DNA of 64,000 bases. It comes from Dictyoglomus thermophilum H-6-12. GTDB taxonomy: Bacteria > Dictyoglomota > Dictyoglomia > Dictyoglomales > Dictyoglomaceae. The DNA lies in NCBI RefSeq assembly GCF_000020965.1, contig NC_011297.1, positions 1-64,000 of the forward strand. Direction: 5' to 3'. The position numbers were made by a program, and so were the translations under genes. Positions 1-64,000 of the stretch are shown here, piece by piece; positions within the stretch are counted from its first letter, which is position 1; every line of letters starts with the position of its first letter. Below the pieces are notes generated by a model. It searched no databases, was not told the DNA's origin, and was given only the letters and a program-made list of their open reading frames with translations.

Positions 1-11
1 AGCAATTTTTT

Positions 12-40
12 TATAATACCTTAAACTAATCATAAGGAGG
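12..40 (+). promoter_or_regulatory. -10 element and ribosome binding site for purE
   Basis: A TATAAT -10 hexamer lies at 12-17, so transcription would start near 24. A strong AAGGAGG Shine-Dalgarno sequence sits at 34-40, seven bases before the ATG at 48. The -35 element would fall outside the window. Confidence 0.55.
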
Positions 41-47
41 GATCCCT

Positions 48-521
48 ATGTTAGTTGTCATCCTTATGGGATCAAAGGGAGATCTGGAACATGCAAAAAA
101 AATAGCCCAAACCTTAGAAAAATTTGAGGTCCCATATGTAATGAGGATTGCCTCTGCCCATAAAGTCCCATTGAAAGTATTAGAGATAATAAAAGAGTAC
201 GAAAATAAAGATGTGGTCTTCATAACCATAGCAGGAAGAAGTAATGCCCTTTCAGGTTTTACCGATGCCAATACCACAAAACCAGTTATTGCATGTCCTC
301 CCTATAGTGATAAATTTGCAGGAGCAGACATATTTTCCACATTAAGAATGCCTTCTGGTGTAGCTCCCTTAACCATTTTGGAGCCTGAAGAAGCAGCCCT
401 TGCTGCTGTAAAAATGTTAGCTATAAAATATGAAAACTTAATAGATAAGATCAAAAAATATCAGGAAGAAAAGAGACGAGAAATAGAAAAAGCTGATGAA
501 GAGGTGAAAAACAATGGGTAG
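48..521 (+). CDS. purE: 5-(carboxyamino)imidazole ribonucleotide mutase / AIR carboxylase (PurE family, class II-like)
   Basis: This enzyme makes carboxyaminoimidazole ribonucleotide in purine synthesis. The N-terminus carries the PurE phosphate-binding signature MGSKGD (residues 7-12) and SAHK (36-39). The middle motif AGRSNALSG followed by VIACPP and LRMPSGV resembles the class II (animal PAICS-type) AIR carboxylases, which use CO2 directly, rather than the usual bacterial class I motif. The last 30 residues are a charged helix that is long for the family. The gene overlaps purC by eight bases, so the two are translationally coupled. The family is certain; the class II assignment is from motif memory. 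Confidence 0.9.
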   Translation: MLVVILMGSKGDLEHAKKIAQTLEKFEVPYVMRIASAHKVPLKVLEIIKEYENKDVVFITIAGRSNALSGFTDANTTKPVIACPPYSDKFAGADIFSTLRMPSGVAPLTILEPEEAALAAVKMLAIKYENLIDKIKKYQEEKRREIEKADEEVKNNG

Positions 522-1530
522 TGTGAAAGATTTAATAGTAATAGAAAAACCAACAGAAAAAAAACTTGGAAGAGGAAGGTTCCTATTCTCCGACCGATAC
601 TCTGTATTTGACTACGGAGAAATGCCTGATCTCATCGACGATAAAGGTAAAGCTATATGTATAGCCACAGCCTATTTTTTTGAAAAATTAGAAAATTTAG
701 GGATTAAAACCCACTATATAGGACTTGTAGAAGATGATAAGATTAAAACACTATACGAACTCAAGGAACCAACAAATGTTATGGAGTTTAAAATGGTAAG
801 AGTTCTAAAACCAGAGCTCCAAGAAAATATTTATAATTACTCCATATTTAAAAAAGAAAGATCAAACTTCTTGATTCCTTTAGAAGTTATTTATAGGAAT
901 GCTCTCCCCGAAGGATCCTCCGTGTTTAAAAGACTGAAAGAGGGAAGCTTAAATTTAGAAGAGATAGGACTTGATAAAATGCCAGAACCAGGGCAAAAAT
1001 TAGAAAAACCCATTGTAGACTTTTCTACAAAATTGGAGGTAAATGATAGATATTTATCGAAAAAAGAAGCCTTAGAAATAAGTGGACTTTCTGAAACAGA
1101 ATTTGAAAAACTTAGAAATCTTACTTTATTTATAGATGATTTAATAACAGAAGAGACAAGGAAGATAAATCTAAATAACGAAGACGGAAAAGTAGAATAT
1201 GCTCTCGACTTAGAACGTAATATAATGCTTGTAGACGCTCTTGGTACCCTTGACGAATGTAGATTTACCTTTGAAGGTATACCTGTAAGCAAAGAAATTG
1301 CAAGAATTTATTACCGAAAAACTGACTGGTATAAGGAGGTAGAAGAAGCAAAAAAGAAGGATCGTTTTAACTGGAAAAATTATGTAAGTACCCCTCCCAA
1401 ACTTCCTAAAGAAATAAAAGACTTGATATCTCTAATTTATAAAGCCTATGTTAATGAGTTAACAGAAATAGAATGGTTTGAAACTCCCCCCATGAAAGAT
1501 TTACTTACTAGATTAAGAGAATTAATTTAA
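514..1530 (+). CDS. purC: Phosphoribosylaminoimidazole-succinocarboxamide synthase (SAICAR synthetase)
   Basis: PurC joins aspartate to CAIR with ATP, the step after purE. The motifs GRGRFLFSDRYSVFDYGEMPD near residues 20-40 (substrate and ATP site), IPLEVIYRN (about 121-129) and LVDALGTLDECRF (about 239-251) are visible. At 338 residues it is longer than the 235-240 residue bacterial form and resembles the long form of archaea and some thermophiles. The start overlaps the purE stop. With a class II-like PurE before it, this pair matches the two halves of the fused animal PAICS enzyme. Confidence 0.9.
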   Translation: MGSVKDLIVIEKPTEKKLGRGRFLFSDRYSVFDYGEMPDLIDDKGKAICIATAYFFEKLENLGIKTHYIGLVEDDKIKTLYELKEPTNVMEFKMVRVLKPELQENIYNYSIFKKERSNFLIPLEVIYRNALPEGSSVFKRLKEGSLNLEEIGLDKMPEPGQKLEKPIVDFSTKLEVNDRYLSKKEALEISGLSETEFEKLRNLTLFIDDLITEETRKINLNNEDGKVEYALDLERNIMLVDALGTLDECRFTFEGIPVSKEIARIYYRKTDWYKEVEEAKKKDRFNWKNYVSTPPKLPKEIKDLISLIYKAYVNELTEIEWFETPPMKDLLTRLRELI

Positions 1531-1544
1531 ACATCTTATGCCTA

Positions 1545-1567
1545 AAGGGGGCAAAAGATGCCCCCTT
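1545..1567 (+). terminator. Hairpin after purC
   Basis: AAGGGGGC pairs with GCCCCCTT across a seven-base loop, 14 bases after the purC stop. The 3' tail is AT-rich but not a clean T run, so termination strength is uncertain. Confidence 0.6.
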
Positions 1568-1643
1568 ATAATAAACTCTCTACCCATTGTAAATCCTTGT
1601 CAAAACTCAATTTTAAAATCATCCTATCAGTAAGTATTTAACT

Positions 1644-2130
1644 TTATCCACAATTGTGGATAACTTTGTGCATAGGTTGTGGATAACTCTGTGGATAACT
1701 TTAGTAAATTGTGGATAACTTTGTGGATAAAATGTGAATTGTGGATAATGTGGAAAAGTTTGGAAAACTTATCCACAAACAAAAACCTTTAAAAAATTAA
1801 TCATTTTTCTTTTATCCACAATATCCACAGCCCTTACTACAACAACAAATTTTTGTTTTTTTATAATAACCGTCTTTGTACTAATTATAGTAAAGTGTGG
1901 ATAACTTTTTGGAAAAAGGGAGCCCCCTTAAAGGGACTCCCTTTGAGAAAGGAAATTCTGACTGGGGGTAGAGTTTATTCTTTATTTTAAAATTATATAT
2001 CTTGTTTATTAAATTTGCAATATTTTCAAAAAGAAATTTAATAATCTTAAACAAAATCGTGTTAATTAACCTTAAATGCTTTATTAAATTAATTTTTTGT
2101 TGTGTAAAAAATAATATTTTTTATGAGATT
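1644..2130. other. Candidate chromosomal replication origin (oriC): DnaA-box cluster with AT-rich flank
   Basis: Ten exact copies of the DnaA box TTATCCACA lie between 1644 and 1904. Forward copies start at 1644, 1769 and 1812; reverse copies (TGTGGATAA) start at 1655, 1678, 1690, 1710, 1722, 1740 and 1896. One-mismatch copies lie at 1821 and near 1667. Pairs at 1678/1690 and 1710/1722 are 12 bp apart, about one helical turn. To the right, 1970-2140 is very AT-rich and could be the unwinding element. No gene is seen in 1531-2147. dnaA itself is not in the window. Confidence 0.8.
1915..1944 (-). terminator. Inverted repeat at the right edge of the DnaA-box cluster
   Basis: AAAGGGAG (1915-1922) pairs with CTCCCTTT (1937-1944), and CCC with GGG inside the loop extends the structure. 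Read on the minus strand it is followed by a five-T run, so it would stop leftward transcription from entering the box cluster. Its role is inferred. Confidence 0.45.
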
Positions 2131-2131
2131 T

Positions 2132-2147
2132 TGATATAATTCAAATT
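2132..2147 (+). promoter_or_regulatory. Extended -10 promoter giving a leaderless mgtC-family transcript
   Basis: TGATATAAT (2132-2140) is an extended -10 element. The expected start of transcription, seven bases after the hexamer, is 2147, and the ATG is at 2148. No Shine-Dalgarno sequence precedes the ATG. Confidence 0.55.
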
Positions 2148-2795
2148 ATGATAACGGTGTGGGATGTATTAATAAAATTTCTTTTATCTACTATTTTTTT
2201 TGGAATTATAGGCTGGGAGAGAGAAAAAGAGGAGAAACCAGCTGGTCTTAGAACTCATATATTAGTCTCTCTGGGTTCAACTCTTTTTATGATTGTATCT
2301 GCTTATGCCTTTCCTGGAGAAAGTGATCCAGGAAGAATTGCGGCTCAGGTTGTTACAGGTATAGGTTTTATAGGGGCAGGAACAATTTTGAGAACTGGTT
2401 TTACTGTAAAGGGTTTAACTACTGCAGCCAGTATATGGGCGGTTTCTGGAGTTGGTCTTGCGGTAGGAGCAGGATTATATCTTCCAGCCTTTGTCTCTAC
2501 TTTATTTATTATATCCGTACTTGTTTTGGCAACTAAACTTGAAAAGATTTTTTTAGGTACTCATCAAGATGTGGCATTAAATTTGATAATAGAAGATAGA
2601 CCTGGATCTATAGGAGAAATAGGTACTCTTTTTGGAGAATTAAATATAGATATAAAGCAGATAGAGCTTGGAAATTCTTGGGGAGGGAAGGTTTCTTTAA
2701 AAATTCTTGTCAGACTTCCTCAGAAAATTTCAAAGAATGATTTACTGTTGAGACTCTCCGGACTGCCATCGGTTGTTGATGCAGAAATAATTTAA
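2148..2795 (+). CDS. MgtC/SapB family membrane protein with C-terminal ACT-like domain
   Basis: The first 130 residues form four to five hydrophobic helices with the MgtC/SapB signatures GWEREKEEKPAGLRTHILV (about 22-40) and GIGFIGAGTILR (about 71-82). Residues 140-215 are soluble and ACT-like (LIIEDRPGSIGEIGTLF), as in many MgtC relatives. The family is linked to magnesium homeostasis and inner-membrane regulation; it is not itself a proven Mg2+ transporter. The ATG lies directly after a -10 element, which points to a leaderless mRNA. The 215-residue length fits the family. The MBL-fold gene follows 17 bases later and is probably co-transcribed. Confidence 0.88.
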   Translation: MITVWDVLIKFLLSTIFFGIIGWEREKEEKPAGLRTHILVSLGSTLFMIVSAYAFPGESDPGRIAAQVVTGIGFIGAGTILRTGFTVKGLTTAASIWAVSGVGLAVGAGLYLPAFVSTLFIISVLVLATKLEKIFLGTHQDVALNLIIEDRPGSIGEIGTLFGELNIDIKQIELGNSWGGKVSLKILVRLPQKISKNDLLLRLSGLPSVVDAEII

Positions 2796-2812
2796 ATAAG
2801 GAGGATATTTTT

Positions 2813-3550
2813 ATGAAGAGTAATGAATATGCTTCAATGTTAGTTGAGGATGGAGTTCATCATATTTCGGATTATAGGGGTGATAGTTTTTATCTGATAT
2901 TTGGAGATAATAAAGCAATACTTTTTGACACAGGTATGGGGAATGGAGATCTGAAAGGATATATAAAGAATCTTACTGATAAAGAGGTAGAGGTAATAAT
3001 ATCTCATGCTCATTGGGATCATATAATGCAAGCTAATCAATTTGAGAAAGTGTATATGAATCATAAGGATATAGAAATCATAAAATTGTTTAATATGAAC
3101 ATTGACTATACTAATTTTTTAGATATTAGAGATGGGGAGATTATAGATTTAGGTAAAAGAAAGTTGGAGATTATAGAAGTTCCAGGACATACTCCTGGAT
3201 CTACTGTTTTGTTGGATAAAGATAATAAGCTTTTGTTTAGTGGTGATGCTATAGGTGCTGGACATACCTGGATGCAACTTCCAGGATGTCTTCCTTTAAC
3301 TCAATATTTAGAAAGTTTATATAGACTTTCAAAAAGAAGTAACGAATTCGAAAAAATTTACCATGGACATTTAGCTGGAACAGATTTTAAGCCTTTTCCA
3401 AGGGAGTATTTGTTTGATCTTATAAAAGCTGTAGAAAAGGTTATCTCTGGGGAGCTTGTGGGTGAACCCTATCCCTATGGTAATTTTGGTGGACTGTATG
3501 TAACTTATGGTATGGCTACCCTTGTCTATAATCCTCAAAATGTTAAATAA
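2813..3550 (+). CDS. Metallo-beta-lactamase-fold hydrolase
   Basis: The metal-binding motif H-x-H-x-D-H is at residues 65-70 (SHAHWDH), with further ligands in GHTPGS (about 125-130), GDAIGAG and YHGH near the C-terminus. The protein is soluble and has no signal peptide. The fold covers glyoxalase II, lactonases, RNases and other hydrolases, and the substrate cannot be read from the sequence. A good AAGGAGG site precedes the ATG. Confidence 0.85.
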   Translation: MKSNEYASMLVEDGVHHISDYRGDSFYLIFGDNKAILFDTGMGNGDLKGYIKNLTDKEVEVIISHAHWDHIMQANQFEKVYMNHKDIEIIKLFNMNIDYTNFLDIRDGEIIDLGKRKLEIIEVPGHTPGSTVLLDKDNKLLFSGDAIGAGHTWMQLPGCLPLTQYLESLYRLSKRSNEFEKIYHGHLAGTDFKPFPREYLFDLIKAVEKVISGELVGEPYPYGNFGGLYVTYGMATLVYNPQNVK

Positions 3551-3569
3551 AAATTTTAATAAATAATTA

Positions 3570-3617
3570 TTGACAAAGAGATGTATTTGTTATATTTATA
3601 TTAACAAACGATTTCGT
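3570..3617 (+). promoter_or_regulatory. Promoter and LacI-type operator upstream of the solute-binding protein at 3718
   Basis: TTGACA is at 3570-3575, with an AT-rich -10 region (TATTTA) about 17 bases downstream. Overlapping the start region is a near-palindrome with arms ACGA and TCGT around TT (3608-3617), within AAACGATTTCGTAAA. The ten bases CAAACGATTT also occur next to the lacI-family promoter on the minus strand near 15740, which suggests a shared regulator. Confidence 0.5.
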
Positions 3618-3627
3618 AAATGATTTT

Positions 3628-3645
3628 TTAAAGGGAGGTGAGGAT
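3628..3645 (+). promoter_or_regulatory. 18-nt leader element shared with the gene at 15922
   Basis: TTAAAGGGAGGTGAGGAT occurs here and again at 15832-15849. In both places it ends exactly 73 bases before the start codon of a family 5 solute-binding protein. It contains a strong Shine-Dalgarno-like GGAGGTGA but no usable start codon follows at normal spacing. Confidence 0.55.
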
Positions 3646-3717
3646 AAGTACAAAAAATTTTTAAATCATCTTTGTTTTTCATTGATTTTAAGTCTTAAGT
3701 TGTAAGGGGGATTTTTT

Positions 3718-5610
3718 ATGAAGAAGGTATTGTTGTTTGTAATTTTATTAATGCTATCCTTAATTAGTTTTTCTCAATTAGGACTTTCGCAACTTGCAGT
3801 TAACGTACCAAGAGAAGAAACTATTATTGCTAATGTGTTGAGTGGAAGGGTTGGTTCACCTGATAATTTTAATGTATGGACTACTACATGGAGATCTCCT
3901 GATAGAGGTATTCAGCAATTACTCCTTGAGCCTCTTTGGATTGTAGATCCTGCAACAGGTAAAGTGATTAATGCTTTAGCAAAGGATAAGCCAATTTATA
4001 ATAGTGATTTTACAAGGATGGTTGTAAAAATAAGAGAGGGTTGTTATTGGAGCGATGGAGTAGAATTTACAGCAGATGATTTAGTGTATACTGTAGAACT
4101 TATAATGAAATATCAAGAATTAGGCTACAATGCAAGTTTCAACGAATATGTAAAGAGGGTATATAAAACCGATAAATACACAGTGGTCTTTGAGTTAAAG
4201 AAACCCAATGCAAGATTCCATGCTTACTTCTTAGATAGATGGGGTGCTTGCAGACCTCTTCCAAAACATGTATTTGAAAAAGTAAAAGATCCTATTACTT
4301 TTGATTTTAAACCTCCTGTAGGTACTGGTCCTTATGTGCTCCATAGCTATGATCCAGGTGGATACTGGACCCTTTGGCAGAGAAGAGAAGATTGGCAAAG
4401 AACTCCCACAGGAAAACTCTTTGGAATGCCTCAACCTAAATATGTATTATTCTACTACTATGGACCAACAGAGAAACAAGTCCTTGCACAAAATAACCAT
4501 CAACTTGATATGGCAGATCTAACCATGGAAGGATTGAGATCTGTACTCCAAACTAACAAATATGCAAGAGCATATAGGAAAGAGTTCCCATACATTGTTA
4601 ACGTGGATCCTTGTGTAAGTGGTGTAATATTCAACAATGCAAAAGCTCCATGGAATAATAAGGAAGTAAGATGGGCGTTAACCCTTGCCATAGATATTGT
4701 AGAGTATGTAGGACTTGCTTATGACTATGCAGTAACTGTCTCACCAGTTCATATACCTGCAACTCCTGCTTACATGAATTGGTATATTAAACCATTAGAA
4801 CCATGGTTGAAGAACTTAACAATTACGGTAGATGGTAAACCATTCAAGGTATATGATCCTGATGTACCAATGAGAATAGCAGAGGCTGCTAGGAAGAGAG
4901 GATATAAAGTTCCTACTGATCCAAAGCAAATAAGAGAGATCTTTGGAATTGGCTGGTACAAATATGCACCTGATGTAGCAGAAAAGTTACTCATTAAGAA
5001 TGGATTCAAGAGAGACAAAGATGGTAAATGGCTAACTCCTGAAGGTAAGCCTTGGAAGATCACAATTCTTACTCCACCTAACCCAGCTTCTGTAAACTAT
5101 AGAAATGCCTTTGCATTATCTCAAGTTTGGAAGAAGTTTGGAATTGAAACCGAAGTATATGCTACTGAAAATGACGGAACACTAATGAATGTAGGAGATT
5201 TTGAAGTATCTACTTCTGGTCAATGGCCTGCAAGAGAACCATGGGGTGGACATCCAGACTTATACAGAACAATGGAGCAATTCAGCTCGGCCTACTATAG
5301 ACCTCTTGGAGAGTACTATCCAGGACATCAATGCAGATGGACTAACCCCAAGATGGACGAAATAATAAAAGGAATGCAATCAGTTAGTTGGGATTCTCCA
5401 AAGAATAAGGCTCTTGGTATGGAAGGATTAAAGATCTTGGCACAAGAGATGCCAACAATTCCAACCTTTACATATCCAGGTGTTGTAGGATATGATGAAT
5501 ACTATTGGACTAACTATCCTACAGCAGAGAATCCATATTGTATACCATATCATCATTGGCCTAACTTCAAGTACATGCTTCCATTCTTAAAGCCAACAGG
5601 AAGAAAGTAA
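3718..5610 (+). CDS. ABC transporter substrate-binding protein, family 5 (peptide/oligosaccharide type)
   Basis: A 630-residue exported binding protein with an N-terminal signal peptide (hydrophobic residues 4-20). It has the SBP_bac_5 features: the GCYWSDGVEFTADD motif near 108-121 and TGPYVL near 203-208. Proteins of this family in hyperthermophiles such as Thermotoga often bind oligosaccharides rather than peptides. No permease adjoins it; the nearest are at 17742 and 18725. The nearby GH5 and GH26 enzymes suggest a beta-mannan or beta-glucan oligosaccharide, which is inference. It has a long 5' leader with an operator-like palindrome and is followed by a strong terminator. Confidence 0.87.
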   Translation: MKKVLLFVILLMLSLISFSQLGLSQLAVNVPREETIIANVLSGRVGSPDNFNVWTTTWRSPDRGIQQLLLEPLWIVDPATGKVINALAKDKPIYNSDFTRMVVKIREGCYWSDGVEFTADDLVYTVELIMKYQELGYNASFNEYVKRVYKTDKYTVVFELKKPNARFHAYFLDRWGACRPLPKHVFEKVKDPITFDFKPPVGTGPYVLHSYDPGGYWTLWQRREDWQRTPTGKLFGMPQPKYVLFYYYGPTEKQVLAQNNHQLDMADLTMEGLRSVLQTNKYARAYRKEFPYIVNVDPCVSGVIFNNAKAPWNNKEVRWALTLAIDIVEYVGLAYDYAVTVSPVHIPATPAYMNWYIKPLEPWLKNLTITVDGKPFKVYDPDVPMRIAEAARKRGYKVPTDPKQIREIFGIGWYKYAPDVAEKLLIKNGFKRDKDGKWLTPEGKPWKITILTPPNPASVNYRNAFALSQVWKKFGIETEVYATENDGTLMNVGDFEVSTSGQWPAREPWGGHPDLYRTMEQFSSAYYRPLGEYYPGHQCRWTNPKMDEIIKGMQSVSWDSPKNKALGMEGLKILAQEMPTIPTFTYPGVVGYDEYYWTNYPTAENPYCIPYHHWPNFKYMLPFLKPTGRK

Positions 5611-5637
5611 CCTAGTTATAAACAAACAAATATTTAA

Positions 5638-5663
5638 AAAGGGGACCGAAAGGTCCCCTTTTT
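5638..5663 (+). terminator. Rho-independent terminator after the binding protein
   Basis: AAAGGGGACC and GGTCCCCTTT form a ten-base-pair stem around a GAAA tetraloop, followed by a T run. Confidence 0.9.
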
Positions 5664-5720
5664 ATTTTGGTATTGTAATTGTATAATTTTACTGAGTATT
5701 TTAAGGGCGGAGGAATTTTT

Positions 5721-6473
5721 ATGGAAGAAAAATTTGAGGCAAACTGGGAAGCAGTTTTTGAACCTGAAGATTACCTCTATTTTTATGAAGATATGTTAAC
5801 GGATGAACAAACTCAAATTGAAGTAGACTTTATTAGAAGAGAACTCGATCTTAAAGAACCCAAGAAAATTCTTGACATAGCTTGCGGATATGGTAGACAT
5901 GCAAATAGACTTGCTCTTTATGGGCATGAGGTAGTAGGTGTAGATTTAAGTGAGAAGTTTTTGAGGATGGCAAAAGAAGATGCTGACAAATTAAATGTGA
6001 AAGTTAATTATATATTAGGAGATATTAGAGAGATAAATTTTGATGAAGAATTTGATGCTGTTATATCTATGTTTACCTCCTTTGGATACTACGAAGATGA
6101 AGATAATTTGAAGATACTTAGAAATGTGTCTAAATCCCTAAAAAGAGGTGGTAAATTTTTGCTGGATTTAAGTAATAGGGATTTCATATTAAGAAATTTT
6201 TTGCCTTATGTAGTTATTGAGAAAGATGGTAATTACATGATTGATTTTAATATTGTGGATATAACTGAGGGCAGAATATATAACAAGAGAGTAGTAATAA
6301 GAGATGGGGTTAAAAAGGAGAAGCCCTTTTTTATAAGGCTATATACTCCTACAGAGATAAGGCTTCTTCTTGAAATTGTAGGTTTAAAAGTTTTGAGGTT
6401 TTATGGAGGATACGACAGTAGTCCTTTAAGTATTTATTCTAGGAGAATGATTGTGATATCTGAAAAAATATAG
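5721..6473 (+). CDS. Class I SAM-dependent methyltransferase
   Basis: The SAM-binding motif I is clear (LDIACGYGRHANRL, about residues 43-56), followed by VVGVDLS (motif II) and GDIREINFDEEFDAVI (motif III). The C-terminal half is a small mixed domain. The start is placed at the ATG at 5721 because GGCGGAGG lies just before it; an upstream TTG in frame at 5679 has no ribosome binding site and overlaps the terminator region. The length of 250 residues fits. The substrate is unknown. Confidence 0.83.
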   Translation: MEEKFEANWEAVFEPEDYLYFYEDMLTDEQTQIEVDFIRRELDLKEPKKILDIACGYGRHANRLALYGHEVVGVDLSEKFLRMAKEDADKLNVKVNYILGDIREINFDEEFDAVISMFTSFGYYEDEDNLKILRNVSKSLKRGGKFLLDLSNRDFILRNFLPYVVIEKDGNYMIDFNIVDITEGRIYNKRVVIRDGVKKEKPFFIRLYTPTEIRLLLEIVGLKVLRFYGGYDSSPLSIYSRRMIVISEKI

Positions 6474-6486
6474 GGGGTTTTTTAAT

Positions 6487-7224
6487 ATGAGGAGATTTTT
6501 TCTTTTTTTACTTCTTTTTGTTTTCATTATTATGAATACTTTTGGCGTAGAATTTGATTCTGCTAATAGAATATTTTTTGAAGCAAGAAGAGATAGGAAT
6601 GTAGAAAAGATTAAATCCTTGATAAATTCTCTTGAAAGTGATAAAGATCTCCCAAAAAATTCTCAGCTTTTAACTGTTCTTGCTGATTCTTACTTAGAAT
6701 ATGGACTTTGGGGAGTGGAGGGTAAAGAAAAAGAAAAAATGTATGAGAAAGCAAGAAGTTACGCTGAAAAGGCTATACAGATAGATCCTAATAATGGAAG
6801 AGCATGGTATATAGCAGGGGCTTCCATTGGAAGGCTTGCTCAATATAAAGGGATAGTTCAAAGTTTGTTTATGCTTAAAGATTTTGATAAATATATCGGC
6901 AAAGCCATAGAGATTTTGAATGATCCCCTTTACAAGACTTTTGCTCTACTTGCCATGGGCATGAGATATAGAGATGTTCCATGGCCTCTTTATAATTATG
7001 AAAAGGCTGAAAGCTATATGAAAGAAGCTTTAAAATATACCCCAATATACCCTAATGTTTATCTTGAACTTGGATATTTGTATCTAAAAATGGGTAAAAA
7101 GGATTTTGCTAAGGAGATGTTTCTTAAAGTTATAAATTCTGAACCTCATCCATGGCTTGTAAAGACTCATGAGGAGTCAGTTAAGCTTGCTGAGAAGGAA
7201 TTAGAAAAATTAGGAGGAAAGTAG
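6487..7224 (+). CDS. Exported TPR-repeat protein of unknown function
   Basis: A signal peptide (hydrophobic residues 4-20, MRRFFLFLLLFVFIIMNTFG) precedes a helical protein. TPR-like helices are visible near residues 87-110 (KARSYAEKAIQIDPNNGRAWYI) and 172-210 (AESYMKEALKYTPIYPNVYLELGYLYLKMGKKDFAKEMF, with the classic P at the turn). It lies between a methyltransferase and a GH5 lipoprotein, four bases before the latter, so it is probably co-transcribed with it. A scaffold role at the cell surface is possible but only inferred. Confidence 0.7.
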   Translation: MRRFFLFLLLFVFIIMNTFGVEFDSANRIFFEARRDRNVEKIKSLINSLESDKDLPKNSQLLTVLADSYLEYGLWGVEGKEKEKMYEKARSYAEKAIQIDPNNGRAWYIAGASIGRLAQYKGIVQSLFMLKDFDKYIGKAIEILNDPLYKTFALLAMGMRYRDVPWPLYNYEKAESYMKEALKYTPIYPNVYLELGYLYLKMGKKDFAKEMFLKVINSEPHPWLVKTHEESVKLAEKELEKLGGK

Positions 7225-7228
7225 AGAT

Positions 7229-8236
7229 ATGAGGCTAAAAATATTACTACTTTTAGTGTTACTAATTTTCTTAGCAGGTTGTTCTTCCTATGAGTTTAAA
7301 CTGGAGATGCTCCCCATTCTTCGAGGTATAAATATGGGGAATGCTCTTGAAGCTCCAAGAGAGGGAGAATGGGGAGTAGTAATAAAGGATGAGTATTTCA
7401 AAATTATAAAAGAGGCAGGATTTTCTCATGTTAGAATCCCTATAAGGTGGAATGCTCACGCAGATATGAATCCTCCATATACTATTGAAAAGGCATTTTT
7501 TGATAGGGTAGATCATGTGGTAAATGAGGCATTGAAAAATGAGCTTTTTGTAATTATTAATATTCATCACTATGAAGAAATTATGCAGTATCCAGAGAAG
7601 CATAAAGATAGATTTTTAGCTTTATGGAGACAAATAGCAGAACACTATAGGGATTATCCTCCAACTTTGATCTTTGAGCTATTAAATGAGCCTTGTATGA
7701 ATTTGACTGCAAATTTGTGGAATAAGTATTTGGCGGAAGCTATAAAGGTAATAAGAGAGAGTAATCCTGATAGATATATAGTGGTAGGTCCTGTAAATTG
7801 GAATAGTATTTATGCATTAAAAGATTTAAAATTGCCGAAAGATGAAAAGAATATTATAGTAACCTTTCACTACTATAATCCTTTCAGTTTTACTCATCAA
7901 GGAGCAGAATGGGTGCAACCATCTCCTCCTGTAGGGGTAAGATGGTGGGGAAGAGAGGATGAAAAAGCTGAGATTGATAGAGAGCTGGACATGGCATTAG
8001 ATTGGTCTATTAGAAATGGAAAGGTGCCACTTTATATGGGAGAGTTTGGAGCATATTCTAAAGCAGATATGGATTCAAGGGTAAGATGGACGAGTTATGT
8101 GGCAAGGTCAGCAGAAAAAAGGGGAATAGCTTGGGCATATTGGGAGTTTTGCGCAGGATTTGGCGCCTTTGATCCTGTAAAAAATGAATGGAGAAAACCT
8201 CTATTAAAAGCTCTAATACCAGAAACTAAGATGTAA
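7229..8236 (+). CDS. Glycoside hydrolase family 5 lipoprotein (endo-beta-glucanase/mannanase type)
   Basis: A lipobox LAGC puts the lipidated cysteine at residue 18, so the enzyme is anchored on the membrane surface. The mature part is a single GH5 barrel: the acid/base glutamate is E154 in LLNEP and the nucleophile E272 in YMGEFG; HVRIPIRWN (67-75) and INIHHY (110-115) are typical. At 335 residues there is no room for a carbohydrate-binding module. The enzyme cleaves internal beta-1,4 bonds of cellulose, glucomannan or mannan; the choice cannot be made from sequence. It is convergent with a GH26 mannanase. Confidence 0.88.
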   Translation: MRLKILLLLVLLIFLAGCSSYEFKLEMLPILRGINMGNALEAPREGEWGVVIKDEYFKIIKEAGFSHVRIPIRWNAHADMNPPYTIEKAFFDRVDHVVNEALKNELFVIINIHHYEEIMQYPEKHKDRFLALWRQIAEHYRDYPPTLIFELLNEPCMNLTANLWNKYLAEAIKVIRESNPDRYIVVGPVNWNSIYALKDLKLPKDEKNIIVTFHYYNPFSFTHQGAEWVQPSPPVGVRWWGREDEKAEIDRELDMALDWSIRNGKVPLYMGEFGAYSKADMDSRVRWTSYVARSAEKRGIAWAYWEFCAGFGAFDPVKNEWRKPLLKALIPETKM

Positions 8237-8245
8237 GAATATGAT

Positions 8246-8287
8246 TCCCCCAAAGCCTAGAAAAAAAGGGCTTTGGGGGATTCTTTT
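8246..8287. terminator. Bidirectional terminator between GH5 and GH26
   Basis: CCCCCAAAGCC pairs with GGCTTTGGGGG, followed by TTCTTTTTTA on the + strand. It lies between the two convergent stop codons and can serve both. Confidence 0.85.
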
Positions 8288-9697
8288 TTATTCTTCAACT
8301 TTCAAATTTGGTAGCTCATCTTTTGTAATTACAAAGGGATGATTAAATACTTTTTTAATATGAGAGATTTCGTTTTTGTTTGGATCATTTTCAAAACCTG
8401 ACCAGGTCATAAACCATACCCAATAAGCTTTTTGCTCTTTCATTAAATCTGGATCTGGAATAATTCCATTTTCTGTGAGAGCTACGAGTTTTTTCCCACC
8501 AAATAGTTTTACAATGTTATAGAACATTCCTGTAGATGGAGAATAATCTTTATCTTTAAGGTATATATCTGCTCCTACAATATCTACATATTCATCTCCA
8601 GGATACCATTTGAGAGCATCAGGAGAGTCTGTAGTAGTCCAAACCCATATAAGATTATTTATTTTATGATAATTTACAAGCCTATCAAAAAGTAGTCTCC
8701 ATAGTTTTTTACAAGCTTCAGGACCTTTTGCTCCCCACCAGAACCATCTACCTTCTGCCTCGTGTAAAGGTCTCCATAGTATGGGGACTTTTGCCTCTTG
8801 AAGTCTTTTTAATTGTACTGCAATAGCATCTATATCCCTTATTATAAGTTTGTAATCTTCAGATTCAGGGTGGTTGAAAGCATATTCTATATCAAAACTG
8901 GTAGCATTAGTGTAAAAGCCTCTCCACCATTCTTTTCCTGGAGTATCATAAAGTCCCTTTGGAGCATTCCAGTGCCATTGAAATTGAACTATTCCTCCCA
9001 TATTCCACCAATCTATAGCATCTTCCACATCTCTTGAAGATGCTCCTCTTTCAACCCTTGAAGGTGAGTAGTCCATCATGTCAAAACCACATATAGCTGG
9101 AAACTTATCAGTAATATTCCAAATCCAGAAGGCATCTTTATATCCCATCTGACCCGAGAGAGTATACTTTCCATATATACTCACTAAATAGTCCATTAAT
9201 TTTTGGGCCTCTTTTGATGGATTAGGGGTTACTAATTTGTTTGTAGGATTCATGGTAGGAATTTCTGCCTTTTTGATTTTAAAGTAGTCAAGAAGAAACC
9301 ATCCCCAGCTTTTTACTATACTTATTGTATTTTTTCCATTTTTTAAAGGAATTAAACCAGCATATACGGTTGTAAATTTTTGAGATTGGGGAAATTTGAC
9401 ATTGGTTTGAAATTCTCCATTTACATAAAGGGAATTTTCCTTATATCCATAGGGTGCAGCATATCCAATTATTAATTCGTACATTCCAGACTCCTTTACT
9501 TCAAAAGTTACACTACAAGAATCTCCATCCTTATCAAATCCATCCACATATCCTGTGCCTTGATATCCAGGAAATTGTCTTGCTACATAGGTTCCGTTTA
9601 ATACCCCATTTTCTGCTTCAATAGTAATTTCATCACTAGAAAAATTAATAGAAAAAATAATTAGGAGAAGGATAAGAAGAGGTAGAGTAAATTTCAT
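8288..9697 (-). CDS. Secreted beta-mannanase, CBM35/CBM6-like module plus glycoside hydrolase family 26
   Basis: A signal peptide (residues 1-20) is followed by a beta-sandwich carbohydrate-binding module (about 23-142: IEAENG, GYVDGFD, NTISIV, LLDYFKI) and a GH26 barrel (about 160-460). The acid/base is E313 in WRPLHE and the nucleophile E409 in ALTEN; the tryptophan-rich RWFWWG (317-322) is typical of mannanases. It would cut beta-1,4-mannan outside the cell. A thermostable mannanase is known from Dictyoglomus, which fits the proposed host. Confidence 0.9.
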   Translation of the reverse strand: MKFTLPLLILLLIIFSINFSSDEITIEAENGVLNGTYVARQFPGYQGTGYVDGFDKDGDSCSVTFEVKESGMYELIIGYAAPYGYKENSLYVNGEFQTNVKFPQSQKFTTVYAGLIPLKNGKNTISIVKSWGWFLLDYFKIKKAEIPTMNPTNKLVTPNPSKEAQKLMDYLVSIYGKYTLSGQMGYKDAFWIWNITDKFPAICGFDMMDYSPSRVERGASSRDVEDAIDWWNMGGIVQFQWHWNAPKGLYDTPGKEWWRGFYTNATSFDIEYAFNHPESEDYKLIIRDIDAIAVQLKRLQEAKVPILWRPLHEAEGRWFWWGAKGPEACKKLWRLLFDRLVNYHKINNLIWVWTTTDSPDALKWYPGDEYVDIVGADIYLKDKDYSPSTGMFYNIVKLFGGKKLVALTENGIIPDPDLMKEQKAYWVWFMTWSGFENDPNKNEISHIKKVFNHPFVITKDELPNLKVEE

Positions 9698-9774
9698 AAG
9701 TTAAAATATAGCCTCCCTTCTTTTTGTAATTAATTTATTTTACATCTTTAAAAGAAGGGAGTAAATATAGTTTA

Positions 9775-10176
9775 TTAAACTTTTGTAACTGTTTTCTTAA
9801 GTTTTCTTTCCGCTTCTTTGATGTGAGTCTCGTATACTTGTATCTTATAATTCAACCTCTCAAGAGCTTTTTGCATTTCTTCTATCTTTGCTTGGAGTTT
9901 ATCTCTTTGTTCAATCAGAATTTGTTTTCTCTCCTCCAAAGTTGCATCTCCTTCTTGAAAGAGCTTTACATACCTAACTAATGCTTCTATTTCAATTCCT
10001 GCTGATCTCATGCATTTTATAAACTCTATCCATCTACAATCTTCCTCTGAATAGTCTCTGATGCCATTCTTATCTCTTCTTACTCGGGGAAGAAGTCCTA
10101 TTTTTTCATAAAATCTCAATGTGTCGGGAGTTAGACCATATTTTTCACATACTTCTTTTATCCTCATTGTTTTCAC
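9775..10176 (-). CDS. MerR-family transcriptional regulator
   Basis: The N-terminal winged helix-turn-helix is typical: RIKEVCEKYGLTPDTLRFYEKIGLLP (about residues 5-30), then RDYSEEDCRWIEFIKCMRSAGI. Residues 75-125 form a long dimerisation coiled coil. There is no cysteine-rich metal-binding tail. It resembles the AdhR/NmlR/YraB group, which control stress or oxidoreductase genes. It overlaps the preceding flavodoxin gene by 32 bases and is co-transcribed with it. The promoter upstream of the pair has the 19-bp spacer MerR regulators act on, so autoregulation is likely. Confidence 0.9.
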   Translation of the reverse strand: MKTMRIKEVCEKYGLTPDTLRFYEKIGLLPRVRRDKNGIRDYSEEDCRWIEFIKCMRSAGIEIEALVRYVKLFQEGDATLEERKQILIEQRDKLQAKIEEMQKALERLNYKIQVYETHIKEAERKLKKTVTKV

Positions 10177-10657
10177 CTCTTTTTATTGGTAATTTTTTTA
10201 GCCATTCTAATATTTTCTCACGAAGATCAGTAGATCCACCTTCATATATAGAAAGAGGCTCTAATACTTTTGATTCTGGGCACAGTCTTTTTATATCGCT
10301 TACTACTCTTCCTTGACCTCCACCTCCATGGGTTATAAAGGGTATAATAGTCTTTCCTAATAAGTTATGTTGAGTTAGGAATGTGGCTACAGGGGGTGCT
10401 ATGGTACTCCACCAATTTGGGGTTCCTACGAAGATTATGTCATATTTTTCTATGTCTTCAATCTTAGTCTTTATTGGGGGTTTGTAATCCATTTTTATCT
10501 CTTTTTTGGCTTGTTCAACAGTAGCATTATAAGAAGAAGGGTAGGGATTTTCTGGAATTATCTCTACCATATCTCCACCTACTTCTTTTTGAATTATGTG
10601 AGCAATTTTCCTAGTGTTTCCTGACCAACTGTAATATATGATAAGTATGTGAGACAT
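10145..10657 (-). CDS. Flavodoxin
   Basis: The FMN phosphate loop is YYSWSGNTRKIA (about residues 8-19); VGTPNWWSTIAPPV (77-90) and THGGGGQGR (about 110-118) line the flavin. At 170 residues it is a short-chain-type flavodoxin like those annotated as flavodoxin/NAD(P)H-dependent oxidoreductases. The charged last ten residues overlap the merR start. It acts as a cytosolic electron carrier. Its control by a MerR protein suggests a stress function, which is inference. Confidence 0.88.
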   Translation of the reverse strand: MSHILIIYYSWSGNTRKIAHIIQKEVGGDMVEIIPENPYPSSYNATVEQAKKEIKMDYKPPIKTKIEDIEKYDIIFVGTPNWWSTIAPPVATFLTQHNLLGKTIIPFITHGGGGQGRVVSDIKRLCPESKVLEPLSIYEGGSTDLREKILEWLKKLPIKRGENNEDKRSM

Positions 10658-10690
10658 TTATTTTTCCCTCCTTATTTTGTTTTTATTTGG

Positions 10691-10721
10691 AGTATACAAC
10701 TTAGAGTTTACTCCAGGTCAA
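10691..10721 (-). promoter_or_regulatory. MerR-type promoter with 19-bp spacer
   Basis: On the minus strand TTGACC (10721-10716) and TATACT (10696-10691) are separated by exactly 19 bases. The spacer holds an imperfect dyad, CCTGGAGT and ACTCTAAG around AA, six of eight positions symmetric. This is the classical layout of MerR-family operators, where the regulator untwists an over-long spacer. Confidence 0.75.
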
Positions 10722-10795
10722 AGAGAATGTAAATGTAGTGGTATAATTTATTGAGTTTAATTAAGAGTATAGGTTAGTTTTTTTGGAGGTAAAAA

Positions 10796-11671
10796 ATGGA
10801 AGCAAAAAAAATTTTAGGAGCTATGTTTTTAAATTTTTTGATGGCCCTTTTAGAAGTTATTGGGGGTATATTTTCAGGGAGTTTAGCTCTTATAAGTGAT
10901 GCCCTTCATAATATCAATGATTTTTTTGCCTTACTTATTAGTTACCTAGCAGAGATAATTTCAAAAAATAAAAAGAGTAATTTGAAACATACCTTTGGAT
11001 TTAGAAGAGTTGAGATATTGTCTGCTCTTTTGAATGGTGTCTTGCTTTTGGGGGTATTCTTATTTTTAATAGTGGAAGCTTTCCATAGGATAAAATCTCC
11101 AAAAGAAGTGGAGGGTATTCAGACTGTTATAATTGGAGTTATAGGACTTGTAGGTAACATTCTTGGAGCTTTGCTTCTTCATGAGGATTCTCACCATAAT
11201 TTAAACATTAAAGGAGCTTTTTTACATCTTATTTCTGATGCTATATCTTCAGTAGGAGTAATTATAGGTGCTATGTTTATTATTTTTTATAAGCTTTATA
11301 TTGCGGATACTATAATTTCTCTTCTTATTGCTGGATTTATACTATATAGCTCTATAGATCTTATAAAAGAGACATTACATATACTAATGGAGGGGACTCC
11401 AAGGGAAGTTGATATTAATGAAATTCAAAAGTTGATCTGTAAAATTCCTGGTGTTAGGGATATACATCATATTCATGTCTGGCAGGTTTCTACAAAGGAT
11501 TATCTTCTTTCTGCCCATGTGGTGGTGGAAGATCAAAAAGTTTCAGAGGCAGAGAAAATAGTTTCTCAGATAAAAGATACATTAAGAGAGAAATTTAATA
11601 TTAATCATTCAACTCTTGAGATAGAGTCAGAAACTTATTTCAAAGAGAAGGAGTGCCAATGTGAATATTGA
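10796..11671 (+). CDS. Cation diffusion facilitator (Zn2+/Cd2+-type efflux protein, CzcD/ZitB-like)
   Basis: Six membrane helices in the first 200 residues carry the CDF metal site: ISDALHNINDF (D35, H38 region) in helix 2 and HLISDAISSVGV in helix 5. The cytosolic domain (about 205-291) has HHIHVWQVS and AHVVVEDQ, typical of zinc-sensing CDF tails. It exports divalent metal by proton antiport. It is divergent from the MerR-flavodoxin pair; an extended -10 element, TGGTATAAT, is at 10739-10747. GGAGG precedes the ATG. It overlaps the next gene by 11 bases. Confidence 0.9.
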   Translation: MEAKKILGAMFLNFLMALLEVIGGIFSGSLALISDALHNINDFFALLISYLAEIISKNKKSNLKHTFGFRRVEILSALLNGVLLLGVFLFLIVEAFHRIKSPKEVEGIQTVIIGVIGLVGNILGALLLHEDSHHNLNIKGAFLHLISDAISSVGVIIGAMFIIFYKLYIADTIISLLIAGFILYSSIDLIKETLHILMEGTPREVDINEIQKLICKIPGVRDIHHIHVWQVSTKDYLLSAHVVVEDQKVSEAEKIVSQIKDTLREKFNINHSTLEIESETYFKEKECQCEY

Positions 11672-13430
11672 TAAATTCCTTCCCATAAATTTATATGAGG
11701 CAAAAAAGAGAGGATGGGATGAACTCGATATAATAATTGTTACTGGTGATGCCTATGTGGATCATCCATCTTTTGGGGCTTCGGTTATAGGAAGGTATTT
11801 AGAATATTTTGGATTTAGAGTAGGGATTATTCCTCAACCTGACTGGAAAGATAAGGAAAGTTTTAAAGTATTAGGGAAACCAAGGCTTTTTTTTGGTATA
11901 ACCGCAGGATCTGTGGACTCTATGGTGGCCAATTATACTCCTAATAAATTCAAGAGAAGGGAAGATGCGTATACACCTGGAGGTCTTCCTGGAAAAAGGC
12001 CTGATAGAGCCACCATTGTGTATGCTAATTTTGTACATGAAATTTTTCCTGATGTTCCTATAGTTCTTGGAGGAATAGAAGCAAGTCTTCGTAGATTTTC
12101 TCATTATGATTTTTGGGATAATAAAGTAAGACATTCTGTTCTTCTTGACGCAAGGGCAAAGATAATAGTTTATGGAATGGGAGAAAAACAAACTTTGCAA
12201 ATTGCTAAGATGCTTTCTGAAGGTAAGTCTTGGTATGAGATCTATCAGATACCTGGTATTGTATTTTCTTTAGGCGAGAAAGAATTTGATACTTTTATTA
12301 AAGATAAAGATTATATACTTCTTCCTTCCTTTGAAGAAGTTTCTCAAGACAAAGATAGATATTATGATTTTCAAAGATTGCTTTTGGAGGGGATGAAAAG
12401 GAAAAAAATATTAGTACAAAGAGATGGAAAAAGATTTATTATTCAAAATCCTCCTCCATCTTATACGTCTCAAGATCTTGATTTTATTTATTCTTTACCT
12501 TTTATGAGGCTTCCTCATCCCTCATATAAGGAAAAGATTCCTGCCTTTGAGACTGTGAAAACCTCTATTGTCTCTCATAGAGGATGTTTTGGGAGTTGCA
12601 CTTTTTGTTCCTTGAACCTTCATCAAGGATGGCAAGTAATTTCAAGAAGTGAGAAATCAATCCTCGAAGAGATTTATAGACTGACAAAGCATAGAGAATT
12701 TAGAGGTACCATCTCTGACGTAGGGGGCCCTACAGCTAATATGTATAGGTTAAGGTGTAAAATTCATAATATTCCAGGATCTTGCCCGGAAAGAGATTGT
12801 CTTTTCCCTGATGTTTGTAAGTACTTAGAGGTTGACCACTCTGCTCAGCTTAATCTTTTAAAAAAGATTAAGGAGATAGAAAAGGTAAAACATGTATTTA
12901 TAGCATCGGGGATAAGGTATGATATTGCATTAAAGGATGAGTATTATATTGGAGAGATTATTAAAGAGGGATATATTGGTGGGCATTTATCTGCTGCTCC
13001 AGAGCATGTAAAGGATCATGTACTTGAAATTATGAAGAAGCCTAAATTTAAAGTTTATGAAGAATTTGTAGATATATTTGAAAGGAATCTGAAAAAATAC
13101 AGAAAAGAACTCTATATAATTCCCTATTTCATATCTGCTCATCCTGGTGCAACCATAAAGGATGCATGGGATCTTGCTATGTATATTAAAGGTCTTGGCC
13201 ATTATCTGGAGCAGATTCAAGATTATACACCCCTTCCCTTAACTCCTGCTTCTTGTGCCTTTTATACCGAATATCATACTTTGAGAAAAGAGAAAATCTA
13301 TGTTGCCAAAACTTATGAAGATAGAAGACTTCAAAGAGCTCTTGCACAGTATAAAGACAAGAAGAATAGAGAGTTTTTGGTTAAAAATAAAAAGAAAATT
13401 CCATTCCCTTTAGAAAAGTTGTTAGGCTGA
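11661..13430 (+). CDS. YgiQ-family radical SAM protein
   Basis: The 589-residue protein has the N-terminal B12-binding-like region (GDAYVDHPSFGASVIGRYLE, about 29-48) and a radical SAM domain with the cluster cysteines C309, C313 and C316 (GCFGSCTFC). The YgiQ signatures LGGIEASLRRFSHYDFWD and HSAQLNLLKKIKEI are present. The family (UPF0313) has no settled reaction. The GTG start at 11661 overlaps the CDF gene, and GAAGGAG lies eight bases upstream. The length fits full-size YgiQ. Confidence 0.9.
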   Translation: MNIDKFLPINLYEAKKRGWDELDIIIVTGDAYVDHPSFGASVIGRYLEYFGFRVGIIPQPDWKDKESFKVLGKPRLFFGITAGSVDSMVANYTPNKFKRREDAYTPGGLPGKRPDRATIVYANFVHEIFPDVPIVLGGIEASLRRFSHYDFWDNKVRHSVLLDARAKIIVYGMGEKQTLQIAKMLSEGKSWYEIYQIPGIVFSLGEKEFDTFIKDKDYILLPSFEEVSQDKDRYYDFQRLLLEGMKRKKILVQRDGKRFIIQNPPPSYTSQDLDFIYSLPFMRLPHPSYKEKIPAFETVKTSIVSHRGCFGSCTFCSLNLHQGWQVISRSEKSILEEIYRLTKHREFRGTISDVGGPTANMYRLRCKIHNIPGSCPERDCLFPDVCKYLEVDHSAQLNLLKKIKEIEKVKHVFIASGIRYDIALKDEYYIGEIIKEGYIGGHLSAAPEHVKDHVLEIMKKPKFKVYEEFVDIFERNLKKYRKELYIIPYFISAHPGATIKDAWDLAMYIKGLGHYLEQIQDYTPLPLTPASCAFYTEYHTLRKEKIYVAKTYEDRRLQRALAQYKDKKNREFLVKNKKKIPFPLEKLLG

Positions 13431-13445
13431 TAGGAGGTGATATGT

Positions 13446-13862
13446 ATGAAATCCTATAGAAAAGAACTCTGGTTTGAGCTTCCCACAAGGAGAGGATTTG
13501 TGAATATAACAGATACCTTACAAAAATGTGTGGATGAGAGTGGTATAAAGGAAGGTCTTCTTCTCTGTAATGCTATGCATATTACTGCAAGTGTTTTTAT
13601 AAATGATGATGAGCCAGGTCTTTTAAAGGATTTTGAAATATGGCTTGAGAAGCTTGCTCCAGAAAAACCTTATAATCAATATTATCACAATGTGGGAGAG
13701 AATAATGCAGATGCGCATTTAAAAAGGACTATAATGGGAAGAGAAGTGGTTATTGCAATCACTAATGGTAAGCTTGACCTTGGTCCATGGGAACAAGTGT
13801 TTTATGGGGAATTTGATGGTATGAGAAGAAAGAGGGTACTTGTGAAAATAATAGGAGAATGA
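13446..13862 (+). CDS. YjbQ/UPF0047 family protein (secondary thiamine-phosphate synthase-like)
   Basis: The YjbQ signature is clear: [13 protein letters not shown] (about 42-54), the NNADAHLKR motif and [12 protein letters not shown] near the C-terminus. Family members show weak thiamine-phosphate synthase activity, but the true role is uncertain. AGGAGGTGAT ends seven bases before the ATG at 13446, which is therefore preferred over a GTG nine bases earlier. It follows ygiQ by a few bases, probably in one operon with it. Confidence 0.87.
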
Positions 13863-13879
13863 ATAAAATCTTTGCTATA

Positions 13880-14388
13880 TTAAGGCTGATCTGGTAGGTT
13901 GAAAAACGCAATGGCAAGAATTATATCTGCAGCAATGAATAATATTCCTCCAATAAGTAGTGGGGCGGTTATGGCTCCCCAAAGATATAAATTCCCTGCA
14001 GTATTAAAATAATTGATATTAGTTAAATTAGATAATAAGGAGAAACTTTTTTCCAGTCATTCATTCCCATAATCATTAATATGTATCCTATTATTAAGAA
14101 GGTAAGTCCTCCTTTTAAAATAGAAAGGCTCTCTTGTGAGGAAGTGAAAATACTGAGTATAGCACTACCTAAGAAGATTATTAATACTACACCGCTTATT
14201 ATAGATAAGATAAATCCTATGAGGTATTTGTTAAATATTTCTTTGTTATTATAATATGTGGATAGCTTGCTCATGGCTACTAATAGCAATACTATTGAGA
14301 CTATTTCCAAAACAAAACCAATATAAGGAAGGAAAATTAATAGTCCTAAAATTGCACCTATTCCCCCTAAAGTTTTAATTTCTTTCAT
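13880..14388 (-). pseudogene. DUF996 family membrane protein, frameshifted
   Basis: The first 121 codons (down to 14023) encode three to four hydrophobic helices with the DUF996 pattern (KTLGGIGAILG, LSTYYNNKEIFNKY). The reading frame then stops. One extra base in the A6 run at about 14047-14052 (minus strand TGGAAAAAAG) would restore a frame that continues through SFSLLSNLTNINYFNTAG and LYLWGAITAPLLIGG to a stop at 13880, which matches the family's C-terminal helix pair. It is thus a frameshift mutant, a sequencing error in a homopolymer, or a slippage-dependent gene. Confidence 0.75.
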
Positions 14389-14454
14389 TTTTCAAATCCC
14401 CCTAAGTATTTTTAGGTTATTATACAGTGGAACTTTGATTTTTTAAATATTTAT

Positions 14455-14518
14455 AATGTTTTTACTACGATGTGGTTAGTCTAGTATATTTGTCCATATC
14501 CAATATAGTAAAAACATT
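14455..14518. repeat. Long-loop inverted repeat in the gap between DUF996 and lacI-type genes
   Basis: AATGTTTTTACTA (14455-14467) is the perfect reverse complement of 14506-14518, with a 38-base loop and a T run after the right arm. A smaller CCTAA/TTAGG hairpin is at 14401-14416. Nothing else is recognised in 14389-14681. The role is unknown: it could be a terminator, a structured RNA or a relic element. Confidence 0.55.
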
Positions 14519-14681
14519 TTTTACAATAAAAAGTTAGATCAGAATTTTGTAATAATGAAGAGATGTATATGAAAAATAGTATCGATAAAGGAGAAATAGG
14601 AGAAAAATTTAATAATCTTAGGATGTTGTCAAAAACTTATAATAAGATTTTTAATAAAAGTTGTTATAGAAGTTGTTGGAT

Positions 14682-15698
14682 TTATTTCTTTAATGGAGCA
14701 GTAGAGCTTCTAATAATTAGTTCAGTACTTACAATTATTTTTACAGGAGGTTGATTTGGATTTTTAATTCTATCTATTAATCTTTTTGCAGCGATACTTC
14801 CCATCTCCTCTTTAAAAATTTTTACAGTGGTTAAGGGAGGATCAAATTGAGAGGAAATGTCGATATCGTCTATCCCTATTACAGAAAGCTCTTCAGGAAC
14901 TCTTATTCCCATGTCTTTTGCACATTGAATTACTCCTAATGCCATGGGATCGTTGGCAGATAATATTGCTGTAGGTTTTGGATCATTTTTCCAAAGAATT
15001 TGAAAGGCATGTTTTCCTGTTTTCATAGTTAATTCTTTTTCTTCCACCATATAATTTGGATTATATTCTAAGTTTGCTTCTGCCAATGCCTTTTTATATC
15101 CTTCCCATCTTTCATAAACACTGATATGATCTAAAGGTCCTGAAGCAAAGGCAATGTTTTTATGTCCCAAATCTATAAGATATTTTGTAGCAATATATGC
15201 TCCTCTAATATTGTCTGCAAGAATGCTATCTATGTCTTCAGAATAATTATCTACTAATATTAAGGGTATACCAGTTTTTTTGATAGTTTCTATAAATTCC
15301 TTAGGCATATCAGGTCCTGCTAAAATAAGCCCATCTACTCTTTCTTCCTGAATCATACGAGGTGGTTTTTTGGGATTTAGTTTTCCATGGGGGATTATTC
15401 CGTATAATAAGTGATATCCCATCTCGTGAAGTTCATTTTGGACAGAATAAAGAATTATAGAATAAAAAGGATCAGCTACCAGTGGTTTTTCTTTCTTCAA
15501 TATAAGAAAACCGATAGTCTTTGTCTCTCGGGTTATTAGGGCTCTTGCCGCCTGATTGGGTTTGTATTTTAGTCTTTTAGCTATCTCTTTAATTTTTTTT
15601 CTTGTTTCCTCGCTTATTTTTGAATCATCGTTCAAAGCTCGAGATACTGTTGATGGGGAGACCCCTGCTTTTTTTGCGATGTCTCTTATGTTTACCAT
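14682..15698 (-). CDS. LacI-family transcriptional regulator
   Basis: The helix-turn-helix and hinge are textbook LacI: IRDIAKKAGVSPSTVSRALN (residues 4-23) and YKPNQAARAL (45-54). Residues 60-335 are the periplasmic-binding-protein-like sugar domain (DGLILAGPD, ILADNIRGAYIATKYLI, AILSANDPMALGVIQ, VIGIDDIDISSQFDPPLTTV). It is divergent from a family 5 ABC importer and most likely controls it together with itself. The inducer is unknown, probably a sugar. Confidence 0.92.
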   Translation of the reverse strand: MVNIRDIAKKAGVSPSTVSRALNDDSKISEETRKKIKEIAKRLKYKPNQAARALITRETKTIGFLILKKEKPLVADPFYSIILYSVQNELHEMGYHLLYGIIPHGKLNPKKPPRMIQEERVDGLILAGPDMPKEFIETIKKTGIPLILVDNYSEDIDSILADNIRGAYIATKYLIDLGHKNIAFASGPLDHISVYERWEGYKKALAEANLEYNPNYMVEEKELTMKTGKHAFQILWKNDPKPTAILSANDPMALGVIQCAKDMGIRVPEELSVIGIDDIDISSQFDPPLTTVKIFKEEMGSIAAKRLIDRIKNPNQPPVKIIVSTELIIRSSTAPLKK

Positions 15699-15730
15699 TT
15701 GTTTTATCCTTTTTTTTACAAGAAATTTAA

Positions 15731-15771
15731 ATCGTTTGAAATATTATAGACTAAAATATAGTAATTGTCAA
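15731..15771 (-). promoter_or_regulatory. Promoter and operator half-site of the LacI-family gene
   Basis: On the minus strand TTGACA (15771-15766) and TATAAT (15748-15743) are separated by exactly 17 bases, a consensus sigma-A promoter. Just downstream lies CAAACGATTT, identical to ten bases of the palindrome upstream of the binding protein at 3718. Confidence 0.7.
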
Positions 15772-15783
15772 TGAAACAGAAAT

Positions 15784-15849
15784 TTGACAAAGAATTTAAG
15801 GCGTGATACACTTAAAACAGTAGGTTAAAAATTAAAGGGAGGTGAGGAT
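15784..15849 (+). promoter_or_regulatory. Promoter and shared leader element of the 15922 importer operon
   Basis: TTGACA at 15784-15789 and TACACT at 15807-15812 have a 17-base spacer. The 18-base element at 15832-15849 is identical to 3628-3645 and ends 73 bases before the start codon, as it does there. Confidence 0.6.
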
Positions 15850-15921
15850 TTAAAAAGAAGTTTTGTTTCTTTAGTTTGCCTTTTTCTTTAAAAATTTAAA
15901 GATAATAGGGGGGTAAAGATA

Positions 15922-17709
15922 ATGAAAAAATTAAATCTCATTTTAATTTTGGTTCTTCTTTTGTCGCTTACTCTAACTCTATCTTCTGCTGCAATAAAGG
16001 AACCAGAAATTAGATTTGCTACAACTTGGCCCTATCCTTTTCATGGTAATGCTTTTGGCCCTGGGGCTATAGGTGGTGCCTGGTGGTTTGCTTATGAACC
16101 CTTTGCATATTATATCCCTGCTACAGGAGAGTATATTCCAAGGCTTGCTACTTCGTGGAAGCTTGAAGGTAATAAATTGGTGGTTAATTTGAGAAAAACA
16201 AGGTGGAGTGATGGAACTCCTTTCACTGCAAAGGATATTGAATGTAATATTGCATTCTTGCATGCTATGTGGGAATGGCCCTATGAGATAGCTGGAGTAG
16301 AAGTAAGGTCTGAAAATACTGTTGCATTAGTTCTTAGCAGTACTCATCCCTTCTTAATTCATTCCCTTCTAACTGATGGTGCAATTTCTACATTAGCACC
16401 ATATCATATATATGGGAAATTCTTGTCTGAAGCAAAAGAAGTAGCATCATTGGGAAGAAAAATCTGGGAACTCAGGGAGCAAAAGAAAATAGTACCTGAA
16501 GATTTAAAGAAAGATTATGATAAGAAAGCAGCAGCTTTTAGAGAAAAAGTAAACAATTTTAGCCCTATTAAAGAGATTGGTAGAATGCCTGTTGTGGGTA
16601 CTTACGAACCGACAAACGTCACTCAGACAGAGATGGTATTAACAAAGAATAAATATCACTGGGCGGCAGGAAAAATCAGAATACCAAGGGTAGTATTTAG
16701 AAGATGGTCATCTAATGAGTTTGTATGGGCATCATTAGTGGCAGGAGAAATTGATGCAGCTCATCCTTCAATTCCTAAGGATGTGGTAGACCAATTTAAT
16801 TTGTTAAATCCTAACTTAAAGCTAAAAGCAGTATCAGATCTTTCTGAGTTTGCATTAATATTCAATTTTGAAAAACTATTATTTAAAGATTTAACTCTTA
16901 GAAAAGCCATTGCTTATGCATTGAACAGGACAAAAATTAGAGATGTTGCTGCATGGCAAGCAAAGGATGTCAGTGATTATGCTCATGGAGTATTAAAAAG
17001 TATGGAGAAAACGTGGTTATCAGCAGATTTTCTAAAGACTTTAACAAATTATAGTTATAATCCAGCAAAAGCTGAAGCAATTCTGAAAGAGGCAGGATAT
17101 ACTAAGGGATCTGATGGTTTATGGAGGACTCCTGATGGAAAAGTAGTTGCATTTACTGTTTCAGTATATGGACCTCATAGTGATTGGGTATTAGCGGCAA
17201 GAGAGATCACAGAACAACTAAAGAATTTTGGATTTAAAGTAGACTTAAAGATAATACCTGAGGGAATGAGAGATACAGTGATGCGTGGTGGAGATTATGA
17301 GGCTGCAGTAGAATTTGGAACAGCATGGTGGGGTTATCCTCATCCTGCAATGGGTTATACAAGAATATATCAAGGTGAAGTTGCAGACTTTACAAGATTT
17401 CCTGCAAAGAGTAAGTTCAAAACTCCATGGGGAGACTTAGTACCTTATGAATTGACAGATAAACTACAAGAAGTTACCACAAAACCTGCAGAAGCTAAAG
17501 ATTATGTAATGAAACTTGCCTATATTACTAATGAATATCTACCAATGATTCCATTTTTAGAAAAAGTTCTACCTATATTCTATTTAGATGGAAAAAGAGT
17601 GACAGGATGGCCTGAACCAGATGATTCTACCTGGAGTTTAGCACCTGGTGGAATTGAAAGAGTTTATGTACTACTTCTTTCTGAGGGTAAATTAAGACCT
17701 AAATTGTAA
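15922..17709 (+). CDS. ABC transporter substrate-binding protein, family 5
   Basis: A signal peptide (about residues 1-24, ending LSSAA) precedes a 570-residue SBP_bac_5 domain: RLATSWKLEGN (about 74-84), TRWSDGTPFTAKDIE (about 93-107), LRKAIAYALNRTKIRD (about 327-342). It is the first gene of a complete importer with permeases and ATPases in the usual order. The ligand is a peptide or, as often in saccharolytic thermophiles, an oligosaccharide. Confidence 0.9.
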   Translation: MKKLNLILILVLLLSLTLTLSSAAIKEPEIRFATTWPYPFHGNAFGPGAIGGAWWFAYEPFAYYIPATGEYIPRLATSWKLEGNKLVVNLRKTRWSDGTPFTAKDIECNIAFLHAMWEWPYEIAGVEVRSENTVALVLSSTHPFLIHSLLTDGAISTLAPYHIYGKFLSEAKEVASLGRKIWELREQKKIVPEDLKKDYDKKAAAFREKVNNFSPIKEIGRMPVVGTYEPTNVTQTEMVLTKNKYHWAAGKIRIPRVVFRRWSSNEFVWASLVAGEIDAAHPSIPKDVVDQFNLLNPNLKLKAVSDLSEFALIFNFEKLLFKDLTLRKAIAYALNRTKIRDVAAWQAKDVSDYAHGVLKSMEKTWLSADFLKTLTNYSYNPAKAEAILKEAGYTKGSDGLWRTPDGKVVAFTVSVYGPHSDWVLAAREITEQLKNFGFKVDLKIIPEGMRDTVMRGGDYEAAVEFGTAWWGYPHPAMGYTRIYQGEVADFTRFPAKSKFKTPWGDLVPYELTDKLQEVTTKPAEAKDYVMKLAYITNEYLPMIPFLEKVLPIFYLDGKRVTGWPEPDDSTWSLAPGGIERVYVLLLSEGKLRPKL

Positions 17710-17741
17710 AATTTTAATTATAAATGGAGGAAGTCTTACTC

Positions 17742-18728
17742 ATGAAATATATATTGAATAGGTTAGTACAAGTACTTATAATGACATTTTTGGCTCTTAC
17801 TGTAGTATTCTTTATCGTTCAATCTATGCCAGGAGATCCAGCTTTTGGCTTAGCAGTTTCTATAGCTCAAAGCAGAAATATGCCTCTAGATAAGGCTTTA
17901 GAAATTGCTCACAACATAATAGGATACAATCCCAAAGAATCAATAGTATTGAAATATTTGAAATTTCTTAGAAATATAATTGTAGGAAATTTTGGGTATT
18001 CTACATATTTTAAAACAAGTGTTAACGAAATAATCGGAAAAGCATTACCTTGGACTCTCTTTGTAATATCCTTAGCAACTGTTATAGGATTTTTCTTAGG
18101 TGTTTCTATTGGGGCTTTCTCAGCACAGAAGAGAGGATCATTTATTGATACATTTATCTCTACGATATTTAGTATAATACAAGCAATTCCAGCCTTTGTA
18201 TTAGCAGTAGTTATACTCTTTTTGGGAGCAGTAAGATTAAGACTTCTTCCGTTAGGTGGAGCATATCCTATTGAGATGAACCCGGGGTTTTACCCCGGGT
18301 TCATCTTAGCTGTTATTTATCATGCTTTAGGGCCGCTAATTGCTACTTTTATTCCCCAAATGGCTTCTTGGGGCTTAGCTATGAGGGGAAATTGTTCTAA
18401 TGTAATAGAAGAAGATTTTGTTAGATTTGCTAAAATAAGAGGTCTTCCTGATTCTACTATTGCCCGTAGATATGTGAGAAGAAATGCTATTCTGCCATTA
18501 GTAGCAAGCTTAGCTATTGGAATTGGATACATGTTAGGAGGTCATACTTTAGTAGAAGTTATTTTTAATTATCCGGGAATAGGCTACTATTTTGGACAAG
18601 CAATAAGTGCGAGGGATTTTGGGCTTCTAACAGGACTTTTTTCTCTAATTGTTATTGGTGTTATCTTAGCTACTTTTATAACTGAGCTTCTATATGCAGT
18701 TATTGATCCAAGGGTGAAGGTACAATGA
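17742..18728 (+). CDS. ABC transporter permease, DppB/OppB type
   Basis: Six membrane helices are visible with the family N-terminus YILNRLVQVLIMTFLALTVVFF and QSMPGDPA after helix 1. The EAA-like loop is around LRGLPDSTIARRYVRRNAILP. The ATG at 17742 is chosen because GGAGG lies at 17726-17730; an in-frame ATG at 17724 overlaps that site. A 14-base-pair GC-rich inverted repeat is buried in the coding sequence at 18274-18306. The gene overlaps the next permease by four bases. Confidence 0.9.
   Translation: MKYILNRLVQVLIMTFLALTVVFFIVQSMPGDPAFGLAVSIAQSRNMPLDKALEIAHNIIGYNPKESIVLKYLKFLRNIIVGNFGYSTYFKTSVNEIIGKALPWTLFVISLATVIGFFLGVSIGAFSAQKRGSFIDTFISTIFSIIQAIPAFVLAVVILFLGAVRLRLLPLGGAYPIEMNPGFYPGFILAVIYHALGPLIATFIPQMASWGLAMRGNCSNVIEEDFVRFAKIRGLPDSTIARRYVRRNAILPLVASLAIGIGYMLGGHTLVEVIFNYPGIGYYFGQAISARDFGLLTGLFSLIVIGVILATFITELLYAVIDPRVKVQ
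18274..18306. repeat. Perfect GC-rich hairpin inside the DppB-type gene
   Basis: AGATGAACCCGGGG is followed by a five-base loop and its exact reverse complement. It encodes EMNPGFYPGFI in the permease. A 14-bp perfect stem of this GC content is out of keeping with the AT-rich coding sequence around it. Confidence 0.85.
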
Positions 18729-19579
18729 GAGACTTTATAAGACCAATTTTAATGAATAGAAAGGCATTTGTTGGTCTTATTATATTAAGTATTTTTATAT
18801 TAATGGCAATTTTAGGTCCTGTGGTTGTTCCCTTAAATTTAAGTTCTAATTTTGCAGAAAGGTACCAACCTCCTTCTTGGAAACATCCTTATGGAACCGA
18901 TTATTTTGGGATAGATATTTTTCAACAGATAGTGCATGGGTCTCGTTCGGTGATAGGATTATCTGTTCTTTCAAGTTTATTTGCAGTTATAATAGGGTCT
19001 GTTATAGGTATTGCTAGAGGCTACTTAGGAGGATTTATATCTAAATTTTTAGACACAATTATAACTATATTCTTAGTTATTCCTTCTTTTCCTGCTCTTT
19101 TAATTATGGCTGCGATTTTTGCTGATAAATCTTTAAACATAATTGCAGTAGCACTAATTATTGCCATGTGGCTTTGGGCTCCTTTGGCAAAACAAATCTC
19201 TGCCCAAGTTCTTTCCATAAAGTCAAAGGAATTTATAGAGGTTTCAAAAATGCTAAATTTAGGAACAAACTATATCCTTTTTAAAGACATACTACCGCTA
19301 CTTATTCCTTATATTTTTATAAATTTTATTACTCAACTAAAAGGAGCCATGGAATTTAGTGTAGGATTAATGTTTCTTGGTCTTGCAAAATTTGATCCAA
19401 CTCATTGGGGAGTAATGCTTAATTACGCATTATATCAAGCAGGTGCTTTATATACTCCTCGTGGCTTTCATTATCCTATAATTATCATGCTTCATATAGT
19501 TTTGTTAATATATGGGGGTATCCTTTTTGCTCAAGGAATAGAGGAAATATTTAATCCCAAATTACGGAGGTATGAATAG
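18725..19579 (+). CDS. ABC transporter permease, DppC/OppC type
   Basis: The N-terminal NRKAFVGLIILSIFILMAILGPVVVP and YQPPSWKHPYGTDYFGIDIFQQIVHGSR (about 46-73) are standard for OppC-type permeases. Five to six helices follow; the ATPase-coupling loop is near AKQISAQVLSIKSKEFIEVSKMLN (about 155-178). The ATG overlaps the stop of the previous gene and the stop overlaps the next start by one base, so translation is coupled through the operon. Confidence 0.9.
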   Translation: MRDFIRPILMNRKAFVGLIILSIFILMAILGPVVVPLNLSSNFAERYQPPSWKHPYGTDYFGIDIFQQIVHGSRSVIGLSVLSSLFAVIIGSVIGIARGYLGGFISKFLDTIITIFLVIPSFPALLIMAAIFADKSLNIIAVALIIAMWLWAPLAKQISAQVLSIKSKEFIEVSKMLNLGTNYILFKDILPLLIPYIFINFITQLKGAMEFSVGLMFLGLAKFDPTHWGVMLNYALYQAGALYTPRGFHYPIIIMLHIVLLIYGGILFAQGIEEIFNPKLRRYE

Positions 19580-20541
19580 TGAGAGTTATATTATCTATAA
19601 ATAATCTCAGAGCTGTATATTTAGTTAGGGAGGGAACTATTAAAGCTTGCGATGGGGTCTCTTTTGATATAGAGGAAAATACTGTGTATGCCATTGTAGG
19701 AGAAAGTGCTTCTGGAAAAAGTACTATAATTGAGGCAATGACTCTAACTCTACCTCCTAACTCGAAAATTCTTGAAGGAGAAGTAATTTATAATGGGAGA
19801 GATCTTTTAAAACTTTCTGAAAATGAGCTTAGAAAAATAAGATGGTCTGAAATCGCATTAGTTCCTCAAGCTGCTCAACAATCTTTAAATCCCACAATGA
19901 GAATAATTGATCATTTTTTTGACACGGTGTATGCTCATCACAAAAATTGGCAAAACAATGAGATAGTTAAAAAAGCAGAAGAATTAATAGCTCTTGTGAG
20001 ACTTGATCCTAAAAATGTCCTTTATTCTTTTCCTCATCAATTATCAGGAGGAATGAAACAAAGAGTCCTTATTGCTCTTTCTTTAGTATTCAAGCCTAAA
20101 ATTCTTATTTTAGATGAACCAACATCAGCTTTAGACGTTCTTACTCAGGCTTATATTATTCAGCTTTTAAAAGATCTTAAGAAACAACTTAAACTCACTT
20201 TAATTTTTGTTACTCATGATATAGCTGTTGCTGCAGAACTTTCTGATAGAATTTCTGTGGTTTATGCAGGAAATATTGTAGAAAGTGGTCCTACGAGAGA
20301 CGTATTAAAAGATCCAAAACATCCTTATACTCAAGGCTTAGTTAACTCTATAATGAGCTTAATCTCAGATCCAGAAAAGATAAAAGGAATTCCAGGAGAT
20401 CCTCCTAGTTTATTAGATCCACCTTCTGGATGTAGATTTCACCCAAGATGCACGTATGTTAGGGAGGAATGTAAAAAAGAAAAACCACCTATGTATTCTC
20501 TAAATAGTAACAGAAAAGTAGCATGCTATCTTTATAAATAG
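19579..20541 (+). CDS. ABC transporter ATP-binding protein, DppD/OppD type
   Basis: Walker A is GESASGKST (about 40-48), the signature LSGGMKQR (about 155-162), Walker B ILILDEPTSALD (about 174-185) and the switch histidine in VTHDIAVA. The C-terminal OppD extension GCRFHPRC with further cysteines (C near 298 and 315) is the pattern found to bind an iron-sulfur cluster in some homologues. The GTG start shares a base with the stop of the previous gene. Confidence 0.92.
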   Translation: MRVILSINNLRAVYLVREGTIKACDGVSFDIEENTVYAIVGESASGKSTIIEAMTLTLPPNSKILEGEVIYNGRDLLKLSENELRKIRWSEIALVPQAAQQSLNPTMRIIDHFFDTVYAHHKNWQNNEIVKKAEELIALVRLDPKNVLYSFPHQLSGGMKQRVLIALSLVFKPKILILDEPTSALDVLTQAYIIQLLKDLKKQLKLTLIFVTHDIAVAAELSDRISVVYAGNIVESGPTRDVLKDPKHPYTQGLVNSIMSLISDPEKIKGIPGDPPSLLDPPSGCRFHPRCTYVREECKKEKPPMYSLNSNRKVACYLYK

Positions 20542-20553
20542 GGGGAAAATAGG

Positions 20554-21570
20554 ATGGAAATACCAGTATTGGAATTAGAAGGGATTACGAAAATATTTTC
20601 CCGAGGATATTTTAAGAAAAAATATATTATTGCCTTAGAAAATATTAATTTAAGAATTAATAAGCAAGACAGATTAGCTATTATTGGAGAAAGTGGAATG
20701 GGAAAAACTACTTTGGCTAGAATTGCATGTCTTTTAGAAACCCCAACTCAAGGAAAAATAAAATGGTTTGGGAAAGATATTTCTAATGTTTCAAGGAGGG
20801 AATTATCTTATCTTAGAACTAGAGTTCAATATGTTCATCAAGATCCTTATGCTTCTTTACATCCTTCAAGAACAATATATGCTACTTTAGCAGATCCTTT
20901 AAGTAGAAACAATAATATCAGAGGAAAAGAGTTGGAGAGAAGGGTTGAGGAACTTCTTAATTTGGTTGGTCTTACGCCTCCTTCTTATTTTTTAAATAAA
21001 TATCCCCATCATCTTTCTGGAGGTGGAAGACAAAGACTTGCTATTGCTCGAGCTCTTACCGCAAATCCTGAAGTTCTTGTTGCAGATGAGCCTATAAGCA
21101 TGATAGATATGTCTCTTAGAGCTACTATTATTCAGATTCTGAAAATTCTTAATAAAGAGTTGGGAATTTCCATAATTCTTATCCTACATGATATTGGAGC
21201 AGCAAGATTCTTTGCTACTAATGGAGGAAAAATAGCAGTGCTATATGGTGGAAGGATTGTAGAAAAAGGAGAGTGTGACGAAATTGTAAATAATCCTTTA
21301 CATCCTTATACTCGAACACTAATATCTGCAAGTCCTATACCCGATCCAGATCTAGCTCAAGAAAAAAAAGTTATAGAATTAAAATCTTATGAGCCTCCAA
21401 AAAGAGAGTTGGGGAAAAAATTATGTCCCTTCTCTCATGCTTGCTTATATTCTCAGGATATTTGTTTTAATAAAGATCCTGGGCTTGAAAATGTAAATGA
21501 TAAACATGAAGTTGCATGCTTCTTCTGGAATAGATTACCTAAGTGGATTCCCCCATGGAGCAAGGAGTAG
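20554..21570 (+). CDS. ABC transporter ATP-binding protein, DppF/OppF type
   Basis: Walker A GESGMGKTT (about 45-53), signature LSGGGRQR (about 157-164), Walker B VLVADEPISMID and switch ILHDIGAA are present. The C-terminal CPFSHACLYSQDIC motif is the OppF cysteine region. It is the last gene of the importer operon; no obvious terminator follows before the regulatory region. Confidence 0.92.
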   Translation: MEIPVLELEGITKIFSRGYFKKKYIIALENINLRINKQDRLAIIGESGMGKTTLARIACLLETPTQGKIKWFGKDISNVSRRELSYLRTRVQYVHQDPYASLHPSRTIYATLADPLSRNNNIRGKELERRVEELLNLVGLTPPSYFLNKYPHHLSGGGRQRLAIARALTANPEVLVADEPISMIDMSLRATIIQILKILNKELGISIILILHDIGAARFFATNGGKIAVLYGGRIVEKGECDEIVNNPLHPYTRTLISASPIPDPDLAQEKKVIELKSYEPPKRELGKKLCPFSHACLYSQDICFNKDPGLENVNDKHEVACFFWNRLPKWIPPWSKE

Positions 21571-21922
21571 AGATTTTTTAGTTTAAATCTTGATATTGTT
21601 GTAACTTATTTTGGGGAAAAATGAGTCTTAGTTAAAAAGGGTGTTACTATTATGTTCTCATAAGTATTGCTTTTTCTTCTAAAACTTTTCCTTATATATA
21701 TACTATTGGGCTTGTTATATGTTTCATATTATTAGCTCTTCCGAGATAAGTTATAATTAGGCATATACCTATTACTCGTAAGAGATAGCGAATTTTTAAT
21801 CTTATCCCAATACCTACACGGTGTAGAAATTTTTCTGCTTGACAAAAAAATTATGAGTAAGTAAAAATTTACTTAAGCAAACGTTTATATTAGCGTTTGC
21901 AAAATTAAAAGGGGGGTATTTT
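21571..21922 (+). promoter_or_regulatory. Control region with two adjacent palindromes upstream of the binding protein at 21923
   Basis: No gene is seen in these 350 bases. TTGACA is at 21839-21844. TAAGTAAA-AA-TTTACTTA (21858-21875) is a perfect eight-base palindrome over the expected -10 region. Directly after it GCAAACG (21877-21883) and CGTTTGC (21894-21900) form a perfect seven-base inverted repeat over the start region, similar to LacI/CcpA-type operators. A further CTACAC-G-GTGTAG palindrome is at 21814-21826. Two regulators may act here. Confidence 0.65.
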
Positions 21923-23845
21923 ATGAGGTTAAATTACACTAAAATCTTTATTATTCTTTTTCTCCTCATTATTCTTCTTGGTAATACTTTTTCAGCAACA
22001 AAATATAATGAGGCACCTTCTCTTGCTCAACTGGTAAAAGAGGGTAAACTTCCTCCTGTAGAAGAGAGGCTTCCTAAAAATCCTGTAGTTTTAAAACCCT
22101 ACGAAGAAATTGGTAAATATGGGGGGACTTGGAGGAGAGCTTGGCTTGGAGCGGGTGATAGATGGGGAATTGCAAGGATCTCTATGTCTGCCTGTAATCT
22201 TTTAAGATTTAGTTCTGATGGTAAAAAGGTTCTTCCTTGGCTTGTAGACAAGTATACAGTTTCAAAAGATGGTAAAATATATACCTTCCATATACGTGAA
22301 GGGATTAAGTGGTCCGATGGAGAGCCTTTTACTACCGATGATGTAATATTCTGGTATGAGGATATTATTTGTAATAAGGATTTAACTCCTAATATGCCTT
22401 CTCAATTTGTAAGCTCTGATGGAAAATCTATTGCTAAGTTTGAAAAAATTGATAAATATACTTTTAGAATAATTTTCCCCGAACCTAAGCCTCTATTCAT
22501 TTATGATATTCCTGCTCAAGGGTGGTATATGGATACTACTCATGGCTCTCTTTCCTACTATGCTCCAAAACATTATTTAATGCAATTTCATCCTAAATAT
22601 ACACCTATGGAGAAACTTGAGAAGATGGCTAAGGATGCAGGCTTCAACAAATGGTATGAGCTTTTCAAGTTTAAAGATGATTGGTTACAAAATCCTGAAC
22701 TTCCTGTGACTGCACCATGGAAAGTTGTAAGCAAGAGCCCCAATGAGCCTGTATTTGTAATGGAGAGAAACCCATACTACCATGTGGTAGATCCTGAAGG
22801 AAATCAGCTTCCCTATATTGATAGGGTAGTACATTACTTAGTAAGCGATGCAGAAATGATTAATATGAAGGCAGTGGCAGGAGAGATTGATTGTCAAGAC
22901 AGGCATATGAGAGTTTCTAACTACTCGCTATTCATGGAAAATGCACAAAAAGGAAACTACAGAGTTTTAAAATGGGCATCTGCTGTTGGGGCTGATCCTG
23001 CGATATTCCTTAATCAAAATGTAAAAGATCCTGTAAAGAGGAAGCTCTTCCAAGATGTAAGATTTAGACAAGCACTATCCCTTGCCATAAATAGGGACGA
23101 AATAAATAAGATCCTATATATGGGACTTGGTACTCCAATGCAAGCAGCAATTCCTAAGGGTGCTGCTTATTATGATCCTTCTTGGGAAAAGGCATATGCT
23201 CAGTATGATCCTGGAAGGGCCAAAATATTGCTTGATGCTATGGGGCTTAAGGTTGGAAAAGATGGATTTAGAATTGGTCCTGAGGGTAAACCTATTGAGC
23301 TGATTATTAGTTTTACCACCTATCCAGGAAATGCAAATATGAGTATTATGGAGTTGATTAAGAGCTATTGGGAAAAGATAGGGATCAAGACCATAATCAA
23401 GCAAGTAGATAGAAGTTTGTATGTTACCAATTGTAACTCTGGAGATATTGAGATTGGTGTGTGGGTTATGGATAGGTGCTCCAACTTTATTTTAAGCCCT
23501 GGAAGAATATTAGGAACTATAACTGACGGTCCATGGGCTCCTCTTTATGCCAGATGGTATTGGACCAAGGGCAAGGAAGGAGAAGAACCTACAGGAGATA
23601 TAAGAAAGCTTTATGAGTTGTGGGATCAAGTTAATCAAACTACAGATGCAACAAAGAGAGATATACTTATTAGGCAAATTGTTGCTCTCCATAGAAAGAA
23701 CATATGGATTATAGGTACCGTGGGAGCACTTCCATCTCTCTGTATAGTAAAGAACAACTTTAGGAACGTTCCAGAATACTTAATAAGTGATGCTCCACTC
23801 TTTACTCCTTTGAACGCATTTCCTGAACAGTTCTTTATTAAATAG
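21923..23845 (+). CDS. ABC transporter substrate-binding protein, family 5 (large form)
   Basis: At 640 residues with a signal peptide (about 1-26), this belongs to the long SBP_bac_5 group that starts with LAQLVKEGKLPPVEERLPKNP and YGGTWRR, common in sugar-using thermophiles. IKWSDGEPFTTDDVIFWYED (about 125-144) and FRQALSLAINRDEINK are family motifs. It probably hands its ligand to the upstream permeases or to a set elsewhere. Its own promoter and operators suggest separate regulation. Confidence 0.88.
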   Translation: MRLNYTKIFIILFLLIILLGNTFSATKYNEAPSLAQLVKEGKLPPVEERLPKNPVVLKPYEEIGKYGGTWRRAWLGAGDRWGIARISMSACNLLRFSSDGKKVLPWLVDKYTVSKDGKIYTFHIREGIKWSDGEPFTTDDVIFWYEDIICNKDLTPNMPSQFVSSDGKSIAKFEKIDKYTFRIIFPEPKPLFIYDIPAQGWYMDTTHGSLSYYAPKHYLMQFHPKYTPMEKLEKMAKDAGFNKWYELFKFKDDWLQNPELPVTAPWKVVSKSPNEPVFVMERNPYYHVVDPEGNQLPYIDRVVHYLVSDAEMINMKAVAGEIDCQDRHMRVSNYSLFMENAQKGNYRVLKWASAVGADPAIFLNQNVKDPVKRKLFQDVRFRQALSLAINRDEINKILYMGLGTPMQAAIPKGAAYYDPSWEKAYAQYDPGRAKILLDAMGLKVGKDGFRIGPEGKPIELIISFTTYPGNANMSIMELIKSYWEKIGIKTIIKQVDRSLYVTNCNSGDIEIGVWVMDRCSNFILSPGRILGTITDGPWAPLYARWYWTKGKEGEEPTGDIRKLYELWDQVNQTTDATKRDILIRQIVALHRKNIWIIGTVGALPSLCIVKNNFRNVPEYLISDAPLFTPLNAFPEQFFIK

Positions 23846-23861
23846 TTCAAGCTGATTTTAT

Positions 23862-23899
23862 GGGGGAGAGGTCAAATCACCTCTCCCCCTTTTTATTTT
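23862..23899 (+). terminator. Rho-independent terminator
   Basis: GGGGGAGAGGT pairs perfectly with ACCTCTCCCCC around a six-base loop, followed by TTTTTATTTT. Confidence 0.92.
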
Positions 23900-23918
23900 C
23901 TAAGGTTTAGCTCTACTT

Positions 23919-23927
23919 TGATATAAT
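23919..23927 (+). promoter_or_regulatory. Extended -10 promoter for the 23962 operon
   Basis: TGATATAAT at 23919-23927 is an extended -10 element 35 bases before the start codon; a Shine-Dalgarno AAGGAGAG follows. Confidence 0.5.
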
Positions 23928-23961
23928 ATTCAAAGATAATTTGGTAAAGGAGAGACTGTAA

Positions 23962-24162
23962 ATGGAAGGATTGAGAGAGAATTTTATTTTGTTTTTACCA
24001 CTTCTTCTGATTCAATTAGTTTTTCAAATCTTAGCTATTGTTGATCTTATTAAGAGAAATAAGGAAGAAATTAGATGGGAAAATAAAATAATATGGGCTA
24101 TAATTATTCTTGCTTTTGGAATTTTAGGTCCTATGGCTTATTTTGTCTTTGGGAGAAAGTAA
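23962..24162 (+). CDS. Small membrane protein with PLDc_N (phospholipase D N-terminal-like) domain
   Basis: A 66-residue protein with two hydrophobic helices (about 9-27 and 45-62) and the PLDc_N pattern: LAIVDLIKR between helices and the final GPMAYFVFGRK. Such proteins are often found next to ABC-2 exporters. Its stop almost abuts the ATPase start, so it is the first gene of the exporter operon. Function unknown. Confidence 0.75.
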   Translation: MEGLRENFILFLPLLLIQLVFQILAIVDLIKRNKEEIRWENKIIWAIIILAFGILGPMAYFVFGRK

Positions 24163-24163
24163 T

Positions 24164-25060
24164 ATGAATGTGATAGAAACGTATAATTTGTGCAAGTATT
24201 ACCCAAATAAGAAGGCTTTAGATGATTTAAATTTGGAAGTTCCTGAGGGAGTAATCTTTGGGTATTTAGGGCCTAATGGGGCAGGTAAAACAACTACCAT
24301 AAGGGTTCTTTTAAATCTCGCAAAACCTACAAAAGGTAGTGCTGTAATTTTGGGAGAAGATATAACTAAAAGTAGAAAATATTTGAGGTGGATAGGTTAT
24401 CTTCCTGATGTACCTAATTTTTATAATTACTTTACTGCTAAAGAGTATTTAGTAACTCTTTGTGAAATAATAGGCGTAGACAAAAAGAGGGTAGATGAAG
24501 TTTTAGAGATGGTTGATCTTAAAAATGAAAAAAAGAGGATTGGGACTTTTTCAAGGGGAATGAAACAAAGGCTTGGAGTTGCTCAAGCCTTACTTCCAAA
24601 TCCAAAACTCCTCATTTTGGATGAGCCAACTTCTTCGTTGGATCCTCAGGGAAGAAAAGAGATCCTTGATTTAATAGTTTCCTTTAGGGGAGAAAAAACA
24701 GTATTCTTTTCTACCCATATTCTTGCTGATGTAGAAAGAGTGTGTGATAGAGTGGGAATTTTAAAAGATGGAAGACTTCTATTAAATGATACTTTAGGGA
24801 ATATTAAGAAAAAATTCTCAAGGAGAATCATAAGACTGGAAGTTGATAATCCCTTGAGAATAGTTGAGCAAATAAGGAGAGAAGATTTTGTTGAAGAAGT
24901 TTTAGAAGAAAATCAAAATTCTTTAATATTAAAAGTAAGAGATCTTGAAATGGCCCAAAGGAGAATTCCTGAAATTATTGTAAAAGAGGGCTTATCCCTT
25001 ATGCATTTTGAGGTTTTGGAGCCAACCCTTGAAGATATATTTTTTGAGGTGATTTCATGA
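24164..25060 (+). CDS. ABC transporter ATP-binding protein (ABC-2 type exporter)
   Basis: Walker A GPNGAGKTTT (about 36-45), signature FSRGMKQRLGVAQAL (about 127-141), Walker B LLILDEPTSSLDP and FSTHILADVERV are clear. Residues 210-298 form the regulatory tail of the CcmA/NatA class. The ATG at 24164 is preferred over an in-frame upstream start because GGGAGAAAG lies just before it. The stop overlaps the permease start by four bases. Confidence 0.92.
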   Translation: MNVIETYNLCKYYPNKKALDDLNLEVPEGVIFGYLGPNGAGKTTTIRVLLNLAKPTKGSAVILGEDITKSRKYLRWIGYLPDVPNFYNYFTAKEYLVTLCEIIGVDKKRVDEVLEMVDLKNEKKRIGTFSRGMKQRLGVAQALLPNPKLLILDEPTSSLDPQGRKEILDLIVSFRGEKTVFFSTHILADVERVCDRVGILKDGRLLLNDTLGNIKKKFSRRIIRLEVDNPLRIVEQIRREDFVEEVLEENQNSLILKVRDLEMAQRRIPEIIVKEGLSLMHFEVLEPTLEDIFFEVIS

Positions 25061-25827
25061 TATTGAAATTAATGAAAAAAGAATGGAAAGAACTTATTAA
25101 AACAGGTAAATTGTATGCACTTCTCTTTGTTTTTCTCTTTTTCTCTATAGGAAGTCCTGTAGTTGCGAAATTTACACCCGATATAATAAAGAGCTTAGCT
25201 TCGAGTTCTGAAATGCAGGGATTTATTATTCAACTTCCACCTCCTACCTGGAAGGACGCTTTCTTGCAATTTTTCAAAAACTTAAATCAAATAATTTTTA
25301 TAGTAGTTGTGATAGTTTTTATGGGAAGTATTTCGGAAGAGAAAAATAAAGGTACGGTAAGTATATTACTTTCTCTTGGTGTTGAAAGAAAAAAATGGCT
25401 ACTATCAAAGTTCTTTTTTCAGGTTTTTTCAACTTTTATTTTGATAATATCTTCTTACTTAATTTGTGCTTACTATACTTATTTCCTTTTTAAGGAGATC
25501 TCTATTTATAACTCCTTATCTGCGACTCTACTTTATTTGGTATATAACCTTTTTATTTTGTCTTTACTAACTTTCTCAGGAACCCTTGCTAAGAATCCTC
25601 TTCAGACTGCAGGGATTTTTTTTGTAGTCTTTATAATTTTCAATCTTCTTTTAATATTCCCTAATTTATCTAGTTATAATCCTATGAATCTTTCTTCTTT
25701 AGAAAATCTTTGGATTTCGAAAGAAGTATTATGGGGTGATGCTTTTAAAAATATCTTCTCTACTCTTTTTTACTCTTTTGTCTTGGTTTTAGTAAGTATT
25801 ATTCTTTTTGAAAAACAGGAGTTGTAA
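25057..25827 (+). CDS. ABC-2 type transporter permease
   Basis: Six hydrophobic segments: one at 20-40, then a loop of about 45 residues with EMQGFIIQLPPPTWKDAFLQF, then segments at about 80-100, 120-150, 160-180, 190-210 and 230-250. The motif MGSISEEKNKGTVSILLSLGVERKKWLLSKFF (about 90-121) is the ABC-2 coupling helix region. It forms an exporter with the preceding ATPase; the cargo is unknown. Confidence 0.88.
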   Translation: MILKLMKKEWKELIKTGKLYALLFVFLFFSIGSPVVAKFTPDIIKSLASSSEMQGFIIQLPPPTWKDAFLQFFKNLNQIIFIVVVIVFMGSISEEKNKGTVSILLSLGVERKKWLLSKFFFQVFSTFILIISSYLICAYYTYFLFKEISIYNSLSATLLYLVYNLFILSLLTFSGTLAKNPLQTAGIFFVVFIIFNLLLIFPNLSSYNPMNLSSLENLWISKEVLWGDAFKNIFSTLFYSFVLVLVSIILFEKQEL

Positions 25828-26997
25828 ATGATTGTAGGGCTTTTTAATGATTCCTTTCCCCCTGTGATGGATGGTGTAGCTATTGCAGTAAAAAATTATG
25901 CTTATTATATAAACAAGAAATATGGTAAGGCTTATGTAGTGACCCCCTCTTTTCCAGGATACAAAGATGAGGAAGAATATGAGGTAATAAGATATTTTTC
26001 CATTCCTGTTGTTTTAAGACCTCCTTATAGATTTGGGATACCTTTTTTGGATCTCAAAGCAATGAGAAAGATAGAGAGTATTCCTTTTGATATTATTCAT
26101 GTGCATTCTCCCTTTTCTTCTGGTGTTTTAGGCCTTTATATTGCAAAGAAAAGAAAAATTCCAATTGTGGCTTCTTTTCACACAAAATATTATGATGATT
26201 TTAAAGAGGCAACAAAGTCAGATTTTATTGCAAGGCTTGGGGTAAAGATAATAGTAGAATTTTATAATAGAGTTGACGAGGTATGGACTGTAAATTCTGC
26301 TACAGCAGAAACTCTTAGAGACTATGGATTCAAAAAAGAGGTAAAAATAATTCCTAATGGCAGTGATTTTATTCCCCCTAGGAATATTGAAGAGTATAGA
26401 GAGAAAATAGAAAGACTTCATAATTTGTCAAAAGAAGAAGTGGTTATTCTTTTTGTGGGGCAAATGGTAAAGCAAAAAAATGTAGAGATGCTTTTAAGAT
26501 CTTTAAAGGTCTTGAAGGACGAAAATATCTCTTTCAAGGCTATACTTATTGGAACAGGGAAAGATGAAGACTATTTCAAAAAGCTTGCTGAGGAGTTAAA
26601 AATAGAGGATAGAGTTATTTTTACAGGAAAGGTTCTTGATAGAGAACTATTAAAGGCATATTATGCTAGGGCTGATCTTTTAGCTTTTCCTTCTCTTTAC
26701 GATACTTCTGCTCTTGTGGTAAAGGAAGCTGCCGCTTTAGGGTGTCCATCTCTTCTTATTAAGGGGTCAACGGTGGCTGAGGGCGAAGGGGTAATAGATG
26801 GTCTTAATGGATTTTTGTCAGAGGATGATTATATTAATTATGCTAAGAAGATGAAAGAGATATTGTCTCAAAGGGAGCTTTTGAAAAAAGTTGGAGAAAA
26901 TGCAAGGGTAACTCTTTATAAGCATTGGGAAGAGATAGTGGATATAGTAGTGGAAAACTATAAAAGGTTGCTTGATAAATATAAAGGAAAACAATAA
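25828..26997 (+). CDS. GT4-family glycosyltransferase
   Basis: The N-terminal FNDSFPPVMDGVAIAVKNYA (about 5-24) and IIHVHSPFSSGVLGLYIAKK (about 90-109) are typical of GT4 enzymes that act on lipid acceptors, such as mannosyl- and digalactosyl-diacylglycerol synthases. The donor site motif EAAALGCPSLLIKGSTVAEG (about 300-319) contains the usual glutamate. It starts one base after the ABC-2 permease stop, so it is in the same operon. A glycolipid or cell-envelope role is likely. Confidence 0.87.
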   Translation: MIVGLFNDSFPPVMDGVAIAVKNYAYYINKKYGKAYVVTPSFPGYKDEEEYEVIRYFSIPVVLRPPYRFGIPFLDLKAMRKIESIPFDIIHVHSPFSSGVLGLYIAKKRKIPIVASFHTKYYDDFKEATKSDFIARLGVKIIVEFYNRVDEVWTVNSATAETLRDYGFKKEVKIIPNGSDFIPPRNIEEYREKIERLHNLSKEEVVILFVGQMVKQKNVEMLLRSLKVLKDENISFKAILIGTGKDEDYFKKLAEELKIEDRVIFTGKVLDRELLKAYYARADLLAFPSLYDTSALVVKEAAALGCPSLLIKGSTVAEGEGVIDGLNGFLSEDDYINYAKKMKEILSQRELLKKVGENARVTLYKHWEEIVDIVVENYKRLLDKYKGKQ

Positions 26998-27100
26998 TTT
27001 TTTCACTCTAACTAAAAAATGTCTTTCCCTTAATTTTAGAAATATTAAATGTACTTTGTATTCAATATTTTTATCCTTTAAATTTTCTTTAAAATATCAC

Positions 27101-27129
27101 TTGTCAATTTTATTATTTTTTGCTATAAA
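27101..27129 (+). promoter_or_regulatory. Promoter for the tct operon
   Basis: TTGTCA (27101-27106) and TATAAA (27124-27129) are separated by 17 bases, and TGC before the -10 makes it extended. The leader would be about 180 bases. The rest of 26998-27314 is AT-rich with no other recognised feature apart from a short open frame at 27277. Confidence 0.6.
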
Positions 27130-27276
27130 AAAAGATGTAAAGTTTGTTTTTTATTGGAAGAGGATGTGAATTAAATATATCAGCATTAGTTATGATATTT
27201 GAGAAATAAAGCACAAAACAAAATTTTACGTAAAAAGAAAAATTAAAAAATTTTAAATTGGGGGTGGGACTAAAAA

Positions 27277-27345
27277 ATGTTTTATAAAAATCGATCTTTG
27301 AAGGGGGGTAAATTATGTTTTCTAAAAAGTTATTGGTTACTATAG
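27277..27345 (+). CDS. Possible leader peptide overlapping the tctC start
   Basis: An ATG at 27277 is preceded by GGGGGTGGGAC at a normal spacing of six bases and opens a 22-codon frame (MFYKNRSLKGG, then KLCFLKSYWLL). It runs through the tctC ribosome binding site and ends 30 bases inside tctC in another frame. It could couple or restrain tctC translation. No homologue is known to me. Confidence 0.3.
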   Translation: MFYKNRSLKGGKLCFLKSYWLL

Positions 27346-28286
27346 CTTTGGTATTGATTTTCTTGATTACTGTTGGGAGTGGAATTGATTTTCCAACAAG
27401 ACCAGTACAGATAATTGTTCCTTGGTCTGCTGGTGGGGCAACAGACGTTCTTTTTAGAGCTATAGCCTCGGTATTTCCTAAATATGCCAATGGGCAGCCT
27501 TTGGTAGTGAATAATATTCCTGGTGGTGGAGCTGTTCCTGGTACCATGGAATTCCTAAGGGCAAAACCTGATGGATATACTCTTCTTTCCTTTGCTGCTC
27601 CTATTTTGATTAAATCTCATATGGATCCTGTGGAATTTAATGCTGATTCTTTTGAGCCGGTTATTCTTATTGTAAATGATCCTTGTTACATATTGGTTAG
27701 AAAAGATGCTCCATGGAAGGATTTAAAGGAATATGTGGAATATGCCAAACAAAATCCTGGAAAGATCACTATTGGTAATGGAGGGGCTGGAGGAGGAACT
27801 CATCTTGCTGCTCTTGCTTTTGAGAGTTTTGCTAAGATAAAGCTTACTCATGTACCTTTTGAGGGAGGAGGCCCTGCTGTTACTGCTCTTGTAGGGGGGC
27901 ATATTAACTCCTATATGGGTGCTGCTCCGGAAGGACTTGCTAATGTAGATTCTGGTCAGCTTAGAATCTTAGGTATTTTTGGCTCTAAACGTCTTGAGAA
28001 GTATCCTGATGTTCCTACAGCAAAAGAGCAAGGATTTAATTTCCAATTTGGTATGTGGAGAGGAGTTGCAGTACAAAAGGGTACACCTAAGGAAATTGTC
28101 GACAGGTTACACACTATATTCTATAGAGCTATGAGGGATCCTGACTTTCAGAAGAAAGCAAAAGAGCTATCTTTGACTTTAGAATATAGAGGGCCAGCAT
28201 CCTTTGCTAAGTTTATTAAAGATTATGACAAATATTACGAAGATCTTATAAAGAGCAATAAATTAGGAAACAAATACAAGTATTAA
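27315..28286 (+). CDS. tctC: Tripartite tricarboxylate transporter substrate-binding protein (TctC/Bug)
   Basis: A signal peptide (about 1-22) is followed by the Bug-family start FPTRPVQIIVPWSAGGATDVLFR (about 26-48), with the ligand-loop motifs NNIPGGGAVPG and GNGGAGGGTHLAA. VPTAKEQGFNF (about 231-241) is also standard. It captures an organic acid in the periplasm for TctAB. At 323 residues it is full length. GAAGGGGGG precedes the ATG. Confidence 0.93.
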   Translation: MFSKKLLVTIALVLIFLITVGSGIDFPTRPVQIIVPWSAGGATDVLFRAIASVFPKYANGQPLVVNNIPGGGAVPGTMEFLRAKPDGYTLLSFAAPILIKSHMDPVEFNADSFEPVILIVNDPCYILVRKDAPWKDLKEYVEYAKQNPGKITIGNGGAGGGTHLAALAFESFAKIKLTHVPFEGGGPAVTALVGGHINSYMGAAPEGLANVDSGQLRILGIFGSKRLEKYPDVPTAKEQGFNFQFGMWRGVAVQKGTPKEIVDRLHTIFYRAMRDPDFQKKAKELSLTLEYRGPASFAKFIKDYDKYYEDLIKSNKLGNKYKY

Positions 28287-28289
28287 ATT

Positions 28290-28322
28290 AATCTCCCCCT
28301 ACCTAACCAGTAGGGGGAGATT
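28290..28322 (+). terminator. Intra-operon hairpin between tctC and tctB
   Basis: AATCTCCCCCTAC pairs perfectly with GTAGGGGGAGATT around a seven-base loop. Only a weak T tail follows. It may reduce transcription of the membrane subunits or protect the tctC message, as often occurs after binding-protein genes. Confidence 0.65.
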
Positions 28323-28349
28323 CTCAATTTTACTTGGGGGGAAATGTTA

Positions 28350-28802
28350 ATGAGACTTAAATTTTCTTGGGATACTGGCATAGGGATAGGAATAATACTT
28401 TTTGGTGTTTTCATACTCCTTAATGCTTTAAATATGCCTGACATGCCTTTAGGGCTTGGGCCTGGGGATTTTCCTGAGATTGTGAGTATTGGATTAATTA
28501 TTTGTGGATTTATCCTAACTTTTCAGAGTTTTTTCATCTCAGAAAAGACTAAAAAGATATACTCTAAGAGTTCTGTGAAGGATGTTTTAATTCTTATATT
28601 TATTTCGCTTTTATATGTATATCTCGTAAAATATATAGGCTTTTTATATCTTACTCCTTTTCTTATGTTGGCTACAATGTATCTTTTTGGATACAAAAAA
28701 TTACCCTACGCAATTGTTATAAGTGTTATTTTTACTCTTTTGGTATATTATGTGTTCTATGGAATATTTAAAGTTCCTCTTCCTCAGTTTTCTTTATTCT
28801 AA
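28350..28802 (+). CDS. tctB: Tripartite tricarboxylate transporter small membrane subunit (TctB)
   Basis: Four hydrophobic helices in about 150 residues, with the TctB pattern GIGIILFGVFILLNA in helix 1, then PLGLGPGDFPEIVSIGLIICGFIL. It sits between tctC and tctA as usual. The ATG at 28350 is eight bases from a G6 ribosome binding site; an ATG six bases earlier is also possible. Confidence 0.88.
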   Translation: MRLKFSWDTGIGIGIILFGVFILLNALNMPDMPLGLGPGDFPEIVSIGLIICGFILTFQSFFISEKTKKIYSKSSVKDVLILIFISLLYVYLVKYIGFLYLTPFLMLATMYLFGYKKLPYAIVISVIFTLLVYYVFYGIFKVPLPQFSLF

Positions 28803-28824
28803 ACAGGAGGGATAAAAGTCCAAA

Positions 28825-30300
28825 ATGATAAATTATTGGGTAGAAGGTTTAAAGATAGCGCTTCAGCCTAATAATTTGCTTCTAATGTTAATAGGTACTG
28901 TTGGGGGAATTATTGTAGGAGCTTTGCCTGGAGTTACGTCTTCGATGGGAATAATTCTTCTCCTTCCTTTCACTTATTATTTAGATCCTAAATCTGCTTT
29001 ATTGATGCTTGCAGGGATGTATTCTGGATCTATGTTTGGAGGATCTATTTCTGCTGTGCTTTTAGGAGTTCCAGGGACTCCTTCGGCTGCAGCAACTTTA
29101 ATTGATGGTTATCCTTTGGGAAGGCAAGGTAAGGCTGGAAAAGCGATATTCACGGCCTTAATAGCTTCTTTTTCAGGAGGTATTCTTAGTGGTATTGTTT
29201 TAGTGTTTTTGGCTCCTATTCTTGCCTCTTTTGCCTTGAGATTTTCTCCTATTGATTATTTTGCTCTTGCGATTTTTGGTCTTTCGATAATTGCTAGTGT
29301 CTCAGGGAAGCATTTGTTAAAAGGTATAATTTCAGGACTTTTAGGTTTATTTATTTCTACAGTTGGAATTGAAAATATAAGAGGATCTACAAGATTTACT
29401 TTCGGTATATCTCAGCTTTCTGCTGGTTTTGAACTCTTACCTGTGCTTATTGGTGTCTTCGCTATAACCGAAATATTAATGGAGCTGGAACAAAAAGGAC
29501 AAGAGACAAAGATTCAGCATAGAATATCCGAGGTTTTTCTAACAAAGGAAGAATTTAAATCTATAATTATACCTATATTAGTAGGAGCAATCATTGGAAT
29601 AGTTATAGGAGTAATTCCAGGAACTGGAGGAACCATTGCTACATTTTTAGCCTATAACGTACTAAAAAACATATCAAAGAGGAAAGAGAAATTTGGTAAA
29701 GGTGCAGTAGAAGGAGTTGCAGTGGTCGAGTGTGCTAACAATGCGGTTACGGGAGGAGCTATGGTGCCAACTTTAGCATTAGGGGTTCCTGGAGATGTGG
29801 TTACTGCAGTAATGCTTGGAGCCATGATACTTATTGGGGTAAGACCTGGTCCACTCTTATTTCAAGCTACTCCTGATCTTGTTTATTCCTTTTTTGCAGG
29901 ATGGTTTATCATTCAATTTATGATGCTTGTAGTGGGTTTTGTATCTACCTTAACTGCCCCATATATTTTAGAAATACCCAAAAAGATATTAATGCCTATA
30001 GTACTTATTTTTGCGATAATTGGATCCTTTGCTATAAGAAATAGCCTGTATGATGTAGCAATTGCGCTTATTTTTGGATTATTTGGTTACTTTATGAGAA
30101 AACATAATTTTCCGGCAACTCCTCTTATACTTGGAATTATTCTTGGGCCTATGGCTGAACAAAACTTAAATAGAGCATTAATTCTATCAGGAAATGATTA
30201 TACTGTTATGTTTAAAAGTCCCATATCTCTAACCTTACTAATTCTTGCGGTTTTATCGATTGTTTTAGGTGTCATTTCAGGCAAAAGAGAAGGTAAATAG
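28825..30300 (+). CDS. tctA: Tripartite tricarboxylate transporter large membrane subunit (TctA)
   Basis: A 491-residue protein with about 12 helices. The TctA hallmark is GALPGVTSSMGIILLLPFTY (about 32-51), then GSISAVLLGVPGTPSAAATLIDGYP (about 72-96), repeated in inverted form as GVIPGTGGTIATFLAY and GGAMVPTLALGVPGDVVTA. It is the ion-coupled transport subunit of the three-part uptake system. Confidence 0.94.
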   Translation: MINYWVEGLKIALQPNNLLLMLIGTVGGIIVGALPGVTSSMGIILLLPFTYYLDPKSALLMLAGMYSGSMFGGSISAVLLGVPGTPSAAATLIDGYPLGRQGKAGKAIFTALIASFSGGILSGIVLVFLAPILASFALRFSPIDYFALAIFGLSIIASVSGKHLLKGIISGLLGLFISTVGIENIRGSTRFTFGISQLSAGFELLPVLIGVFAITEILMELEQKGQETKIQHRISEVFLTKEEFKSIIIPILVGAIIGIVIGVIPGTGGTIATFLAYNVLKNISKRKEKFGKGAVEGVAVVECANNAVTGGAMVPTLALGVPGDVVTAVMLGAMILIGVRPGPLLFQATPDLVYSFFAGWFIIQFMMLVVGFVSTLTAPYILEIPKKILMPIVLIFAIIGSFAIRNSLYDVAIALIFGLFGYFMRKHNFPATPLILGIILGPMAEQNLNRALILSGNDYTVMFKSPISLTLLILAVLSIVLGVISGKREGK

Positions 30301-30316
30301 TGGGGGGAGTAAAAAA

Positions 30317-31420
30317 ATGGAGAGAAAAGATGAAGTAAAGATTAAATTGGAAAGGGTAAGAAATTTTCTAAGAGAAAATGATCTTTCTGCTATGCTTATA
30401 AAGAAGCAACCAAACTTTTCGTGGATTACTGCTGGTGGAGTAAATTTTGTAGGTATAGCTACGGAGATAGGAGTAACATCAGTGTTGATTACTGATAAGG
30501 AGCAGTTTGTCATTGCTAATAGGATTGAAGCAAGAAGAATGAGAGAAGAAGAAGTAGATGATATGTTTGAAGTGATCGAATATGAGTGGTATGAGGATAA
30601 GGAGATGGAAATAGTTAAGAGTATTGTTGGAAATGGCAAGGTAGGGTGTGACATTGTACTTCCAGGGACTCATTTTGTAGACAATACTTTTAAAAAACTG
30701 AGGTATGAATTAACAGAAGGTGAGATAGAAAGATATTTATATCTAGGGGAGAAACTTTCAAGGACTGTGGAAGAGGTACTTATGTATGAGATAAAGCCAG
30801 GTGAGACAGAGATAGAGATTGCAGGTAAGATATCTGCAAGACTCTGGAAGGATGGTATTGAGCCTACAGCTTTTATGATTGCTTCTGACGATAGAATAAG
30901 AAATTATAGGCATCCCATATCTAAAAACAAGAAGATCGAGAAATTAGTAATGGCATCGGTAAATGCTAGGTATAGAGGATTGATAGCCACAATAACAAGA
31001 ATGGCTTATTTTGGAGAAATTTCAGAAAATTTAAGGAAGCAATATAGGGATAATGTAGAGATCGAGTGCATTATGATAGCTAAGACAAAGATTGGTGAAG
31101 AGATGAGAATTCCAGTTCTTTCTGCCATAGAAGAGTATGAAAAGAGAGGATACAAAGATGAATGGAAATTACATCATCAAGGTGGATCTATGGGATACTA
31201 TCCTAGGGATATAAGGGTAACGCCTACAACTACGGAAAAGGTTTGTAGGAATCAAGCTTTCTGTTGGAACCCCTCCATAACTGGTACAAAATCTGAAGAT
31301 GGATTTATTATAACTGAAAAAGGACCAATAATGATTACAAAACCTATTATTTTCCCTACTCTAAAAGTAGAAGTAGAAGGTATGACTTTTGTAAAACCTG
31401 ATATCCTGGAAATACTATAA
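30317..31420 (+). CDS. M24 (creatinase/aminopeptidase P fold) protein lacking metal ligands
   Basis: The N-terminal domain (about 10-130) and pita-bread domain (about 135-367) match Xaa-Pro peptidase-like proteins. In active peptidases two aspartates lie in the DxG...SDxTR segment; here the segment reads SVNARYRGLIATITRM, with S and T in place of the aspartates. HHQGGSMGY keeps the histidine region, and QAFCWNPSITGTKSED is the C-terminal signature. It may work metal-free, as creatinase does, or bind a small metabolite. The ATG at 30317 follows GGGGGGAG. It is co-transcribed with the tct genes. Confidence 0.8.
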   Translation: MERKDEVKIKLERVRNFLRENDLSAMLIKKQPNFSWITAGGVNFVGIATEIGVTSVLITDKEQFVIANRIEARRMREEEVDDMFEVIEYEWYEDKEMEIVKSIVGNGKVGCDIVLPGTHFVDNTFKKLRYELTEGEIERYLYLGEKLSRTVEEVLMYEIKPGETEIEIAGKISARLWKDGIEPTAFMIASDDRIRNYRHPISKNKKIEKLVMASVNARYRGLIATITRMAYFGEISENLRKQYRDNVEIECIMIAKTKIGEEMRIPVLSAIEEYEKRGYKDEWKLHHQGGSMGYYPRDIRVTPTTTEKVCRNQAFCWNPSITGTKSEDGFIITEKGPIMITKPIIFPTLKVEVEGMTFVKPDILEIL

Positions 31421-31432
31421 GGAGGGATTTTT

Positions 31433-32614
31433 ATGGATAAAGTAAGGGTTGGTCTTGTAGGAGCGGGTTTTATAGCAAGAATACATATGGCTGCATATAG
31501 GGAGATATCTCCATATGTGGAAGTAGTTGGGGTTTGCTCTGGAAGAAGAGAGAATGCAGAGAGATTTTCAAAAGAATTTGGAATTCCTAAAGTTTTTGGT
31601 GATTTTGAGGAACTTTGTGCGTCTTCTGATATTGACATTGTGGATGTATGTACTCCTACAAATCTTCATGATGAAGTTATTCTTTGTGCTGCTAAGAATA
31701 AAAAGCATGTTATATGTGAGAAACCTCTTACAGGCTATTTTGGGGAGGATACAGATAAGGAACTTGTAGGGATAGAAGTGCCTAAAAGTTTTATGTATAA
31801 AAAGGTTTTAGAAAAAATAGAAAGGATCGAAAGGACTGTAAAAGAAAGTGGCATTAAGTTCATGTATGGAGAAAATTTGGTTTATGCTCCTTCTATCGAG
31901 AAGATGAAGAGGATGATTTATATTTCTTCTTCTCCTATTCTTGAAATTAGAGCAGAGTGTAGTCATTCTGGCTCTCATGCAAGTTATGCTAAAAAATGGA
32001 AAACTTCTGGTGGTGGTAGTTTAATGAGACTTGGGTCTCATCCAGTAGCTGTAGTGCTTCATTTAAAACATTATGAAGGATTGCTTAGGGATGGAAAGCC
32101 TATAAGGGCAAAAGCAGTATGGAGTGAAGTGGCGAATTTGACGAAGACGGAGAAATTTTTGAAGGAAGAAAAACATTATGTGGCAACCTCTTGGGAGGAC
32201 GTAGAAGATTGGTCTATTCTTGTGATCGATTTTGAAGATGGAACAAAGGGCATAATCTTCTCTAATGATGTTAGCCTTGGAGGACTTAAAAATTGGGTGC
32301 AGGTAAACCTTTCCTCAGGTATGATTTATGCCAACATTAATCCTAATAATATGATGGTAGCTTATGCTCCTGAAGAGACGGTGTGGAAAGATGAGTACGT
32401 AGCCGAAAAAATTGAGACAAAAGCAGGTTGGAATTTCCCTTCACCTGATGATTTCTGGACTAGGGGTTTTCCTCAAGAACTTAAAGATTTCGTTCTTGCA
32501 GTAAAAGAAAATAAAGAACCAGTATCTAATTTTGACTTAGCAAAAGAAACTGCAAAAGTTTTATATGCCGGCTATTACTCTAGTGAAGAGGGGAGAAAGA
32601 TTGAATTAATGTGA
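31433..32614 (+). CDS. Gfo/Idh/MocA-family oxidoreductase
   Basis: The Rossmann motif GLVGAGFIARIH (about 6-17) binds NAD(P), and CEKPL (about 98-102) carries the family lysine. The C-terminal domain (about 140-370) includes HSGSHASYAKKWKTSGGGSLMRLGSHP, with the histidine expected in the active site. The family oxidises or epimerises sugars, inositols and sugar acids. Its place after a carboxylate transporter suggests a sugar-acid substrate, which is inference. Confidence 0.88.
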   Translation: MDKVRVGLVGAGFIARIHMAAYREISPYVEVVGVCSGRRENAERFSKEFGIPKVFGDFEELCASSDIDIVDVCTPTNLHDEVILCAAKNKKHVICEKPLTGYFGEDTDKELVGIEVPKSFMYKKVLEKIERIERTVKESGIKFMYGENLVYAPSIEKMKRMIYISSSPILEIRAECSHSGSHASYAKKWKTSGGGSLMRLGSHPVAVVLHLKHYEGLLRDGKPIRAKAVWSEVANLTKTEKFLKEEKHYVATSWEDVEDWSILVIDFEDGTKGIIFSNDVSLGGLKNWVQVNLSSGMIYANINPNNMMVAYAPEETVWKDEYVAEKIETKAGWNFPSPDDFWTRGFPQELKDFVLAVKENKEPVSNFDLAKETAKVLYAGYYSSEEGRKIELM

Positions 32615-32623
32615 GATATCTCG

Positions 32624-32646
32624 GGGAAGGGAGAATCCCTTCCCCA
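32624..32646 (+). terminator. Hairpin between the dehydrogenase and dctP
   Basis: GGGGAAGGG pairs with CCCTTCCCC around a short loop, 10 bases after the dehydrogenase stop and 28 bases before the dctP start. It lacks a T run, so it may be an mRNA stabiliser or attenuator rather than a full terminator. Confidence 0.55.
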
Positions 32647-32673
32647 GAAAAAATACATGTAGGGGGGTTTCTT

Positions 32674-33651
32674 ATGAAGAAATATTTTACACTTTTAATT
32701 CTCTTTTTACTAGTTCCTCTTAGCTCTTTTGGATCTGCCCAGAGCAATATACTTATAAAGGCCACATCACCGTTTCCTGAAGGACATATAATAACCCAAA
32801 CGATGATAGAGTTTAAAAATATAATTGAGCAAGAAACACAAAGAAGAATTAAATTTGAACTTTCTATTGCAAAGGATACAGAAGAACAAGCTAACGAAAG
32901 ATGTTCAAAGGGCGAAGTAGACATGCAATTTACAGGAGGAAGAGCTATAGAAGTATTTGCCCCTCAATATTTCTTTATTAATGCGCCCTTTGTATTGAAG
33001 GATTATGAACACTTCTTTAGAATAATGAAAGGACCTATAGGGGAAAAAGCAAAAGAGCAGATTCTTAAAAATGGCAATATGTATACTCTTGGATATCTCT
33101 ATAGAGGGTATAGACAGATGACCTCTAATAAACCTATACTTAGTCTAAAAGATCTTGAGGGGCTGAAACTTAGACTTCCTGTAGTACCTACATGGATTAA
33201 AGTTTGGGAAGCTCTGGGAGTAAAAGCAGTTCCTGTTCCATTAACAGGTTTGTATCAAGCTCTTAAAGATGGTACTGCTGAGGCTTCCGAGGGAGATTTG
33301 ACTCAAATTTCTGGATATAAACTTTACGAGGTACAAAAATACTTAATTATCACGAATCATCTTGTTTCTTTTGGTTGGGTACATATGTACAAACCTGCTT
33401 TTGACAAACTATCTAAAGGAGATCAAGAGCTTTTTGTAAAAACTGCCGAAAAAGTATGCGATACAGCTACTAAGAAGCTTATTGCTAGTGAGAATGATAT
33501 TCTAGGAATGCTTATGAAAAATGGTATGACAGTTATATATTTGGATGACAAAACTATGACACAAATAAGAGAGAAGGCAAAACCTGCCGTAGAGGAACTT
33601 TTTAGGACTACCTGGCCTGTGACTACTTGGGAAGAGATTCTTAAACAGTGA
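32674..33651 (+). CDS. TRAP transporter solute-binding protein, DctP family
   Basis: A signal peptide (about 1-22, ending GSAQS) is followed by a DctP domain: TSPFPEGHIITQTMIEFKNIIEQET, and the family core RGYRQMTSNKPILSLKDLEGLKLRLPVVPTWIKVWEALGVKAVPVPLTGLYQALKDGTAE around residues 145-205 with the arginine that binds carboxylates. The ATG at 32674 follows AGGGGGG. No DctQ or DctM gene is in the window, so its membrane partner is elsewhere. Confidence 0.9.
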   Translation: MKKYFTLLILFLLVPLSSFGSAQSNILIKATSPFPEGHIITQTMIEFKNIIEQETQRRIKFELSIAKDTEEQANERCSKGEVDMQFTGGRAIEVFAPQYFFINAPFVLKDYEHFFRIMKGPIGEKAKEQILKNGNMYTLGYLYRGYRQMTSNKPILSLKDLEGLKLRLPVVPTWIKVWEALGVKAVPVPLTGLYQALKDGTAEASEGDLTQISGYKLYEVQKYLIITNHLVSFGWVHMYKPAFDKLSKGDQELFVKTAEKVCDTATKKLIASENDILGMLMKNGMTVIYLDDKTMTQIREKAKPAVEELFRTTWPVTTWEEILKQ

Positions 33652-33661
33652 ATATAAATTA

Positions 33662-33697
33662 GAGGGGAAGGGCTTAAGCGCTCTTTCCCTCTTTTTA
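33662..33697 (+). terminator. Terminator after dctP
   Basis: GAGGGGAAGGGC and a mostly complementary GCGCTCTTTCCCTC arm surround TTAA and are followed by TTTTTAAAA. Confidence 0.7.
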
Positions 33698-33814
33698 AAA
33701 TTTAATTCATACCTTTTTAATATAAATTTAAATTATTCTTAAATTTAAATTAACACAGGTTAGTTATAATTCTTATTGAAAAATGAAAATGAATAAAAAA
33801 GGGAGGGATGTAAG

Positions 33815-33967
33815 ATGAAGATAACTCTTGGAAGAGTTAAGATAAAGGAGTCTAAAACCAAACAAAATAGGGTAAATGTTAATAAAGTAGAAGATATTAC
33901 TCTTAGATCAGAAACCGTTATAAATAACTCTCCTATAGTAGAATATTTAAGGACAAAGACTTTTTAA
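33815..33967 (+). CDS. Self-contained 50-residue basic protein, unknown
   Basis: An ATG at 33815 follows GGGAGGGATG at good spacing and opens 50 codons (MKITLGRVKIKESKTKQNRV at the N-terminus, ending PIVEYLRTKTF). A TATAAT lies at 33765-33770 and a near-perfect terminator follows at 34003, so it appears to be a separate transcription unit. The first half is rich in lysine and there is no cysteine, signal peptide or membrane helix. I do not recognise a family. It could be a small regulatory or nucleic-acid-binding protein or a peptide precursor; none of these is supported further. Confidence 0.6.
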   Translation: MKITLGRVKIKESKTKQNRVNVNKVEDITLRSETVINNSPIVEYLRTKTF

Positions 33968-34002
33968 AGCAGAGTAAAAAAATTAAAAATTAATAATTTT
34001 AA

Positions 34003-34036
34003 GGGGGAGACTTATAAGTCTCCCCCTTTTTATTTT
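34003..34036 (+). terminator. Terminator after the 50-residue gene
   Basis: GGGGGAGACTT and its exact complement surround a two-to-three base loop and are followed by TTTTTATTTTTT. Confidence 0.92.
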
Positions 34037-34161
34037 TTAATATATTAACGGAAATAAGCTTCCTTTGTATTTTTGAAAAATGGCATATTGTATAGTATAT
34101 TGACAATTGAATTTGGTTATGTTAATTATAATTAAACATCAAAAATGGGAGGTGCATTTTA

Positions 34162-35730
34162 ATGTCTTTTTCAAAGCCTAACTTTTCAGAAGCCACCCTT
34201 ACTCGTTTACGTTTAAAGGACTATTCTCCATTTAGTGGGATGTGTGTAACTTGTCTTGATGGTTGTCCTGGCTATTGCGAAATAGCAAAATCAGGTGTTC
34301 GTGGTAGAGAATATATTTACCCAAAACCCTATGGAAAAGTAACTTCAGCCTCAGAAAAAGATTATCCTGTAGATTTCTCTCATTTTAATATAAACGGTAC
34401 TTGTGTAGGAGCTTTAGGAGTAGAGCCAGATCCTGACAAAGCTACTTTTCCTGCTGTAGATATTGAGACAAGAATTGGAGATATTAAATTAAGAGGTCCT
34501 TGGTTTACCACTGGTCTTGGTTCTACCTTCATTGCAAGAGACAACTGGGAGGGTGTAGCAATTGGATCTGCTCTTTTTGGAACAATGGTTGGAGTAGGAG
34601 AGAATGTATGTGGTGTAGATCCTGATGCAGAAATTAAGAATGGTAAAGTAGTTAGATCTCCTGAGATGGAGAGGAGAATAAGATTATTTAAAGAGTGGCA
34701 AAGAGACAATTATGGCGGAGTTATAGTTCAGGAAAATGTTGAAGATTCGAGACTTGGTACTCTTGAGTATGTAATTGAGCAACTTGGAATTGAATTTGTA
34801 GAAATAAAGTGGGGACAAGGAGCAAAAGATATAGGAGGAGAAATTAAACTTTCTGATATAAAGAGAGCGAAGCAACTAAAAGATAGGGGATATATTGTAT
34901 TTCCTGATCCCGATGATCCAATAATTCAGGATCTATATCAAAAGGGTGGAATTAAGGAATTTGAGAGACATTCCAGACTTGGAATGGCATCGGTAGAGGG
35001 ATTTGTCAAGAGGGCAGAGGAGTTAAGGAAGAGAGGAGCAAAATATATTTCTTTGAAAACAGGTGCGTATAGGCCAAAAGATCTTGCTCTTGCTTTGAGA
35101 GCTGCCTCTGAGGGTAAAGCAGATCTTCTAATTGTAGATGGAGCAGGTGGCGGTACAGGAATGAGCCCATGGAGAATGATGAATGAGTGGGGAATTCCAA
35201 CAGTTTATTTAGAAGCATTAACTTACAAATATGCTAAGATGCTTGCTGAGAAAGGAAAACATGTTCCAACAATAGCTATTGCTGGTGGTTTTACTCTTGA
35301 AGATCATATCTTCAAAGGTCTTGCATTAGGAGCTCCTTATGTAAAGCTTGTAGCTATGGGTAGAGCAACTTTAACTGCGGCAATGGTGGGAAAGAATCTT
35401 GGTGAATGGATTAAGAAAGGAACTATACCTAAGGAGTATGCAGAGTATGGAAACGATATAGAAGAGATATTTGTAGCAGTAGCAGAAATAAAGAAAATTC
35501 TTGGAGATGATTGGAAGAAAGTTCCACCTGCTGCTCTTTCAGTGTATGGATATTTTGACAGACTTGCAGTGGGGTTGAAACAATTTATGGCTGGTGCAAG
35601 AAAATTCAAGCTTGAGTATATTACAAGGGATGATATTGTAGCTTTGACTAAGGAAGCAGCAGAAGTAACAGGTATACCTTACGTAATGGATTTAGACCAC
35701 GAGGAGAGTATGAAGATTTTATTCGACTAG
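34162..35730 (+). CDS. FMN-binding glutamate synthase-family protein (GltB2-like), stand-alone
   Basis: A 522-residue protein whose core matches the synthase domain of glutamate synthase: GGVIVQENVEDSR, EIKWGQGAKDIGGEI (about 213-227), YISLKTGAYRPKDLALALRAA, LIVDGAGGGTGMSPW (about 322-336) and AIAGGFTLEDHIFKGLALGAPYVKLVAMGRA (FMN phosphate site). An N-terminal segment CVTCLDGCPGYC (about 28-39) has four cysteines. No GltD or amidotransferase partner adjoins it, so the reaction, perhaps an FMN-dependent oxidoreductase, is uncertain. A TTGACA at 34100-34105 and TATAAT at 34127-34132 may form the promoter. Confidence 0.85.
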   Translation: MSFSKPNFSEATLTRLRLKDYSPFSGMCVTCLDGCPGYCEIAKSGVRGREYIYPKPYGKVTSASEKDYPVDFSHFNINGTCVGALGVEPDPDKATFPAVDIETRIGDIKLRGPWFTTGLGSTFIARDNWEGVAIGSALFGTMVGVGENVCGVDPDAEIKNGKVVRSPEMERRIRLFKEWQRDNYGGVIVQENVEDSRLGTLEYVIEQLGIEFVEIKWGQGAKDIGGEIKLSDIKRAKQLKDRGYIVFPDPDDPIIQDLYQKGGIKEFERHSRLGMASVEGFVKRAEELRKRGAKYISLKTGAYRPKDLALALRAASEGKADLLIVDGAGGGTGMSPWRMMNEWGIPTVYLEALTYKYAKMLAEKGKHVPTIAIAGGFTLEDHIFKGLALGAPYVKLVAMGRATLTAAMVGKNLGEWIKKGTIPKEYAEYGNDIEEIFVAVAEIKKILGDDWKKVPPAALSVYGYFDRLAVGLKQFMAGARKFKLEYITRDDIVALTKEAAEVTGIPYVMDLDHEESMKILFD

Positions 35731-35750
35731 TTTTATATTCTCCAGAGACT

Positions 35751-35782
35751 AAGGGGAGAGAAGTATTTCTCTCCCCTTTTAT
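35751..35782. terminator. Bidirectional terminator between convergent genes
   Basis: AAGGGGAGAGAA pairs with TTCTCTCCCCTT and is followed by a T-rich tail on the + strand; it separates two convergent genes. Confidence 0.85.
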
Positions 35783-35785
35783 TTT

Positions 35786-36619
35786 TTATAATCCTATACC
35801 TATTCCTAAAGTAAATACATGAGATTCTTCTATAGTGATTGGTTTTGGTAGTTTTTCAGGAGAAACATTTATCTTTAGGTCTACAGGTCCTTCTAAAATG
35901 TAGCTCATGTTGTTTATAGTAGCTCCAGGAAAATGATAGTAAGTTAATTCCAAAAATATTCCAGAGTATATGTAGTACTTCATACCTATAGAAAAGAAAA
36001 ACTTATAATCTGTTTCTCCCCTGACCTTTAAAGGTGTTCCCGGCTCATAGAAGTACCCATCCCAATATAATCCTGGATCTCCATACCAGGAAGGTTTTAA
36101 GGTATCGGCTGTGGTATTGAGATAATAGTATGCTCCACCTAAAGTAGTAAATATCCACAATCTAGGTAAGACCTTTACACTTAGATATACTCCTACTGCG
36201 ACTCCCATTAGATTATCATAATCGTAGTCATGAGTTATAGATCCTATTTCCTCAAAAATCTTAGTCTGAAAGTATCGTTGAGAACTGCTAAATCCAATGC
36301 TCAGATTATCATTGTAAAATAAGGGTATTCTTAGGGTTAGAGGCATATAAGAAGTCTTAGTATGGTTGGCATTTTGATTAATGTAAAAAGTATAGTCGTC
36401 ACCATATTCGTCAATTACTGTAAAAGATGTATTTAACGAGTCGTTATAGATGTAGGTATCTCCATATATATTTCCTTGTAATGTTAAGTTCCAGTGATAG
36501 AGGTTTTCTAAAAAACTATCCCAATCAAATCCAAAGGCTTTAGAAGAATAAAAGGAAGAGAGTATAACTGTGGTAAATATAATCAGGAGTGTCTTTTTGA
36601 TTTTAAGATTTTTAATCAT
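35786..36619 (-). CDS. Exported beta-rich protein, probably an outer-membrane beta-barrel
   Basis: A signal peptide (about 8-28, ending SKAFG) is followed by alternating polar and hydrophobic strands rich in aromatic residues, for example LWIFTTLGGAYYYLNTT (about 154-170), YKFFFSIGMKYYIYSGIFLELTYYHFPG, and the final VFTLGIGIGL, which ends in a hydrophobic strand as outer-membrane barrels do. At 277 residues it could be an 8-12 stranded barrel. No family is recognised. Confidence 0.6.
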   Translation of the reverse strand: MIKNLKIKKTLLIIFTTVILSSFYSSKAFGFDWDSFLENLYHWNLTLQGNIYGDTYIYNDSLNTSFTVIDEYGDDYTFYINQNANHTKTSYMPLTLRIPLFYNDNLSIGFSSSQRYFQTKIFEEIGSITHDYDYDNLMGVAVGVYLSVKVLPRLWIFTTLGGAYYYLNTTADTLKPSWYGDPGLYWDGYFYEPGTPLKVRGETDYKFFFSIGMKYYIYSGIFLELTYYHFPGATINNMSYILEGPVDLKINVSPEKLPKPITIEESHVFTLGIGIGL

Positions 36620-36668
36620 GCACTCTCACCTCCCTGAAGTATTGCTATAGATGATGTTAAGAATTAAT

Positions 36669-36685
36669 GGGGTCAAATTAGGTCC
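36669..36685 (+). repeat. Copy A of a dispersed GGGGTCAAA motif
   Basis: GGGGTCAAATTAGGTCC resembles 50332-50348 and, on the other strand, 58090-58106. It lies between an exported-protein gene and the UxaC-like gene. Confidence 0.4.
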
Positions 36686-36702
36686 TTGTATTTTTCTTTT
36701 TC

Positions 36703-36731
36703 TTGTAAAACTTAATTTGATAATGTATGAT
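36703..36731 (+). promoter_or_regulatory. Promoter giving a nearly leaderless UxaC-like transcript
   Basis: TTGTAA (36703-36708) and TATGAT (36726-36731) have a 17-base spacer. Transcription would start near 36738, four bases before the ATG at 36742. No Shine-Dalgarno sequence is present. Confidence 0.5.
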
Positions 36732-36741
36732 ATTTTTTGTT

Positions 36742-37950
36742 ATGGTTGATAAAAGAAATTTAGAAGAGAAAATTAATAAAGTTTTAGAAAAAATAAAAAT
36801 TATAGATATACATACCCATCTTTTTCCTCCTTCTTTTAAGGATCTATTCCTCTATGGTATAGATTATCTTCTTACCTATCATTACCTTATCGCAGAGACT
36901 GTAAGATATTTACCTATTTCTCCCGATGATTTTTATAATCTTTCTTTGAAAGAGCAAGCAGAATTAGTATGGAAGACTCTATTTGTAGATAGATCTCCTA
37001 TAAGTGAGTCTGCAAGAGGTATAGTTACTATATTAACTGAAGTTGGGGTAGACTTTGAAAAGAAAGATCTTTCTTTAATAAGAGCATATTTTGATAAGAT
37101 TGATATGGAAAGCTATGTGGACTTAATTTTTGAGAAGGCAAAAATTGATTATGTTGTGATGACCAATGATCCTCTTGATGAAAATGAGATGAAATATTGG
37201 AAATGTAATATTTTTAAGGATAAGAGATTTCGTCCATCGCTTAGGCTTGATAGGTTAATAAATGACTGGGAGAATATTCGTGAATATTTAAAAGTTAAAG
37301 ATTACAAAGAAATTAAGGATCATCTTGATAAATGGTTTTTAATGATAGAACCTCTTTATATTGCTTTATCCTTTCCTCCCGATTTTAGGTATCCTGATGA
37401 TATGCTTAGAAGTAGATTGTTAGAAGAGATCATGCTTTATGCTGAAGAGAGAAAAGTTCCTATAGCTTTAATGATTGGAGCAAAACGTTCGGTAAATCCT
37501 TCCCTAAGACTGGCAGGAGATAGTGTGGGTAAAAGTAATATTGAGAGTATTGAAAATCTTTGTAGAAGTTTTCCTAACAATAAGTTTATGGTTACGATGC
37601 TTTCTAGGGAGAATCAACATGAACTTTGTGTAACTGCAAGAAAGTTTAAAAATTTAATGATCTTTGGATGTTGGTGGTTCTTAAATACCCCAAGTCTTAT
37701 TGAGGAGATAACTAAGATGAGACTTGAACTTCTTGGCTTTTCTTTTATTCCTCAGCATTCCGATGCAAGGGTGTTAGAACAGCTTATTTATAAATGGAAA
37801 CATAGCAAAGAAATTATCAAAAAGGTGCTTTATGATAAATATCTGGCTTTGATAAGATCAGGGTGGACCTTAAAAGAAGAAGATATAGAAAGAGATATAA
37901 CTCAACTATTTAGGAAAAATTTTGAAGATTTTATCTTCTCAAAACAATGA
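36742..37950 (+). CDS. Glucuronate isomerase (UxaC)-like amidohydrolase-superfamily protein
   Basis: The N-terminal IIDIHTHLFPP carries the HxH metal motif near residue 22. VVMTNDPLDENE, FRPSLRLD and the C-terminal FGCWWFLNTPSLIEEITKMRLELLG with FSFIPQHSDARVLEQLIYKWKHS follow the UxaC pattern. At about 402 residues it is shorter than the 465-residue E. coli enzyme, so it may act on another uronate or sugar acid. The start is placed at 36742 (MVDKRNLEEK) because the promoter -10 overlaps the ATG at 36727. It overlaps the next gene by four bases. Confidence 0.78.
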   Translation: MVDKRNLEEKINKVLEKIKIIDIHTHLFPPSFKDLFLYGIDYLLTYHYLIAETVRYLPISPDDFYNLSLKEQAELVWKTLFVDRSPISESARGIVTILTEVGVDFEKKDLSLIRAYFDKIDMESYVDLIFEKAKIDYVVMTNDPLDENEMKYWKCNIFKDKRFRPSLRLDRLINDWENIREYLKVKDYKEIKDHLDKWFLMIEPLYIALSFPPDFRYPDDMLRSRLLEEIMLYAEERKVPIALMIGAKRSVNPSLRLAGDSVGKSNIESIENLCRSFPNNKFMVTMLSRENQHELCVTARKFKNLMIFGCWWFLNTPSLIEEITKMRLELLGFSFIPQHSDARVLEQLIYKWKHSKEIIKKVLYDKYLALIRSGWTLKEEDIERDITQLFRKNFEDFIFSKQ

Positions 37951-38876
37951 TTTTAAGCAGTATACTATTTAACATTCTTCTATTTATCTTAGGACTAATC
38001 TTTTTGATTAGAGGATCTGATCTTTTTATTGAAAGGCTAAAATTAATAGCTAAAAAAATGGGAGTAAGCGAGTTTGTTGTTGGTGCTATACTTGCAAGTG
38101 TTGCAACTACGCTTCCTGAAATAAGTGTTTCTATAATATCTTCTCTTCAAGGGGAAAGTTCTTTGGCGATTGGTAATGCTCTTGGTAGTGTTTTATTTAA
38201 TATTTCTGTTATTCTTGGGGTTTCTTCACTGATTATGCCTATTAAGGTAGATGAAAAGGGTTGGAAAAATTCTCTATTACTTTTTTGCATATCTATTATT
38301 TTTGGTTTTGCGGCTATAGATAGATATTTATCTCGGTGGGAGGGTTTAATTCTTTTAATTTTGTATGGGATTTTTGTAAAAAGAACTTTAAAGGGAGAAT
38401 GGGCAAATCAAAAAGAGCATAAGAAAAAAATTTTGGTAAGAGATATTGTTTATGTTTTCATCACGGGAGGAATAGTAGTTTTAGGATCTAAACTTTTAGT
38501 AGATAGTGCTGTGTTTTTTGCAAGGATGCTAAAAATTTCGGAGATGATAATTGGGCTTACCATTGTAGCCTCTGGCACTTCTTTACCTGAGTTTGTGAAT
38601 ACCATTACTTCAATAAGGAAGAAAACTCCCAATATTGGGGTTGGAAATATAATAGGAGCATGTATTCTTAATATCTTAATTGTCTCTGGGGTTGCAATCT
38701 TGATAAATCCAGTAATCTTGGCTAAGAAATTTTTATATTTAGCCTTACCTATTATTTTACTAATAGTTCTTGCTTTAACAATTTCTCTAAAAAGAGATAA
38801 CATTATTGGGAGAAAAACTGGTTTAATCTTTTTAGTTTTGTATGCTCTGTTTTTTATACTAAATTGGAGAATATGA
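37947..38876 (+). CDS. CaCA-family Na+(H+)/Ca2+ antiporter (YrbG-like)
   Basis: Ten hydrophobic segments in two inverted halves carry the CaCA alpha repeats: FVVGAILASVATTLPEISVSI (about 42-62) and MIIGLTIVASGTSLPEFVNTI (about 195-215), each followed by GNALGSVLFN or GNIIGACILN. It exchanges calcium or a similar cation. The length of 309 residues fits the family. It is co-translated with the preceding gene. Confidence 0.92.
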   Translation: MILSSILFNILLFILGLIFLIRGSDLFIERLKLIAKKMGVSEFVVGAILASVATTLPEISVSIISSLQGESSLAIGNALGSVLFNISVILGVSSLIMPIKVDEKGWKNSLLLFCISIIFGFAAIDRYLSRWEGLILLILYGIFVKRTLKGEWANQKEHKKKILVRDIVYVFITGGIVVLGSKLLVDSAVFFARMLKISEMIIGLTIVASGTSLPEFVNTITSIRKKTPNIGVGNIIGACILNILIVSGVAILINPVILAKKFLYLALPIILLIVLALTISLKRDNIIGRKTGLIFLVLYALFFILNWRI

Positions 38877-38889
38877 AAGTGAATGAATT

Positions 38890-38920
38890 AAAGTAGGGGG
38901 GGATTTTACCCCCCTACTTT
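38890..38920. terminator. Bidirectional terminator
   Basis: AAAGTAGGGGGG pairs with CCCCCCTACTTT around a short AT loop, between two convergent stop codons. Confidence 0.88.
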
Positions 38921-40621
38921 TTACTTTTTCCAGAACTCAACCATTTCTCTTATTTGTTTTGTCTTATATTCCTCGTATTTCTTTGCTCCTAGATCGTCCA
39001 ATCCTTTTAGGAATTCGTTCCATACTTTGTCAAATTCCTTTGTAGGTGCCATTACTACCTTTGGAATGTTTTTAATTACATAGTCAAATAGTTTATTACC
39101 TATAGCACGCATATCCTCATCAGGTGTAGGATACATCCATAAGTATCCCCAAGTTTTTACTGGATACTCTTCTGCTTTAGGGAATAGATCTTTCCAAATT
39201 TCTGCTTTGTACGCTGCAAGTACTTTTTTCTCAACCTCGGTGTAATTCTTTCTAATATCCTCTTTGGTGGTATCTGGTACTACGGGGTTTCCGGTAGAGT
39301 CTATGTAATAGTTGGGGAGTCTTGGCCATGGATATACGTATACTCCTATTCCTGTTTTTCTACCAAAGTATGGATCAGTTCTTCTTGCTTGATCCACATC
39401 TGGCAGGAATTGTCTTTTACCATTAACATATATGTGGTGTACGCCTTCTATTCCCCATTGTCTTAATATATTGGCATCTTCTGTACATAACCAGTCTAAG
39501 AATTTTATTGCCCTCACTGGATCTTTACAGCTCTTAGTTATGGCTATTCCCCAGCCTCCTGTATATCCTACTCTTACGTCGGGCGGTGCTTGTTTTATTC
39601 TTTCACTTACTGTTACAGGATAGTATCCATACATGTATTCATACTTTCCTGCTCTTCTTAAGGCAGTTATAGGCTCTCCTATAGCCCAACCAGCGTCAAT
39701 CAAAGCAAGTACTCTTCCACTGGCAATTTTAGCTTTATAGGTATCTTCCTTTTGTATGAAGGTTTCTTTATCTAAGAGTCCCTCATTCCACATACGGTTT
39801 AACCATCTAAAATATTCCTTTTCTATAGGTCTCTTGTAGTGGAAAGTGCATTTTAAGGTTTTTGGATCCACATATAATTCTCCATCATCGGGTGCTCCTG
39901 TAGCCTGAAAAGCAGGATTTGTAACACTAATCACTGTTCTCCAATCGTCAGCACATAGGGTAAGAGGTATGGTAGGAAGTCCATCAGTAGTAGGATGTTT
40001 CTTATAGTAAGCTTTTATAGCATTTTCGAAATCTCTTAGAGTCCTAATTCTTGGATATCCAAGTTCCATTACTACTCTGTGTTGAAGCATGAAGCCTCCA
40101 TTTACATCTAAGGTTCGATCATTATCAGTGGTAAGACCAAGGCAGTAAATATGAGGATCTTCTTTACTCCATTTTAACCTTTTTAGATTTTCTCCATAGG
40201 CTTTTTTGATATTTGGAGCATATTTTTCTATTAAATCATCAAGAGGTATTAAAGCTCCTGCATCTTTTAATAGAGATAGATCTCCTTTTGCATATATTAT
40301 GTCTGGATAATCTCCACTTGCAGCCATTATTTGTATTTTTTCTCTTACAGCGGCCTGGTTAGGAGCATACTCTATATCTAATGTTACTCCTGTAAGTTCT
40401 TTAATTTTTTGGGCAACAGGACTCTTGAATTGATCATCATTAGGGTTTACTTCTCCTATATATACTTTGAAGGTTATAGGTTTATTTGCTTCTGGTGTGG
40501 GATTCATAGGCTTATATAATTTAGCTTGAGCACTTACTTCTCTTATGCTTACACTTACTATAAGACTAAATACCAATGTAAAAGCTAAAAACCAGCTTAG
40601 AAATCTTTCAAATTTTTTCAA
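38921..40621 (-). CDS. Extracellular solute-binding protein, LplA/family 1 type
   Basis: A signal peptide (about 10-32, ending EVSAQA) precedes a 535-residue family 1 binding domain of the LplA/YtcQ group: YAPNQAAVREKIQIMAASGDYPDIIYA (about 82-108), DDLIEKYAPNIKKAYGENL, and GGWGIAITKSCKDPVRAIKFLDWLCTEDANILRQWGIEGVHHIYV (about 355-399). It uses a TTG start. It is the third gene of an operon with two permeases; the ligand is probably an oligosaccharide from pectin or hemicellulose. No ATPase is present, as is usual for these systems, which share MsmX/UgpC-type ATPases. Confidence 0.88.
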   Translation of the reverse strand: MKKFERFLSWFLAFTLVFSLIVSVSIREVSAQAKLYKPMNPTPEANKPITFKVYIGEVNPNDDQFKSPVAQKIKELTGVTLDIEYAPNQAAVREKIQIMAASGDYPDIIYAKGDLSLLKDAGALIPLDDLIEKYAPNIKKAYGENLKRLKWSKEDPHIYCLGLTTDNDRTLDVNGGFMLQHRVVMELGYPRIRTLRDFENAIKAYYKKHPTTDGLPTIPLTLCADDWRTVISVTNPAFQATGAPDDGELYVDPKTLKCTFHYKRPIEKEYFRWLNRMWNEGLLDKETFIQKEDTYKAKIASGRVLALIDAGWAIGEPITALRRAGKYEYMYGYYPVTVSERIKQAPPDVRVGYTGGWGIAITKSCKDPVRAIKFLDWLCTEDANILRQWGIEGVHHIYVNGKRQFLPDVDQARRTDPYFGRKTGIGVYVYPWPRLPNYYIDSTGNPVVPDTTKEDIRKNYTEVEKKVLAAYKAEIWKDLFPKAEEYPVKTWGYLWMYPTPDEDMRAIGNKLFDYVIKNIPKVVMAPTKEFDKVWNEFLKGLDDLGAKKYEEYKTKQIREMVEFWKK

Positions 40622-40694
40622 TTTGTATCCCCCCTTAAAGATGTTTTATTACTTAGATCTTAGAGATTTTTTAATAGAGAAATCTTTTTTCAAA

Positions 40695-40704
40695 CACCCC
40701 CTTT
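40695..40704 (-). promoter_or_regulatory. Second Shine-Dalgarno-like element upstream of the lplA-type gene
   Basis: AAAGGGGGTG on the minus strand ends about 74 bases before the TTG start at 40621; a normal ribosome binding site, AAGGGGGG, lies close to the start. The spacing resembles the AAAGGGAGGTG elements before 3718 and 15922. Confidence 0.3.
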
Positions 40705-40718
40705 CTTATTATGTATCA

Positions 40719-41609
40719 TTAGTTCTTTATAGCTCCGAGAGTCATTCCTTTTATGAAATATTTTTGTAGAAATGGATAAACCAGCACTATAGGTAGAGTA
40801 GTTATTATAGTCATTGCCATTCTTAAAGATTGGGGAGTTACTCTCATGGTTCTTGTAGGATCTAAGTTACTGTAGTAATCAATAGTGGTAGAGCTTGCTG
40901 CTGCATTGGCTAAGATTTTTTGAAGTTCATATTGAAGAGTGGTTAAGTTTTTGTTTCCCCCACAATAAAGGTAGGTATCAAACCAGGAGTTCCAATGTCC
41001 TACTGCTATAAATAATGCGATCGTTGCTAAAACTGGAATACAGAGAGGTAAGATCACTTTTAGAAATATTACAAAATCATTTGCCCCATCAATCATGGCT
41101 GACTCTTGTAATTCCGAAGGAAGAGTTTCAATGTAGGCTCTTACTACAATTAAGTTAAATGGATTTATAAGTCCTGGAAGGATGTATACAAGAAAATTGT
41201 TCATAAGCCCAAGGCCTCTTATCAAAAGATATTCAGGAACTAACCCTCCTCCTACATACATAGTTATGATGAATAGGGTTGTAACAAGTTTTCTTGCAAA
41301 GAAGTCTTTTCTACTTAATACGTAAGCTACAATAGCGGTGGAAAAGACACCTGTTATGGTACCTATTACAGTCCTTAATGTGGATATTAAAGCAGCTCTT
41401 CCTATGCTGGGATAGTTAAAAATTTCTTTATAGTTATCTAGAGTAAAAATTCTTGGAAAGATTGTAATACCGCCTTTAATGGTGTCAAAGGGATCATTTA
41501 GCGATACTGCTAATACATATAAGAAAGGGTATAAAGTGATCACTACTAAAAGAATCATTAAACTGTAGTTTATGACATCGAATATTTTCTCTCCAAGGCT
41601 TCTTTTCAT
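40719..41609 (-). CDS. Sugar ABC transporter permease, LplC/YtcP (MalG-like) type
   Basis: Six membrane helices; the EAA loop ESAMIDGANDFVIFLKVILPLCIPVLATIALF (about 177-208) is canonical. N-terminal VITLYPFLYVLAVSLNDPFD and the final FLQKYFIKGMTLGAIKN are typical of this subgroup. It is the second gene of the operon, ten bases after the upstream permease. Confidence 0.92.
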   Translation of the reverse strand: MKRSLGEKIFDVINYSLMILLVVITLYPFLYVLAVSLNDPFDTIKGGITIFPRIFTLDNYKEIFNYPSIGRAALISTLRTVIGTITGVFSTAIVAYVLSRKDFFARKLVTTLFIITMYVGGGLVPEYLLIRGLGLMNNFLVYILPGLINPFNLIVVRAYIETLPSELQESAMIDGANDFVIFLKVILPLCIPVLATIALFIAVGHWNSWFDTYLYCGGNKNLTTLQYELQKILANAAASSTTIDYYSNLDPTRTMRVTPQSLRMAMTIITTLPIVLVYPFLQKYFIKGMTLGAIKN

Positions 41610-41619
41610 AGTAAGCCTC

Positions 41620-42534
41620 CTAAATAATTTTGTGACCTGTTACTTTTTTACTTACTTTGTTAGCTGAAAACAGTAAGATCAAGCTTATCACTGATTTAAA
41701 TATTCCTGCTGCAGTACCAAAAGAGAATCTTCCGGCTCTTATTCCATAATCAAGAGCATAAAGGTCTATCACATCGGATACATTCCTTACTGCAGAGGTT
41801 CTCAAAAGGAACTGTCTTTCAAAACCTATATTTATAATGTTGCCTATACTTAGGATTAATATCATAATTACCGTTGGCATTATTCCAGGTAGGGTTATAT
41901 GCCATATTTTTCTAAATCTGCTTGCTCCATCAACCTCTGCTGCCTCATATAATTCAGGATTAATAGCTGTCATTGCAGCTAAAAATATGATTGTGTTCCA
42001 TCCTAACTCTTTCCATATATCAGAAAATACTACAATCCACCAGAAATATTTAGGTTCTCCAAAAAAGAGAATAGGTTGTTTTATAAGTCCCAATTTTAAT
42101 AAGGCGTAATTTACTACACCGTCAGGGGCAAGCATGGCATGTACAATACTTGCTACTATTACCCAAGAGACAAAATGGGGAAGATAAGAGATAGTTTGTA
42201 CTGTTCTTTTGAAAGTATTATGCCTTATTTCATTAATAAGAATAGCGAGAATAATAGGAAGAGGAAATCCAAAGATAAGGCCTAGTAGACTCATGGCTAA
42301 TGTATTTCTCATTACAAGGTAAAATTCAGGGTCGGAAAACATCTCTTTAAAATATTTTAGGCCTACCCATTGTTGTTGAAATATAGGAATACCAGGTTTA
42401 TAGTTTTGAAAAGCGGTAATCCAGCCCCATAGAGGTATGTATCTGAAAATAATAAGCCATACCACAAAGGGAAAAATCATTAATATTAAGTATTTTTGTC
42501 TTCTTATTATTTTTAATACTTGTGCAAATTTCAT
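41620..42534 (-). CDS. Sugar ABC transporter permease, LplB/YteP (MalF-like) type
   Basis: N-terminal LILMIFPFVVWLIIFRYIPLWGWITAFQNYKPG (about 15-47) is characteristic of LplB. The EAA loop EAAEVDGASRFRKIWHITLPGIMPTVIMI is at about 195-223. It is the first gene of the permease, permease, binding-protein operon and is divergent from the sensor kinase that probably controls it. Confidence 0.93.
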   Translation of the reverse strand: MKFAQVLKIIRRQKYLILMIFPFVVWLIIFRYIPLWGWITAFQNYKPGIPIFQQQWVGLKYFKEMFSDPEFYLVMRNTLAMSLLGLIFGFPLPIILAILINEIRHNTFKRTVQTISYLPHFVSWVIVASIVHAMLAPDGVVNYALLKLGLIKQPILFFGEPKYFWWIVVFSDIWKELGWNTIIFLAAMTAINPELYEAAEVDGASRFRKIWHITLPGIMPTVIMILILSIGNIINIGFERQFLLRTSAVRNVSDVIDLYALDYGIRAGRFSFGTAAGIFKSVISLILLFSANKVSKKVTGHKII

Positions 42535-42647
42535 TTTTTAATCCCCTTTTAGGTATTTCTTTTAAGTTATTTGTTAACATAAAAAATCAAACAAAATAAC
42601 CCTAAAAATTTGACATTTTTATCCCGTAAAAATAGATTTTTTATAAT

Positions 42648-42676
42648 TTACATGAAATAATTAAAAGTTCTATACT
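42648..42676 (+). promoter_or_regulatory. Promoter giving a leaderless sensor-kinase transcript
   Basis: TTACAT (42648-42653) and TATACT (42671-42676) are separated by 17 bases, which puts the transcription start near 42683, two bases before the ATG. No ribosome binding site is seen. A second candidate, TTGACA (42610-42615) with TAGATT (42633-42638), lies upstream, also with a 17-base spacer. Confidence 0.5.
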
Positions 42677-42684
42677 AATATCAA

Positions 42685-44421
42685 ATGTTTAAGTTTCAAG
42701 ACTTAAAAATAAGAGAAAAGTTAATACTATCTTTCTTAGTGGTATCTTTTATACCAATACTAGTATTAGGTGCTGTAACAATTATTCATTTTAGGAATTT
42801 TGCCTTAAATTCCTCTGCAAAAGAAATTTACAATGAACTAAGTTTTGCAAAATTTAAGATTATGGAAATGACTAATGAGGCAGTAAATATAGCAAATAAA
42901 TTAATGATTGATCAAAGATTAAAGGAAATTTTGCTTTACCGATATAAGTCACCCTTAGAAGCTTATTTAAAGTACTCTCAGTATAAAGATATAGAAAACT
43001 ATAAAACCTTATATGCAAACTCTATTTATCGTATAAGGATATATTCCGAAAATCCTACTATTTTAGAAAATGGGGTGTTCTATAAGGCTACTAAAAAAAT
43101 TAAGGAAAAAGATTGGTATAAACTTGCAGTTAATCTTAATGGTTTTATTATATGGGATTTGGTTCGTCAGGATGAGGACATTTATTCGGATTACTATTTT
43201 AGCCTTATAAGGCTACTAAGGGATGTTTATAATGAGAGATTTGGAGTTTTGGTAATTAATTTGAATAAGTTAGAGATGAAAAGTATACTTAATCATACTT
43301 CTTATGACACTCTATTAGTTAATAGTGATGGTCTTGTCATTTTCAGTAATAAGGAAGATTTTATAGGAAAGACTTTTGATATAGATCTTCAAAGAATTTT
43401 ATCGGACAAAGGATATACTTATGATTTAAACAATAAAAAATATCTAGTTTTTGGAGTATACCTTCCATTAACGGGCTATAATAAAGATTTTTACCTTGTT
43501 TCTATGGTTCCCATGGAGATAATTATGAGAGAGCCTCAAAGAATGCAAAGATTTGCTTTAACGATGGTTTTTATTGCTTTTGCTGGATCAATGTTTTTTA
43601 CAGGCATCTTCTCGAGAAGTGTAAGTAGAAGGATAGGAATTTTAAACAAAGCAGTAGACAAAATATCTCATGGGAATTGGGATTTAGATATTCCTTTGCA
43701 GGGTGGAGATGAAATAGGAAGACTCTCTGAAAATGTAAAGATGATGGCAAAGAATATTAAAAGATTAAATGAGCTTCTGATGAAACAAAAAGATATGAAA
43801 TTTAAGGTTTTAACCAATCAACTTAATCCTCATTTCTTGTTTAATACGTTAGAAACCATACATATGATGGCTGTATGTAATGAACAAAAAGAAATTGCTG
43901 ATATGGTTTTAAAATTAGGAAAAATTCTTAGGAAAACAATAGAATCAAAAGGTACTCCTATAAAGCTTGAATCTGAAATAGAGCTTGTTAAGAGCTATTT
44001 AGAAATTCAAAAGTATAGATTGGGAAGATTGAATTATGATATAGAAATTCTTACAGATATAAGTGAAATCTATGTTCTACCTTTTTTGATTCAACCGATA
44101 GTAGAAAACTCTATTATTCATGGTCTGGAAAATAAAAAAGATGGTGGCTTTATAAAGATAAAGATATTTAAAGAGGATGAAAGACTTATAATCTCAGTAG
44201 AAGATAATGGGATAGGCATGAGTAAAGAAAAAATCGAAAGTTTATTATCTAATTCTGATGGTGAAAGTTCTAAAATCGGTATGAGAAATACTTTAGAAAG
44301 AATCAAGTTATTTTATGGGGAAGAGTATGGGATTAATATAGAAAGCTCTGAAGGTAATGGTACAAGGGTAGATATAATTCTGCCGTATCCACCTAGGAGG
44401 GAGATGGGAGATGTATTATAA
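42685..44421 (+). CDS. Sensor histidine kinase, YesM/LytS type
   Basis: Membrane helix 1 (about 14-32) and helix 2 (about 291-310) flank a large extracytoplasmic sensor domain (about 33-290). A HAMP linker (about 312-365) leads to the His_kinase domain, with the phosphorylated histidine in QLNPHFLFNTLETIHMMAV (near residue 392). The ATPase part has VENSIIHGLENK (N box) and VEDNGIGMS (G1 box). This architecture is that of YesM, which senses sugars. It overlaps the response regulator by 11 bases. Confidence 0.92.
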   Translation: MFKFQDLKIREKLILSFLVVSFIPILVLGAVTIIHFRNFALNSSAKEIYNELSFAKFKIMEMTNEAVNIANKLMIDQRLKEILLYRYKSPLEAYLKYSQYKDIENYKTLYANSIYRIRIYSENPTILENGVFYKATKKIKEKDWYKLAVNLNGFIIWDLVRQDEDIYSDYYFSLIRLLRDVYNERFGVLVINLNKLEMKSILNHTSYDTLLVNSDGLVIFSNKEDFIGKTFDIDLQRILSDKGYTYDLNNKKYLVFGVYLPLTGYNKDFYLVSMVPMEIIMREPQRMQRFALTMVFIAFAGSMFFTGIFSRSVSRRIGILNKAVDKISHGNWDLDIPLQGGDEIGRLSENVKMMAKNIKRLNELLMKQKDMKFKVLTNQLNPHFLFNTLETIHMMAVCNEQKEIADMVLKLGKILRKTIESKGTPIKLESEIELVKSYLEIQKYRLGRLNYDIEILTDISEIYVLPFLIQPIVENSIIHGLENKKDGGFIKIKIFKEDERLIISVEDNGIGMSKEKIESLLSNSDGESSKIGMRNTLERIKLFYGEEYGINIESSEGNGTRVDIILPYPPRREMGDVL

Positions 44422-45901
44422 AGTTCTTATAGCAGATGACGAGCCTGTGATAAGACAGGGTTTAAAAAAGATTGTGAACTGGAATGCTCTGGGATTTAAA
44501 ATTGTGGGGGAGGCAGAGGATGGGGTTGAAGCTTTGGATAAGGTGCGTAAGCTTGATCCTGATCTATGTGTTATAGACATAAGAATGCCAGGTATGGATG
44601 GGCTTGAATTGATTTCAGAGATAAGAAAATCTAAAAGCGAGATTAAGATAATTATTCTTACAGGGTATCCCGAATTTGAATATGCCCAAAAAGCAATCAG
44701 TTTAGGAGTTCAGAGTTATATGTTAAAGCCTGTAGATCCGCAGATTCTTAAGGATGAATTAACAAAAATTTATGAGGATTTAGAAAGGAAAAAATTTTTG
44801 TTTGAGGGATCTAAAGAGAAGATTCTGGAGAAACTTTTAAAGGGTCAGATAAGCTTGACTGAGAAAGATGTAAGCAAGTTACTTAATTTTGACCTTTCTT
44901 GGGACTCTTATCAGGTAGTTTTGATGTCTTCAGATAATGAAAATGTAGATAAGTATGAAATTTCCCAAGAATTAAAAAAATTTTTTCCTATTTCTTTCAT
45001 GATAGATGGAACCTTAGGTTTTGTGATAGAAGACTTTAAAAAGGATAATAGAAAAATAACATCTCTTAGAAATCACTTAAAAAATAAATTCAAAGAGTAT
45101 TTTATCTTTTCAGTTGGAGATAAGGTTCTTTCTATTTCTCAAATTAACTATTCTTATGAAACCGCTCTTTCTTTGCTTCGTAAAAGATTTTTATGGGAAA
45201 ATAAAGGCTTTTTATTATACCCATGTAAGAAAGTTAACGTAAATAATTTTACCCATGTTGATATAACTGATGAAGTAATCTGTGCTCTGGAATCTTGTGA
45301 TTTTATTAAATTGGAAACTTTATTAGAGAAAAAAATGAGATACCACATGATGAGAGAAGAACAGGAACAAGAGATTAAATTAAGTTATTTCGAATTATAT
45401 ATAAATGTAATTACTGCCTTTCTAAAAAAATATCCCAAATTTAAGGAATATTCTTCAAAATATTTGAAAAAGAGATTGTTTGAAGGATTTTATTCTAAAA
45501 GAACTCTTTTAGATTTACACAATTATGTAAAAGATCTACTATTAGAATTATCAAAAGATCTTTTTGATATTTTGGGAACTTCTCCTCTTGGAAAGATTGC
45601 GGAATATATAGAGGCTAATTATTATAAGGATTTAAGGTTAAGAGAAATTGCTAAAGAATTTGGCTATAATCCATGTTATCTTGGAAAGATTTTTAGAAAG
45701 TATATGGGAGAGAATTTTAACACCTATTTAGATAAGGTAAGAGTAAATAAGGCAAAAGAACTCCTAATAAGTGGAGGAAAGGTAGGAGAGGTAGCAGAAA
45801 GGGTAGGCTATAAAGATATAGATTATTTTATTATGAAGTTTAAGAAATATACGGGAAAAACTCCCAAAAACTATATTAAAGAGATAACAGGTTCACTTTA
45901 A
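44411..45901 (+). CDS. Response regulator with AraC-type DNA-binding domain, YesN type
   Basis: The receiver domain has the acidic pair (ADDEPVIRQG, about 8-17), the phospho-aspartate in VIDIRMPGMDG (near 56) and the lysine in YMLKPVDP (near 105). A middle region (about 135-390) is a linker of the YesN class. The C-terminal 100 residues have two helix-turn-helix motifs (LRLREIAKEFGYNPCYLGKIFRKYMG and VGEVAERVGYKDIDYFIMKFKKYTGKTP). It is likely to activate the divergent sugar importer. Confidence 0.93.
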   Translation: MYYKVLIADDEPVIRQGLKKIVNWNALGFKIVGEAEDGVEALDKVRKLDPDLCVIDIRMPGMDGLELISEIRKSKSEIKIIILTGYPEFEYAQKAISLGVQSYMLKPVDPQILKDELTKIYEDLERKKFLFEGSKEKILEKLLKGQISLTEKDVSKLLNFDLSWDSYQVVLMSSDNENVDKYEISQELKKFFPISFMIDGTLGFVIEDFKKDNRKITSLRNHLKNKFKEYFIFSVGDKVLSISQINYSYETALSLLRKRFLWENKGFLLYPCKKVNVNNFTHVDITDEVICALESCDFIKLETLLEKKMRYHMMREEQEQEIKLSYFELYINVITAFLKKYPKFKEYSSKYLKKRLFEGFYSKRTLLDLHNYVKDLLLELSKDLFDILGTSPLGKIAEYIEANYYKDLRLREIAKEFGYNPCYLGKIFRKYMGENFNTYLDKVRVNKAKELLISGGKVGEVAERVGYKDIDYFIMKFKKYTGKTPKNYIKEITGSL

Positions 45902-46313
45902 AATTTGTGCTTATTTTCTGAATTTTTCCTCTTGAGCATTTTGTTACAATTGGAAATCTATTTTAATTATGTATTTTACTATATTTTTTGAGATCGACAG
46001 AAAATGTAACAAAAATTTTAAGGGAAAAACGGATAAAATGTAGGTAAATACTATTTTTCATTTAATTTTAACCCCTAAAATGTCATAAATTGTGTTGATA
46101 TCTAATTTGGACTTTATTTTATCTTATTCTTAAAAGTTTATTTTTCTGTCGACCTCCAATAACCCCAAAACCCCGGGGGATCGACAGAAAAGTAATTTTT
46201 AGCATGAAATCCTCTTTACTACTTAATTTTTTTGTGATATATTATCCTTAAAATTGTAGCTTTCCTATGAGGGTATTAAAATAAATTTTGTAGCGTTTAT
46301 GTAGTGTTAACGA
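45902..46313 (+). promoter_or_regulatory. CRISPR leader region
   Basis: This AT-rich 412-base stretch has no gene. TCGACAGAAAA occurs at 45994-46004 and 46181-46191 and inverted at 46142-46152, the last two forming an inverted repeat around a C/G-rich core with CCCCAAAACCCCGGGGG. This type of motif is seen in leaders of other thermophile arrays with GAAAC-ending repeats. The array reads away from it on the + strand. Confidence 0.75.
46252..46296 (+). repeat. Degenerate CRISPR repeat relics next to the leader
   Basis: 46252-46282 aligns with the repeat: TTGTAGC, CCTAT, AGGG, ATT and AAA are kept in order. At 46287-46296 TTTGTAGCGT matches repeat positions 2-11 exactly, 17 bases before the first true repeat. 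They look like decayed repeats or integration-anchoring sequence. Confidence 0.6.
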
Positions 46314-49300
46314 GTTTGTAGCGTGCCTATAAGGGATTGAAACAGTGATAGTGGAAAAGTACAAAGTGGATCTTTGTTCGTTTGTAGCGTGCCTATAAGG
46401 GATTGAAACAGCTTTTCAAAAATCTGATATGCTCTTGTCCTAGAGTTTGTAGCGTGCCTATAAGGGATTGAAACAATGTAAACATAAGTGATATATATGT
46501 AACAGTAATTGTTTGTAGCGTGCCTATAAGGGATTGAAACTTAGTTGCGAAGTTCATTCTTAAAAAAGTTAAACCTGTTTGTAGCGTGCCTATAAGGGAT
46601 TGAAACGGTACAGTTAGGAATGAATATGCAAGGCACTTTTAACTCGTTTGTAGCGTGCCTATAAGGGATTGAAACAGCTCTCCCAAGATGGCTAATAAAG
46701 GGGGTTAGAAAAGTTTGTAGCGTGCCTATAAGGGATTGAAACAAATTTACAGGAATAAGAAGCAAGATTTTTACTTTTGTTTGTAGCGTGCCTATAAGGG
46801 ATTGAAACTGGAAACTTTTTTTAGCCCCGTATCCTATGAATTGCGTTTGTAGCGTGCCTATAAGGGATTGAAACGTGTAATACCAAAAAGAGTCTAATAA
46901 ATCATTTGGCGTTTGTAGCGTGCCTATAAGGGATTGAAACTATAATTTGTGAATAAACTACAAATGACCAATCGTTGTTTGTAGCGTGCCTATAAGGGAT
47001 TGAAACCTCCCTGATTTTATGTACGAAGCTGACGTTATTTTTGTTTGTAGCGTGCCTATAAGGGATTGAAACGGTGCAAAACCTCCCGTATCAACCAAAA
47101 AAATTGCGGTTTGTAGCGTGCCTATAAGGGATTGAAACAGGAGGTGATATAGAGGTGAGGATAAGAAAGATCACAGTTTGTAGCGTGCCTATAAGGGATT
47201 GAAACATATCTCTCTTATGCGGGGAAGAGCGACACCACGTAGGTTTGTAGCGTGCCTATAAGGGATTGAAACAAGCCCCCCAGCTTTCCAAAGATGAGTA
47301 AGCCTAGAAGGTTTGTAGCGTGCCTATAAGGGATTGAAACTTGTCCTCTCACCTCCCTATCACATAACAAGTTAACTTGTTTGTAGCGTGCCTATAAGGG
47401 ATTGAAACTATATCGTTTCAAAATCAATCCCAACGTTGCAATTCCGTTTGTAGCGTGCCTATAAGGGATTGAAACGGAGAAGCCTATTCAGAAGCCTGAG
47501 ATGATCCGCATAGTTTGTAGCGTGCCTATAAGGGATTGAAACCTTTTTCTACCGCCCTTATTCTTTTCCTTATTTTTCCTGTTTGTAGCGTGCCTATAAG
47601 GGATTGAAACATTTGACTGATGAGGAATGGGAGAAGGCGAGAAGGCAGTTTGTAGCGTGCCTATAAGGGATTGAAACTTTTACCCTTCTCCTTTCATTTT
47701 CTATTTTTGTAATGTTTGTAGCGTGCCTATAAGGGATTGAAACAAAAATAAAAAAAGTAGGTGAAAAAGAATGTTATATCGTTTGTAGCGTGCCTATAAG
47801 GGATTGAAACGGTGCAAAACCTCCCGTATCAACCAAAAAAATTGCGGTTTGTAGCGTGCCTATAAGGGATTGAAACGTCTCTTCTTTTTAGGTGTAGCTT
47901 TTTGTAACCCTTGTTTGTAGCGTGCCTATAAGGGATTGAAACAGGTTGGACATGCGTTCCCAATCTGCGAAGAATACAAAGTTTGTAGCGTGCCTATAAG
48001 GGATTGAAACGAGGTAGAGCTTGCAGTTCCTTTTGCGCCGTTCCTTGTTTGTAGCGTGCCTATAAGGGATTGAAACAAGCTTTGGCAAAAGATAAAAATA
48101 GAAGTAGCACTGGTTTGTAGCGTGCCTATAAGGGATTGAAACTTGCTTTTCGTAGTGTAAGGTCAATTGTGCCGTAGGTGTTTGTAGCGTGCCTATAAGG
48201 GATTGAAACAGTGGTGTGGGAAGTTCTAAACTAAACCAGTGATAAGTTTGTAGCGTGCCTATAAGGGATTGAAACAGAGATAAATCTTTCTGAACGATAC
48301 ATTGCGAGGAGGTTTGTAGCGTGCCTATAAGGGATTGAAACCGGAGTGTTAGGGTCAAAATTGGAGTGTTTTTCCAGGTTTGTAGCGTGCCTATAAGGGA
48401 TTGAAACGATGGACTGGTAGAGAATATACATATTACGAAAGGGGTTTGTAGCGTGCCTATAAGGGATTGAAACTTGCGCTTCTAAGAGTTTTCATAGGGG
48501 GGAGGTAGAGTTTGTAGCGTGCCTATAAGGGATTGAAACTGGGACGGCTTGCGCCGTCCCAAGTTAAAACTCACAGTTTGTAGCGTGCCTATAAGGGATT
48601 GAAACAATAAAAAAAGGAGGAATGTAAAAAATGGCTGAACAAAAACGTTTGTAGCGTGCCTATAAGGGATTGAAACGGAAGTTCTCTCGATATGCCTTAA
48701 ATTCATTCACAAGTTTGTAGCGTGCCTATAAGGGATTGAAACTCAAGATCTTGCCAGTGTATGCAGAACTGAATTCAAGTTTGTAGCGTGCCTATAAGGG
48801 ATTGAAACAGCTTCTCTAATAGCTCTATGATCTCTGGATAGACTAGTTTGTAGCGTGCCTATAAGGGATTGAAACCAGTAGGATTTTGGAGGATAGACAG
48901 CACATATGGGAGTTTGTAGCGTGCCTATAAGGGATTGAAACCGTAGAACAGGTGAAGGAGTGGAAAAGAAGTTTAGAGCGTTTGTAGCGTGCCTATAAGG
49001 GATTGAAACTCTTTGCTCCTGGTTTACACCACTCAGGAGCAAAATCGTTTGTAGCGTGCCTATAAGGGATTGAAACTGTTCTGTACGCTCTTTATGTAGA
49101 TACCAGCCTGTTGTTTGTAGCGTGCCTATAAGGGATTGAAACTGCGCTCTTCGTTTGCTTTCGAGAGCGTTCTGCCTACTGTTTGTAGCGTGCCTATAAG
49201 GGATTGAAACGAGGAACCGCAGAAAGACAAAACGTACGTTATAGGCGTTTGTAGCGTGCCTATAAGGGATTGAAACGACATCTTTTTATGAAACCTAAAC

Positions 49301-50329
49301 AAATTCTTATTTGTTTGTAGCGTGCCTATAAGGGATTGAAACCTACTTATCCAGACCCTGAGAAAAAAGAAATTTTCAGTTTGTAGCGTGCCTATAAGGG
49401 ATTGAAACTTTGCCCGACAATACTCTATCATTTCTTTTAATTCTTTGTTTGTAGCGTGCCTATAAGGGATTGAAACAAAACTTGAAAAATTTTCTTAAAA
49501 ATATGGCTAAAGCGTTTGTAGCGTGCCTATAAGGGATTGAAACCCATTGTGCCAATAGGAGCTTCAGGTCTTTCGTCCGTTTGTAGCGTGCCTATAAGGG
49601 ATTGAAACATTTTGGCAGTTAAAACATCAAGCTTTTGGAGAAGTGTTTGTAGCGTGCCTATAAGGGATTGAAACTATGATTTGAGAATATGCAAGGTAAG
49701 ACCAATCGTTGTTTGTAGCGTGCCTATAAGGGATTGAAACTAAGCCTTTGTGCTTCTTCATAAGGAAATCCTGCTAGTTTGTAGCGTGCCTATAAGGGAT
49801 TGAAACCTACGTTTGCAAGTAGCGGTATGCTATTTAATAGTCGTTTGTAGCGTGCCTATAAGGGATTGAAACACCTCAACCCTACCATAAATATCAACCT
49901 CATCTCCCGTTTGTAGCGTGCCTATAAGGGATTGAAACTTGCATACGGCGCCAAGAAGGAGAACCTAAACAAAAGTTTGTAGCGTGCCTATAAGGGATTG
50001 AAACCAAGGCATATAGGGAAGGGATTACGGATGTCTGGGGGTTTGTAGCGTGCCTATAAGGGATTGAAACTTGAATGGGACTTGGGTATCGAGCAAATAA
50101 GACATAAGTTTGTAGCGTGCCTATAAGGGATTGAAACAAGAAAAAGAGGGGAAGGAGAGCCCAAGGAGAAAACGTTTGTAGCGTGCCTATAAGGGATTGA
50201 AACATAATGAAATCTTTAAGCTTTTCTTTTGTTCTCCTTGTTTGTAGCGTGCCTATAAGGGATTGAAACGGATAACCAAGCACATCATCGGCAAATTTAG
50301 GATCTGTTTGTAGCGTGCCTATAAGGGAT
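46314..50329 (+). CRISPR. CRISPR array: 61 repeats, 60 spacers
   Basis: A 30-base repeat beginning GTTTGTAGCGTGCCTATAAG and ending GGATTGAAAC recurs at 46314, 46380, 46445 and so on to 50306. Sixty copies appear identical; the 61st (50306-50329) keeps only its first 24 bases. Spacers are 35-41 bases, mostly 36-38. Orientation follows from the GAAAC end, the leader on the left and the broken repeat on the right. The spacer at 47073-47108 is identical to that at 47811-47846. No cas gene is in the window. Repeat type and spacer length suggest a type I-B or type III system, which is inference. Confidence 0.98.
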
Positions 50330-50331
50330 AT

Positions 50332-50348
50332 GGTGTCAAAATTTGACC
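50332..50348 (+). repeat. Copy B of the dispersed motif, at the cut CRISPR repeat
   Basis: GGTGTCAAAATTTGACC is nearly palindromic and begins two bases after the truncated last repeat. It matches copy C (58090-58106, other strand) at 15 of 17 positions. Confidence 0.5.
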
Positions 50349-50411
50349 TTTTGTGGTCTCTTGAATGTAAAAAAAAGATAGAATGTAAAAATATAAGAAG
50401 GGCAAATCTCC

Positions 50412-51818
50412 TTATCTTCCTAAGATCTTAAATGTTATAGGATAGTTTAATTTTTCTACCTTAGGAATCTTCACCTTTAATCCTTCTTCACTTCTCTCAA
50501 ATCCAACTTCTCCTTTTAACTCCAAAATTTCCACCTTTGCTATTTCCTTTTGATAAAGGGTAAGGTCAGTACTTAGAGATTTTATTATTACCTCATCTTT
50601 TTCTGGTTTGTTCATAAGAATTGCATAAAGAATATCTCCCTTGGTGGTAAATCTAAAATCTTTGTCGGTGTAAATAACCTCTTTTTCACTGAAAGATCCT
50701 ACATTCCCTTTGGTAGGTCCTTCTCCGTAAATTCTCCAGGGCCTTGAGCCGTATATGGCTTCGCCATTTATAAGTAGCCATTCTCCTATCTCAAGGAGGG
50801 TCTTTTGAGCAGGCTCTGGTATTGTACCGTCTGCTTTTGGTCCTACATTTAGTAGAAGGTTCCCATTTTTGCTTACTATATCTACAAGTTCCCATATTAT
50901 TTCTTTTGCAGGCTTATAAATGTCATTTTCTATGTATCCCCAGGATAGTCTGGATATGGATGTATCGGTCTGCCAATATATAGGATCAATATCTCCTAAC
51001 TTTCCTCTTTCCACATCAAAAACAGCGCATTCTCTTGGTACTGCATTTAATTTATAGTTTATTACTACTCCTTTTCCCCATTCATGGGCTCTGTTGTAGT
51101 AATAAGCAAAAAACTTTTTAAGGTATGGTTCAAAGGCAGGTTGTTCTATCCACCAGTCAAAGTATACAAGTTGAGGTTGATATTTATCTACTATCTCAAA
51201 GAGGCGAAGGAGCCAATCCTCTAAAAATTCTTCGTTAGGTTGCATAGACTCTGGTTGGGCAGGCCCATAGAGGTCAAAGTACTCTTTGTCTCTTACATCA
51301 GAGTCAAATTTCATTCCTTCATGAAAAAACCACCAATGTTCTGCTCTATGATAAGATACTCCAAAGGTAAGAAAATTATCTCTTACTGCTTTTGCTAGTT
51401 CTCCAATAATATCCCTTTTAGGTCCCATTTTGCTTGCGCACCATCTTGTAAAACTACAGTCGTACATGGCAAAGCCATCATGATGTTCTGCTACTGGTAC
51501 TACATATTTTGCACCTGCCTTTTTGAACAGATCTGCCCATTCGTAGGGGTCAAACTTTTCGGCCTTAAATAGGGGAATAAAATCTTTGTATCCAAACTTT
51601 TTGTGTTCACCATAAGTTTTTAAATGATGTTCATATTCAGGGCTTCCTTCTACATACATATTTCTTGAATACCATTCACTTCCAAAGGCAGGGACAGCAT
51701 ATACTCCATAGTGTATAAAAATTCCAAATTTAGCATCTTTATACCATTCGGGAATTTTATAGTTTTTCAATGATTCCCAAGTGGGTTCAAAAGGACCTTC
51801 TGGCATTTTATATTTCAT
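50412..51818 (-). CDS. Alpha-L-fucosidase, glycoside hydrolase family 29
   Basis: The GH29 N-terminal motif EWYKDAKFGIFIHYGVYAVPAFGSEWYSRNMY (about 24-55) and KYVVPVAEHHDGFAMYDC are unmistakable. The nucleophile aspartate lies in QLVYFDWWIEQPAF (near residue 215). LLNVGPKADGTIPEPAQ is the standard end of the barrel, followed by a beta domain. There is no signal peptide, so it acts in the cytosol. The ATG at 51818 is chosen because GGAGG lies just upstream; the frame extends further but without a ribosome site. Confidence 0.92.
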   Translation of the reverse strand: MKYKMPEGPFEPTWESLKNYKIPEWYKDAKFGIFIHYGVYAVPAFGSEWYSRNMYVEGSPEYEHHLKTYGEHKKFGYKDFIPLFKAEKFDPYEWADLFKKAGAKYVVPVAEHHDGFAMYDCSFTRWCASKMGPKRDIIGELAKAVRDNFLTFGVSYHRAEHWWFFHEGMKFDSDVRDKEYFDLYGPAQPESMQPNEEFLEDWLLRLFEIVDKYQPQLVYFDWWIEQPAFEPYLKKFFAYYYNRAHEWGKGVVINYKLNAVPRECAVFDVERGKLGDIDPIYWQTDTSISRLSWGYIENDIYKPAKEIIWELVDIVSKNGNLLLNVGPKADGTIPEPAQKTLLEIGEWLLINGEAIYGSRPWRIYGEGPTKGNVGSFSEKEVIYTDKDFRFTTKGDILYAILMNKPEKDEVIIKSLSTDLTLYQKEIAKVEILELKGEVGFERSEEGLKVKIPKVEKLNYPITFKILGR

Positions 51819-51856
51819 ACATTGTCCTCCTTTAAAATTTTTTAATATAAATAGAA

Positions 51857-51885
51857 TTGTTATCTTCTTATTTTGATTATATAAT
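51857..51885 (+). promoter_or_regulatory. Promoter of the crcB operon
   Basis: TTGTTA (51857-51862) and TATAAT (51880-51885) have a 17-base spacer; transcription would begin just before the riboswitch. Confidence 0.7.
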
Positions 51886-51892
51886 ATCACAA

Positions 51893-51979
51893 GTGGCGAT
51901 GGAGTCCGCCATATAATTGCCGATAAAGGCTGATGACTCCTACTTATGTTGTGTAAAGCAACATAGGTAGGAGTTTTTT
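51893..51979 (+). ncRNA. Fluoride riboswitch (crcB motif) with terminator
   Basis: The conserved aptamer core is present: GGCGATGGAGTCCGCCATA (51895-51913), then the GCC/GGC helix and CTGATGACTCCTAC. The 3' part overlaps a long terminator stem (about 51937-51973: CTCCTAC...GTAGGAG) with a T run. Fluoride binding would hold the aptamer and prevent the terminator. It lies directly before two crcB genes, its classical target. Confidence 0.95.
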
Positions 51980-52006
51980 ATTTTTATTGGAAAGGAGGCT
52001 AACTGG

Positions 52007-52405
52007 GTGAAAAATATTATTGCAATTTCTATTGGAGCCTTCTTTGGAGCTGTTTGTAGATTTGCTATATCTCGGTTAAATTTTGGTTCTTTTCCTCTTA
52101 CTACACTTTTTGTAAATGTTTTAGGTAGCTTTATTTTAGGACTTATTACAGAAATAATATTAGAGCATATAAGGATGACAGAGACATTGAGACATATGAT
52201 AATAACAGGTTTTATAAGTAGTTTTACTACTTTTTCTAGTTTTATCCTTGAAATTATAGAACTCTTGATTAGGGGTGAAATTACAATTGCTATTTTATAT
52301 CCTATTTCTTCTATTTTGTTGGGACTTTTGGCTTTCATATTAGGGGTTAGGATGGCAGGGGTTATCTCTGTAAAGCAGAGAAAGGAGGAGTGTGAACTGA
52401 TATGA
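52007..52405 (+). CDS. crcB: Fluoride channel CrcB/Fluc, first copy
   Basis: Four membrane helices in 132 residues with the Fluc signatures GAFFGAVCRFAISR (about 10-23), LFVNVLGSFILG (about 34-45, with the conserved asparagine) and TGFISSFTTFSSF (about 67-79, the fluoride-coordinating phenylalanines). It exports fluoride. The GTG start follows AAAGGAGG. A second homologue follows with a four-base overlap, so the working channel may be a heterodimer. Confidence 0.93.
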   Translation: MKNIIAISIGAFFGAVCRFAISRLNFGSFPLTTLFVNVLGSFILGLITEIILEHIRMTETLRHMIITGFISSFTTFSSFILEIIELLIRGEITIAILYPISSILLGLLAFILGVRMAGVISVKQRKEECELI

Positions 52406-52764
52406 TTTATATTATTGTTGGCTTGGGAGGGACCATTGGAGCTATACTAAGATATTTAGTGGGGAATATATTTAAGAAATTTACAGAGAAGCATGGTATT
52501 GTTACGTTTTTTATAAATATTACAGGGAGTTTTTTAATAGGATATTTTTCTACAAGGCAAATTCCGGAAGAGTTTAGGTATTTTTTGATAGCTGGTCTTC
52601 TTGGAGGCTTTACTACATATTCGACTTTTATGTCTGATATCGTGAAATATTTAAGAGAAAGAAAGCACTTTGAGGCTTTTGTTTACATGTTTTTTTCTAT
52701 ATTTTTAGGGATAATAGCTGCTGGACTGGGCATTGCTTTAGCAAATGGTATATGGAAAGCTTAG
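52402..52764 (+). CDS. crcB: Fluoride channel CrcB/Fluc, second copy
   Basis: A 120-residue, four-helix protein with GGTIGAILRYLVGN (about 9-22), TFFINITGSFLIGYF (about 35-49) and AGLLGGFTTYSTFMSD (about 68-83). It is clearly paralogous to the upstream gene and translationally coupled to it. Paired Fluc genes in other bacteria form heterodimers with antiparallel subunits. Confidence 0.93.
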   Translation: MIYIIVGLGGTIGAILRYLVGNIFKKFTEKHGIVTFFINITGSFLIGYFSTRQIPEEFRYFLIAGLLGGFTTYSTFMSDIVKYLRERKHFEAFVYMFFSIFLGIIAAGLGIALANGIWKA

Positions 52765-52782
52765 ATTTTTAATGTTCTTATT

Positions 52783-52815
52783 AAGTCCCCAGGATTTCCT
52801 CCTGGGGACTTTTAA
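52783..52815. terminator. Terminator between crcB and GH31
   Basis: AAGTCCCCAGGA pairs with TCCTGGGGACTT around a short loop, followed by TTT on the + strand; it lies between convergent genes. Confidence 0.8.
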
Positions 52816-52841
52816 GGGAAGAGGGGGGAGGAAGGTAATTA

Positions 52842-55169
52842 TTACAACTCTATGATAATTTCTCTTATCTTCTTCTCAGGAATAATCCTTGTCCCTTTTT
52901 CTGTTTTTTCTAATTTCCCACCTTTGACATCTTTGATTCCATTTATGTTGAAGAGGAGTATGGAGTAAGGCTTCCCAGAGTCTTTCTCTACTTCTATTTT
53001 TATTATGTTATTTTCTTTGATGAGATTTATTTTTAAATCTATTTTTCTTTGTTGGTTATAAACTTCACAGGATATATTTTTTCCTTCTTGAGGCTCAAAT
53101 ACATGTAAAGTTACGTTATCAGCATAATCATAGTCAGGTTTTTCCTTGTTCTCTCCAACGGCAATAATACTTCCTGGTCTTGCCATAAGAGGAAGGGAGA
53201 AGTAGTCAAATTTTTCTTTATACCATTTGCCTCCTTCTTTTTTCTCTCCAGTTAAGATGTTTGTCCATGTTCCTACATTGGGAAGATAGTATTCTACTTC
53301 GCCAGTTTCTGAAAATATTGGGGCCACAAGCAAGGAATCTCCAAGCATATATTCTCTATCTAAGAAATGACATGTGGGATCTTCTTCAAATTCAAGTACC
53401 ATCGCTCTTAACATTGGAATTCCTTTTTCAACTGCTTCTATCGCTTTTGCATATAAATATGGCATGAGACTACATTTTAGATTTACAAAGAATCTTAATA
53501 CATCTACTGCCTCTTCATCATATAGCCATGGTACTTTATAATCGTGGTTTCCATGAAGTCTGGAGTGAGAGGAGAGAAGTCCAAAAGCAACCCATCTTTT
53601 ATATAAATCAGGAGTTGCAGAGCTATCAAATCCTGCTATATCATGACTCCAAAAGCCAAAGCCACAAAGACTTAAAGATAAACCTCCTCTTAAGGTTTCT
53701 GCCATGGATTCATAGGTAGATAGGGAGTCTCCTCCCCAATGCACAGGGAATTTTTGACTTCCTGCAGTGGCAGATCTTGCAAATACTATAGCATTCTCCT
53801 CTCCAAGTTCTTCCTTGAGAGTCTCAAAAACAGTCTTATTATAAAGATATGTATAAAAGTTGTGCATTTTTTCTGGATCTGAGCCATCGTAGTAAACCAC
53901 ATCGGTAGGTATTCTTTCTCCAAAATCAGTTTTGAAAACATCAACGCCCATTTTAATTAATCTTCTTAGATGTTTGGAATACCAATCTCTTGCAGAGGGG
54001 TTAGTGAAGTCCACAATTCCCATGCCAGGTTGCCATTCATCGGTTTGCCATACACTACCATCAGGCTTTTTCAAGAGATATCCTTTTTCCTTTCCTTCCT
54101 CAAAGAGTTTTGATCTTTGGGCAATATATGGATTTATCCATACACATATTTTCAATCCCTTTTCCTTTAATCTCTTTAGCATCTCCTCTGGATTTGGAAA
54201 TACCCTATCATCCCATTCAAAGTTTACCCAGTGATACTCCCTCATCCAGAAGCAGTCAAAGTGAAAAACATGAAGGGGAATATTTCTTTCTTTCATTCCC
54301 TCTATGAAGCTTGTTACAGTCTTTTCATCATAATTTGTTATGAAGGAGGTAGTAAGCCAAAGCCCAAAAGACCAGGAAGGAGGAAGGGAGGGTCTTCCTG
54401 TAAGTAAAGTGTAGTTTTCAAGAACTTCTTTTAAATTATCTCCTCCGATTATAAAGTAGTTGATTTTTTCTCCAGGAATACTGAATTGTACTCTTTCTAC
54501 ATGCTCCGTAGCGATCTCAAAAGATACTTTCTCAGGGTGATTTACAAAGACTCCATAATCTCTATTTGTTACGTAAAAAGGAATATTTTTATAGGTTTGA
54601 TCAGATACTGTACCTGCATCTGCATTCCACATTTCAATACTTTGGCCATTTTTAATAAAAGGTCCAAATCTTTCTCCAAGTCCATATATTAGTTCTCCTA
54701 CCGCAAGGTCAAGGCTTTCCACCATATATTTATTTTTACTTTCATCTATGGCGTATGCCATATGTTTGTAGCCTGAAGAAGTTAATTTTTTGTCTTTCCA
54801 GTAGAAAGTATATTGAAAAGTGCCTTTTTTATTGATCTTTACTTTTAGGCTTCCTGCCTTTAAGGTAATGGAATCTTCCTCATCTAATATCTCCGGTTTA
54901 TAGTTTTTATCTCTATTTATTTCGAAATTAGGTCCTTTTTCTACTACTCCTTTAAAATGATAAGATGTTATCTCTATGATGTTGGGAAAGGGTGAAGAAA
55001 AATGAATTTCAAAGAGAGGACCATATAGAGTTTCTCCTCTATTTTTGACAAAACTTGAAGGAGCATAAACAACAAGCTCTTTTTCTTTTATTTCATAATC
55101 CCACAAAATACATGGATAGTGAATTCTAATGCCCTCTCTTACTCTCCAATGTCCATCAGTAAATTTCAT
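52842..55169 (-). CDS. Alpha-xylosidase, glycoside hydrolase family 31 (YicI-like)
   Basis: The 775-residue length and the N-terminal MKFTDGHWRVREGI are those of YicI-type alpha-xylosidases. The nucleophile is D415 in KTDFGE and the acid/base D481 in HWGGDS, almost the positions known for E. coli YicI (D416, D482). The four-domain layout (N-terminal beta-sandwich, barrel from about 265, two C-terminal beta domains) is complete. There is no signal peptide. It removes alpha-linked xylose from xyloglucan oligosaccharides. It lies 12 bases after the GH3 gene, in one operon with it. Confidence 0.93.
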   Translation of the reverse strand: MKFTDGHWRVREGIRIHYPCILWDYEIKEKELVVYAPSSFVKNRGETLYGPLFEIHFSSPFPNIIEITSYHFKGVVEKGPNFEINRDKNYKPEILDEEDSITLKAGSLKVKINKKGTFQYTFYWKDKKLTSSGYKHMAYAIDESKNKYMVESLDLAVGELIYGLGERFGPFIKNGQSIEMWNADAGTVSDQTYKNIPFYVTNRDYGVFVNHPEKVSFEIATEHVERVQFSIPGEKINYFIIGGDNLKEVLENYTLLTGRPSLPPSWSFGLWLTTSFITNYDEKTVTSFIEGMKERNIPLHVFHFDCFWMREYHWVNFEWDDRVFPNPEEMLKRLKEKGLKICVWINPYIAQRSKLFEEGKEKGYLLKKPDGSVWQTDEWQPGMGIVDFTNPSARDWYSKHLRRLIKMGVDVFKTDFGERIPTDVVYYDGSDPEKMHNFYTYLYNKTVFETLKEELGEENAIVFARSATAGSQKFPVHWGGDSLSTYESMAETLRGGLSLSLCGFGFWSHDIAGFDSSATPDLYKRWVAFGLLSSHSRLHGNHDYKVPWLYDEEAVDVLRFFVNLKCSLMPYLYAKAIEAVEKGIPMLRAMVLEFEEDPTCHFLDREYMLGDSLLVAPIFSETGEVEYYLPNVGTWTNILTGEKKEGGKWYKEKFDYFSLPLMARPGSIIAVGENKEKPDYDYADNVTLHVFEPQEGKNISCEVYNQQRKIDLKINLIKENNIIKIEVEKDSGKPYSILLFNINGIKDVKGGKLEKTEKGTRIIPEKKIREIIIEL

Positions 55170-55181
55170 ACTTTCCTCCTC

Positions 55182-57965
55182 CTATTCAAATCTAAACCAG
55201 TTTATTTTTAGTCCCTTTTCTCCTTTTATATATAGATCTTGAATACCCTCAATGTGCTCCCCTAAAAGATAAACGATTTCTTTCCACTCATTATTAGTAT
55301 CTAAAACTTCAAAGGAAAATTCTTTTCCTATTTTGCTGAAAATTAAAACTATTTTGGAGTGATTTGAGGAAAGTTCCATGACTACCTTTTTAGGTTTGTT
55401 TTTAAACTCAAAATCCTTGAAAAGAATGAAAGAGTCGTTATCATTGAAAATTACGTATGTTTCTTTAAAGCTTCTTTTGGTATTAAAGGATACATTATGG
55501 TAGTCGTCAAAATTTATAGCCTTTGTACTTTTAAAGGGATCTCTATTTTTAATCTCCTCTCCATCTATGTGAAATTTATCCCTTAATCTAATATCCTTAG
55601 AAGATGCTCCGATTAAGATTTCATACTCTCCTTTTTCTACCATATATCTTTCTTCTCTCACATCCCATATAAAAAGTTCTGATATGGGAATTGTTATATC
55701 TACTTTTACCCTTTCTCCTTTGGGGACAAAAACTCTTGTAAAGCCTTTTAGTTGTATATTAGGCCTCTTAACTTTTGAGTTTAAGGCTTTTATATATACT
55801 TGAGGTACTTCTTCAGAGTCCATGTCTCCGATATTTTCTATTTCAAAACTTAATTTTATTTCCTCATTTAATTTGAAGTTTTTAGAGTTTAAAATTAAGT
55901 TTTTATATTCAAATTCTGTATAGGTTAACCCGTGACCAAAGGAGAAAAGAGGTTCTTTGTCAAAATACATGTAGGTTCTTTTGCCTCTAATTATATCGTA
56001 GTCAGTAATGGGAGGGATATGGTGAATGGATCTGTACCATGTCATATTTAATCTTCCTGCAGGTGAAAAGTTGCCTAAGAGTATATCTGCTATAGCATTT
56101 CCCATTTCCTGTCCTCCGTGGGATGACCAAAGAATTGCTGGAATGTGGTCTTTTTCCCAACAAATAGCATAGGGATAACTACTTATTACCAATAGGACTA
56201 TATTGGGATTTACTTTAAATATCTCTCTTACCAAGTTTTCTTGGTGTTCAGGAAGTACAATGTCAATTCTGTCTTCATCTTCTCTCCCGTTTACTAAAGG
56301 GTTATTTCCTACACAGAGTATTACTATATCGGAATTTTGGGCAATTTCACAGGCTTTTTCTATACCCTTTTCTACTTTTTCGAAGATGAATTTTTCTTCA
56401 GGAAGGTTTTCAAAGCTATCTTTAAACTTGAGTATATTTCCTTCCTTTTCATCTATGTAAGCATATTTTCCATTCCAGGTTTTAATTAAATAGGTACCAT
56501 CTCCGATAGGATCAATATTAAAAACTTCTTTTACAAACCATCCAAATACTTCCTCCGCAGAGGAAAGGATAGCAGAGGTAGAATCATCGGCAGTTAGGTA
56601 TTTGCCATTTGCTATTCCTTGGAGACTTTTCTTTCCCCATCCCCAGTCTATGTATTTAAAAACTTCCTTTTCCGTAATGTTATCACTTACAGCCCAGACA
56701 GGACTTATTCCTGATTCTATAACTCTTAAGTATTTGTTATTTTTCACTGACTTTATTGCTACGATATCATATGAGTCGTGATATAGAATTTCTTTGTTAT
56801 AAAGCCTGTTTATTATTCCTTGTAATACTGATACCTTGTAAGGATATGTTCCACTGTACCAGTCATTGTAGTTTTTATTTGCAAGGGGACCTATTACTGC
56901 AATTTTGTTTATTTTTTCTTTTTTAAGGGGTAAAAATTTATTTTCATTTTTGAGAAGAACAACTGATTTTAATTCCGCCATATAAGCGAGTTGAGAATGT
57001 TCATTATTACAAATTTGGTTTGGTGGTACATAAAATCTTTTACTTATTTCTTCGTCAAATTCACCCAGCCTAAATCTTACTTTAAGAGAGTTTGATATGG
57101 CTCTATCTATATCTTCTTCAGTGATTAATCCTTTTTCTAAAGCTTGCCAGGCAGACTCGATGACCAGGTCTGGATTGTCGGTAAAGGCGTCTATCCCAGC
57201 CTTTAAAGCATAGGCAAGAGTTTCATAATGGTTTCCAAAGGTTTTATGAGAGGTAACTGTTTGGCTAAAGTCTGCAGCATCGGTTACAACACATCCTTCA
57301 AGTCCAAATTTTTCTTTTATTACCTCTCTTACAATGGGATTTATAATGCAAGGGATTCCATTAACTGCATTATAGGCTGTCATAATGCATTGGGCCCTAT
57401 ATTTCTCAATTACTCTTCTAAACACCTCAAGATAATATTCATACATATTTCTTGGGTCTATATCGGCCGAAAACTTATCTCTATCTTTTTCGTTGTTATT
57501 GGCAAAGAAGTGTTTGGGGGTCATTGCGGTTTTTAAATATACAGGATCATCTCCTTGCATACCTTGTATATAGGCACCTGCCATTTCAGAGGCAAGAAAA
57601 GGATCTTCTCCATAACCTTCTTCGGTTCTTCCCCAGCGAGGATCTCTTAACATATCTACGGTAGGAGCCCAAAGCATTAGGCCTCCAATCTTTCCCCTCA
57701 TATAATAGTAGGCTCTTGCCTCTTGAGAAACCGCATTACCTATTTTCTTCATAAGTTCTCTATCAAAAGAAGAGGAAAGACCAATAGGTTGAGGAAATAC
57801 TGTTGCCTTTCCAAGCCAGGCAACACCATGAGCTGCCTCTCCCCCAATATAAAATTCTCTAATATTGAGTCTTGGAATTTCTGCTTGTCTTGTGGGAAGG
57901 AGTTTTATCTTTTCCTCAAGAGTAAGTTTAGATATAAGTTCTTTTACCTTCTCTTCAATATTCAT
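55182..57965 (-). CDS. Beta-glucosidase/beta-xylosidase, glycoside hydrolase family 3, with inserted beta-trefoil-like domain
   Basis: The GH3 barrel (about 10-300) has the nucleophile D229 in CVVTDAADF and the substrate motif TPKHFFANN (149-157). The alpha/beta sandwich (about 330-395 and 533-680) is interrupted by an extra segment of roughly 135 residues (about 397-532) with repeats such as VKNNKYLRV, IANGKYLTADDS and WNGKYAYIDEKEGN, which look like the beta-trefoil (fascin-type) fold. A fibronectin-III-like domain (about 690-800) and a C-terminal beta domain follow. No signal peptide. With the GH31 enzyme it would finish xyloglucan breakdown in the cytosol. Confidence 0.9.
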   Translation of the reverse strand: MNIEEKVKELISKLTLEEKIKLLPTRQAEIPRLNIREFYIGGEAAHGVAWLGKATVFPQPIGLSSSFDRELMKKIGNAVSQEARAYYYMRGKIGGLMLWAPTVDMLRDPRWGRTEEGYGEDPFLASEMAGAYIQGMQGDDPVYLKTAMTPKHFFANNNEKDRDKFSADIDPRNMYEYYLEVFRRVIEKYRAQCIMTAYNAVNGIPCIINPIVREVIKEKFGLEGCVVTDAADFSQTVTSHKTFGNHYETLAYALKAGIDAFTDNPDLVIESAWQALEKGLITEEDIDRAISNSLKVRFRLGEFDEEISKRFYVPPNQICNNEHSQLAYMAELKSVVLLKNENKFLPLKKEKINKIAVIGPLANKNYNDWYSGTYPYKVSVLQGIINRLYNKEILYHDSYDIVAIKSVKNNKYLRVIESGISPVWAVSDNITEKEVFKYIDWGWGKKSLQGIANGKYLTADDSTSAILSSAEEVFGWFVKEVFNIDPIGDGTYLIKTWNGKYAYIDEKEGNILKFKDSFENLPEEKFIFEKVEKGIEKACEIAQNSDIVILCVGNNPLVNGREDEDRIDIVLPEHQENLVREIFKVNPNIVLLVISSYPYAICWEKDHIPAILWSSHGGQEMGNAIADILLGNFSPAGRLNMTWYRSIHHIPPITDYDIIRGKRTYMYFDKEPLFSFGHGLTYTEFEYKNLILNSKNFKLNEEIKLSFEIENIGDMDSEEVPQVYIKALNSKVKRPNIQLKGFTRVFVPKGERVKVDITIPISELFIWDVREERYMVEKGEYEILIGASSKDIRLRDKFHIDGEEIKNRDPFKSTKAINFDDYHNVSFNTKRSFKETYVIFNDNDSFILFKDFEFKNKPKKVVMELSSNHSKIVLIFSKIGKEFSFEVLDTNNEWKEIVYLLGEHIEGIQDLYIKGEKGLKINWFRFE

Positions 57966-58089
57966 AACTAAGAAATCCTCCCTGTGATATTTTTTAATGC
58001 TTGATTATATAACTTTTACAATATCTTTCTAAATCACAATATTTTTATTTTTTAACACAAAATTGAATAGTTTATGTTGAATTTTGAAA

Positions 58090-58106
58090 GGTCTAATTTT
58101 GACCCC
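58090..58106 (-). repeat. Copy C of the dispersed GGGGTCAAA motif
   Basis: On the minus strand this reads GGGGTCAAAATTAGACC. It lies between the divergent GH3 and ARPP-1-like genes. Confidence 0.45.
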
Positions 58107-58155
58107 ACATAGTATTTATAATTATCTTGAAAAATTTTAAGGGGAGGTTTTAAGG

Positions 58156-59079
58156 TTGAAGATAGATAAAATCTTTTCAAATTTAGAGGTTATGAAGCCT
58201 CAGAGTTTTGAAGATATGGTTGTTTTTCCTTTAAGCCTTAAGATTGATAATATACCTTACTTTATTACTCTTGACTCTGCCCTAAAAACAAGAAAATTCT
58301 TAATAAAAGAGGTACATACCTTTGGAGAGGTACCTGTTTTAAAAGTTATAAACCATTTGTCGGAACAAGTTTTAATTTTAGATGGAGAAGAGCTTAGAGG
58401 TGGTAAACAGAATAGGGTAGTAAATACTTCCATTCTTGTTAAGAAGAATAGTGAGTTAGTTATTCCTGTAAGTTGTACGGAGGCTCACAGATGGCATTAT
58501 ATTTCCGATGTTTTTGAAGATCCAGATGTAATTCCTATAGAAATTAGAAAGGGAAAGACTGAGAGTTTATTGAGAAATTTACTTTCGAAGGGTGAATTTA
58601 AATCAGATCAAGGTTTGATTTGGGATATGATAAATAGGTATCACATGGATTATGATGTCGATTCAGAAACTTCTGCCATAAGAGATGTATATGAAAAAGA
58701 GAAAGATAAATTAAAGGATAGACTTAATAAATTCCCCTATATTGATGGGCAAAATGGTATCCTGGTTTATGTGGATGGAAGGTTTGAGGGAGTGGATATA
58801 GTGCCCCTTACTTCTGCTTATAAAGAACTGCATGAAAAATTAATAAAAAGCTATATTTTTAGACGTCCTTTAAAGAAAAAGAATAATCTTTTTAAGGATG
58901 AAAATGAAAAAATATTTGATGAGATAAGTAAGATTGAGCCATTGAAGTTTAAATCTGTAGGGCTTGGATGGGATCTTCGTTATGGCGATGATAAATATAT
59001 AGGTTCAATGCTGGTTTATAGAAACAAGCCTATACACATTAACTTTTTAAGAAGGACTATGTATTCCAAGGCCGTTTGA
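58156..59079 (+). CDS. ARPP-1-like domain protein of unknown function
   Basis: The sequence has the pattern I associate with the ARPP-1 family: LILDGEELRGGKQNRVVNTSILVKKNSELVIPVSCTEAHRW (about 73-115). The rest is mixed alpha/beta with VYVDGRFEGVDIV near 200-212. The reaction is unknown. The TTG start follows GGGGAGG nine bases earlier. Its 3' end overlaps the convergent pabC-like gene by 23 bases. Confidence 0.72.
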   Translation: MKIDKIFSNLEVMKPQSFEDMVVFPLSLKIDNIPYFITLDSALKTRKFLIKEVHTFGEVPVLKVINHLSEQVLILDGEELRGGKQNRVVNTSILVKKNSELVIPVSCTEAHRWHYISDVFEDPDVIPIEIRKGKTESLLRNLLSKGEFKSDQGLIWDMINRYHMDYDVDSETSAIRDVYEKEKDKLKDRLNKFPYIDGQNGILVYVDGRFEGVDIVPLTSAYKELHEKLIKSYIFRRPLKKKNNLFKDENEKIFDEISKIEPLKFKSVGLGWDLRYGDDKYIGSMLVYRNKPIHINFLRRTMYSKAV

Positions 59080-59818
59080 AGATTTCAAATTCTGTCAATT
59101 TTAAAGAGAATTCTCTAGAAGGAAAATTTATATTTTCTATATTGTTTACAGGGAATGCTCCAGCTATGCTTGTGGTTATGAAGCATTCTTCCATATGTTT
59201 TATATCTTCTATTTTTAGGAAGGATATGTGTATTTTGTAGCCTAAAATTTTAGTTGTTTCAATCACTTTTTTTCTCATAGTACCAGGTAAAAGCCCATTT
59301 TGAATGTGGGGAGTGTAGATATTTTTTTCTCTTCTGAAAAAGATGTTTCCAAAAGCAGTCTCGGTTATAAACTCTTTCTCGTTGAGAAAAAGACAGGTAT
59401 CAAAACCCATTCTTTGGGCTCTTTCTTCCTCTATTACGTTTATCCCCATGTTAAAGGTTTTAATATAATTAAGGATATTATTGGAGTGTTTTTTGACTTT
59501 TGATATTTTAATAGAAAGTCCCTTATTATATATCTCTTTGTTATACTTTATTTCTTTCTCTTTTATGATAGGTTTATCCTCTTTAAAGTATATTCTTAGC
59601 GCTCCAAAAGGCTTTTTTATTTTTGCTAAATACTCTTTTAGATGTTCTTCAAACTTTTCTAGGGTTATTAAAAAAGGAAGATTCAATATTTTAAAGGCTC
59701 TCTTCATTCTTCTATAATGCTCAGGTACAAGATGTATATTGTTATTCTCAAAGTATAGTGTTTCATAGGGAATTAAGCCGAAATTGTATATGTATTCTTT
59801 TCTTTCCAAAGGGATCAC
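59057..59818 (-). CDS. pabC: Aminotransferase class IV, probably 4-amino-4-deoxychorismate lyase
   Basis: A 253-residue fold-type IV PLP enzyme. The catalytic lysine is in NYIKTFNMG (near residue 123), followed by ITETAFGNIFF (about 151-161) and NGLLPGTMRK (about 174-183). Branched-chain aminotransferases share the fold, but its place directly after pabA and pabB with a four-base overlap points to the release of p-aminobenzoate from aminodeoxychorismate. Confidence 0.85.
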   Translation of the reverse strand: MIPLERKEYIYNFGLIPYETLYFENNNIHLVPEHYRRMKRAFKILNLPFLITLEKFEEHLKEYLAKIKKPFGALRIYFKEDKPIIKEKEIKYNKEIYNKGLSIKISKVKKHSNNILNYIKTFNMGINVIEEERAQRMGFDTCLFLNEKEFITETAFGNIFFRREKNIYTPHIQNGLLPGTMRKKVIETTKILGYKIHISFLKIEDIKHMEECFITTSIAGAFPVNNIENINFPSREFSLKLTEFEIFKRPWNT

Positions 59819-61149
59819 CTCTTTGTTACATAATTTTTAGAGGAAAGAAGTACTTCAAGTAAGGGTTTTCCCTTGGCTAAGGTCTCTTCGTATTCGTCTT
59901 CTTCCTTAGAATCCCATACAATGCCTCCACCCACATTATAATAGGCTATATCTTTTTCTACTATTAATGTTCTTATAGCTATATTAAAGGCCATATTAAG
60001 ATTATTACTAATAAAACCTATTGATCCAGTATATACTCCTCTTGGATCTTTTTCTAACTCTTCAATTATTTTTATGGCATTGAGCTTTGGAGCACCAGTA
60101 ATGGATCCTCCAGGGAAAGTTGCTTTGATTATATCTTTGAACTCTATGTCTTTTTTTAAACTACCCTCTATGGTGGATACTAAATGAAAGACCGAGGAAT
60201 ATGATTCAATCTCAAAGAGCTTTTTAACGTGGATAGATTCTGGAATACAAATTTTGGCAAAATCATTCCTTTCTAAGTCTACAATCATGAGGAGTTCAGA
60301 TCTGCACTTTGTATCATTCATGAGGATACGTTTGTTTTTCTTGTCTTCTTCTCTGTTTTGGGCTCTTTTTATGGTACCTTTTATAGGTCGAGTGATTATT
60401 TTGTTTTTCTTTTTGTATAAGAAAAGTTCTGGAGAAGTGGAGATGATATAACTATCTTTTAATTTAATAAAGGCATGGAATGCTCCATAGTTTTTCTTCC
60501 TTAATTTATAATAAATGTAGTAAGGATCAAATTTTCCATTGAAATAGAATCTCTGAGATAAGTTTACTTGGTATACATCGCCTTCGTATATATAGTTTTT
60601 AATCTTTCTTATAGCTTCTATATATTCATCTTTTTTAAAATTAGTAAAGAAGTTATATACTATGTGCTCTTTGAATTTATAATCTTTGTAAGATGAACTT
60701 TTCAGAGAGTTGATTATTTCTTTTAAATCTTTATATATTTCTGAGGGTATTAGAATTTTCTTCTCCAGGTGGTCAAAGATTATAAAATTTTCATAATATC
60801 CAAAGAAGGCTTTGTGGTTTAATGGATTTTTCTTTCTTGGTATTTTGTAGAGATCTACTCCAAAATCATAAGATAAAAAACCTACAAAGCCCCCATTGAA
60901 TATTAAATCTTCGTTTTTCTTTTTCTTTTTTTCTATTTCTGCGGAAAGTTTGTTTAAAAAATCTTCTGCATCATCATTATCTCTACAAATTAGAATTTCC
61001 TTTGGAGATAAAAAGATAAAGGAATATCTTCCAAAATTTTTGTGAAAATAATTGCTCTCGAGGAGGATAGAGTAATCCTCTTTTAATAAGAAATAAAGGG
61101 AAAAAGGCTCTATAAAAAATTTTTCCTTACGAAGATCTAATTCTATCAT
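59815..61149 (-). CDS. pabB: Aminodeoxychorismate synthase component I
   Basis: The chorismate-binding domain is at about 165-440. The key motif is TRPIKGTIKR (about 252-261), where the lysine distinguishes PabB from anthranilate synthase. ELLMIVDLERNDFAKIC (about 285-301) and FPGGSITGAPKLNAIKIIEELE are standard. It makes 4-amino-4-deoxychorismate for folate with ammonia from PabA. Four-base overlaps on both sides show tight coupling. Confidence 0.93.
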   Translation of the reverse strand: MIELDLRKEKFFIEPFSLYFLLKEDYSILLESNYFHKNFGRYSFIFLSPKEILICRDNDDAEDFLNKLSAEIEKKKKKNEDLIFNGGFVGFLSYDFGVDLYKIPRKKNPLNHKAFFGYYENFIIFDHLEKKILIPSEIYKDLKEIINSLKSSSYKDYKFKEHIVYNFFTNFKKDEYIEAIRKIKNYIYEGDVYQVNLSQRFYFNGKFDPYYIYYKLRKKNYGAFHAFIKLKDSYIISTSPELFLYKKKNKIITRPIKGTIKRAQNREEDKKNKRILMNDTKCRSELLMIVDLERNDFAKICIPESIHVKKLFEIESYSSVFHLVSTIEGSLKKDIEFKDIIKATFPGGSITGAPKLNAIKIIEELEKDPRGVYTGSIGFISNNLNMAFNIAIRTLIVEKDIAYYNVGGGIVWDSKEEDEYEETLAKGKPLLEVLLSSKNYVTKR

Positions 61150-61709
61150 ATCTCTAAAAAGTTCTTTAATAATCTTATTCCATCCTCCGTTCCTATGGAC
61201 TCAGGATGAAATTGTACTCCTTCTATTTTATAAAATTTATGCCTTATTCCCATGATCTCTTTGTTTTTAGTATAGGCTGTTATTTCTATATTATCACCTT
61301 CTTTATCTTTCTCGAGAACAAGAGAGTGATATCTTACTACTTTAAGAGGATTTTTGATATTTTTGAAAACACCTTTTTCATCATGAATTATCTCATCGAT
61401 CATTCCATGCATAGGTTTTTGAGCTTTTACTAATTTTAACCCAAAATATACTCCAATTGCCTGGTGTCCTAAACAAACTCCCAAGATCTTTTTTGTATTT
61501 TTAAACACATCTATTATCTCAAGAAGGATATGATCATCGGTTGGTCTTCCAGGTCCAGGGGAAAGTACTATGTAGTCTGGATTTAATTTACTTATATAAG
61601 AAATATTGATTTTGTCTCTGTTTTTAACAAGGGTTTTTATTTTTAATCTTTGAAAGTAATTGTACAAGTTGTAAGTAAAGGAGTCGAAGTTGTCAACAAT
61701 AAGTAGCAA
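61146..61709 (-). CDS. pabA: Aminodeoxychorismate/anthranilate synthase glutamine amidotransferase
   Basis: A class I amidotransferase with DNFDSFTYNLYNYF (about 6-19), the nucleophile cysteine in GVCLGHQAIG (near 79) and the C-terminal histidine-glutamate dyad in GVQFHPES. Sequence alone does not separate PabA from TrpG; the neighbours favour folate synthesis. It may serve both pathways, as in Bacillus. The TTG start follows AAGGAGGG. Confidence 0.9.
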   Translation of the reverse strand: MLLIVDNFDSFTYNLYNYFQRLKIKTLVKNRDKINISYISKLNPDYIVLSPGPGRPTDDHILLEIIDVFKNTKKILGVCLGHQAIGVYFGLKLVKAQKPMHGMIDEIIHDEKGVFKNIKNPLKVVRYHSLVLEKDKEGDNIEITAYTKNKEIMGIRHKFYKIEGVQFHPESIGTEDGIRLLKNFLEI

Positions 61710-61827
61710 TTGTTTTTCACCCTCCTTATATTTTGAAATAAATTTTATAGAAAAAGGATCTAAATTTTGATAGAATTGTTTGATATTATAAAGGCAGTAG
61801 ACTTTGTAAGAAAAGAGGTGGAATTCA

Positions 61828-62334
61828 ATGGAAATCTTTGTGAAGAAGCTCCTTGATAAAGGCTACATTAATGATAAAGATTTTTTTGTGATAGTTACAG
61901 AGGTGGATTATAAAGATGACATTCCTCTTCCTAAGGGGATGTTTAAGTTTCAACCTAATTTTCTCTTACATATTGTCGAAAGTGTAGTTGGACGCAATTC
62001 TGATGTAGTCCTCAAAGTGTATAAGGCTTTGGAAAGTAAGAACTTATATAAATTTAATGCTCTGTTTTATAGGAGTATGGATATTTTTGGCTATGATATC
62101 GAGGTTAAGGGTCAAGAATTTTCGGAGGATGAGGCAGAGAATTTAAGTCTTACTCGTAAAAAATATACTCAGATCTTGGAGAAGATGAACAAATATATTG
62201 AAAGGCTAAAGAAAAAACTTACTGAATATTTTTTTGAATTTTATAAAGAAGAGTCCGAAGAAATGATATTGGGTGAAGAGTATATAAACTATTTTTTTGG
62301 CGACGATGAAGATGACGACGATATGGAAGAATAA
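61828..62334 (+). CDS. Unknown 168-residue protein with strongly acidic C-terminus
   Basis: I do not recognise this family. The first 80 residues are mixed alpha/beta (DFFVIVTEVDYKDDIPLPKGMF). Residues 105-145 are a charged coiled-coil-like helix, and the protein ends in a run of aspartate and glutamate (GDDEDDDDMEE). GAGGTGG precedes the ATG, and an extended -10 (TGATATTAT) lies at 61781-61789. It is divergent from the pab operon and followed by a strong terminator, so it is a single-gene unit. Confidence 0.7.
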   Translation: MEIFVKKLLDKGYINDKDFFVIVTEVDYKDDIPLPKGMFKFQPNFLLHIVESVVGRNSDVVLKVYKALESKNLYKFNALFYRSMDIFGYDIEVKGQEFSEDEAENLSLTRKKYTQILEKMNKYIERLKKKLTEYFFEFYKEESEEMILGEEYINYFFGDDEDDDDMEE

Positions 62335-62344
62335 AATAAATGAG

Positions 62345-62385
62345 AAAAGAACAGGGCTTAGAGTAAATAAGCCCTGTTCTTTTTA
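62345..62385. terminator. Strong bidirectional terminator
   Basis: AAAAGAACAGGGCTTA pairs perfectly with its complement over 16 bases around a seven-base loop, flanked by A and T runs, between convergent genes. Confidence 0.93.
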
Positions 62386-62396
62386 AAACCTCTTCT

Positions 62397-63512
62397 TTAA
62401 ACTCTTTCCCACCCTAATTTTTCTAAAGATTTTATCTTTTCCTCTTCATCTCCTAATACAATTACGAAATGATTTCCTATAGGATTTTTCAAAAACGAAT
62501 CATCTTTTATTTTTACTGTTATTTGGGTTCTACACATGTTCTCTTCAAAAGGCCTTTTAACTACCTCTCCTGTAAATACTGTAAATTTTTTGTTTCTTCC
62601 AATCCTTAATAGGGTAATCTTCTCAGAGTTTATATATCCTTCAATACCTACACTGCTTAAGGTTTCAAAATGAGTATTTAAGTTGAAATATTCAGGTATA
62701 TTGATAGCTATAGTGCAATGAGCAAAAGTATATTCATCTTTTTCTATATCAGCAAGATTGGCCATGAAAGGTGTTTTGTTGGTTAATTTATTAACAAAAA
62801 GCATGGTAACAAGGGCTTCTGTATCTCCCTCACAACTTGAAATTATACCTTCAGAGTTTAAAAGGGATAGGGCAAGACATCCTGTGATCTTTAAGTTTAT
62901 AGCAAGATCAAAACATCTTATTGTAAGAGCATATAAATTATATTTTTCTATAATTTTCTTTAAAGATGTATAAACTTTTGTCGCTTTTAAAAGTTCTTCT
63001 TTTGTTATTTTCTTTTCTTTTGATAAGTTCCATATTTTGTCTGTCAGAGAAGGATCTTCTTTTAAATTTTCTTCTACTTCTTTTAGTGAGATTTCTATGG
63101 GTTCCAACCCGAAGTCTTTTAGTACATCATAATTTCCACTTTTTATTAGCCAATCACTGGGTTTTCCTATGATTCCTACCTTTTTATTTTTAAATTCATC
63201 AAGAACTTTTAGTATATTCATTATATTTTCGTTGGGTTTTGTAATTAAAATTGTTTTTATGCCTTTTTCCTTTGCATATGCCTGAACTTCTAAACTTGCA
63301 GCAAGGCCATTTGCTTTTCCAAAAGGTATAATGAAAAGTCCATCTTTTAGGTATTTTAAAGCTTCCTCTTCGGTTCCTCCTGTAAGAAGTACTATTGCAT
63401 CAGGATCTTCACTTTCCTCTAAATTTATATATTTTCCTAAATATTCTTTGGCTTCTTTTAATTTCTCATCTACTTTATAGGCTATTGGACTTAAAAGAAA
63501 TTTTATTTTCAT
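62397..63512 (-). CDS. L-fucose/L-arabinose isomerase-like protein
   Basis: A 371-residue protein that follows the layout of the fucose isomerase family: LLTGGTEEEALKYL near 42-55, KKVGIIGKPSDWLI (about 114-127), RCFDLAINLKITGCLALSLLNSEGIISSCEGDTEALVTML (about 206-245), with the E and D residues expected to bind metal, and HCTIAINIPE. It is shorter than classical FucI, and the activity is unproven. It could isomerise a deoxy sugar, which would suit the fucosidase at 50412. It follows the flavodoxin-like gene by four bases. Confidence 0.68.
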   Translation of the reverse strand: MKIKFLLSPIAYKVDEKLKEAKEYLGKYINLEESEDPDAIVLLTGGTEEEALKYLKDGLFIIPFGKANGLAASLEVQAYAKEKGIKTILITKPNENIMNILKVLDEFKNKKVGIIGKPSDWLIKSGNYDVLKDFGLEPIEISLKEVEENLKEDPSLTDKIWNLSKEKKITKEELLKATKVYTSLKKIIEKYNLYALTIRCFDLAINLKITGCLALSLLNSEGIISSCEGDTEALVTMLFVNKLTNKTPFMANLADIEKDEYTFAHCTIAINIPEYFNLNTHFETLSSVGIEGYINSEKITLLRIGRNKKFTVFTGEVVKRPFEENMCRTQITVKIKDDSFLKNPIGNHFVIVLGDEEEKIKSLEKLGWERV

Positions 63513-63515
63513 AAA

Positions 63516-64000
63516 TTACTCTCCTTTGCAAAATTTTTTAACGTATTCTGCCATATGTCTTCCAAGCATTCTACAGGCTTTTTGTTCTGCCTCTTTAGGA
63601 TAGCCTACGGAGACAGCTCCATAGTGGGCAGTAACTCCAGGGGCAGAATAATCGGGAAGTCCAAAAACTAAATACCCATAATTCATAAGTACAGTCAATA
63701 TGGAGTAAAGAGTGGCTTCATTACCTCCTCCAAGGCCTCCTGATGATGCAAAAGCAGCACCAATTTTACCCTTTACCTTACCCCAAGCAACTCTAACACT
63801 CTCATCAAAAAACTTTTTTAATTTCCAGGTAAGAGTCCCACAGTAGGCTGGAGATCCTACAATAATACCATCAAAATTTAAAAGATCCTCTGGAACAGCT
63901 TCATCTACATGCTTGATTACTACTTCTACTCCTTCCACTTCTTGTACTCCTTTGGCAACTTCTTCTGCCATCTTTTTTGTATTTCCTGTTACACTATCGT
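63516..64000 (-). CDS. WrbA-like flavodoxin/NAD(P)H:quinone oxidoreductase (partial, start beyond window)
   Basis: The frame continues past the internal methionine at 63971 to the window edge, reading DSVTGNTKKMAEEVAKG, the flavodoxin FMN phosphate loop. The true start is therefore outside. VGSPAYCGTLTWKLKKFFDES, GAAFASSGGLGGGNEATLYSILTVLMNYGYLVFG and the late YPKEAEQKACRMLGRHMAEYVKKF match the WrbA/flavodoxin_1 family. It is probably co-transcribed with the isomerase-like gene. Confidence 0.88.
   Translation of the reverse strand, partial: DSVTGNTKKMAEEVAKGVQEVEGVEVVIKHVDEAVPEDLLNFDGIIVGSPAYCGTLTWKLKKFFDESVRVAWGKVKGKIGAAFASSGGLGGGNEATLYSILTVLMNYGYLVFGLPDYSAPGVTAHYGAVSVGYPKEAEQKACRMLGRHMAEYVKKFCKGE

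Follow-up and report, generated by a model that had tools for sequence, protein, structure and literature searches.

The first 64 kb of the Dictyoglomus thermophilum H-6-12 chromosome (the window, 64,000 nt) carry at positions 1644–1904 what is almost certainly the single chromosomal origin of replication, oriC. The base-level evidence for this consists of a unique cluster of DnaA boxes, the position of the GC-skew switch, conservation that does not depend on the neighbouring genes, and the order of box, spacer, triplet and AT-rich elements. An earlier note on this DNA had read 1644–2140 as a candidate oriC, to be abandoned if a skew minimum and a comparable or denser box cluster lay elsewhere in the genome. 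That reading is supported: neither sign was found, and the module is kept in four other genomes.

The oriC core, defined by box search and a five-genome alignment, holds 10 exact DnaA boxes and about 5 weaker ones on both strands. Exact TTATCCACA boxes start at 1644(+), 1655(−), 1678(−), 1690(−), 1710(−), 1722(−), 1740(−), 1769(+), 1812(+) and 1896(−). The ten matches within about 260 bp that had been reported, seven of them in one orientation, were thus all recovered, with seven on the minus strand and three on the plus strand; shuffled windows contained 0.76 exact boxes on average and 4 at most. Weaker boxes, for which mismatches were allowed, are found at 1667, 1749, 1759, 1821 and 1908, and with these included most steps are 9–12 bp, or about one helical turn. 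The 12 bp spacing previously described for several exact boxes holds for the pairs 1678/1690 and 1710/1722, but no other adjacent exact pair is spaced at exactly 12 bp. A DnaA assembly array can be delimited at 1644–1777, in which the outer boxes (1644 and 1769) are on the plus strand and every box between them is on the minus strand: 1655, 1667 (weak), 1678, 1690, 1710, 1722, 1740, 1749 (one mismatch) and 1759 (weak). Two further elements are present in all five genomes, namely the plus-strand tandem boxes TTATCCACA-ATATCCACA at 1812–1829 (starting at 1812 and 1821), which abut the unwinding site, and a distal minus-strand box at 1896–1904, past the unwinding element, which has one mismatch in one genome.

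There are 52 exact TTATCCACA boxes in the whole chromosome. No second cluster of them exists, and nowhere else do even two lie within 500 bp. When one mismatch was allowed in 800 kb of sampled chromosome, the densest 300 bp was the oriC core with 12 boxes, and the runner-up had 4; neither search returned anything comparable or denser elsewhere. Both E. coli and B. subtilis have clusters of boxes at which replication does not start, a precedent that would allow the present cluster to be a DnaA titration or regulatory site (similar to datA or to the B. subtilis clusters) with the true origin elsewhere, for example at dnaA. Such a reading is scarcely credible given that the genome has no other cluster, that a skew switch and a box cluster are both missing at dnaA, and that conserved unwinding-type elements adjoin the boxes.

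GC skew, to which gene orientation also contributes, was calculated for 40 sampled stretches of 20 kb, or 41 % of the chromosome. Between base 1 and 1.05 Mb, 21 of the 22 stretches have positive skew, the exception being 245–265 kb; beyond 1.08 Mb, up to the chromosome end, each of the 18 stretches has negative skew. When skew was summed across the final 20 kb and on through the window, the lowest value fell at base 31. The skew comparison proposed earlier thus puts the switch and minimum at the record start, with no competitor found elsewhere in the sampled stretches. Isolated boxes also flip their strand preference between the two arms (15:5 versus 3:19, Fisher P 1e-4), a bias that is partly the skew itself.

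Several other features of base composition were apparent in the sampled stretches. The opposite skew switch, at about 1.05–1.08 Mb, marks the probable replication terminus. The stretch at 245–265 kb, the sole negative one of the right arm, has a skew of −0.10 and a GC content of 30.5 %, and may be an inversion or an acquired island. GC content at 1,764–1,784 kb is 29.6 %, against about 34 % elsewhere.

The statement that the cluster lies away from dnaA was confirmed: the gene is at 1.66 Mb of the 1,959,987 bp single-contig chromosome, about 0.3 Mb from oriC, inside the negative-skew arm and without a skew switch. In neither D. thermophilum nor D. turgidum does a box cluster accompany dnaA. The D. 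thermophilum gene is flanked by rluD-like, CRP-family-regulator-like and hflK/hflC-like genes rather than dnaN (names from reading the sequences), and its product is a single, complete DnaA with a standard DNA-binding domain. An oriC beside dnaA is the common arrangement, which is absent in D. thermophilum; separation of the two is nothing exceptional in bacteria at large. The 1,855,560 bp D. turgidum genome used for comparison has its record begin at dnaA (Dtur_0001, near base 381), yet that gene is inside the negative-skew arm, the skew turns positive near 275 kb (local minimum 275.3 kb), and the module follows purC at 276.9–277.2 kb. The start of the D. turgidum record is therefore about 277 kb off its origin. 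In the sister genus, dnaA and the box cluster are on separate contigs in three of three genomes, and oriC is detached from dnaA across the family.

A literature search for papers describing a Dictyoglomus oriC gave one sentence in a genome announcement, and DoriC probably holds a prediction. That announcement placed the origin by GC skew and by the co-localisation of dnaA, dnaN, recF and gyrA, and named no boxes or other elements (Coil et al., 2014; PMC3931368). The published D. thermophilum origin agrees with the present one in that record numbering begins at the skew switch, 1.6 kb from the cluster, and differs in its use of dnaA as a criterion, as dnaA is at 1.66 Mb in the record (PMC3931368). 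The record start thus agrees with skew and not with dnaA. Because the published numbering was set partly by GC skew, the location of oriC was essentially known already, and the origin is of modest novelty, a known kind with a standard mechanism.

Five genomes could be aligned across the origin: D. thermophilum, D. turgidum and three of the sister genus (G004, G005 and G006). Two same-genus drafts (G002 and G003) gave no origin; in one the contig breaks inside purC, and the other yielded no purC. Identity of the D. thermophilum core to the other four genomes is 69–86 %, whereas flank identity falls to 24–43 % in the sister genus. Invariant columns make up 87 % of the strong boxes, 27 % of the linkers and 11–19 % of the flanks across the five genomes. 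The conservation in related genomes that had been put forward as a check is therefore evident: D. turgidum and each of the three sister-genus genomes have the array with unchanged box order and spacing. Its surroundings in the sister genus are a short-chain dehydrogenase and an M1-peptidase-like gene in G005 and G006, and YdjC-like and DNA-methyltransferase-like genes in G004 (all names from reading the sequences), with purC on a contig other than that of oriC. The core is kept while the flanking genes differ entirely, which makes the origin a self-contained module. One strong box is shifted by 9 bp: Dictyoglomus has it at 1740 and the sister genus at 1749, the counterpart position being weak, as expected if the array is kept rather than an individual base.

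To the right of the array, a GC-rich spacer, GCCC (1830–1833), separates the tandem boxes from a DnaA-trio-like run of triplets, TTACTACAACAACAA, on the minus strand at 1834–1848. The top strand of this run reads TTA CTA CAA CAA CAA and the minus strand 3′-AAT GAT GTT GTT GTT-5′. It occurs once in 800 kb of sampled chromosome, and 13 of the 16 columns of 1833–1848 are invariant across the five genomes. A probable DNA unwinding element of 83 % AT follows at 1849–1895, and the 46 bp after the triplets are 80–91 % AT in all five genomes. This order of tandem box, GCCC, triplets and AT-rich DNA matches the layout of a ‘basal unwinding system’ (BUS), and unwinding is accordingly placed, most likely, at about 1833–1895, beside the tandem boxes.

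Published searches for the BUS called for at least three 3′-NAN-5′ triplets, with a box no more than 16 bp away (PMC8287927). In D. thermophilum a box lies less than 16 bp from the triplets with the correct polarity, and two triplets with a middle adenine (AAT GAT) precede three of GTT, against the published minimum of three (PMC8287927). There are three such triplets each in D. turgidum (GAT GAT GAT GTT GTT), G005 (GAT three times) and G004 (AAT GAT GAT). The likeness to the BUS-type oriC of B. subtilis, with its boxes 6/7, GC-rich gap and DnaA-trios, extends to the tandem boxes, the 4 bp GC-rich gap, triplets of the same strand polarity and AT-rich DNA beyond them, and to the interval between the better box and the triplets, the first of which is 13 bp away, inside the published peak of 10–13 bp (PMC8287927). 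Unlike the B. subtilis origin, that of D. thermophilum is not beside dnaA, and its triplets degrade to 3′-GTT-5′ after two. Thermotoga maritima, also a thermophile, has a box array flanking an unwinding element with triplet repeats, which the D. thermophilum triplets resemble; three TAG triplets are essential for opening, and the minimal origin is 149 bp with five boxes (PMC10316083). Its box, ACCTACCAC, is divergent, whereas D. thermophilum has ten exact copies of the E. coli consensus.

A scan of the GTDB collection with the triplet pattern returned only the contig of G005 and three Rhodothermaceae contigs, each match being inside a dense box cluster. As the pattern was drawn from the origins described here, the scan indicates where such modules occur and not how often. 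The Rhodothermaceae clusters (Longimonas halophila and two MAGs; L087–L089) have near-identical tandem boxes, a GTCC spacer and CTACTACTACAAC. They belong to a distant phylum and the remaining array differs, and, known here by sequence, they are candidate origins.

The AT-rich tract beside the boxes that the earlier note had considered part of the origin is present at 1970–2140, but it is outside the part conserved in the sister genus. It was rejected as the unwinding element for that lack of conservation. The origins of B. subtilis and H. pylori are bipartite, and these precedents, together with the fact that the least stable intergenic 50 bp begins at 1976, would favour either a second part of oriC at some other site, such as dnaA, or melting within the tract. 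Both are improbable, given that the dnaA vicinity is free of box clusters, that coding sequence occupies the place of the tract in G005 and G006, and that the AT-richness kept in all five genomes is that of the 46 bp past the triplets. Unwinding at 1833–1895 would fit a sequence of events extrapolated from studies of other bacteria. In this scheme DnaA would bind the array at 1644–1777 and the tandem boxes at 1812–1829, and the oligomer would grow rightward from the tandem boxes onto one strand of the triplets at 1834–1848. It would then melt the AT-rich DNA at 1849–1895, where two helicases may be loaded and from which two forks would depart.

The neighbours named previously, purC and an mgtC-type gene, are borne out by profile matches. 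purC lies to the left at 514–1530 (+; TIGR00081 above cut-off) and the MgtC-family gene to the right at 2148–2795 (+; PF02308, E 3e-40), directed away from oriC. Actual transcription toward oriC is that of purC, from the left. Downstream of purC, a hairpin at 1545–1567 (+; AAGGGGGCA / TGCCCCCTT, −16.8 kcal/mol) is followed by a weak T run and has a D. turgidum counterpart of −17.8 kcal/mol; it is likely to be the terminator of purC transcription heading to oriC.

At the right edge, the minus-strand terminator of the earlier note is present as a hairpin and T run at 1915–1944, but the shielding role given to it has no recognisable leftward gene to act on. A barrier against leftward transcription into oriC, which would be compatible with the oriC reading, is rather unlikely: the hairpin with its T run exists, but mgtC is transcribed away, the best promoter-like signal is only about 40 bp ahead of the hairpin (giving a unit of about 70 nt), the sister genus has no hairpin, and the D. 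turgidum version has no clear T run. Given the absence of a recognisable gene transcribed leftward into oriC, the terminator probably marks the end of a gene for a small RNA and is not a shield. This candidate gene (1913–1986, −; fold z −2.44) is directed toward oriC and is about 70 nt long, closing with a strong hairpin followed by the T run. Its promoter-like pair, TTGCAA-17-TATAAT at 2020–1992 on the minus strand (10/12), is the same in D. turgidum, and promoter-like matches in the stretch are no commoner than in shuffles. Rfam families gave no match at the gathering score in 1400–2300, and what was returned was taken as chance. The region is no better conserved overall than its flank (78 versus 76 %). 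Of its 26 middle nucleotides, 25 are complementary to 1,902,042–1,902,067, within the coding sequence of a gene for a solute-binding protein (E 1.3e-5), and D. turgidum keeps 24 of the 26. A Dictyoglomus-specific small RNA at the oriC edge (1986–1913, −) that pairs with the mRNA of this ABC-transporter protein and ties nutrient uptake to replication is a speculative and unlikely reading. If it were true, the dose of the origin-linked RNA gene would rise first at initiation, linking nutrient uptake and replication.

The analysis maps an origin to the base in a deep-branching phylum of thermophiles for which no described oriC was found. Five aligned origins with differing neighbours allow the positions essential to the origin to be separated from their context. 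The design of box, spacer and triplets is thereby extended to the Dictyoglomota, in agreement with the claim that this design is ancestral.
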